A stretch of DNA of 35,008 bases from Verrucomicrobiota bacterium (GCA_021324235.1 JAJPJM010000129.1:1-35008), one strand, 5' to 3'. Positions 1-35,008 are shown, counted from the first letter of the stretch. Made by a program: numbers and translations. The notes: generated from the sequence alone by a model not told the origin.

Positions 1-108
1 GAAGCTTACGAAAACGGGCGTCAGATCGCGGGCATGCTGCTCGACGGCTTGCGCAAGCCGCGGACCACCGCGAATGGTAAGCGTGCGGCCCTGCATCGCG
101 CCGTGTAG
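1..108 (+). CDS. C-terminal end of an unidentified protein (EAYENGRQIAGMLLDGLRKPRTTANGKRAALHRAV*), truncated by window start
   Basis: Open frame 1 from the window edge to TAG at 106-108; no family recognised. Confidence 0.35.
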   Translation, partial: EAYENGRQIAGMLLDGLRKPRTTANGKRAALHRAV

Positions 109-140
109 GCGCATTGTAAACTTGAATCTGGAGGTGGACC

Positions 141-647
141 TTGCGTACTCTTTCCGTATTTTTGTTGGTGGCCGGGATGGGAATGGCCGACACGCTCACG
201 CTCCGCGATGGGCGAGTGGTGAGTGGAAATTATCTGGGTGGCGACGCGCGCTCGGTACGATTCGCCGTGGGCGATCGCGTCGACACATTCCAACTGGAAC
301 ATATCTCGACGATCGTGTTTGAAGCGCCGGCACCTCCACCTCCTCCGCCGGTCGCGCAAGCCGCCCCCGCGTATCAGGGCGGCGCGGGCGAATTGGCTTC
401 GGGCACTGCACTTACGGTTCGCATGATCGACAGCGTCGATTCCGAACGCGACGTCGTCGGCAAGCAATTTCGCGCATCGCTGGATGAGCCGGTGATGGAT
501 CGCAACGGCAACCAGGTGATTCCGCGTGGCGCCGATGTCGTCGTGAAACTCATCGACGATAAACAATCGGGCAAACTGGCGGGCAAGACCGTTCTCACGT
601 TGAATCTGTCGTCGGTAGTGATCAACGGCCGCCCGGTGAGCAAATAA
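141..647 (+). CDS. Secreted protein, probably 3'-truncated at a junction near 630; resembles Acidobacteria-type secreted proteins
   Basis: Signal peptide [16 protein letters not shown], then [28 protein letters not shown] and a proline-rich linker; the last codons (VSK*) lie in sequence that is antisense phosphoketolase. Confidence 0.6.
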
Positions 648-2062
648 CCTTCGAGCCAGCCTTCGCATTGGTGTTCGCTGAGCATCGAGTCCAGCACGCG
701 TCCGGCGGGCGCAAGAAATTCGTCGTTCGGCACGGTCGCGGCGTCCCACTGGCGTTCGGTCGTTTCAAAGAGTGCTGCTAGACCATTGGAGAGCGTCTCG
801 TCCGGACCGAAGACGCGAAAATTTCGCTGCTCCTGGTTCAACTTTGTGACGTCGCGCAGGAATGGACCGAGCACACGCGTGTCACCGATGCCCTGAACCC
901 CGGGCGACGGCACAGCCTCCGCGTAGTCGCGGAAATCCGGCATGCGCAGGTCACGCAGCAGCTTGCCGCCGTTGGCGTGGGGATTCGCGCCCATGCGGCG
1001 TTCACCCTTGGGCGCCAGTTCGGCCAGCTCCGGTTTCAAGCGGCCCTGCTCATTGAAGAGTTCCTCGGGCCGATAGCTCCGCAGCCAGATTTCCAGCAGC
1101 TTGAGATGTTCCGGATGCGTGGCCGGGTCGGAGAGCGGCACCTGATGCGCACGGAAGGTGCCTTCAACCTGCAGGCCATCAACCATCTTCGGCCCCGTCC
1201 AGCCTTTCGGTGAATTGAGGACGATCATTGGCCAGCGCGGGCGTGTGAGATCGCCGTGGGCGCGGGCGTTCCTCTCAATTTTTTTGATCTGTTCCACCGC
1301 TGTGTCGAGCGCCGTGGCCATGGCTTCGTGCATCAGCGCCGGCTCGTGGCCTTCGACGAAGATGGGCGTCCACCCGTAACCGCGGAGCAACTGTTCCAAT
1401 TCCTCGCGGGTGATGCGCGCGAGCAAGGTCGGATTGGAAATCTTGTAGCCGTTGAGATGCAGGATGGGCAGCACCGCGCCGTCGGTGGCCGGATCCAGAA
1501 ACTTGTTGGAATGCCACGCTGTGGCCAGCGGCCCGGTTTCCGCCTCGCCATCGCCGACAACGCAGGCGACGATCAGATCGGGATTATCAAACACCGCGCC
1601 GAATGAATGACTTAACGAGTAGCCCAATTCGCCGCCTTCGTGAATGGAACCGGGTGTTTCCGGCGAGGCGTGACTGGGAATGCCCCCGGGAAATGAAAAC
1701 TGAATAAAGAGCTTTCGCAACCCGGCCTCATCCTGGCTGATGTCGGGATAGATTTCACTGTAAGTTCCCTCCAGATAGGTGTTGCCCACGACCGCCGGGC
1801 CGCCGTGTCCGGGGCCGGAGACGTAAATCATGTCGAGGTCGTATTTTTTTATGACGCGGTTCAGATGCACATAAATAAAATTCTGTCCAGGCGTCGTGCC
1901 CCAGTGCCCCAGCAGCATGTGTTTCACATCCGCCAGCGTCAACGGACGTTTCAGCAGCGGGTTGTCGTAGAGATAAATCTGGCCGACCGACAGATAATTG
2001 GCGGCACGCCAATAGGCGTCCATCTGGTGGAGCAGTTCCGGGGCAAGCGTGTTGGTTTTCAT
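636..2062 (-). CDS. xfp: Phosphoketolase (Xfp family), C-terminal third missing
   Basis: Xfp motifs [77 protein letters not shown]; family similarity ends at [16 protein letters not shown]. Family members are about 790 aa. Confidence 0.93.
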
Positions 2063-2079
2063 AATTCAAGCCTTTTGGT

Positions 2080-3270
2080 TCATGCGTCGGAATCGAAAAG
2101 GCGGCAAACCGAGCGCGCAATCATCAGTTCTTCGTCCGTGCGAATGACGCGCACGGTGACGCGAGCGTTGTCCGCAGAAATCATGGCGGCATTCCCGGCG
2201 TTCCGCGCCTCGTTTATTCCGACACCCAGGAAATCAAGTCGTTCACAGATGCGGGCGCGGATGATGGGCGCATTTTCGCCAATCCCGCCGGCGAAGACGA
2301 GCGTGTCCAATCCGCCGAGCGCCGCAGTGAAGGAGCCGATCCACTTTTTCGCCTGATAACAAAACAGCGCCACGGCTTCCGCCGCGCGCACGTCTTGCTT
2401 TTCACGGTCGAGCAAATCACGCATATCAGAACTGGTCTCTGAAATGCCAAGGAGGCCCGACTCGTGGTTGACCATTTTGTAAAACTGGCTGGTGGTCATT
2501 TGTTCGGTGCGCGCCAGATACGGCGCGAGGCCGGGATCCAGATCGCCCGAACGCGTGCTCATCACCAGTCCCGCCGTCGGCGTGAAGCCCATGCTGGTGT
2601 CCGTGCTCTTGCCGTTGTGCACAGCGGCCAGGCTGGCGCCGTTGCCCAGATGCGCGAGGATGACGCGGCCAGTCGTTGCCGCCGGGTCGCCGAGCCGTGC
2701 GAGTTCTTCCATCAGATAGGCATAGGACAATCCGTGAAAACCATAGCGTTGAATGCCCTTGGCATCGAGACGCCGCGGAATCGGCAGCAATTGGGCCACG
2801 CGCGGCATCGTGCGGTGAAACGCCGTGTCGAAGCAGGCCACCTGCGACAGTTTCGGATGACGTTGACGGAACACCTCAATGAGTTCAATCTCGCGCGGCA
2901 GATGGTCCGGGTCATATGGCGCGATCCGGTGCAGTTCATCCAGCAATTCCTGGGTGACAACTTCTGGCTCGGTATGTTTCATCCCGTGAACCACGCGATG
3001 TCCCACGCCTTTGACCGATTTGAAATCAAGTTGCTTTTCGAGCCATTCTATCAGGGAATTCGCCGCTGATTTGTGATTGGCAGCGGTAAGTTTGAAGCTT
3101 TTCGGCTGTTTCTTCGTTGGTTCAGTGAACGTCAGATTTGTTCCGCTCAAGCCGATCCGGTCAACCGTTCCAAACAACCCGCGCTTCAGCGGGTTGACCG
3201 CATCGTACAACGCGAACTTGATGCTCGACGAGCCACCGTTGATTGTCAGGATGGATAATTTTCCGCTCAT
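2080..3270 (-). CDS. ackA: Acetate kinase
   Basis: LTINGGSSSIKFALY, GHRVVHG, CFDTAFHRTMP, RYGFHGLSY, HLGNGASL, FTPTAGLVMSTRSGDLDPG, FAGGIGENAP. Start chosen at MSGKLSIL, giving an ATGA overlap with the upstream HAD gene. Confidence 0.96.
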   Translation of the reverse strand: MSGKLSILTINGGSSSIKFALYDAVNPLKRGLFGTVDRIGLSGTNLTFTEPTKKQPKSFKLTAANHKSAANSLIEWLEKQLDFKSVKGVGHRVVHGMKHTEPEVVTQELLDELHRIAPYDPDHLPREIELIEVFRQRHPKLSQVACFDTAFHRTMPRVAQLLPIPRRLDAKGIQRYGFHGLSYAYLMEELARLGDPAATTGRVILAHLGNGASLAAVHNGKSTDTSMGFTPTAGLVMSTRSGDLDPGLAPYLARTEQMTTSQFYKMVNHESGLLGISETSSDMRDLLDREKQDVRAAEAVALFCYQAKKWIGSFTAALGGLDTLVFAGGIGENAPIIRARICERLDFLGVGINEARNAGNAAMISADNARVTVRVIRTDEELMIARSVCRLFDSDA

Positions 3271-3893
3271 CCTGCGACCTCCAATCCGAACGAAGCCAGT
3301 TTCGCGCAAGTGGATTTATAATCTGTGTGAAGGATGCTTCGAATTCCCATGCCTGCTGCGATCTGGACGAACAGCGGCGTGTTTTCAATATAGATTGTCT
3401 CGCGGACTGGCGTCTGGGCAATGTCCAGCGCCAGCTTGAAAATATCCGCGTCCGGTTTTCGGAGACGAACAAAGCAGGAGGAAATAAAAGCATCCACAAA
3501 TTCGTCCAACGCGAATTTACGAATCCGATAAGCGTTTAGTTCCCGCGCTTCGTTGCTGACCACGACAATCTTCAATCCGTACTTCGCCTTGAGTTTCTGG
3601 ATTAGTTTGATCATCTCGGGATAAGGGTTTGATTGCGCGAACATAAAACGTCGAAACTCGGCGCGCGTGAACGGACGCTTTTCATAGAAAACCACGCGGT
3701 CCAAATACTCGTTGAAAGCAATTTTATCTTCCTCGTGAGTTTCAAAGTTCAAACCATGCCGTTGTTCCATCGCGTCCCGGTCCAGTTTGAAGTGCTTTGC
3801 CGCCCGTCGGCGGGCATGATGATCCCACCCGTCGGTGAGCAGCACACCACCGATATCCAGAAACATGCAGGTAATTGCCGTCGTTTTCTTCAT
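3267..3893 (-). CDS. HAD-superfamily hydrolase
   Basis: FLDIGGVLLTDGW motif I variant, VVVSNEAREL motif II, RKPDADIFKLAL, YIENTPLFVQIA; overlaps ackA start by 4 nt. Confidence 0.82.
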   Translation of the reverse strand: MKKTTAITCMFLDIGGVLLTDGWDHHARRRAAKHFKLDRDAMEQRHGLNFETHEEDKIAFNEYLDRVVFYEKRPFTRAEFRRFMFAQSNPYPEMIKLIQKLKAKYGLKIVVVSNEARELNAYRIRKFALDEFVDAFISSCFVRLRKPDADIFKLALDIAQTPVRETIYIENTPLFVQIAAGMGIRSILHTDYKSTCAKLASFGLEVAG

Positions 3894-3996
3894 CGTTTTT
3901 TCATCGATTGGATCGTGTCGTCGCCTGAGCCAACTTTACCACCATCTTGCCTACGTTCTGTCCTTGGAAAAGATCAATGTGAGAATAGGTTGTCAA

Positions 3997-4032
3997 ATGG
4001 CGCGCCCGCTATGGGGTGTTCACCCCAACTGA
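3997..4032 (+). pseudogene. Possible N-terminal relic of a REP-associated tyrosine transposase (MARPL then frame loss)
   Basis: ATG GCG CGC CCG CTA... TGA encodes MARPLWGVHPN*; MARPLR is a common RAYT N-terminus. Only five residues support this. Confidence 0.2.
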
Positions 4033-4260
4033 TATTGAGTCACGAGTTCGCGAAGTTGCCGAGATAGTGGGCATGGAAAGCAGACAATTTTAGGCTATTA
4101 AAAGGAGAGGAATCGTCACCCCTGTTTGTCACCCCGACGGAAAAAATCCGAGGTTTTTGAATCCGTTTGGGTTCATCCCAGCAGGCAAGGAGAACAGCGG
4201 GATCAGGTTGTCAGTCCAAGTGGCTCCTCATGGGGGCCAATGAGTCCAGGAAACTCAGGT

Positions 4261-4302
4261 CTTTGTGTAAACGAGACGCGCTAGCCACTGCGCCAAGCGC
4301 CC
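4261..4302 (-). tRNA. 5' half of a tRNA-like sequence (acceptor 5' strand, D-arm, anticodon loop with TAC); 3' half not found
   Basis: Minus strand GGGCGCT-T-G-GCGC-AGTGGCTA-GCGC-G-TCTCG-TTTACAC-AAAG fits tRNA positions 1-38, but the 3' anticodon strand, T-arm and acceptor 3' strand are absent. Confidence 0.4.
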
Positions 4303-4636
4303 GACTGATAGGCAAGGTAGCAGGACCCGACTTTTTGACAAACTTCAAATCTCGCATCTCCGCAATCCGGGGATGACGGACAAGGAAGGACCGGACGGTC
4401 TGCCGGAAGCCGATCCCGAGTCAACAGGCATTTCGAACGTGTTCGTGCCGGGGCAAGGGGATACCGCAAAATCCCGGTTAAAGTGAAAAATTGTTGAAAG
4501 ATTGCGAATTTACCCGCGTAAAAGCTGTAGTGCGGTTTTGTGTGACGATAACAGGGTTGACCGCCGTTGCAGTTTCGTTTGGAAAGTACGATTGCGAAGG
4601 GTGCGAATCAGCCGCAAGGCCGCGCCATGACATTTT

Positions 4637-4706
4637 ATACCAACTCCGGTTCCAGGGTAGGGTATCGGTTCCAGGGAAAAGGGATGTGTCGGGACGGAGT
4701 TGGTAT
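4637..4706. repeat. Inverted repeat (12-bp perfect arms) with an 11-bp direct repeat inside
   Basis: ATACCAACTCCG (4637-4648) / CGGAGTTGGTAT (4695-4706); CGGTTCCAGGG at 4647-4657 and 4666-4676. Confidence 0.75.
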
Positions 4707-4818
4707 TTATGAATAATGAATAGATACCGAAGAGCTGTGGCGCCGGTTACATGCGACCGGTACGGCACGAGGCGCGGATTTCAGCCCCGGGCAAATCTGC
4801 CATACGTAATAAAAGAAC

Positions 4819-6378
4819 ATGATGCTTCAAACGCGGAAAAAATGGCAGCAGGCGGAACGGCAGGCGCATATGCAGTCCAGCGCCCTGGAGGCCGCCGCCA
4901 ATAGCATTATTTTGACGAACAAGGCGGGAAAACTTCTGTTCGCCAACAAGGCCTTTTGCGCCATGACCGGCTACAGCCCGGAGGAAGTTCTCGGCCGAAC
5001 CCCGGACTTTCTGAAGTCAGGCAAACACGCCGCCGCTTTTTTCGCTGAACTTTGGGAAACCATTCTGGCGGGCCGGGTCTGGCAGGGGGAGATCATCAAC
5101 CGGCGCAAGGACGGGGCGCTCTATAACGAGGAAATGACCATTACCCCGATTCAGGAGGCGGACGGAGAAATCAGCCATTTTATTGCGATCAAGAAAGACA
5201 TCACCCAGCATCTCAGATTGAAGGAACATTTGCATCATCTGCAAAAAATGGAAGCGGTGGGTCAGCTGGCGGGAGGGATCGCGCATGATTTCAACAATCT
5301 GCTCACGATTATTCATGGCAACGCTCAGTTGGTATTGTCAGAGGGGAGTCATCTCAAGGAGGACGATCGCCGGTGTCTTCAACAAATCACCAATGCCACC
5401 GAGCGCGCTGCAAATTTGACCCGCCAATTGCTTGCCTTCGGACGGAAACAGAACTTTCAATTTCAACCCGTCAACCTGAACCAAGTCATCGGTAATTTCA
5501 CCCGGATGCTCAAACGGGTCGTCGGCGAGCAGGTCGTGCTGGAATGCAATTACGCTGAAAACCTGCCTCCGGTCAGCGCGGATGTCGGCATGATTGAGCA
5601 AATCCTCATCAATTTGATTGTTAATGCCCGTGATGCCATGCCGGCCGGCGGGTCCATTACGATCTCGACGGAAACCGTTGGAATTGACGTTGCCTATGTG
5701 AACCTTCATCCCGAGGCCGAGCCCGGGAATTTTGTCTGCTTTACGGTAAGCGACACGGGGGTGGGGATCTACCCGGAATACCTGCCGCGGATTTTTGAAC
5801 CCTTCTTTACCACCAAGGAAGCAGGCAAGGGCACCGGCCTCGGTCTGGCCACGGTCTATGGTATTGTCAAACAACACCAGGGTTGGATTGACGTATCCAG
5901 CCAGCTGGGGGGTGGAACGGCTTTTAAAATTTTCCTGCCGGCCGGTGTTACTGATGGGGTGGAAAAAAAGGTTTTGCCAACACCGGTGCGCCGTGCCGCC
6001 GGGGGTGAAAAAATTCTGCTGGTCGAAGATGACATCGATGTTCGAATGATTGCCCGGAACGTTTTGGAGGCATCCGGTTATCAGGTCTGGGAAGCTTCCG
6101 ATGGTTTGGAGGCTTTGAATATCTGGAAGGCCAACGCTCCGCAAATTGATTTGTTGCTGACCGATGTGATCATGCCGGGTGGTCTTAACGGGCGGGAACT
6201 GGCCGACCGTTTGCGGGGAGAACGGCCCGGGCTCAAGGTGATCCTGATGAGCGGCTATAGTCCCGATCGGTTGGGCACGATCCAAATGCACAACCGCGTT
6301 TTGCCCAAGCCATTTTCACTCGAAGATCTTACCCAGGCCGTCCGGAGTTGTCTGGACACGGCATCTTTGGCTGATTGA
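4819..6378 (+). CDS. PAS-domain hybrid histidine kinase with C-terminal receiver
   Basis: PAS (ALEAAANSIILTNKAGKLLFANKAFCAMTGYSPEEVLG), HisKA (GQLAGGIAHDFNNLLTII), HATPase (NLIVNARDAMPAGG, VSDTGVGI, GTGLGLATVYGIVKQ), REC (ILLVEDD...LLLTDVIMP...LPKPF). Confidence 0.95.
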   Translation: MMLQTRKKWQQAERQAHMQSSALEAAANSIILTNKAGKLLFANKAFCAMTGYSPEEVLGRTPDFLKSGKHAAAFFAELWETILAGRVWQGEIINRRKDGALYNEEMTITPIQEADGEISHFIAIKKDITQHLRLKEHLHHLQKMEAVGQLAGGIAHDFNNLLTIIHGNAQLVLSEGSHLKEDDRRCLQQITNATERAANLTRQLLAFGRKQNFQFQPVNLNQVIGNFTRMLKRVVGEQVVLECNYAENLPPVSADVGMIEQILINLIVNARDAMPAGGSITISTETVGIDVAYVNLHPEAEPGNFVCFTVSDTGVGIYPEYLPRIFEPFFTTKEAGKGTGLGLATVYGIVKQHQGWIDVSSQLGGGTAFKIFLPAGVTDGVEKKVLPTPVRRAAGGEKILLVEDDIDVRMIARNVLEASGYQVWEASDGLEALNIWKANAPQIDLLLTDVIMPGGLNGRELADRLRGERPGLKVILMSGYSPDRLGTIQMHNRVLPKPFSLEDLTQAVRSCLDTASLAD

Positions 6379-6447
6379 AATTTCCGGAAAACCGGGTTCC
6401 GCCGGCCTTTGATGAAATTACCGCCGGTGTGCGGACGGCAGCTTCAA

Positions 6448-6903
6448 TCACCCGGTCGCCGGCGCTGGCTGGATTTCCTGCAGGGCCCGGTGCATCTCCG
6501 CAGCCGAGGCATAACGTTGCGCCGGGTCCGGTTGGCAGGCCTTGAGGATGATGGTGTTCAACGGAAGGAAATCCGCCGGGTCTTCGCGCTCGACCAGGGT
6601 CGTGGCCATTTCCGGAAAAAAAGTCGCATTACGACCGGTGCTGAGCACATAAAGCACCATACCCAGGGCATAAATATCCGCCTGCGGGGTGCCCGGACGC
6701 TCCGGGGGTGGCGGCATATAGCCGGGCGTGCCCACCAGTGTCCGCTCCTGGTCGGGGGGCTTGATTTCAGTGATGAGTCCCAGATCCGCCAGCTTGGGGT
6801 GGCCGTTTACAAAAATAATGTTCTGGGGCTTGATGTCCCGGTGAGTGAGTCCCTGGCGATGGATGAAATCAAGGGCGTCACTCAATGCCAAGCCAATCCT
6901 CAC
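6448..6903 (-). CDS. Ser/Thr protein kinase C-lobe (second half of split CHASE2 kinase; GTG start)
   Basis: GLTHRDIKPQNIIFVNGHPKLADLGLITEI, VGTPGYMP, DIYALGMVLYVLSTGR, DPAQRYASAAEMHRAL; overlaps the upstream ORF by GTGA. Confidence 0.88.
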   Translation of the reverse strand: MRIGLALSDALDFIHRQGLTHRDIKPQNIIFVNGHPKLADLGLITEIKPPDQERTLVGTPGYMPPPPERPGTPQADIYALGMVLYVLSTGRNATFFPEMATTLVEREDPADFLPLNTIILKACQPDPAQRYASAAEMHRALQEIQPAPATG

Positions 6904-8447
6904 TCCCGTATCGGCAGCCTCCGTCCCCGGGCGCGGGCGCGTTCACTCACCAAATCACGCGGCCGGTACGTGGAAGGTTCCTTTTCCCAACCGGGCTTGA
7001 GCGGGTCTCCCAGCTCCATGACATAATAAAAATATTCCGCCTGCTTCTCACTGACAAATTCCACCCGCAACAGGCCGGGATGTTTGTCGGAGACCGGCTG
7101 ATATTTTTTGATGCCGCTGAATTCGCGCTCGTAGGGATCCGTATTTTGGTCGAAGTTTGCCAGGTAAACCACCTTCAACGCCCGCCATTGCCCGGCCTGA
7201 TTCCGCGCCAGCCAGACTTTTCCATAAGCGCCTTCGCCAAAGGGCGGATTGAACAAATTGTAACCGGGTGCATCCGGCATCGGCTCAACCGCGGCGGCCG
7301 CGCGGGGAAATGACAGGGAAACCGCCCTGGTTTCATACGCTTGACGTACTTTGAGGATCAGCGTCCAGGCCAGGGCGCAGGGCAACTGGCCGCCAACAAT
7401 CACCAGCCAGGGAAACCAGTAGTTGGTGAAGTAACTCCAGGAAATCGACCCGAATGCCACCACCAAGGCAACTCCAGCCGCCGTGGCACAAGCCAGTGGC
7501 AATCGCAGTCGGCACAATCCGCCGCCCAGCAACAGTCCACTGGTCACCAGCATCAATGCTTCCAGCCATCCGGCCGGCCGCCGCAACCAGTCGTGATTCA
7601 TCAGATTCAGAAAGGCGGCGAGCTGGATTTCCACGCCCCCAATGGATTCACCGGTCCAGCGGGTGTAGGGAGTGTTGAATTTATCTTTTTCGTCGTCGGG
7701 CACCGATGTTTTCGGCGCCGTGCCAATGAACACGATTTGACCACGAAAATAATTCGTTGGCCGGTCCAGCGCGAATCGGTAACTCAATCTGGTCCAGGCG
7801 CCATCGCGGCCGTAATAGCGCAACCACCGTTCCTGCGGGACTTCGCTCAATTGCGCCCCGGCCAGCCGCGCCGCGGCCCAGGGCAGGCTCGGATAAGGTC
7901 CCGGCGAGGGGAACGGCCAATGCCGGCGCACAATCAAGTCGGAATCCCCATCGAGGCAGGCCACCCCCCAATTGGTTCCGGCGGCGCTGAGAAATGGTTC
8001 TGCAGGCAGAATGGGCTGTGCTCCGGCCAGCATCGGGTAGATCACTTGCGCTTGCTCGGCCATCAGCACGATGTGACGTTGCCGCCGCATCGCTTGAGCC
8101 AGGGCTTCATCCTGTGCCGGGTCGTTCGTTTGTCGGAAGAAGGAGTCAATTACCGCCAGAGCGCACCCGTCATCCGCCAGCCGGTTCAATAATCGGGCGT
8201 GCAATCCCCGGTCCCACGGCTGACCACGGGTCTGATGAAATTGGTTGAATGCCTCATTGTCCATCAGAATCAAGGTCACCTGATTCGTGACGGCACGCGC
8301 GCCAAAGCGGAATAAATAGTCGTAGCTGGCATTCACCCAGGGATCGCCCAGCGGCATCTTCCACAACATCAAACCGCAAAGCACCGCCAACGCCGCGCCC
8401 AGCGCGGATTTTAAAAATTGACGTCGTTTGATGGCTCTGACCTTCAC
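6900..8447 (-). CDS. CHASE2 sensor domain, transmembrane helices and Ser/Thr kinase N-lobe
   Basis: N-terminal TM, CHASE2-like region (VTLILMDNEAFNQF..., GQIVFIGTAPKTSVPDDEKDKFNTPY...GVEIQLAAFLNLMNHDWLRRP), three C-terminal TM segments, kinase N-lobe (FGEGAYGKVWLARNQAGQWRALKVVY). Confidence 0.9.
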   Translation of the reverse strand: MKVRAIKRRQFLKSALGAALAVLCGLMLWKMPLGDPWVNASYDYLFRFGARAVTNQVTLILMDNEAFNQFHQTRGQPWDRGLHARLLNRLADDGCALAVIDSFFRQTNDPAQDEALAQAMRRQRHIVLMAEQAQVIYPMLAGAQPILPAEPFLSAAGTNWGVACLDGDSDLIVRRHWPFPSPGPYPSLPWAAARLAGAQLSEVPQERWLRYYGRDGAWTRLSYRFALDRPTNYFRGQIVFIGTAPKTSVPDDEKDKFNTPYTRWTGESIGGVEIQLAAFLNLMNHDWLRRPAGWLEALMLVTSGLLLGGGLCRLRLPLACATAAGVALVVAFGSISWSYFTNYWFPWLVIVGGQLPCALAWTLILKVRQAYETRAVSLSFPRAAAAVEPMPDAPGYNLFNPPFGEGAYGKVWLARNQAGQWRALKVVYLANFDQNTDPYEREFSGIKKYQPVSDKHPGLLRVEFVSEKQAEYFYYVMELGDPLKPGWEKEPSTYRPRDLVSERARARGRRLPIRE

Positions 8448-8660
8448 CGCTGGTTGATTTTAGAAAAACTCCCGGCCGAAATCAGTGCTTTTCGCGCCGG
8501 ACATTGGAAAGGGAAGGTTAATAATGCAAAATGACGGGGCCGTTCAATCCATCCCTTTATCAATCAACCTGAAATTTTTGAAAGATTGGCCCGATTGCTG
8601 CGTATTGTCAGTGTTAGCTCTAAGTGTAGGGCAAAACAAACTGCTGTGCAGATTCCAGGG

Positions 8661-8683
8661 GCTGTCGGGGGGAGGACGACAGC
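8661..8683 (+). promoter_or_regulatory. Short hairpin in the leader of the Ig-like protein gene
   Basis: GCTGTCG (8661-8667) / CGACAGC (8677-8683), 9-nt loop, 27 nt before the ATG. Confidence 0.35.
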
Positions 8684-8710
8684 AAAGAACCCATAATAAC
8701 CCTTAAAACT

Positions 8711-9478
8711 ATGAACAGACGCATCCCTTATATCGTTTCACTGGCAACCATCACCGGATTGCTTGCCATGGCACCAAACATTACTCATGCCCAAACCACG
8801 GACCCGCTTTTGACCGACGCGGTCGATCAATCCGCATTTCCAATAATAGCGGCTCAACCGGTGGACCAGGCCGTTATCGCGGGGTCGAATGTCGTGTTAT
8901 CGGTCCAGGCAGTCTATGCTGATAATTATCAATGGCAATCCAACGGGGTTGATATTGCGGGACAAACCAACAGCACGCTGATTCTTCAGAACGTTGGGGT
9001 TAATAACGCAGGATCATACTCCTGTAACGTTTCCCAGACGGGAGGAGATCCGGTACCGACTCGCGCGGCGTCGGTGGTGGTTGAGACCGCTGCCAGTGCA
9101 ACTGGTGCTGGCGTGATGGCCAATGGCGTTCTGGGCGGCGGACCAATCGTGGTGTCCGGCGGACCCAAGGCCAGTAACGGCACGCAAGGAACCTGTCCAG
9201 GCAGTTTCGTTGGTTACGTCATTTACAGCAAAACCATTTCACAAGGCTGGGGCTGGACGCCCATTTCCGGCGCGACAACTCTTACCGCTTCTGATGGCGG
9301 TGGACGAACGGATACATTCATTACTTATATGGGGAAGTACGGTGATACGGGCTGCGGTCAAACAACGGTCACCATTCCCTATCCGCCGCCCAGCCCCGCT
9401 TACAGATTCACGGTCTTTTTTCCCAGTAGCGTGCCGACCACCAACTATCCCATCATCCTGACCGGATTTAATCCCTGA
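8711..9478 (+). CDS. Secreted Ig-like domain protein of unknown function
   Basis: Signal peptide ending in THAQ; Ig-like motif NVVLSVQAVYADNYQWQSNGVDIAGQTNSTLILQNVGVNNAGSYSCNVS; Cys-containing C-terminal region unassigned. Confidence 0.8.
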   Translation: MNRRIPYIVSLATITGLLAMAPNITHAQTTDPLLTDAVDQSAFPIIAAQPVDQAVIAGSNVVLSVQAVYADNYQWQSNGVDIAGQTNSTLILQNVGVNNAGSYSCNVSQTGGDPVPTRAASVVVETAASATGAGVMANGVLGGGPIVVSGGPKASNGTQGTCPGSFVGYVIYSKTISQGWGWTPISGATTLTASDGGGRTDTFITYMGKYGDTGCGQTTVTIPYPPPSPAYRFTVFFPSSVPTTNYPIILTGFNP

Positions 9479-9630
9479 CGGCGATTCGGTAATTTCTTAA
9501 CTCTCCGACCGGCAGCGCGGGTAAAAATGCTCAATAGGGTTGCGGCGAAATGTCGCAAAAGGGAAATTGTGAGCGACCCGCCTGCCGGCGGTTTTTGCAG
9601 AGGAAGTGGAAAACGGTCCTGGAAGGTGAA

Positions 9631-12600
9631 TTAGAAATTCAACTGCAGACTTACGAGCAGGGTGCGCGAGCGCGGGAGTTCGTTGTAAAGATTGAGAGGG
9701 TTCAAGCTGTAATTTTGACCGGTGAGATTGAGGATGCCGAGGGTGACTTGACCTTTACGATGCAGAAAACGATAGCCGGCAAATGCATTCAGTTGCCAGA
9801 AATCACCACCCGGCTCAGCAGGATTGTATCCGCTGTTGCTTTGATCATACCAATCAGCCTCTCCCTGGGCAAAGAAGCCGCAGGGATGGTTGTAAACCGC
9901 TGACATACTCAACTCTTGCAAGACGCCTTTGGTCCGCTGACTTGGTACTATGGCATTGTCAATCCCGAGTAATGGTGAAGTGACTGGCACGTCGGGGAAA
10001 TTATCATTTAAGACCACCTGACTGAGCTGGTACCGCGCGCCGAGAGACCAGTCCCGGCCCAACAACTGGTTGGCGGTGACCAGCAGTGTTTCTTCCGAAT
10101 AATCCAAATTTTCTCGTAGCGTGGATGGCACTGCGTCATCGAACAAGTCAGAATAATAATTGAAAACGCCGTCCAGCCGATGGACGGTAGAGTTTAATAT
10201 TTCACCGGAAATACCCAGGTAAGTTCCGGTGCTGAATTTTTGTTCCAAGGAAAGGTCATAAGTTTCAAATTTGGCCCCGGCATTATCCCCGGCGATGGAT
10301 TCCGGAATGATGCTGCGATAGTTCTGAATGAAACCCGCCACCTGTGAAGGCTCGATTTGGTAACTTTGGTCCAGGCTTGCTCCGCCCAATGAGCGGGTAT
10401 AGGCAAAACGGACGGTGGTTTTATCCAGTGGCGTCCAAATCAGACCGGCTTTGGGCGAAATCCGACTAGCGGTCGTTTCGTCCCCCGAGATGGGTGCACT
10501 CTGGAAATCCTGTGGATAGGTGATACGGTCATAAGCCACGCCACCAATCAATTGCAGCGGCTCCAAAATCTGCCATTGATGGTAGCCATAAAAACTGAAG
10601 CGCTTGAAAAGAGAAGTAATGTCCTCCGGTGCTATCGGGTCGGGAAAAGCGGGCAAGAGCGCAAAGGACGTGTTGTCTTGTAGAACGGTAGTATGAAAAT
10701 GACCGTATTGGATGCGAGAACCAATAATAGTATTGTGAGAAGGCCCCTCCCAAATCTGCTGCAATTCACCTGAATAAATATCCAGCTTGCTCGCATAATT
10801 CGCATCCATGGTTATGTTTTGTGCTGAAATAAACGTGGGGGGAATGCCGGGCAGGTCTTGAAACAGGGATGGCTGCGTAAAGTTGGTGAACGAGTAAGTG
10901 TCGTCGAGGCGCGCCGCCAAAAACAACGTGTGAACTCCGGGTCCCCATTCGTGATGATAGCCGAGACTTACGATCGGTTCTTGTTTTTCGTTAAAGCGGT
11001 AAGTTGGACTGGCCGTGTTTTGATCGTAGTATTGTGTCAAATCCCCGCCATCGGCATTGTATTGTTTTACCTGCACATAAGCTGTGTCCTGGGGCGTGAA
11101 TTGATATTTGAACGCCGCGGACAGTTGCCGTTGTTCGATGTCTTCATTGAAACGTTGTCCCGGATCGGTGCGGTAGAATCCCTCCAGGTCATAACCAAAG
11201 TTGTCAAAGACGCCGTATTGTGCGCCTGCCTGCGTCCAGGCCCCGCGGCTCAGATATTCCGTGCTCGATACGACCCCGAAACCGTTGCGTTCGAACAATG
11301 GGGAATATTCCTGTTGGGAAATCGTGGGCGACAAGGTGCCGGCGCTTATCGGGGACAGCAAATTTGCCAGCAAATATTCGCTCTCGGCAGGAGTTTCATA
11401 ACGGAGATTGATCCCGTTCGGATCGCCGAGATCCGCAAAGCTGTTTGCCAGGAACAGATGGGCCGAGTAATTCGCGTAATCGTTGTTGACCGCGCGGGAG
11501 GCTTCGCGCGTAGCCACGTCATCCATGCCATCGTCCCGGTACATCGCCGCCAGATTTGCGCTGCGCACCGCGCGGTCCTGGTCCAGCAGCAGTTGCGAAC
11601 GATAAACGCTCCGGTTGTCGTTCAAGGCCTGCGACTTTTCCAGGTCCTGAATCGCGTCGTTGATCCGGTTCTCCTGTTGGTCCAGCAGGGCGGAATAAAG
11701 CCACGCCGTCGGATCATTGGGATCCAATTTTTCCGCCCGTTGAAGTTCCCTGGCGGCATGCGGATAATCGCCCGCATCCGTGTAAGCCTTGCCCAGATAA
11801 CTGCGCAATTCGGCACGTTGCGGTTCGAGCGCTGCGGCCACCAGCAGGTCTTCACGTCCCCCTTTGACATCGCCGCGGCGGACACGACAAAGACCGCGCC
11901 CCAGCCATGCGTTACCAAGCGCAGAGTCCACCGCCAACGCCCGGTCGAACCAGCGGATGGCCTCACCGGTGCGATTTTGCGCCGCGAGCAGAAATCCCTT
12001 CAGCGCGAGCGCCTGGGCGTTGCGCGGTGCCAGGGCCAGGCTTTTATCCAAGGCGTCCAACGCGCGGCGGGAATGGCCGGAACTGAACTCCAGTTCCGCC
12101 ACGCGTTCCCAGGCAAAACCGAAATCCGGCGAGTTGGTCGCGGCCTCCCGTGCGGAAGCCAGTGCCGCCATTAATGAAATGCCAGGGACGGCGCGCGATT
12201 GTTCATAGTAGGAATCCGCCAGAAATTCCGTGGCCAGTTGCGGACGGGCTGCCGGCGGATTTGGCTGCCGTTTCACGGCGGCGATGAGCCGGTGCAAGGC
12301 CGCCGCCATCCGTTGCGGCCGGCTGGAGGCGTCGGAACCGGACAATGCGGCCAGCACGGATTCGGCCGACTCAACTTGTCCAACACTTAAAAGCAGGCCG
12401 GCATAATAAACCCGTTCGGCGTCGGAGCCGGGCGACCGTCCCGCCGGATATTGGGCCAGCGCGGCCATCAAATCGCCCGAGCGATAAGCCTGGAGGGATT
12501 CGCCGAGGATTTTTTGTTCGTCCGATGTGAACGGCAGGTCTGCCGGATCAATGATCGCCGGGTAGTAAAAACACCATTGCAGGAGGTTGTTGGCAATGAA

Positions 12601-13212
12601 ACCCGCCGTGCGGACGGGCGCCTTGCCTGGCTCGACGACGGCTTGCTGACCGTTGGTCAACCGCAGCATGGCCTGTTCGTTGCCGAACCGGACTTTGCCG
12701 TCAATGACCGACAGGGTCGTGCGCCCCGTGTCGTCCACCGCCATCGCGAATTCCGTGCCCTCCACGCCGGCGACGGCACCGCGAGTGATGACCCGGATGC
12801 GCCCCGGTTGGTCCCGATGAAAAAACGAGAGGATGCCCCGGAGCAAATGCAGTCCGCATTGCGCATCCGCTGAATCCGGCGGCAGCACTTCGATTTCCGT
12901 CGAAGCGCCGAAAGATAGGACGCTCCGGTCAGACCAAAGCAAGGCCATCCGGCTGTTGGCGCCGGTGCGTAACCGGTCGAAGGGATGCAGGATTTGGTGG
13001 TTCTGCGCCGGTGTCCAGGTGGTGGTTGTACCGGAGGCAATTTCCGCCGTGCCTTGCAGTTCCACAATCCGGATTTCGTTCGTGATGGCACCACCGGCCA
13101 TTGGCTGCGCATGCGATCCCTCGACGCCAGCCAAGAAACCCCAAAAAACGGCGGCCTTCAACAAACCGCGCCCGGCTTTAGGAAACAAGTTCAAGCGATT
13201 AAATCCGTCCAC
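9631..13212 (-). CDS. FecR-domain / TPR / outer-membrane beta-barrel fusion protein (1193 aa)
   Basis: Signal peptide; FecR-like region (RLRTGANSRMALLWSDRSVLSFGASTEIEV...GVEGTEFAMAVDDTGRTTLSVIDGKVRF); TPR array (ALALKGFLLAAQNRTGEAIRWFDRALAVD, ...LRSYLGKAYTDAGDYPHAARELQRAEKLDPNDPTAWLY); TonB-receptor-like C-terminal barrel ending in LLVSLQLNF. Confidence 0.88.
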   Translation of the reverse strand: MDGFNRLNLFPKAGRGLLKAAVFWGFLAGVEGSHAQPMAGGAITNEIRIVELQGTAEIASGTTTTWTPAQNHQILHPFDRLRTGANSRMALLWSDRSVLSFGASTEIEVLPPDSADAQCGLHLLRGILSFFHRDQPGRIRVITRGAVAGVEGTEFAMAVDDTGRTTLSVIDGKVRFGNEQAMLRLTNGQQAVVEPGKAPVRTAGFIANNLLQWCFYYPAIIDPADLPFTSDEQKILGESLQAYRSGDLMAALAQYPAGRSPGSDAERVYYAGLLLSVGQVESAESVLAALSGSDASSRPQRMAAALHRLIAAVKRQPNPPAARPQLATEFLADSYYEQSRAVPGISLMAALASAREAATNSPDFGFAWERVAELEFSSGHSRRALDALDKSLALAPRNAQALALKGFLLAAQNRTGEAIRWFDRALAVDSALGNAWLGRGLCRVRRGDVKGGREDLLVAAALEPQRAELRSYLGKAYTDAGDYPHAARELQRAEKLDPNDPTAWLYSALLDQQENRINDAIQDLEKSQALNDNRSVYRSQLLLDQDRAVRSANLAAMYRDDGMDDVATREASRAVNNDYANYSAHLFLANSFADLGDPNGINLRYETPAESEYLLANLLSPISAGTLSPTISQQEYSPLFERNGFGVVSSTEYLSRGAWTQAGAQYGVFDNFGYDLEGFYRTDPGQRFNEDIEQRQLSAAFKYQFTPQDTAYVQVKQYNADGGDLTQYYDQNTASPTYRFNEKQEPIVSLGYHHEWGPGVHTLFLAARLDDTYSFTNFTQPSLFQDLPGIPPTFISAQNITMDANYASKLDIYSGELQQIWEGPSHNTIIGSRIQYGHFHTTVLQDNTSFALLPAFPDPIAPEDITSLFKRFSFYGYHQWQILEPLQLIGGVAYDRITYPQDFQSAPISGDETTASRISPKAGLIWTPLDKTTVRFAYTRSLGGASLDQSYQIEPSQVAGFIQNYRSIIPESIAGDNAGAKFETYDLSLEQKFSTGTYLGISGEILNSTVHRLDGVFNYYSDLFDDAVPSTLRENLDYSEETLLVTANQLLGRDWSLGARYQLSQVVLNDNFPDVPVTSPLLGIDNAIVPSQRTKGVLQELSMSAVYNHPCGFFAQGEADWYDQSNSGYNPAEPGGDFWQLNAFAGYRFLHRKGQVTLGILNLTGQNYSLNPLNLYNELPRSRTLLVSLQLNF

Positions 13213-13328
13213 GCATCTGACTGACTAACGTGACTGAGACAAGCAGATAAAACCCTTTTCTTCAACATTTTTCGAGATTACGGTATATTTTATTGCCAAC
13301 CGTTATTTAAGACCACATTACTTGTTTA

Positions 13329-13955
13329 ATGGCAGAGCCGAAGGATGAATTGATTCCGACGCGCGCAACTTTGATCCAGCGCCTCAAGGATTGGCAGGAT
13401 CAATCAAGTTGGCAGGATTTTTTTGACACGTACTGGAAGCTCATCTATGGGACCGCCATCAAGAGCGGTTTGACGGCGACCGAAGCGCAGGATGTCGTGC
13501 AGGAAACCATGATTTCGGTCGCCAAGCACATGCCCGCCTTCAAATATGACCCGGCGATTGGCTCCTTCAAAACCTGGCTCTTAAACATGACCCGCTGGCG
13601 CATCACCGACCAGCTCCGCAAGCGTGGGCCTTTTGTGGCCGGTCATTCCACTGCCGACGATACCGCCATCGGCACCCGCACGGTGGACAATATGGTGGAT
13701 CCGACGGGCCGGGACCTGGACGCGCTGTGGGACGCCGAATGGGAAAAGAATCTGCTGGATGCGGCCATGGCAAAAGTCAAACGCCGGCTGGACCCGCGTA
13801 AATATCAAATCTTCGATTTATACGTGAACAAGGAATGGCCGCCCGAAAGGGTGGCCGCCACCTTCGGCATATCCGTGGATCAGGTTTATCTGGCCAAGCA
13901 TCGGACGACGGAACTGATCAAGGAAGAAGTCAAAAAACTGGAGGAGAAAATGTGA
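13329..13955 (+). CDS. ECF-type RNA polymerase sigma factor
   Basis: Sigma region 2 (DVVQETMISVAKHMPAFKYDPAIGSFKTWLLNMTRWRITDQLRKR) and region 4 (RKYQIFDLYVNKEWPPERVAATFGISVDQVYLAKHRTTELIKEEVKKL). Confidence 0.92.
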   Translation: MAEPKDELIPTRATLIQRLKDWQDQSSWQDFFDTYWKLIYGTAIKSGLTATEAQDVVQETMISVAKHMPAFKYDPAIGSFKTWLLNMTRWRITDQLRKRGPFVAGHSTADDTAIGTRTVDNMVDPTGRDLDALWDAEWEKNLLDAAMAKVKRRLDPRKYQIFDLYVNKEWPPERVAATFGISVDQVYLAKHRTTELIKEEVKKLEEKM

Positions 13956-14012
13956 ATTCATTGGCTCCCGGGCCGTTCATGAGGTGCGCCGGCAACCGGG
14001 CGGAATACGGGT

Positions 14013-14480
14013 TCAGCGAATTTCATCCGGAAATCCCTGTTGCCGCAACGCCTCGAATAAAACCAGCGCCGCGCAGTTCGACAGGTTCAGCGAACGGGAT
14101 TGGGCGTTGAACATCGGAATCCGCAGCCAATGTTCGCGGTTGTGTTCCAATAATTGCCCCGGCAAACCGGCGGTCTCACGCCCGAAAACCAGATAATCCG
14201 CCGCTGAAAATTTTGCTTCCGTATAAAGTTTCGGGCCGTTCGATTCAATGAACCACAGCCGCGCGTCAACCGGCAGTTTTTTTTCAAAGGCCGTCCAGCC
14301 GGGCCACCGGTGCCACTCGACGTGTTGCCAGTAATCCATGCCCGCGCGTTTGAGCTGCGCGTCATCCAGCTTGAAACCAAATGGCTCGATGAGATGCAAC
14401 GTCGTCCGGGTCGCCGCGCAGAGCCGTGCCACGTTGCCCGTATTCGGTGGAATTTCCGGTTCGACTAGAACAATTTGCAT
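14013..14480 (-). CDS. trmL: tRNA (cytidine(34)-2'-O)-methyltransferase, SPOUT family
   Basis: MQIVLVEPEIPPNTGNVARLCAAT, LKRAGMDYW, DYLVFGRETAGLP, LRIPMFNAQSRSLNLSNCAALVLFEALRQ. Confidence 0.94.
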   Translation of the reverse strand: MQIVLVEPEIPPNTGNVARLCAATRTTLHLIEPFGFKLDDAQLKRAGMDYWQHVEWHRWPGWTAFEKKLPVDARLWFIESNGPKLYTEAKFSAADYLVFGRETAGLPGQLLEHNREHWLRIPMFNAQSRSLNLSNCAALVLFEALRQQGFPDEIR

Positions 14481-14485
14481 GAAAA

Positions 14486-15316
14486 TTAAACCGCAGAGGC
14501 GTGAAGGCGCAGAGTTTTTTGCCCTTTTGGTTCTTTCTCCGTGTTCCTGCGTTTCGGCGATGAATAAAAGACTTTCCAGAGGACCAGCCCGTGCGCCGGG
14601 GCCGTCATGCCGGAAACCCGCCGGTCTTTTTTCGCCAGCATCCGCTTGATTTCCGCCGGCGGAAATTTGCCCTGGCCGATCTGCACCAGCGTGCCGACGA
14701 TGCCGCGGCACATTTTGTAAAGAAAGCCGTCGCCTTCGATGATGAACGTCAGTTGCGGACCGGACTTTTTGATGTCGCACCGCGTGAGTCGCCGCCGGGT
14801 GGATTCCATTTCATAATTCCGATTGGCGGCGAACGATTTGAAATCATGCCGTCCGACCAGCCGCCGCGCGGCGGCGCGCATGGCCTTCAGATTGAGCGGA
14901 CGCGTCACCTGCCAGGCGCGGTGGCGAAGCAAAGGATTCATGGCCGTGTGGTTCCAGACGAAGTAACGGTATTGTTTTCCATTGGCGTCGAAGCGCGCGT
15001 GGAATTTTTCCGGCGCCCGGGAAGCGGACAACACGCGGATGTCCTCCGGCAGCCACGCGTTGATGGCCAGCGCCAGTTTGCGGACCGTCATTTTAAATTC
15101 CGCGGGCAACACCTCGAAATGCGCCACCATGCCGAGCGCATGCACGCCGGTGTCCGTCCGGCTGGAACCGTGGAGCCGTGGCGCGCCGGGGAACAGTCGG
15201 GCCAGGGCGACCTCGACCTTTTCCTGCACGCCCGTGCCGATTTTTTGCATTTGCCAGCCGGCGTACGCCGTGCCGTCGTAGGCAATGACCAGTTTGAATT
15301 TTTTCGAAGCCGACAT
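14486..15316 (-). CDS. truA: tRNA pseudouridine(38-40) synthase
   Basis: FKLVIAYDGTAYAGWQ, RLHGSSRTDTGVHALGMVAHF, KQYRYFVWN, GRHDFKSFAA, GDGFLYKMCRGIVGTLVQIGQGK. Confidence 0.95.
   Translation of the reverse strand: MSASKKFKLVIAYDGTAYAGWQMQKIGTGVQEKVEVALARLFPGAPRLHGSSRTDTGVHALGMVAHFEVLPAEFKMTVRKLALAINAWLPEDIRVLSASRAPEKFHARFDANGKQYRYFVWNHTAMNPLLRHRAWQVTRPLNLKAMRAAARRLVGRHDFKSFAANRNYEMESTRRRLTRCDIKKSGPQLTFIIEGDGFLYKMCRGIVGTLVQIGQGKFPPAEIKRMLAKKDRRVSGMTAPAHGLVLWKVFYSSPKRRNTEKEPKGQKTLRLHASAV
14487..14555. repeat. Degenerate repeat of the 'ACCGCAGAGGCG...GCGCAGAG' type
   Basis: TAAACCGCAGAGGCGTGAAGGCGCAGAG ... TTTCTCCGTGTTCCTGCGTTTCGG; overlaps the TruA C-terminal codons. Confidence 0.5.
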
Positions 15317-15320
15317 TTTC

Positions 15321-15380
15321 TGCCACAGATTGGCACAGATGAAACGCGGATAAAAAGAAAGAATCTGTGTTTATCCGCGG
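15321..15380. repeat. Degenerate intergenic repeat with 10-bp inverted arms ('CACAGATTGGCACAGATGAAACGCGGATAAA')
   Basis: CGCGGATAAA (15345-15354) / TTTATCCGCG (15370-15379) between ruvX and truA. Confidence 0.6.
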
Positions 15381-15381
15381 C

Positions 15382-15789
15382 TCAAATCCCATCCAGGTAA
15401 CTCTGCAATAAAATGGCCGCGGCCATCTTGTCCACCTTCTCCTTGCGCTGGTCCCGCCGGACCTTGCCCTGGATCAGAATCCGGTTTGCCTGTGAACTCG
15501 TCAGCCGTTCATCCCAGGTCCGAATCGGGACCGTGATGGCATTGCGCAAGACCGCCACGAACGCCTCGACTTTCTGCGCCGCCGGACCGTAACTGCCGTC
15601 CATGTTTCGCGGCAAACCGATGAGGACGAGATCCACTTCCTTTTCGACCAGCAATGTTTTCAATCGTTCCAGAAAACCTGCGAACGGCTCGGCCAGGATG
15701 TATTCCAGCGGCTGGGCAATCGTTTTGGTTTCGTCGCTCACGGCGACACCGATGCGTTTGGTTCCGTGGTCGAGGGCAAGAATGCGCAT
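15382..15789 (-). CDS. ruvX: Putative Holliday junction resolvase / pre-16S rRNA nuclease YqgF
   Basis: MRILALDHGTKRIGVAVSDE, LVLIGLPRNMDGSYGPAAQKVEAF, TWDERLTSSQANRIL, KVDKMAAAILLQSYLD. Confidence 0.94.
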   Translation of the reverse strand: MRILALDHGTKRIGVAVSDETKTIAQPLEYILAEPFAGFLERLKTLLVEKEVDLVLIGLPRNMDGSYGPAAQKVEAFVAVLRNAITVPIRTWDERLTSSQANRILIQGKVRRDQRKEKVDKMAAAILLQSYLDGI

Positions 15790-15835
15790 GGAATTAAGTC
15801 GTCCTCAAACTACTTTTAAAAACGCGTTTCAGCAA

Positions 15836-16372
15836 TCACGGATTAACCGCCGGAGCGGCGGTGCCAGTCCTCAACCAACTGGTGTCGCCAATCAAATCGG
15901 TCATCATTCCGGTCAAATCCACTTTTGGAATCGGCAGGTATTTGCCCGTGGCCTCGGCAAACGGCCGGCCGGAAGCATTGGCCAGGATGCCCCTGGCCTC
16001 GAAAATGCGGTTCTTACGGTTGGTCATCAACTCGCCGGTGGCGAAGATTTCATCATCCGGTCGCACCGGGTTCAGAAACCGCACGGTCAATTCGGCGCAA
16101 AATGCGAACTGTCCCGTTGGCACCGCGCAGGCCCAGACCATGATTTCGTCGAGTACGGTCGTCAAAATGCCGCCGTGCACGACGCCGCGAAAGCCGATGT
16201 GCGCGGCGCGCAGCCGGAAACGCGTGCGCACGGCGCGCCCGTCGGTGGTAAAACGCAGTTTGAGTCCGACGGCGTTGCTTTCGCCGCAGACGAAGCATGA
16301 ATGGGTGTGGGGCAATTCCCGCATGGCAATAAATAGGCGGTGCAATGACGGTGCAGCGCAAGAAAATTTCAC
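15836..16372 (-). CDS. Hotdog-fold thioesterase (PaaI-like)
   Basis: [62 protein letters not shown]; start may be internal at 16324. Confidence 0.82.
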
Positions 16373-16427
16373 CGTATTTAAATTAGGTGATTTCTTTTCG
16401 CGTCTTTCGTGGTTAAATTTTTCCGCG

Positions 16428-17222
16428 ATGATTCAATACCTCGATTTGCTGCGACACGTCCTGGAACATGGAAAGTTCAAGGCTGATCGCACCGGTACGG
16501 GCACGTATTCGGTGTTTGGCGCGCAGGCGCGGTTCGATTTGCGCCAAAGTTTCCCCGTGCTCACCACGAAAAAGCTGCATCTCAAGTCCATCATCTACGA
16601 GTTGCTCTGGTTCCTGCGCGGCGACACAAATGTCAAATACCTCCACGAGCACGGCGTGACGATCTGGGACGAGTGGGCGGACGAGGAAGGCAGCCTGGGT
16701 CGCATTTACGGCGCGCAATGGTGCGATTGGCGCACACCCGACGGCCGTTCCCTCAATCAGATTGACGGAGTCATCGAGCAGATCAAAAAAAATCCCGATA
16801 GCCGGCGGCACATCGTCACCGCCTGGAACGCCGGCGAACTGGACCGGATGCGGCTGGCGCCCTGTCACGCGCTGTTTCAGTTTTACGTGCTCGACGGCGA
16901 ATTGAGCTGCCAGCTTTACCAGCGCAGCGCGGACCTGTTCCTCGGCGTGCCGTTCAACATCGCCAGTTACGCGCTGCTTGCGCTGATGGTTGCGCAGGTC
17001 TGTGGATTAAAGCCAGGTGATTTCGTCCACACCTTCGGCGATTTGCACCTTTATGCCAACCACCTCGAACAGGCGAAGCTGCAATTGTCGCGCGGCCCGC
17101 GGCCGCTGCCGCAGATGAAATTGAATCCGGCGGTAAAAAACATCCACGACTTCAAGTTTGAGGATTTTGAACTGGTGGGTTACGACCCGCATCCGGCCAT
17201 CAAGGCGCCAATTGCGGTCTAA
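16428..17222 (+). CDS. thyA: Thymidylate synthase
   Basis: 264 aa; [93 protein letters not shown]. Confidence 0.97.
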
Positions 17223-17238
17223 GACATTTCCGCTGATT

Positions 17239-17292
17239 CCGCGGATTACACAGATTTGTTTTATAATCAGCACAAATCTGCTTAATCTGCGG
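17239..17292. repeat. Imperfect inverted repeat 'CCGCGGATTACACAGATTTGT', between thyA and folA
   Basis: Left arm 17239-17259, right arm 17272-17292, 18 of 21 positions complementary, 12-nt loop. Confidence 0.65.
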
Positions 17293-17299
17293 TAGCAAC

Positions 17300-17881
17300 A
17301 TGAAACACTTCAAGGCTATTGCCGCGATGTCGCAGAACCGCGTGATTGGCGCGGACGGCAAAATCCCGTGGCACCTGCCGGAGGATTTCAAGTGGTTCAA
17401 AAAAATGACGATGGGCAACATCGTCGTGATGGGGCGCAAGACGTTCGAAAGCCTGGGCCGGCCGCTGCCCAGCCGCAAAAACATGATTCTCACGCGGCAT
17501 CCGCAGCGGCTCATCAAAAGTCATCCGGAAATTTTCGGCCAGTACCATGAATGGCGCGGCGGGCGTTACCTCAAACGCGCCTATCAGTTTCACTTCACCA
17601 AACTGGAGAAAAACCAGCAGACGGAAATCCTGATCTTCAATTCGCTCGACCGGCTGAATCCGTCGGAATTTCCGAACGACATCTTTATCTGCGGCGGAGC
17701 GCAGATTTACGAGCAGGCATTGCCGCGGTGTTCCGACCTATATCTGACGCTCGTGAAGCGCGAGGTTCAAGGCGACACGTTTTTCCCAACCTTTGAAAAG
17801 AAATTTGTCCTGGCCGAAGAAGTCCGCGACACCCCGGAGTTCAAGATTCTGCATTACCGGCACAAGTCGCTGGTTTTATGA
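17300..17881 (+). CDS. folA: Dihydrofolate reductase with an extended central region
   Basis: [61 protein letters not shown] ... [15 protein letters not shown] ... LYLTLV. Confidence 0.94.
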
Positions 17882-17940
17882 GGTAGGGCGCGTTCTCCGA
17901 ACGCGCCGAAGCGCGGCGCGCTGGGACAGCGCGCCCTACC
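17882..17940. repeat. 59-bp compound palindrome: two 9-bp hairpins enclosed by a 5-bp stem
   Basis: GGTAG|GGCGCGTTC-TCC-GAACGCGCC|GAAGCGC|GGCGCGCTG-GGA-CAGCGCGCC|CTACC; every stem is perfect. Confidence 0.9.
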
Positions 17941-18048
17941 ACTTAGGGCTGAATAACCGGGACTCGTATAATTCGTCCTTCCGAAGGAAAATAAAACAGG
18001 CGGACCTTTGCCGGCCCGCCTGTGTGACTAAATTATTAACTGCGGCAG

Positions 18049-19725
18049 TTATTCCTTTGAATCCTGCTTGGCTTCGTCGGCGGCATCGAAGGCGTGTTGC
18101 AACGCCACGAGGTCTTCGCCGGGCTTGAGCGAGTCGAGCAGTTTCTGCTCTTCCTTGAGTTGCTCATCGGAATAGCTCGCGGCCTTGATGGACAGGCCGA
18201 TGCGGCGTTCGCCCTTGTCAATCTTGATGACCCGGGCGGTGACGTCCTGGCCGACCTTGAGCACGTTCTTGATTTTGTCCACGCGTTCCTCGCTGACCTG
18301 CGAGATGTGCACGAGGCCGTCAATCTCATGCTGCAGGCCGACGAATGCGCCGAAGCTGGCGAGCTTCGTAACCTTGCCTTCCACCACGTCGCCGACCTTG
18401 TAGAGCTTGTCGATGTTTGCCCACGGATCTTCGCCGAGTTGTTTCATGCCGAGTGCGATGCGCTGGTTCGGACGGTCCACCTCGAGCACGACCGCCTCGA
18501 CTTCATCGCCCTTCTTGAGGATTTCGGACGGATGATTGATTTTGCGTGTCCATGAGATGTCGGACACATGAATCATGCCGTCGATGCCTTCCTCCAATTC
18601 CACAAACGCGCCGTAGCTGGTGAGATTGCGCACCTTGCCCTTGACGCGGGTGCTGACGGCATATTTTTGTTCGGCGTTGTCCCACGGATTGCTTTCCAAC
18701 TGACGGATGCCAAGGGAAATTTTCTGTTCCTCGCGGTTGATGCCCAGGACAATCGCTTCAATTTCCTGGTCCGGCTTGAGCACATCGCTGGGTTTGGCCA
18801 CGCGTTTCGTCCAGGAAAGCTCGGTGACGTGCACGAGTCCTTCCACGCCCGGTTCGAGCTGCACAAACGCGCCGTAAGGCACCAGGTTGACCACCTTGCC
18901 CTTGACGCGTGCGCCGACCGGGAATTTCGATTCGATGTTGTCCCACGGGTTGGCCATCTTCTGCTTGAGGCCGAGGCTGACGCGTTCCTTTTCCTTGTTC
19001 ACGTCCAGCACGACCACGTCAATTTCCTGGCCGACCTTCAAAATTTCCGACGGATGCGCAATGCGGCCCCAACTCATGTCCGTGATGTGCAACAGGCCGT
19101 CGATGCCGTTGAGGTCGATGAACGCGCCGAAATCGGTGATGTTCTTGACCGTGCCCTTGCGGATGTCGCCGGGGACCATTTCGGCCAGCAGTTTGGAGCG
19201 TTTTTCGGAGCGTTCCTGCTCGATGAGCTCGCGGCGCGAAAGCACGATGTTTTGCCGGTCCTGGTTGATTTTAACGACCTTGAACTCGTAGGTGTTGTTG
19301 ACGAACTGCGCGAGATTCTTGGGGGTGATGATGTCAATCTGCGACGCGGGCAAAAACGCCTCGACGCCGATGTTGACGACCAGGCCGCCTTTGACGACCG
19401 ATTTGACCTTGCCCTGGATGGTGCCGCCCTCGTTGCAAATCGTGAGGATGCGTTCCCAGTTCCGCTTGAATTCGGCCTTCTCATGCGAGAGGACGACGGT
19501 GCCTTCCTTGTTTTCGAGTTTCTCTATGAGAACATCAATTTCGTCGCCGACCTTTATGGCCTTGATGTCCTGAAATTCCTGCGCGGGTATGACGCCTTCG
19601 CTTTTGTAGCCGATGTCCACCAGCACTTCCTTGGGGCGGACTTCGATGACGGTGCCTTTGACGATATTGCCTGCGGCAAACGGCAGCGGGCCGGTTTGCT
19701 TCATGGCTTCTTCCATTGTGAGCAT
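18049..19725 (-). CDS. rpsA: 30S ribosomal protein S1 (multiple S1 domains)
   Basis: Tandem S1 repeats (GTVKNITDFGAFIDLNGIDGLLHITDMSWGRIAHPSEILKVGQEIDVVVLDVNKEKERVSLGLKQ and others); start set at MLTMEEAMKQ. Confidence 0.96.
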   Translation of the reverse strand: MLTMEEAMKQTGPLPFAAGNIVKGTVIEVRPKEVLVDIGYKSEGVIPAQEFQDIKAIKVGDEIDVLIEKLENKEGTVVLSHEKAEFKRNWERILTICNEGGTIQGKVKSVVKGGLVVNIGVEAFLPASQIDIITPKNLAQFVNNTYEFKVVKINQDRQNIVLSRRELIEQERSEKRSKLLAEMVPGDIRKGTVKNITDFGAFIDLNGIDGLLHITDMSWGRIAHPSEILKVGQEIDVVVLDVNKEKERVSLGLKQKMANPWDNIESKFPVGARVKGKVVNLVPYGAFVQLEPGVEGLVHVTELSWTKRVAKPSDVLKPDQEIEAIVLGINREEQKISLGIRQLESNPWDNAEQKYAVSTRVKGKVRNLTSYGAFVELEEGIDGMIHVSDISWTRKINHPSEILKKGDEVEAVVLEVDRPNQRIALGMKQLGEDPWANIDKLYKVGDVVEGKVTKLASFGAFVGLQHEIDGLVHISQVSEERVDKIKNVLKVGQDVTARVIKIDKGERRIGLSIKAASYSDEQLKEEQKLLDSLKPGEDLVALQHAFDAADEAKQDSKE

Positions 19726-19822
19726 AACGATATTTGAACTGCGGGAACCTGGGGACCCAAATGGCGGGAACCGAAGCTCCATTGCCTAACTACCGACGCT
19801 GCAAACGGCAACGGAGGTTAAA

Positions 19823-19837
19823 CCACGTAAAACGTGG
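19823..19837 (-). promoter_or_regulatory. Small hairpin in the rpsA leader
   Basis: CCACGT-AAA-ACGTGG about 100 nt upstream of the chosen rpsA start. Confidence 0.25.
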
Positions 19838-19980
19838 CCGGTTAGGTTGTTGGTTGACTGCTTTTTCTCAGCCTTGATGAGCGTCCGCACACGCGGCGTT
19901 CAGGCAAGATAATAATAGGGGAAACGCGCGAAATGGCAAGGGGGAATTTAATGAAACGTGTCGCTGTTGCGTTCGATCCG

Positions 19981-20364
19981 CTACTGGTGTCCAAAGCTTG
20001 CCTTTACGATAAACCGTTTAATCGGTATGTCTTCATTGATATCTTGGATACCTATACTTGTTGCGAATCCATCTTTTCTATCCAACGGGATGATATGAAC
20101 GAAACGAACCGCTTCACCGGGCACAAGAACGATATCTCCCATCGGCCCGATGCTCTCAGCTGGAGTATCTCCGTGACCAGAAAACTCAAAGTTTGGAAAT
20201 TTCAGGGTAACAGTCTTCGAACTGTCATTGACAAGAAACACCGTTTCTTTAAATGACTTGCCATCTGCTTCCTTCTCAATTGTCGAAAAAGCAGTCCAAT
20301 CGCTCGCGCCGGCATTCGCGATGATAACAAATGTGAGCAACGCAATCAGTTTGAAATATTTCAT
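19981..20364 (-). CDS. Small secreted hypothetical protein
   Basis: MKYFKLIALLTFVIIANAGA signal peptide; no family recognised. Confidence 0.6.
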   Translation of the reverse strand: MKYFKLIALLTFVIIANAGASDWTAFSTIEKEADGKSFKETVFLVNDSSKTVTLKFPNFEFSGHGDTPAESIGPMGDIVLVPGEAVRFVHIIPLDRKDGFATSIGIQDINEDIPIKRFIVKASFGHQ

Positions 20365-20468
20365 AACGGTCGGAGTTTAACTTTTTCTTTCACCAAAAAT
20401 CACAGCTTGATTTTTCCCACAAGTCGGACGCTATTTTGCCACAGCCGTCCCTGTCGAGAATTATCAAT

Positions 20469-21344
20469 TCACTCCACAAAATTCTGCGCTTTCAGCCAGA
20501 ACAAGCAGTCGCCGGCCCACGGATGGGGATGCGCAAACGGCGGTTTGTCCTTCAATCCCATGCCGTGCCCGCCTTTCTGGTAAATGTGCAGATCGAACGG
20601 CACCCGGTTCTTTCGCAACGCCCCGGCAAACATCAGGCTGTTCTCCATCGGTACGGTCTTGTCTTCATAGGTACACCAGATGAAACAGGGCGGCGTGTTG
20701 GTTTTGACCTGCAATTCGTTGGAGAGCAACGTAACCAGCTTGCGCGGGGGATTTTTACCCAGCAAATTTTTCTTCGAACCCGGGTGCGTAAAATCGCCCA
20801 TCGTGATGACGGGATAACAAAGAATGCCCAAATCCGGCCGCGAACTTTGCCGCGCAATCGGGTCGTCCGAGTTTGTGTTGCCGGCATCAAAGTGGGTCAG
20901 CACCGTCGAGGCTAGGTGGCCGCCCGCCGACGAGCCCATAATGCCGATGCGGTGCGGGTCAATGTGCCATTCGCCGGCGTTGGCGCGCACCATCCGCATC
21001 GCGCGCGTGACATCGTCGAACTCGGCGGGATAATGATAACCACTCGAGCCCAGCCGGTACTTCAACACAAAGCAGGTGATGCCATGCTGGTTCAACCAGA
21101 GCGCGTAATCCCGGCCCTCATGCGGCGCGAGGTGCTCGTAACCGCCACCGGGACAGATCACCATTGCCGTGCCGGTGGTGTTCGTTGGATCCGGCAGGTA
21201 GGGTGTGAGCGTGGGGATATCGTTGGTTGAATGGCCCAGGGCGCCGGGCGCGCCGTTGGGCCAAAGCGGAATCGGAGCAAGGATTTCAGCGTGTGACATA
21301 ATCAAGGACGAAATTAAAGCGGTCAATACCGCGGGCAGTTTCAT
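20469..21344 (-). CDS. Secreted alpha/beta hydrolase (acetyl-esterase/lipase type)
   Basis: Signal peptide; MVICPGGGYEHLAPHEGRDYALWLNQHGITCFVLKYRLG, HRIGIMGSSAGGHLAS, GGHGMGLKD. Confidence 0.9.
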   Translation of the reverse strand: MKLPAVLTALISSLIMSHAEILAPIPLWPNGAPGALGHSTNDIPTLTPYLPDPTNTTGTAMVICPGGGYEHLAPHEGRDYALWLNQHGITCFVLKYRLGSSGYHYPAEFDDVTRAMRMVRANAGEWHIDPHRIGIMGSSAGGHLASTVLTHFDAGNTNSDDPIARQSSRPDLGILCYPVITMGDFTHPGSKKNLLGKNPPRKLVTLLSNELQVKTNTPPCFIWCTYEDKTVPMENSLMFAGALRKNRVPFDLHIYQKGGHGMGLKDKPPFAHPHPWAGDCLFWLKAQNFVE

Positions 21345-21413
21345 GGTTTAAACAAGGCCAAAGCTTTGGGGAATCCCACGTCCAATTCAATAAAAAACCA
21401 GGCTCACCGGTGT

Positions 21414-22727
21414 TCACGGCGGAAGTGGCTGGCCTTTGGTTTCGGGGGCAAATGGCAGAATCAGGAGGCCGAAAAGATAAATCACCGCGACGACGCAAAC
21501 GGCCAGACCAAAACTGCCCAGGGTGGTGACCAGGTAACCGGTCACAAACGGACCCACGGAAGCCAGCAATCGGCCAATGTTGAAGCAAAACCCGGCGCCG
21601 GTTGCGCGGATCCGGGTGGGATACAATTCCGGCAGGTAAATCGCGAAACCGCTGAAAATGCCGTTGTTGAAAAATCCCAGCAACGGTAACAGCAGCAATA
21701 CCTCCGTGTAGGTCCGCGGGGTCAGGAAAGTGACCGGCAGCATCACCAGGCTGCCGAGGCACATCAGGGCAAAGACGCGCCGCCGGCCCACACGATCGGC
21801 CAGCGGACCGAAACTGAGGTAACCGGCCAGCGCCCCGACGTTCAGCAGCATGGTCGCATAGCTAACGCGACTGGTGAGTTCGGACGCGCCCAGACCCTGC
21901 AAGTCCGGCAAAGCGCGAATGAGCGTCGGCGTCCAGTTTGTGGCACCCCACAGGCCGAACACGGCGACAAATGCCAGCCCGGAGCCGACCAGCGTGGAAC
22001 GCGCCAGTCCCGGTGCGAACAATTCCGCCAGCTTTCGTGGCCGCGCGTTTCCAGATTGCTGTTCCTCAGCGCGGGCCTTGACCCAACGTTCCGGTTCCCT
22101 GACCCATAAACGAACGAGCAAGGCAACCAAAGCCGGCACGACTCCGACCACGAACAACGGGCGCCAGCCAAAATCACGCAGGAACAGACTGATGATGGCC
22201 GCCAAAAGAAATCCGCCCGCCCACGCCGATTGCAAGATGCCCGCCGCCTTGGCCCGTTTGTTCTCGGGCCAGACTTCCGCGACCAGCGCCGCGCCAGCCG
22301 CCCATTCACCGCCAATGCCGAGCGCCGTCAGAAATCGGAACAGCGCCAGTTCCCACCAGGTTTGGGACAACGCCGCCAAACCGGTGAACACTGCGTAAAT
22401 CAGGATGGTAAATACCAGCGTTTTGGTCCGCCCAAAATAATCCGCCAGCACGCCGAACAGCACCCCGCCGATAGCCCAGCCAATCAGAAAAATCGAGAAA
22501 ATGATTCCGCCATACCAGCCAATGACATCGGAAGTCACGGGACCGCCTCCGGGTGAGGGCAGGAGATCGTGCAGCGCGGGTTGCAGGACCAGCGCGTAGA
22601 TGGTCGAATCCATCGAGTCGAACACCCAACCCAGCCAGGCAACGAGCAGCACCAGCCATTGGTAGGGCGTGACGCCGTGACGCCAGGAATCGGGTTTCAC
22701 TGGCAACAGGGTAACCGGACCTCCCAA
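21414..22727 (-). CDS. MFS transporter (sugar/aromatic-acid transporter-like)
   Basis: Around 12 TM segments; YFGRTKTLV, FRFLTALGIGGEWAAGAALVAEVWPENKRAKAAGILQSAWAGGFLLA, PLADRVGRRRVFAL, YLPELYPTRIRATGAGFCFNIGR. Confidence 0.92.
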   Translation of the reverse strand: MGGPVTLLPVKPDSWRHGVTPYQWLVLLVAWLGWVFDSMDSTIYALVLQPALHDLLPSPGGGPVTSDVIGWYGGIIFSIFLIGWAIGGVLFGVLADYFGRTKTLVFTILIYAVFTGLAALSQTWWELALFRFLTALGIGGEWAAGAALVAEVWPENKRAKAAGILQSAWAGGFLLAAIISLFLRDFGWRPLFVVGVVPALVALLVRLWVREPERWVKARAEEQQSGNARPRKLAELFAPGLARSTLVGSGLAFVAVFGLWGATNWTPTLIRALPDLQGLGASELTSRVSYATMLLNVGALAGYLSFGPLADRVGRRRVFALMCLGSLVMLPVTFLTPRTYTEVLLLLPLLGFFNNGIFSGFAIYLPELYPTRIRATGAGFCFNIGRLLASVGPFVTGYLVTTLGSFGLAVCVVAVIYLFGLLILPFAPETKGQPLPP

Positions 22728-22751
22728 TAAAAAGAAGCTTCACTTGGCGGG

Positions 22752-22842
22752 GGTAGTGCCTTGATTTGGTTGTAGGGCACGACGTAAGGAGTGCTGATCC
22801 AAACGACTCGTCACCTCGTCGCCTACAGATCAGGACACTACC
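22752..22842. repeat. Imperfect inverted repeat between the MFS gene and uvrB
   Basis: GGTAGTGCCTTGAT (22752-22765) / ATCAGGACACTACC (22829-22842), 12/14 complementary; weaker inner arms TGTAGGGCACGAC / GTCGCCTACA. Confidence 0.5.
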
Positions 22843-22898
22843 ATGGCGAGCAGTCACTTCGTTGACTATCTCCCGTTGCGCTCCTACCTTCACTTCGC

Positions 22899-25025
22899 AT
22901 GTACGAATTGGTCGCGCCTTTCAAACCCGCCGGGGACCAGCCGCAAGCCATTGCGAAGCTGACCGACGGCATTTTGTCCGGCGCAAAGCACCAGACGCTG
23001 CTCGGCGTCACCGGTTCCGGCAAGACGTTCGCCATCGCCAACGTCATCAAAAATGTGGACAAGCCCACCCTGGTCATTTCCCACAACAAAACGCTCGCCG
23101 CGCAGCTTTACGCCGAGTTCAAGGGGTTTTTTCCCAACAACGCCGTCGAATATTTCGTCAGCTATTTCGATTATTACCAGCCGGAAGCCTACATCCCGCG
23201 CACGGACACGTTTGTTGAGAAGGATTCCAGCCGGAACGAGGAAATTGAGCGCCTGCGCCTCTCCACCATGAGTTCGTTGTTTTCACGACGCGATGTCGTG
23301 GTGGTGGCCAGCGTGTCGTGCATTTATGGCATCGGCAGCAAGGAGGATTACGAGGCCATGGTCATCCCGATCCGCGTCGGCCAGGACATTTCACGCGAAC
23401 AACTTCTCGGGCGCCTCGTCGATCTGCAATACGACCGGAACGACATCGCGTTTGAACGGGGCCATTTCCGCGTGCGCGGTGACACCGTGGAAGTCCGGCC
23501 CGCCGGGCGCGAGGACGGCCTGCGCGTTGAATTTTTCGGCGAGCAAATCGAGCGGCTGACGCGGTTCGAGCCGTTGACGGGAAACAAAACCGAATCGCTT
23601 GACGCCGTCACCATTTTTCCGGGAAAGCAATTTGTGACCACTGGTGACAAAATGAAGCGCGCCGCCCTGACCATCCGTGAGGAATTGCGCGAACGCATCG
23701 TCTGGTTCGAGAAACAGGGCAAGTTGCTGGAAGCCCAGCGCATCAAGCAGCGCACGGAATTTGATCTGGAAATGATGGAGGAAATGGGTGTCTGCTCCGG
23801 CATCGAAAATTATTCGCGCCACATCGCCGGCCGCCCCCCCGGCTCGCGCCCCGCCACGGTGATCGATTTCTTTCCGGGCGATTATCTGCTGGTGATCGAC
23901 GAATCCCATGCGACCGTGCCGCAAGTCGGGGCGATGTTCGAAGGCGATCGTTCGCGCAAAAAGGTCCTGGTCGAGTACGGTTTCCGTCTGCCGAGCGCGC
24001 TGGATAATCGGCCGCTGAAATTTGAGGAATTTCAGTCCATGCAAGGCCAGACGATTTACGTCAGCGCCACCCCGGCCAAACGGGAACTCGAGTGGTCGCG
24101 GGAAAGTGCCATCGGGGATCTTGGCGGCTTTCGGGGGAAAGCCGGTGAAATTGGCGGCGCTCTGCCGGGCGCCGCTACGCAACCCGGCGTCGTCGAACTG
24201 GTGGTGCGCCCGACGGGGTTGATTGACCCGAAAGTCACGCTCAAGCCGCTGAAAGGCCAGATTGATGATCTCATCGAGGAATGCCGTAAGCGCGCTGACG
24301 CGAAGGAACGAATACTCGTCACCACGCTCACCAAACGCACCGCCGAGGAATTGACCGATTACCTGCGTGGCATCGGCGTGAACGTCCAGTATCTGCACAG
24401 TGAGATTGACGCGATTGAACGCGTTGAAATCCTGCGTTCACTAAGGAAAGGCGAATTTGACGTGCTGGTGGGAATCAATTTGCTTCGCGAAGGGCTCGAT
24501 TTGCCGGAGGTGTCGCTCGTGGCGATTCTCGACGCGGATAAGGAAGGGTTTTTGCGCAGTGAAACCAGTTTGATTCAGACGGCGGGCCGCGCGGCGCGGC
24601 ATCTTCACGGCGAGGTGATTCTTTATGCCGACGTGATGACCGACAGCATCAAAAAATTTCTGGCCGTCACCGAATACCGCCGCCAAAGACAGATCGCTTA
24701 CAACGCGGAACACCACATCACGCCGCGCAGTGTCTGCCGCGCGGTGGAGGAAAGTCTGGCCACCTACGAATCGAAGCGCGAAGCCGGGGCTTCGTTGCTC
24801 AAGGACGCGACGTTGGACGTGGACCTGACCGAAACCATCAGCGAACTGGAAACGGAAATGCTCAAAGCCGCTGAGGACTTACAGTTTGAGAAAGCCGCCC
24901 TGCTTCGTGACCAGATCAAGGAACTCAAACGCGCGATGGACGGCCCACAAGCAGCAACGGACGGCAGGCCTTCGCCTGCCAAACGTGTCAGTTACGCCAA
25001 ACGACGGAAAGACGTGAATCACTGA
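22899..25025 (+). CDS. uvrB: Excinuclease ABC subunit B
   Basis: FKPAGDQPQAIAKL, LLGVTGSGKTF, YFVSYFDYYQPEAYIPRTDTFVEKDSSRNEEIERLR, VSCIYGIGSKEDY, VIDESHATVPQVGAMFEGDRSRK, IYVSATPA, NLLREGLDLPEVSLVAILDADKEGFLRSETSLIQTAGRAARH, C-terminal UVR motif. Confidence 0.97.
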   Translation: MYELVAPFKPAGDQPQAIAKLTDGILSGAKHQTLLGVTGSGKTFAIANVIKNVDKPTLVISHNKTLAAQLYAEFKGFFPNNAVEYFVSYFDYYQPEAYIPRTDTFVEKDSSRNEEIERLRLSTMSSLFSRRDVVVVASVSCIYGIGSKEDYEAMVIPIRVGQDISREQLLGRLVDLQYDRNDIAFERGHFRVRGDTVEVRPAGREDGLRVEFFGEQIERLTRFEPLTGNKTESLDAVTIFPGKQFVTTGDKMKRAALTIREELRERIVWFEKQGKLLEAQRIKQRTEFDLEMMEEMGVCSGIENYSRHIAGRPPGSRPATVIDFFPGDYLLVIDESHATVPQVGAMFEGDRSRKKVLVEYGFRLPSALDNRPLKFEEFQSMQGQTIYVSATPAKRELEWSRESAIGDLGGFRGKAGEIGGALPGAATQPGVVELVVRPTGLIDPKVTLKPLKGQIDDLIEECRKRADAKERILVTTLTKRTAEELTDYLRGIGVNVQYLHSEIDAIERVEILRSLRKGEFDVLVGINLLREGLDLPEVSLVAILDADKEGFLRSETSLIQTAGRAARHLHGEVILYADVMTDSIKKFLAVTEYRRQRQIAYNAEHHITPRSVCRAVEESLATYESKREAGASLLKDATLDVDLTETISELETEMLKAAEDLQFEKAALLRDQIKELKRAMDGPQAATDGRPSPAKRVSYAKRRKDVNH

Positions 25026-25037
25026 ACAGAACTTGAC

Positions 25038-25448
25038 TTGCCCCAGGTGAGAACGGATATTCCCGACGTGTCCGGTCGTTTTGGTAAAATCCTTGTCATC
25101 GTTACGCTGGTGACGACCACCGGTCTGCATTGGGCCATGTTGCAATCGGTGGCATGGACGACGATGCTCGCGGGCAATTTGTGTACGCGCTCGCTTTCCG
25201 AATCCGTGGCCCGCACGTTCGATGGCAAATATCCCTGTCCCCTCTGCAAGGCCATCGCCGCCGCCAAAAAATCGGAAAAGAAAAACGAATTTACGGCGCC
25301 AACCCCGAAACTGGAGTTTCCTCCCATGAAAGAGAATCTGGTTTTGATTGCGCCTCTGAATTTCCAACTTTTGCCGCTGGCAAATACTTTTGCCGAACCG
25401 CTCCCTCAACCACCGCTGACGCCCCCGCCCCGCAGCCTCTCCGCCTGA
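25038..25448 (+). CDS. Small membrane-anchored hypothetical protein with CPLC motif
   Basis: One N-terminal hydrophobic segment, NLCTRSLSESVARTFDGKYPCPLCKAIAAAKKSEKK; TTG start. Confidence 0.6.
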   Translation: MPQVRTDIPDVSGRFGKILVIVTLVTTTGLHWAMLQSVAWTTMLAGNLCTRSLSESVARTFDGKYPCPLCKAIAAAKKSEKKNEFTAPTPKLEFPPMKENLVLIAPLNFQLLPLANTFAEPLPQPPLTPPPRSLSA

Positions 25449-25580
25449 TTCGTCCGGGAAGGACGGCGTGTCGCTGTCCCTGAATAAACGGGTCCGGCAC
25501 TGCGCCGACCCTGCCTGGTTTTCCAAAAATTAACTTTGAGACCCGCCTTTTGGCCTGTCTCGCGACTGTGAATTTAAAAA

Positions 25581-26522
25581 ATGAAAAATAAAAAAAATAA
25601 TTTGGCAGCAGTAAAAATCAGTGGTGGTTTGTTGGCTGGAATGCTCGCGCCCGGTGTGGTTCATGCCTGCGCATGCGGTTGCGGTGTGTTTGACGTGGGC
25701 ACCAGCTCCATGTTTCCGAACGGCCGGGGCGGGATGGCCTTCCTGCAATACGATTATCAGGACCAAAACCGCAATTGGAGCGGCGCCTCGGAGGCGCCCG
25801 CAGCGAACAATGACGACAAGGAGATCGAAACAGACTTCATCACGTTGGGCCTGCAATATATGTTCAACGACAAGTGGGGCGCTCAACTGGAGGTGCCGTA
25901 TGACTACCGCCATTTTAAGACCGATGTTGGCGGCGGCGACATCGAGTCGCGAAACTGGAGCCAGTTCGGTGATATCCGGCTGGAGGGAATTTACACGGGA
26001 TTCTTTGCGGATTCGTCGGCCGGGGTGACGTTCGGTTTGAAATTGCCGACGGGCAGTTACAGTCACGATGCGGATGTGGTGGATCGCGACACGCAAATCG
26101 GCACGGGCAGCACGGACCTTTTGCTCGGCGGATTTTATCGTGGCAACCTGACGCAGGACGAAAAATGGGACTGGTTCGGACAGTTGCAACTGGATGTGCC
26201 GATGTTGACCCAGGCCGGATATCGACCGGGCGTCGAACTCGATACGGCAGCGGGAATTGATTACAAGGGATTGGCCATCGGTCGCGTACGGGTTTCACCG
26301 CTGGCACAGGTGATCTTTTCCGAACGCACCAGTGACAGCGGCTCCAACGCCAACCCGGACAACAGCGGTTACCAGCGGCTCATGCTTTCACCGGGAGTCG
26401 AATTTCACATTCACCCGGTAAAAATTTACGCCGATGCGGAATTCCCTGTTTTTCAACATTTCACCGGCAATCAAGTAGCCGCGCCGGTGTTGTTCAAGGT
26501 CAGCATGAGCTTTATGTTTTGA
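25581..26522 (+). CDS. Outer-membrane barrel-like protein ('transporter' type) with CACGCG motif
   Basis: Signal peptide followed by HACACGCGVFDVGTSSMFPNGRGG; alternating beta-strand pattern; C-terminal SFMF. Confidence 0.75.
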   Translation: MKNKKNNLAAVKISGGLLAGMLAPGVVHACACGCGVFDVGTSSMFPNGRGGMAFLQYDYQDQNRNWSGASEAPAANNDDKEIETDFITLGLQYMFNDKWGAQLEVPYDYRHFKTDVGGGDIESRNWSQFGDIRLEGIYTGFFADSSAGVTFGLKLPTGSYSHDADVVDRDTQIGTGSTDLLLGGFYRGNLTQDEKWDWFGQLQLDVPMLTQAGYRPGVELDTAAGIDYKGLAIGRVRVSPLAQVIFSERTSDSGSNANPDNSGYQRLMLSPGVEFHIHPVKIYADAEFPVFQHFTGNQVAAPVLFKVSMSFMF

Positions 26523-26574
26523 TGCTCATCCGCTGACACAAAGTCAGTTGCGTTGGGCAGATGGCCCGGTAGGA

Positions 26575-27249
26575 TCAAGAAGCCGCGCAATTCATCCCCA
26601 GCCGCGAACCGACCTGGGCCGTCTCATGCCACAGGGTGATGAGTTCGGTCAAATGTTGCAGCCAGGGCAGCACACGATTCTCCAGGGCATTGGAAAGCGG
26701 GAGGGTGTCTTCGGCATGGCAAAACGCATCGACGTCCTTGATGATGGTGGCGATCTGTTCGAGTTGCCATTTGCGAAGCTGGGTGAGGGATGCCCGGCCG
26801 TTGGCCGGTCCGCAGGCGTTGTCCGGCAACAAACTCAAAGTCAGCACCGGTTCCTTGAGTTGCTTGGCCAGGTTCCACCAGAGTTCACGCGCCACCTGAA
26901 TCTCGTTGATCAACACGAGGGTGACGGCGGTTTCCACACATTCCCGCGCCTGATCGGCTTGTTGCAGGGCCGTCTTAAGCAGGAGCAGGGACCTTTCCTC
27001 CAATGGTATGGTTTCAGCCTCAACCCGGCAAAACCCTTTCCCGATGACCAACGGCAGGGCGAGGTTCATCGGCTCGTCGTCAACGCTCAGTGAATATAAA
27101 ATGCGCTGTTTTTCCAGGGCCAACGCCTCCAGATGACAGCGAATGGCAGGGAGGGAGCGATATTCCAAGGACAGTAACACAGGCAAGCCATCCAACGTTA
27201 TTTCGATTTTTTCGGAGGCTTCCGATACATCAAACGACTCGTTACGCAT
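26575..27249 (-). CDS. Hypothetical protein
   Basis: 224-aa ORF, Leu/Glu-rich, no recognised motif, best ORF in this interval. Confidence 0.6.
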   Translation of the reverse strand: MRNESFDVSEASEKIEITLDGLPVLLSLEYRSLPAIRCHLEALALEKQRILYSLSVDDEPMNLALPLVIGKGFCRVEAETIPLEERSLLLLKTALQQADQARECVETAVTLVLINEIQVARELWWNLAKQLKEPVLTLSLLPDNACGPANGRASLTQLRKWQLEQIATIIKDVDAFCHAEDTLPLSNALENRVLPWLQHLTELITLWHETAQVGSRLGMNCAAS

Positions 27250-27282
27250 GGCTCTAAAACCCGCAATTGGCGTGCCTCAAAA

Positions 27283-27320
27283 TGTGAATAACCCGAAAAT
27301 AACTTTAAAAGTTATTCACA
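27283..27320. promoter_or_regulatory. Inverted repeat TGTGAATAAC / GTTATTCACA upstream of the 26575-27249 gene; each arm contains a TTATNCACA DnaA-box-like sequence
   Basis: Perfect 10-bp arms 27283-27292 and 27311-27320. Confidence 0.5.
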
Positions 27321-27463
27321 TATAATTCACCGAAAATTCCCTATGCTACCAAAACGCTCCAGCCTGAATTTCCTTGGCGAAATAAAACATAAGTCATTGT
27401 AGGATAATTAATTATTAAATATCTATCACCCATGCAGGCACCCAAACCAGGTCCGTAATGTAG

Positions 27464-28360
27464 TTATTTCGACGGATTTGCCCCTTTGACGCGCATTCGA
27501 ATCGAATAAAGCGACTCGCTCGCGGTGATGAACAGCGTCTGGCGATCTTTGCCTCCAAAACAGACGTTGGCCGTCCACGGTTCCTGCACATCGATGTGCT
27601 CAATCCGCTGACCGGTTTTGTCGAAAACGGTCACGCCATGACCGGTAATGTAAATGTCACCGTTCCGATCAATCGTCATTCCATCGGAACCCATTTTGCA
27701 AAAGAGCGTTTTGTTTGTGAGCGAGCCATCCGGCTGAATGTCATAACGCCACGTTTGTCCTGCGCCAATGTCCGAGACGAAAAGGGTTTTGCTATCCGGT
27801 GTGCCGGTGATGCCGTTGGGTTTCTTCAAATCCTCCGTCACCCGCGCCAGATTTTTCCGGTCGGATGAAAGATAAAAAACTTCCTGGCTGTCCAGAGCCA
27901 TCCGGTCGTGGTCCCACCAGGTGCGCCGGTAAAACGGGTCGGTGATATACATGGCCCCGTCGGGTGCGACCCAGACATCATTCGGGCCGTTGAGATATTT
28001 GCCCTTAAAATTCCCGACCAGCACCGTCACTTTTTTATCGGGCGCGATGGACCAAAGTTCATTGTGCTCGTCCGCGCAGGCGATCAAGTTGCCGCTGGCG
28101 TCAAAGTCCATGCCGTTGGCGTGGCCGGACGGCTGCAGAAACGTGGATAACTTTCCGTCGGTCGTCCATTCCATGATGCGATTGTTTGGCTGGTCCACAA
28201 AAAACACGTTGCCGTCCCGGTCGCAGGTCGGGCCCTCGGTGAAGGCAAAACTGCCGGCCAGTTTTTCAAGTTTCGCGCCGGGGGCGGTGACGTTTTGAGC
28301 GAACGTCGTCGCAACCCCAAGGCCAAGCCAAAGCAAGGAGAAGAGCAGGGCGCTTCGCAT
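27464..28360 (-). CDS. Secreted SMP-30/gluconolactonase/LRE-like protein
   Basis: Signal peptide MRSALLFSLLWLGLGVATTFAQ; FTEGPTCDRDGNVFFVDQPNNRIMEW, GANGMDFD-like and NGPNDVWVAPDGAMYITDP, KPNGITGTPDSKTLFVSD. Confidence 0.92.
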   Translation of the reverse strand: MRSALLFSLLWLGLGVATTFAQNVTAPGAKLEKLAGSFAFTEGPTCDRDGNVFFVDQPNNRIMEWTTDGKLSTFLQPSGHANGMDFDASGNLIACADEHNELWSIAPDKKVTVLVGNFKGKYLNGPNDVWVAPDGAMYITDPFYRRTWWDHDRMALDSQEVFYLSSDRKNLARVTEDLKKPNGITGTPDSKTLFVSDIGAGQTWRYDIQPDGSLTNKTLFCKMGSDGMTIDRNGDIYITGHGVTVFDKTGQRIEHIDVQEPWTANVCFGGKDRQTLFITASESLYSIRMRVKGANPSK

Positions 28361-28468
28361 AACCCGTGTACAGTCTGGGATGACGGTGAGGAAGAATCCA
28401 CTCAAAAAAACGTTCCTTGTTTTTCCGTGCCGCGTGGCACATTATGAGGAACGCTGATTTTTCGGCGC

Positions 28469-28918
28469 GTGAATATGCAACCGGGAACCAGAAAACTTCT
28501 GCGCTTTCTTGGCAATTGGGCCATCAACACGTTCGCGGTGTTGATCGCGGCCATCATCCTGCACGGTCACATCCGTTACGCAAACCCGACGGATCTCATT
28601 GTTGCCTCCCTGCTCCTGGGTATTCTCAATGCATTCGTCCGGCCGGTTTTAATGCTGCTGGCCCTGCCGCTGCTGATTTTTACCCTCGGTCTGTTTACCC
28701 TGGTCATCAACGCCCTGCTGCTTTACTTCGTGGGCGTGCTCATGGGTCCGTACTTTCAGGTGGACAGTTTCGGGTTTGCCTTTCTCGGCGCGCTCATCAT
28801 CAGCATCGTCTCGGTCGCGTTGAATGTTTTGACCGGTAGCGCGCGCGTTTCCGTTCAGCGGCGGCCGCCCCCGCCCAAAAACCCCCGCGACGATGATGGT
28901 CCGGTGATTGATGTGTGA
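28469..28918 (+). CDS. Phage holin superfamily IV-type / PF04020-like membrane protein
   Basis: About 4 TM segments; FVRPVLMLLALPLLIFTLGLFTLVINALLLYFVGVLMGPYFQVDSFGFAFLGALIISIVSVALN. Confidence 0.85.
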   Translation: MNMQPGTRKLLRFLGNWAINTFAVLIAAIILHGHIRYANPTDLIVASLLLGILNAFVRPVLMLLALPLLIFTLGLFTLVINALLLYFVGVLMGPYFQVDSFGFAFLGALIISIVSVALNVLTGSARVSVQRRPPPPKNPRDDDGPVIDV

Positions 28919-28944
28919 TGAATTTACGATTGGCGATTTACGAA

Positions 28945-29595
28945 TTACGAATTCAACTGTGATTCCGGTGTGTCGCGTAATTCGTATGCGGCATTCAGTG
29001 TTTTGATTCCACGCGCTTGAAATTCCCGTTCGAAATCCGTCAATAATTCCATCAATTCACCCGGGGTCTCAACCTTCTCAAACCCAGGCTTGGCGTCGAA
29101 TACGCCGGTCATTTGCTCGAAGTAATCCCGGTCGTCGGTACGCAAATAAACCATGCCTCCCGGCTCAAGCGCGTGGCGGATGATTTCGGCGAAGTGCGGG
29201 TTGACGAGCCGGTATTTGCGGTGTTTTTTTTTCGGCCAGGGGTCTGGAAAATAGACGTGCAGGACCGACACCGAATGGGGAGCGAGCAGATATTCCAGAA
29301 AATAGGATGATTCGATGCGCACGCCGCGCAGGTTCGTCAATCGCGCCCGCCGGCCCTTGCGATCCAATTTGCGCAAACGGCCGAGCAACCGTTCGACGCC
29401 AATGAAATTTCGTTCCGGATGCCGCCGGGCATACTCGACGAGAAACGAAGCGTCGCCGCAGCCAAGCTCCACCTCCAGCGGCTGTGATTTCGCGAAAAGA
29501 CGTCTCAAATCCAGTCGTTCGACAATGGACGGCAAATCGTAAATCAGGCTGGTGACCGGAACTTCGGACGGCGGCATGTCACAGGTTAATTGCAA
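28945..29595 (-). CDS. trmB: tRNA (guanine-N7-)-methyltransferase
   Basis: LEVELGCGDASFLVEYARRHPERNFIGVE, VYFPDPWPKKKHRKYRLVNPHFAEII, LRTDDRDYFEQM, FEREFQARG. Confidence 0.95.
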   Translation of the reverse strand: MQLTCDMPPSEVPVTSLIYDLPSIVERLDLRRLFAKSQPLEVELGCGDASFLVEYARRHPERNFIGVERLLGRLRKLDRKGRRARLTNLRGVRIESSYFLEYLLAPHSVSVLHVYFPDPWPKKKHRKYRLVNPHFAEIIRHALEPGGMVYLRTDDRDYFEQMTGVFDAKPGFEKVETPGELMELLTDFEREFQARGIKTLNAAYELRDTPESQLNS

Positions 29596-29764
29596 CCATG
29601 GCTGCGGGTCAATGGAGACGGGTTCGTCCGTGACTTTTTAACGGCCACAATCCGTTTTCACCCAAATCGCGACCGGGATCTTGACAAGCCTGTATCATTG
29701 GCACGTGGAATACAGACGGGGTTGTCCCTGGTCGGGCACGCACCGGGGGGTCCGAGAATGATTA

Positions 29765-31327
29765 ATGAAGATTAAAGACGCATCCCGAATTGACCGTGTT
29801 CACCGGCGGCGCGTCACCATGTTTTTTGCGGGGATGATGGCGTGGGGATTCGTGGCCACCGGCGGTGCGACCCCGCACGCCATGTCCGCCGAACCGTTAT
29901 TGAGTTGGGGTGATCAAGGAGACGGCACCTATCGGAATCCCATTCTTCCGGCGGATTATTCGGACCCGGATGCCATCCGGGTCGGAAATGATTTTTATCT
30001 GGTCGCGTCGGATTTTCATTTCGTGGGTATGCAGGTGTTGCATTCGCGCGATCTGGTGAATTGGGAGGTCTTGGGGCAGGTGTTCGACCGGCTGAGCATG
30101 TCACCGAAGTACGACGAGATGACCGGCTATGCCCAGGGGACCTGGGCGCCGACACTGCGTTATCACAATGGCACATATTATGTTTTTGTTTGCACGCCAT
30201 TCGAAGGTTTATTCATGTGGCGTGCGAAAAATCCGGCCGGCCCATGGTCGAAAACGGTGACGGTCAAGGCGGTGGAACGCTGGGAAGATCCCTGCCCGTT
30301 TTGGGACGATGATGGCAAGGCTTATCTGATTCACAGTCTCAAAGGCGCCGGACCATTGATCCTCAATCGAATGAGTCCGGATGGCACGCGGTTGCTGGAT
30401 GACGGCGTGGAAATTTATCATGGCCCGACGGCGGAAGGCCCGAAACTTTTCAAACGGAGCGGCTGGTATTATATTTCGCTTCCCGAAGGCGGCGTCGGCA
30501 CGGGCGGCCAGACCGTGCTCCGCTCAAAAAACATCTATGGTCCCTACGAGCGGCGCGTGGTGTTGCCGGATGGCAGCCCGCATCAAGGCGCATTGGTGGA
30601 ACTCCCCAACGGCGAGTGGTGGTTTCTGTGTTTAAAATCGAGTGGTTTCCTTGGCCGCATCACGTATCTCATGCCCGTCACGTGGGGTACCGATGACTGG
30701 CCGGTATTCGGCGACCACGGTCATTCGGTGGACCAATGGAAGAAACCAAACGTTGGGGGTGTTTTTCCCATTCACCATCCGCAAAGAAGCGATGATTTCA
30801 ATGTTCCGGGGCTGTCTCCCATCTGGCAGTGGAACCAAAACCCGGTGAATGATGCCTGGTCGTTGACGGCGCGACCGGGTTGGCTGCGGCTGCAAGCCCG
30901 GCCCGCGACGGGACTGTCCAAGGCGCACAACAGTCTGACCGAAAAATTGTGGGGACAGTCCGGCGTCATTGACACAAAGCTTGATGTTGGCGCCATGGCG
31001 GAGGGCCAACGCTGCGGATTTGCTTTCATGAGCGGTGACGAATTTGATTGGGTTGGCATAACGCAAAGCAACGGTATGCGTCGAATCAGTTGGGATGGTG
31101 GCGAAGGTCCGGTGTTGAACGGCAAACGGGTGTGGTTGCGCGGCACGTACCATGGAAAAGAAGCCCTATTGCTGTACAGCACGGATGGCGGGCATTTCAT
31201 CGACACCGGGCTGGTGGTGGAATTGAAATTTGGCAAATGGAAAGGCGCCCGGCTGGCGCTATTTTGCTATGGCTCCAATGGCGGAGTCGCTGATGTGGAT
31301 TTCGTCAAATACAACCTAGGAAAATAA
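29765..31327 (+). CDS. Secreted glycoside hydrolase family 43 protein (beta-xylosidase/arabinofuranosidase type)
   Basis: NPILPADYSDPDAIRVGNDFYLVASDFHFVGMQVLHSRDLVNWE, GTWAPTLRYHNGTYYVFV, WEDPCPFWDDDGKAYLIHS, AEGPKLFKRSGWYYI; C-terminal sandwich domain. Confidence 0.94.
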   Translation: MKIKDASRIDRVHRRRVTMFFAGMMAWGFVATGGATPHAMSAEPLLSWGDQGDGTYRNPILPADYSDPDAIRVGNDFYLVASDFHFVGMQVLHSRDLVNWEVLGQVFDRLSMSPKYDEMTGYAQGTWAPTLRYHNGTYYVFVCTPFEGLFMWRAKNPAGPWSKTVTVKAVERWEDPCPFWDDDGKAYLIHSLKGAGPLILNRMSPDGTRLLDDGVEIYHGPTAEGPKLFKRSGWYYISLPEGGVGTGGQTVLRSKNIYGPYERRVVLPDGSPHQGALVELPNGEWWFLCLKSSGFLGRITYLMPVTWGTDDWPVFGDHGHSVDQWKKPNVGGVFPIHHPQRSDDFNVPGLSPIWQWNQNPVNDAWSLTARPGWLRLQARPATGLSKAHNSLTEKLWGQSGVIDTKLDVGAMAEGQRCGFAFMSGDEFDWVGITQSNGMRRISWDGGEGPVLNGKRVWLRGTYHGKEALLLYSTDGGHFIDTGLVVELKFGKWKGARLALFCYGSNGGVADVDFVKYNLGK

Positions 31328-31394
31328 CGCCTATCAGCAGCAACCGACAGAACGGGCCGATTCAATTTCCCATGCGGCGGCGGCAAGAAAATAC

Positions 31395-32225
31395 TCACCA
31401 ATTGTGACTATCTCCATGGCCGTCACCATGATTATCGTCATGGCCATGGTTATCATCGTGATCGTGATCGTGGTCATGATCGTGGTGGTGGCCCTTGACC
31501 GGAGATACATCGTGATCGTGATCCCCGTCGGAATCGCTTCCGCAAAAGCCGTTCCCGTCCTTGCCGAGTTTATCCGCATTGTCACGCACGGTCTGAATGT
31601 CCTGATTAAAACTCTTGAGATTGGCCGAAGCGGTTGCCGCCACCTGACCGGTGGCCGGGTTAAAAGAAAACCCGGCGGGAACCTGGGTGCTGACCGGACT
31701 GCCTTGATGGGAGGAATTGACGGCCACCTCGCCTCGCATGCAGGTAACGGCCCCGGCGGAAGTAACGAGATATTCCGTGCCCCGGATGGTCGCGGATCCG
31801 TTTGGCGTTGCGATGGTAAAGGTGGAAGGTTTGGCCAGTTTGTATTGCGAACCAACAAGGCTGCCGGAAAGGAGGTTCAAACGCGTGTCGATGACGACAT
31901 TTTCCTCGGCCACCACTTCATCCATCCGGGCCAATTCAAGCAATGAGTCCGGCCGCAGGCGGAGCACGGTGCCGCTGTAGGCGAACTCCAGATCAGTGAT
32001 GGAATCCGGTCCGGTTTTCAGTTCAGCGCCTTTTGACAAAACCATGCCGGGCTTGAGATCAACCCACGTTGAATGATCGGTCGAATACGTCGCGGTGCCG
32101 TGGACGGACATGATTTGAAGCTCTCCGGACTGGACATCGGAGGAAATGGCGGGAAGACAAGTGGCTCCCAATAGTGCAAAGGCCCAAAAAAATGACCGCC
32201 TCGGCACGTCCAACGCGTTTCTCAT
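31395..32225 (-). CDS. FecR-domain secreted protein with His/Asp-rich C-terminal tail
   Basis: Signal peptide; VDLKPGMVLSKGAELKTGPDSITDLEFAYSGTVLRLRPDSLLEL, FTIATPNGSATIRGTEYLVTSAGAVTCMRGEVAV; tail DSDGDHDHDVSPVKGHHHDHDHDHDHDDNHGHDDNHGDGHGDSHNW. Confidence 0.9.
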   Translation of the reverse strand: MRNALDVPRRSFFWAFALLGATCLPAISSDVQSGELQIMSVHGTATYSTDHSTWVDLKPGMVLSKGAELKTGPDSITDLEFAYSGTVLRLRPDSLLELARMDEVVAEENVVIDTRLNLLSGSLVGSQYKLAKPSTFTIATPNGSATIRGTEYLVTSAGAVTCMRGEVAVNSSHQGSPVSTQVPAGFSFNPATGQVAATASANLKSFNQDIQTVRDNADKLGKDGNGFCGSDSDGDHDHDVSPVKGHHHDHDHDHDHDDNHGHDDNHGDGHGDSHNW

Positions 32226-32424
32226 AACACCCTTTCGGCTGCTGTCCACCGGAATATTGGAATCTATTCACTTATGCACACTATTCGCCGATAAAATCAA
32301 GGAAAATCCGGAAAAGTTATTCACACGGGGCGCGGGGAGTGGTTGAACCAAAGGCTGAATCGCTTTTTGCCGTTAAAGCGCCGATGGATTGATGGGAAAT
32401 GGTTTTACAAAAGACCGCGGATGG

Positions 32425-32444
32425 ACCGCCGGGATGTCGGCGGT
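32425..32444 (-). terminator. Weak hairpin downstream of the glycosyltransferase gene
   Basis: ACCGCCG/CGGCGGT 7-bp stem with 6-nt loop; only a short T-run further downstream. Confidence 0.25.
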
Positions 32445-32449
32445 TTGGT

Positions 32450-33622
32450 TTACCGTTCCGCAATCAAGGTTCCGTCGCGATGCAGTTTCATCCGTTGTCC
32501 GCGCCACTCGACCGTGCGGCCCAGAAACGCACCCAGCCAAAGCACCACTTGAAGCAAGTCTTTGACCGGTACGAGCCACCACGGCGAAACCAAATCACGT
32601 TCCGGCGAGAACCGGCGTTGTAAATTTTGCGCGAGAGCAATCCGGATGACCAGACAAGCGGCGGCTGTCAGCGGATCACAAAGGGTATGCCCGGGGAAAA
32701 ACGATGCGACCAACAAAAACAGCGGCCAGAACGTGGCGTTGGCCAGGATGCTTAAAAAATAGGGCAGGGGCCGGCAAACGCGGATCGTACGGGCCCAGCG
32801 GAGCTGGTGCTGCCAGACATCGCGCCAGTTCATCGGCGCGTCCCAGCATTCCACCACGACCGGGCAAAGGGCGAGGCGATGGCCCTTTTCGGCGAGGCGA
32901 TGACCCAGTTGGTAATCGTCGGCAAGGCAATTTACCAGGGAATTGAAACCGCCGATTTCGGCCAATGCCCGGCGGCGTATCAACATGGCTGCGCCAAGGG
33001 CAAAGTCGAGCGGCTTGAGGCTGATGGCCTGTAGCACCTGGCTCCAAAAATCGGCATTGACGGCGATGGCCTCCCAGCGCATGGCCGACGTTGCCGGGTT
33101 GGCCAGACGGTAAAAACAATTCACGAGCGCGATCCGGTTATCGCGCAACGGGGCAACCGCGTTGACGAGGAAATCCGGCGGCACCCGTACATCCGCGTCG
33201 CTGATGAGAATGAATTCATGCTTCACCAGGCGTTCCAACTGGGTGAGCGTGGAAATTTTGCCGTTCGTCCCAAGCGGTTTGCCGCAAACAACCAGTTGCG
33301 CGTCGCGTCCGGGATTGGTTTCGATGAGTTCGCGGACCATGGGACACACCGGGTCGTTGGCGTCGGCGACGCCGAAGAGGATTTGTGTCGGCCCGGCATA
33401 ATCCTGGTGGAACCAGCTGTGCAGTGAGGCGGCGGTGGTGGCATCAACACCTTTGAGGGGTTTGAGCAGGGTGATGGCGGGCACAAAGGACGGGTCGGTG
33501 ATGCGTTGGTGGAGGGGAAATCGCCGGGCGGCCAGCCATTGCCAGAGCGCGAGCGCGAGGCTGAGGAGGGCCAGCGCGGCGGGAATTGCGTTGGGGAAAT
33601 TCACCAGAGGGGCAGCGGGCAA
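32450..33622 (-). CDS. Family 2/21 glycosyltransferase, ceramide-glucosyltransferase/HpnI-like
   Basis: ITLLKPLKGVDATTAASLHSWFHQDYAGPTQILFGVADANDP, ISDADVRVPPDFLVNAV, FALGAAMLIRRRALAEIGGF, LADDYQLGHRLAEKGHRLAL, HQLRWARTIRVCRP. Confidence 0.9.
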   Translation of the reverse strand: MPAAPLVNFPNAIPAALALLSLALALWQWLAARRFPLHQRITDPSFVPAITLLKPLKGVDATTAASLHSWFHQDYAGPTQILFGVADANDPVCPMVRELIETNPGRDAQLVVCGKPLGTNGKISTLTQLERLVKHEFILISDADVRVPPDFLVNAVAPLRDNRIALVNCFYRLANPATSAMRWEAIAVNADFWSQVLQAISLKPLDFALGAAMLIRRRALAEIGGFNSLVNCLADDYQLGHRLAEKGHRLALCPVVVECWDAPMNWRDVWQHQLRWARTIRVCRPLPYFLSILANATFWPLFLLVASFFPGHTLCDPLTAAACLVIRIALAQNLQRRFSPERDLVSPWWLVPVKDLLQVVLWLGAFLGRTVEWRGQRMKLHRDGTLIAER

Positions 33623-33625
33623 GAC

Positions 33626-35008
33626 TCAGGCGGTGATCTCAACCGGCTTGGCCTCAATCCGCTCGTCCAGGACCAGCACGCCGTGCGGTGGAATATCGTA
33701 GTTGCCGGAAAACGTATTGCCCGTGAGGAAATCGTGCATCGGTTTGTAGAACTGGATGCGGACAGGGGAGTTCTGATGGTTGATCAGGAAATAAATGCGC
33801 ATGCCTTCCTTTTCCCGCATGCTGACTTCAACGTTTTCAGGAACCTTCAGCAGCGGTTGCAGCCCGCACATTTGGCGCAGCCAGACGACGAGGTCGTGAT
33901 ACAAATGCTGGTGGCTCATGGTGCCGAGGTAAACAGCCCGGCCCAGGCCGAAGGTGTTCATCGTCAAGGCCGGCCGGCCGGCATAAAAATCCTTCGCGTA
34001 AGTGGCCAGCACCTGACAACCCTTCGGCTCGATAATGTCACACCAAAGCCGGGCGGGGTGGACATGGCTGGTGGGAAACGCGCCTTTGAACGTGAGATGG
34101 TTTTCTTCGCCGGGCGGGATGGGATCAAATTCCAAAACCTCCAGCCCGAACAAATCGGTCAAGTCATTCGGATAACCGGTATCGGGCGCGATGCTGTGTT
34201 CATTGACGAGGCCGGTGTTGAACGTGCTGACGAGCGTGCCGCCATTTTGGACGTACAGTTTGAGGCGATCGGCCTCGCCGGCGGCCAGCAGGTGCAGGGA
34301 CGGCGCAAAAACAATTTTGTATTGGGACAGGTCTTCAGTCGGGCGCGCGAAATTCACCGGGATATTGCGATCGTGAAGTGCGTTATAAATCAGCTGGATG
34401 TGCTCGCGCAGGTTGAAAAATTTACTGGGCTGCATCGGTTGTTGCAGCGTCCAATCGTTGTCGTGGGTGTAAAGAATGCAGGTCTGCGCGACGACTTTCG
34501 TATCCTTGAGCGCGGGCGCGAGCAGCTTCAATTCTTCGCCGATCTGGCTGATTTCCTTGAAGACGCGGTTGTTGCCTTCGAGGTGATGCGACAGGACGGC
34601 GCCGTAAAATTTTTCGTTGCCGATGCGCGGCTGGCGCCAGCGATAGTAAAGCACGCCGCACGCGCCGCGGGAAATAAGTTGATACGTGAACAGGCGGATG
34701 ATTCCGGGCCGCACCAGCGAGTTGACGTCCTGCCAGTTGACCTGGCCCACTTTTTGTTCAATCACCCAGAAGCCGCAATCGCCATCGGGCGTTTTGATGC
34801 CGGTTTTTTTGAGCGACCGCAGCATGTCGATCTCGCAGGCCGTTTCCGACGGCTTCGTCTTGATGGCCGCAGTGCTTTCAATCGAGACGAAATCAAGGAC
34901 GCCGGCCAGGTCGAAGTGGTCGAAACGATGGCGCAAAGCCCGGAGATTGGTGGTGACCGGCCGGTCGGGTGAAATCGTCCGCAGCATGTCCGCCTGCATC
35001 TGCACGAA
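33626..35008 (-). CDS. Beta-galactosidase, GH42-like, N-terminus beyond the window
   Basis: VTTNLRALRHRFDHFDLAGVLDFVSIE, FWVIEQKVGQVNWQDVNSLVRPGIIRLFTYQLISRGACGVLYYRWRQPRIGNEKFYGAVLSHHLEGNNRVFKEISQIGEELK, trimerisation-like domain. Confidence 0.88.
   Translation of the reverse strand, partial: FVQMQADMLRTISPDRPVTTNLRALRHRFDHFDLAGVLDFVSIESTAAIKTKPSETACEIDMLRSLKKTGIKTPDGDCGFWVIEQKVGQVNWQDVNSLVRPGIIRLFTYQLISRGACGVLYYRWRQPRIGNEKFYGAVLSHHLEGNNRVFKEISQIGEELKLLAPALKDTKVVAQTCILYTHDNDWTLQQPMQPSKFFNLREHIQLIYNALHDRNIPVNFARPTEDLSQYKIVFAPSLHLLAAGEADRLKLYVQNGGTLVSTFNTGLVNEHSIAPDTGYPNDLTDLFGLEVLEFDPIPPGEENHLTFKGAFPTSHVHPARLWCDIIEPKGCQVLATYAKDFYAGRPALTMNTFGLGRAVYLGTMSHQHLYHDLVVWLRQMCGLQPLLKVPENVEVSMREKEGMRIYFLINHQNSPVRIQFYKPMHDFLTGNTFSGNYDIPPHGVLVLDERIEAKPVEITA

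Follow-up and report, generated by a model that had tools for sequence, protein, structure and literature searches.

The nearest characterised counterpart of the receptor described here was found to be, as judged from sequence, NsrA of Sinorhizobium meliloti, and FecA/FecR appears to be a poorer comparison. In the NsrA-CyaK pair, as at the present locus, the gene for an exported FecR-TPR-barrel protein of ~1200 aa immediately precedes that for a membrane effector with a CHASE2 domain. According to the source (PMC7529298), NsrA was found by genetics to be needed with CyaK for signal perception, with NsrA as the receptor and CyaK as the effector, and the NsrA barrel was placed at aa 600-1200. 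The pair differs from the present locus in its effector, which is an adenylate cyclase acting via cAMP and Clr, and in containing no linked ECF sigma factor. A second described arrangement is that of ECF43 (EcfP/PknT, EcfK/PknS), in which, as here, an ECF sigma factor is found with a Ser/Thr kinase in place of an anti-sigma factor (PMC8999054, PMC13147305).

The window, which is the whole stretch of DNA that was analysed (35,008 nucleotides), comes as one contig from a metagenome-assembled genome of 3.1 Mb, and its relatives belong to the Limisphaerales (Verrucomicrobiota). The genes for an outer-membrane receptor, a CHASE2 kinase, a small secreted protein and an ECF sigma factor are real genes and recur as a cassette across the Limisphaerales. 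An earlier note on this DNA had placed these four genes at 6448-13955, and all of them were confirmed in position and domain content. The sigma factor gene (13329-13955, plus strand; Sigma70_r2 E=1e-10, sigma70-ECF E=3e-20) and the receptor gene (9631-13212, minus strand) were found to diverge from a 116-bp intergenic region (13213-13328), and, as had been noted, no anti-sigma ORF was visible between or beside them. The conserved-neighbourhood check bore out the grouping, as the receptor-kinase-sigma arrangement was found in at least 13 loci. Neither outcome that the earlier note had named as counting against it was observed: the genes do recur together, and no anti-sigma factor was seen at the cassette.

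The cassette probably constitutes an envelope-to-gene signalling system, leading from an NsrA-type receptor through a CHASE2 Ser/Thr kinase and an ECF sigma factor to the secreted protein and a hairpin RNA. A surface signal would be received by the barrel of the outer-membrane receptor, whose periplasmic FecR-TPR arm would engage the periplasmic CHASE2 domain of the inner-membrane kinase; this link is proposed because of the homology to NsrA/CyaK and the conserved adjacency of the genes. The kinase would replace an anti-sigma factor and control the divergently encoded sigma factor, presumably with phosphorylation as the switch, a link proposed because of the family-wide association of sigma and kinase. 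The active sigma factor would then transcribe the secreted-protein gene and the hairpin RNA from promoters of the pattern TTTGAAAGAWY-N13-CGTATW, as suggested by the co-occurrence of promoter motif and sigma factor. Sequence comparison supports the gene identities, the conserved neighbourhood, the exchange of CHASE2 outputs, the association of sigma and kinase and the conservation of promoter and RNA. The earlier note had proposed a path from barrel to CHASE2 kinase to sigma factor, which is favoured by the neighbourhoods, the NsrA/CyaK pair and the position of the sigma family beside Ser/Thr kinases; the contacts, the phosphorylation and the transcription are steps that we infer. The path is to be read with two to three independent origins of the sigma-kinase association, an NsrA barrel unmatched in sequence and frameshifts in the kinase gene of both the window and its closest relative.

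The receptor of 1193 aa was found to contain a signal peptide, a FecR domain (E=2.5e-12), TPR repeats (E=9e-15) and a C-terminal barrel (TonB_dep_Rec_b-barrel, E=3.5e-13), and homologues were found in 28 of the 59 genomes of the relatives set, with a maximum of six matches per genome. The AlphaFold2 model (mean pLDDT 78, pTM 0.71) contained a beta-rich FecR region at about aa 46-201, followed by a TPR solenoid at about 229-618 and 22 barrel strands at 643-1191. The best solved-structure matches of the barrel in Foldseek were the TonB-dependent receptors PqqU, Fiu, OprC and FecA (E about 1e-14); these matches concern a predicted structure, and the TM-scores normalised to the targets were ~0.5. 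No plug-family match was found in the receptor, the TPR region running directly into the barrel in the model, and no N-terminal signalling domain was detected. The receptor is modelled as an exported FecR-TPR protein whose barrel is predicted to have 22 strands and to resemble that of TonB receptors, but to contain no plug. An exopolysaccharide export porin of the PgaA/BcsC type is not favoured, as the model has 22 strands and Foldseek gives TonB receptors. Paralogues of the receptor were not found in its own genome apart from TPR matches. The receptor gene was found to be split by frameshift in three genomes (L055/L126, L032 and L134), and upstream of the receptor gene of another locus (L046, about 1392-1490) tandem 18-base repeats encoding MGDQAI were present.

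A plasmid search with the receptor (tblastn) matched 63 Sinorhizobium records through FecR and TPR. The matched gene directly precedes cyaK, which overlaps its end, and its intact copy encodes 1221 aa with FecR and TPR; by position, this gene is NsrA. Its product matched the receptor profile with E=4e-32, and CyaK matched the CHASE2 profile with E=3e-40. The profile covers FecR and TPR, and no sequence-level match was found between the NsrA barrel and the receptor barrel. The layout of the NsrA type, with signal peptide, FecR, TPR and a barrel of ~570 aa in a single protein and an adjacent CHASE2 effector, was found at the present locus. The earlier note had taken the classical Fec system as the comparison and the union of FecR, TPR and barrel in one polypeptide as distinctive; NsrA/CyaK fits better than the former, and the latter layout is already known in NsrA.

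A CHASE2 gene was found within 6 kb in 32 of the 43 receptor loci of the 59 genomes, and the grouping is considered to be above chance because this holds despite the presence of only about two CHASE2 genes per genome. The outputs of the CHASE2 partners at receptor loci in Verrucomicrobiota were found to be a Ser/Thr kinase, a cyclase or a hybrid histidine kinase. The clade of the window contains the Ser/Thr kinase output, and a cyclase was found with other receptors of this family.

In the window, the CHASE2 periplasmic domain, the membrane helices and the kinase N-lobe are encoded at 6900-8447 (minus strand; CHASE2 PF05226 E=1.2e-31), followed by the kinase C-lobe with the HRDIKPQN and DLG motifs at 6448-6903 (minus strand; PF00069 E=6e-21), which is cut off from the N-lobe by a frameshift. 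The structure model of the kinase reached pLDDT 67, with a CHASE2 part too weak for use. Intact homologues were found to be single proteins of 656-683 aa in one open frame, and the alignment of the kinase genes contained GGGAGTG----AGGATTGG in the window against GGAATGCGTGCGGATTGG in the homologues, which carry four extra bases at window position 6903 (GAATGCGTG against GAGTG). The split thus appears from the alignment to be a local 4-nt deletion. Both halves of the kinase, which the earlier note had called split, were found in the place it gave, and the split is not a feature of the design, because most homologues are intact and differ by 4 nt. A programmed frameshift was rejected, since a deletion is the simpler account of four more bases in the homologues, and so was a conserved split kinase, since nearly all homologues are intact.

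The frameshift may reflect decay, and an assembly error is conceivable because the sequences come from metagenome assemblies only, though it is less likely than decay. Since the window kinase is frameshifted, the signalling chain is probably broken, silent or altered in this genome. It may well be, with a probability somewhat short of even, that the cassette is decaying here, with the kinase as a pseudogene and the other genes serving another purpose or none, which would be compatible with the signalling path as the best explanation for the family. This is favoured by the 4-nt deletion together with a different frameshift in the kinase gene of the closest relative (L037, 17010-19027; 73% receptor identity). 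Against it, the receptor, sigma factor, secreted protein, promoter and RNA were found to be intact in both genomes, a GTGA overlap could allow translation of both kinase halves, and both genomes are metagenome assemblies in which the assembly may be at fault.

Between the receptor and kinase genes, loci of the main kinase clade were found to encode an exported protein, and iterated search joined these proteins into one family. In the window, it is encoded at 8711-9478 (plus strand) and contains a signal peptide followed by an Ig-like domain (Ig_3 E=1e-8) and a C-terminal domain (about 9095-9475). Conservation in the family lies in the C-terminal domain, which contains a CPG motif and is covered by no Pfam family, and the Ig-like domain was present in only some members, the window protein among them. 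With a single exception among the examined loci, the gene was found on the strand opposite to that of the receptor. The family occurred in 12 of the 59 genomes, once in each, and 11 of the 12 matches were located at a receptor-kinase locus. The twelfth and only off-cassette match was weak and partial (G030:C110:15401-15580; L184), in a genome without a receptor match. The Ig-like secreted protein of the earlier note was present in its place, with the correction that the C-terminal domain is conserved and the Ig part variable; on sequence grounds it appears to be one version of a small secreted family that is nearly exclusive to the cassette, and it looks like a target of the sigma factor because its gene often carries the predicted promoter.

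This promoter was found at 8577-8606 (plus strand; TTTGAAAGATT-N13-CGTATT) and is the only zero-mismatch copy in this genome, which contains one further copy, with two mismatches, at 4493. A -35 element of the TTTTTGAAAG type and a -10 element of the CGTAT type, with identical spacing, were present 5' of the small secreted gene in 8 of 14 loci, and no recognisable promoter was found before this gene in the other 6 of the 14 checked. The strict pattern TTTGAAAGAWY-N13-CGTATW was found at 19 sites in the 59 genomes, confined to 10 genomes, all of which carry the close or cassette sigma factor (10 of 12 such genomes); the 47 genomes without a close sigma contained none, and the reversed pattern used as a control gave no matches. 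The co-occurrence with the sigma factor (Fisher p=1e-9 overall and p=3e-7 for the genus by itself) is partly circular because a few of the sites helped to define the pattern, the remaining sites being at other places. The pattern is put forward as the predicted cognate promoter of the cassette sigma. The earlier note had mentioned neither this promoter nor the hairpin RNA. A promoter for autoregulation before the cassette sigma or receptor gene was found in almost none of the loci.

In one genome (G031; L157, L167, L173), three copies of one identical sigma promoter were present, the two checked copies directly preceding the gene for an uncharacterised protein of ~265 aa, and a regulon expansion is possible there. 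Promoter sites in two different genomes (L056, L165) were each found before related small cysteine-containing proteins of 107-136 aa. In the divergent intergenic region of the window (13213-13328), the conserved element TTGCCA-N17-CATTACT was present, and in most cassette loci it stops a few bases 5' of the sigma start codon, so that the sigma transcript may be leaderless and arise from a promoter of a different type.

Many promoter sites that are followed by no protein gene were found to precede a long stem (ACCAGCUCCG/CGGAGCUGGU) with a G-rich loop, after which comes T-rich sequence. In the window, the predicted sigma-dependent promoter at 4493-4522 (plus strand; CGTAAA -10, two mismatches to the strict pattern), whose orthologue in the sister genome (L183) is spaced identically, is followed by a hairpin at 4637-4706 (plus strand) with a 12-bp stem (AUACCAACUCCG/CGGAGUUGGUAU) and a 46-nt loop containing five GGG tracts, within a predicted transcript of about 4529-4716. 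At 11 of 22 such sites, the stem was 10 bp or longer and the loop contained at least four GGG tracts; among 1500 random windows there were 25 such cases, and among 880 shuffles 55. In an alignment of 12 sequences, 8 of 12 stem pairs contained changes on both sides, a count biased because the sequences were chosen for pairing; the conservation of primary sequence was not subject to that selection. Between the window hairpin and its counterpart in the sister genome, compensating changes were found (AACUCCG/CGGAGUU versus AGCCCCG/CGGGGCU).

With a covariance model, strong hairpin copies were found in the 59-genome set only in cassette-bearing genomes. A wider search of 320 genomes gave a copy in another genus, outside the training set (G129), with a perfect promoter 5' of it and an adjoining CHASE2-kinase gene; at the other new matches (G014:C9 and G244) no recognisable promoter was present in the stretch read. 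When positions 4000-14100 of the window were compared with the covariance models of Rfam 15, no match was obtained with E as high as 1. A dispersed genomic repeat was rejected, as this genome contains one hairpin copy and most others none. As regards a CsrA sponge, ANGGA motifs were found in only some of the loops. A quadruplex was preferred in most of the loops (ViennaRNA with quadruplex energies), and its formation is put only as a possibility because G-rich shuffles also contain such motifs (33%).

There is some chance, rather below even, that the hairpin is merely a terminator or the 5' leader of the gene that follows it, rather than a regulatory RNA in its own right, a doubt that concerns the RNA alone. 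The T-rich sequence that follows the hairpin in most loci is consistent with such a role. The hairpin is followed by a gene for a hybrid histidine kinase of the PAS/REC type in the window (4819-6378, plus strand), where this is a candidate downstream gene of the RNA, and again in L183/L037, L054 and L059, and a 5' leader is conceivable because of these genes. Against this reading, the promoter-hairpin unit was found at two positions, after the sigma or after the kinase gene, and in two loci (L038, L040) it points into the kinase 3' end with no gene between; the G-rich loops, of 28-100 nt, are also large and unlike those of ordinary terminators.

Of the 14 kinase-output loci of the tree set, 13 were found to have the ECF sigma factor linked to them, as against none of the 17 cyclase or histidine-kinase loci (Fisher p=7e-8), a value inflated by relatedness, as the tree contains only two to three independent switches to kinase output, and obtained with a few non-kinase loci that have less than 2 kb of upstream flank. 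All of the independent switches were in the expected direction, and a single origin of the kinase type was not rejected (AU p=0.10). The kinase loci without a linked sigma factor were those of G026 (L041/L127) and G021 (L055/L126), the latter left out of the tree on account of its split receptor; each of these genomes has the sigma factor alone at another place, with no kinase adjoining (L106, L108). In 12 loci (L107, L109-L114, L116, L118, L119, L121 and L122), sigma paralogues unlinked to the cassette were found next to Ser/Thr kinases, of the WD40 type or other, and the genome of the window contains just 10 kinase matches in its 3.1 Mb. The same promoter motif was present just 5' of many of these paralogues, and before 10 of 18 kinase-linked paralogues it was found with p about 0.003 or less; these are suggested to transcribe their own genes because the motif precedes them.

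With a kinase gene as neighbour and no anti-sigma gene, the window sigma factor has the features of a Ser/Thr-kinase-linked ECF. Region 2.2 was found to retain its acidic residues (EAQD/EAED), and phosphorylation would not be required in the manner of ECF43 because of this EAQD motif. Thr60, directly after VVQE, was conserved in 38 of 39 members and is the prime candidate phosphosite, and Thr11 and Thr/Ser14 were present in all.

An account in which two modules merely overlap, the receptor-CHASE2 kinase acting on other substrates, the sigma factor being self-regulated or run by an unlinked protein, and their proximity reflecting co-inheritance, is considered unlikely. The small number of independent switches, the unlinked sigma factors of G021 and G026 and the retained acidic region, with which the sigma factor may work unphosphorylated, are consistent with it. 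It is opposed by the presence of the same sigma family beside different Ser/Thr kinases in unrelated contexts, by the absence of the sigma factor from cyclase and histidine-kinase outputs in the examined set, and by one genome (G054, L120) in which receptor, kinase and sigma genes lie co-directionally in one row. A Fec-like surface signalling, in which the FecR domain itself regulates the sigma factor and the barrel is the receptor, is very improbable. The FecR domain is present and Foldseek groups the barrel with TonB-dependent receptors including FecA, but this FecR belongs to an exported protein of the outer membrane that has no cytoplasmic part for sigma binding, the plug and signalling domain were not detected, and the recurring CHASE2 protein would be left without a role.

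If the path from NsrA-type receptor to kinase to sigma factor is true, it would join three otherwise separate pillars, namely an outer-membrane receptor, a Ser/Thr kinase and an ECF sigma factor, and three different CHASE2 outputs would have been joined to one receptor family. For a sigma factor of an almost uncultured lineage there would be a promoter and a regulon open to test, the sigma factor would be a concrete case of kinase control with the acidic motif kept, which is an issue for kinase-linked groups beyond ECF43, and the hairpin would be a new sigma-dependent RNA family. Only tentatively, a fuller form is proposed, in which a phosphorylation-controlled sigma, fed by the receptor via the CHASE2 kinase, would transcribe a new family of cassette-bound small RNAs, with a conserved stem and a G-rich loop that possibly forms a quadruplex, and the gene of a dedicated secreted protein, by which the receptor would receive feedback. 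The open-access literature searched contained neither the combination of receptor, kinase and sigma factor nor the promoter, the RNA or the secreted protein bound to the cassette, an absence that is weak evidence, and no papers on ECF-driven small RNAs in Verrucomicrobia were found.

Among other known systems, a Campylobacterota cluster contains, as here, a CHASE2 effector with FecR and TPR, and differs in having a CHASE2 cyclase, a FecR outer-membrane protein and a TPR protein as separate proteins, with cyclase output and a phosphodiesterase included (PMC9239204). The BiofilmReg operon of Burkholderia (LysM-FecR with a CHASE2 histidine kinase) likewise contains an exported FecR beside a CHASE2 kinase, and differs in having no barrel and a two-component output (PMC5192318). 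The FecI-FecR-FecA system shares the FecR domain and the TonB-receptor-like barrel, whereas the window system contains no plug, a FecR fused to the barrel and a CHASE2 kinase; a separate inner-membrane FecR with a sigma-binding part, a receptor plug and an N-terminal signalling domain, which are the Fec hallmarks, were not found here. In ECF43 the acidic region 2.2 motif is lost, whereas the window sigma retains it, and PknS contains another periplasmic sensor (TPR), with no outer-membrane receptor described (PMC8999054, PMC13147305). Kinase-linked ECF groups other than ECF43 likewise keep the acidic residues, and ECF59, ECF61, ECF62 and ECF217, with representatives in Planctomycetes, have predicted kinase neighbours and the acidic motif, as here (PMC8999054). 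The pairing of receptor with CHASE2 and the pairing of kinase with ECF sigma are thus each already known, and the kinase output with its sigma factor is a variation on a known layout.
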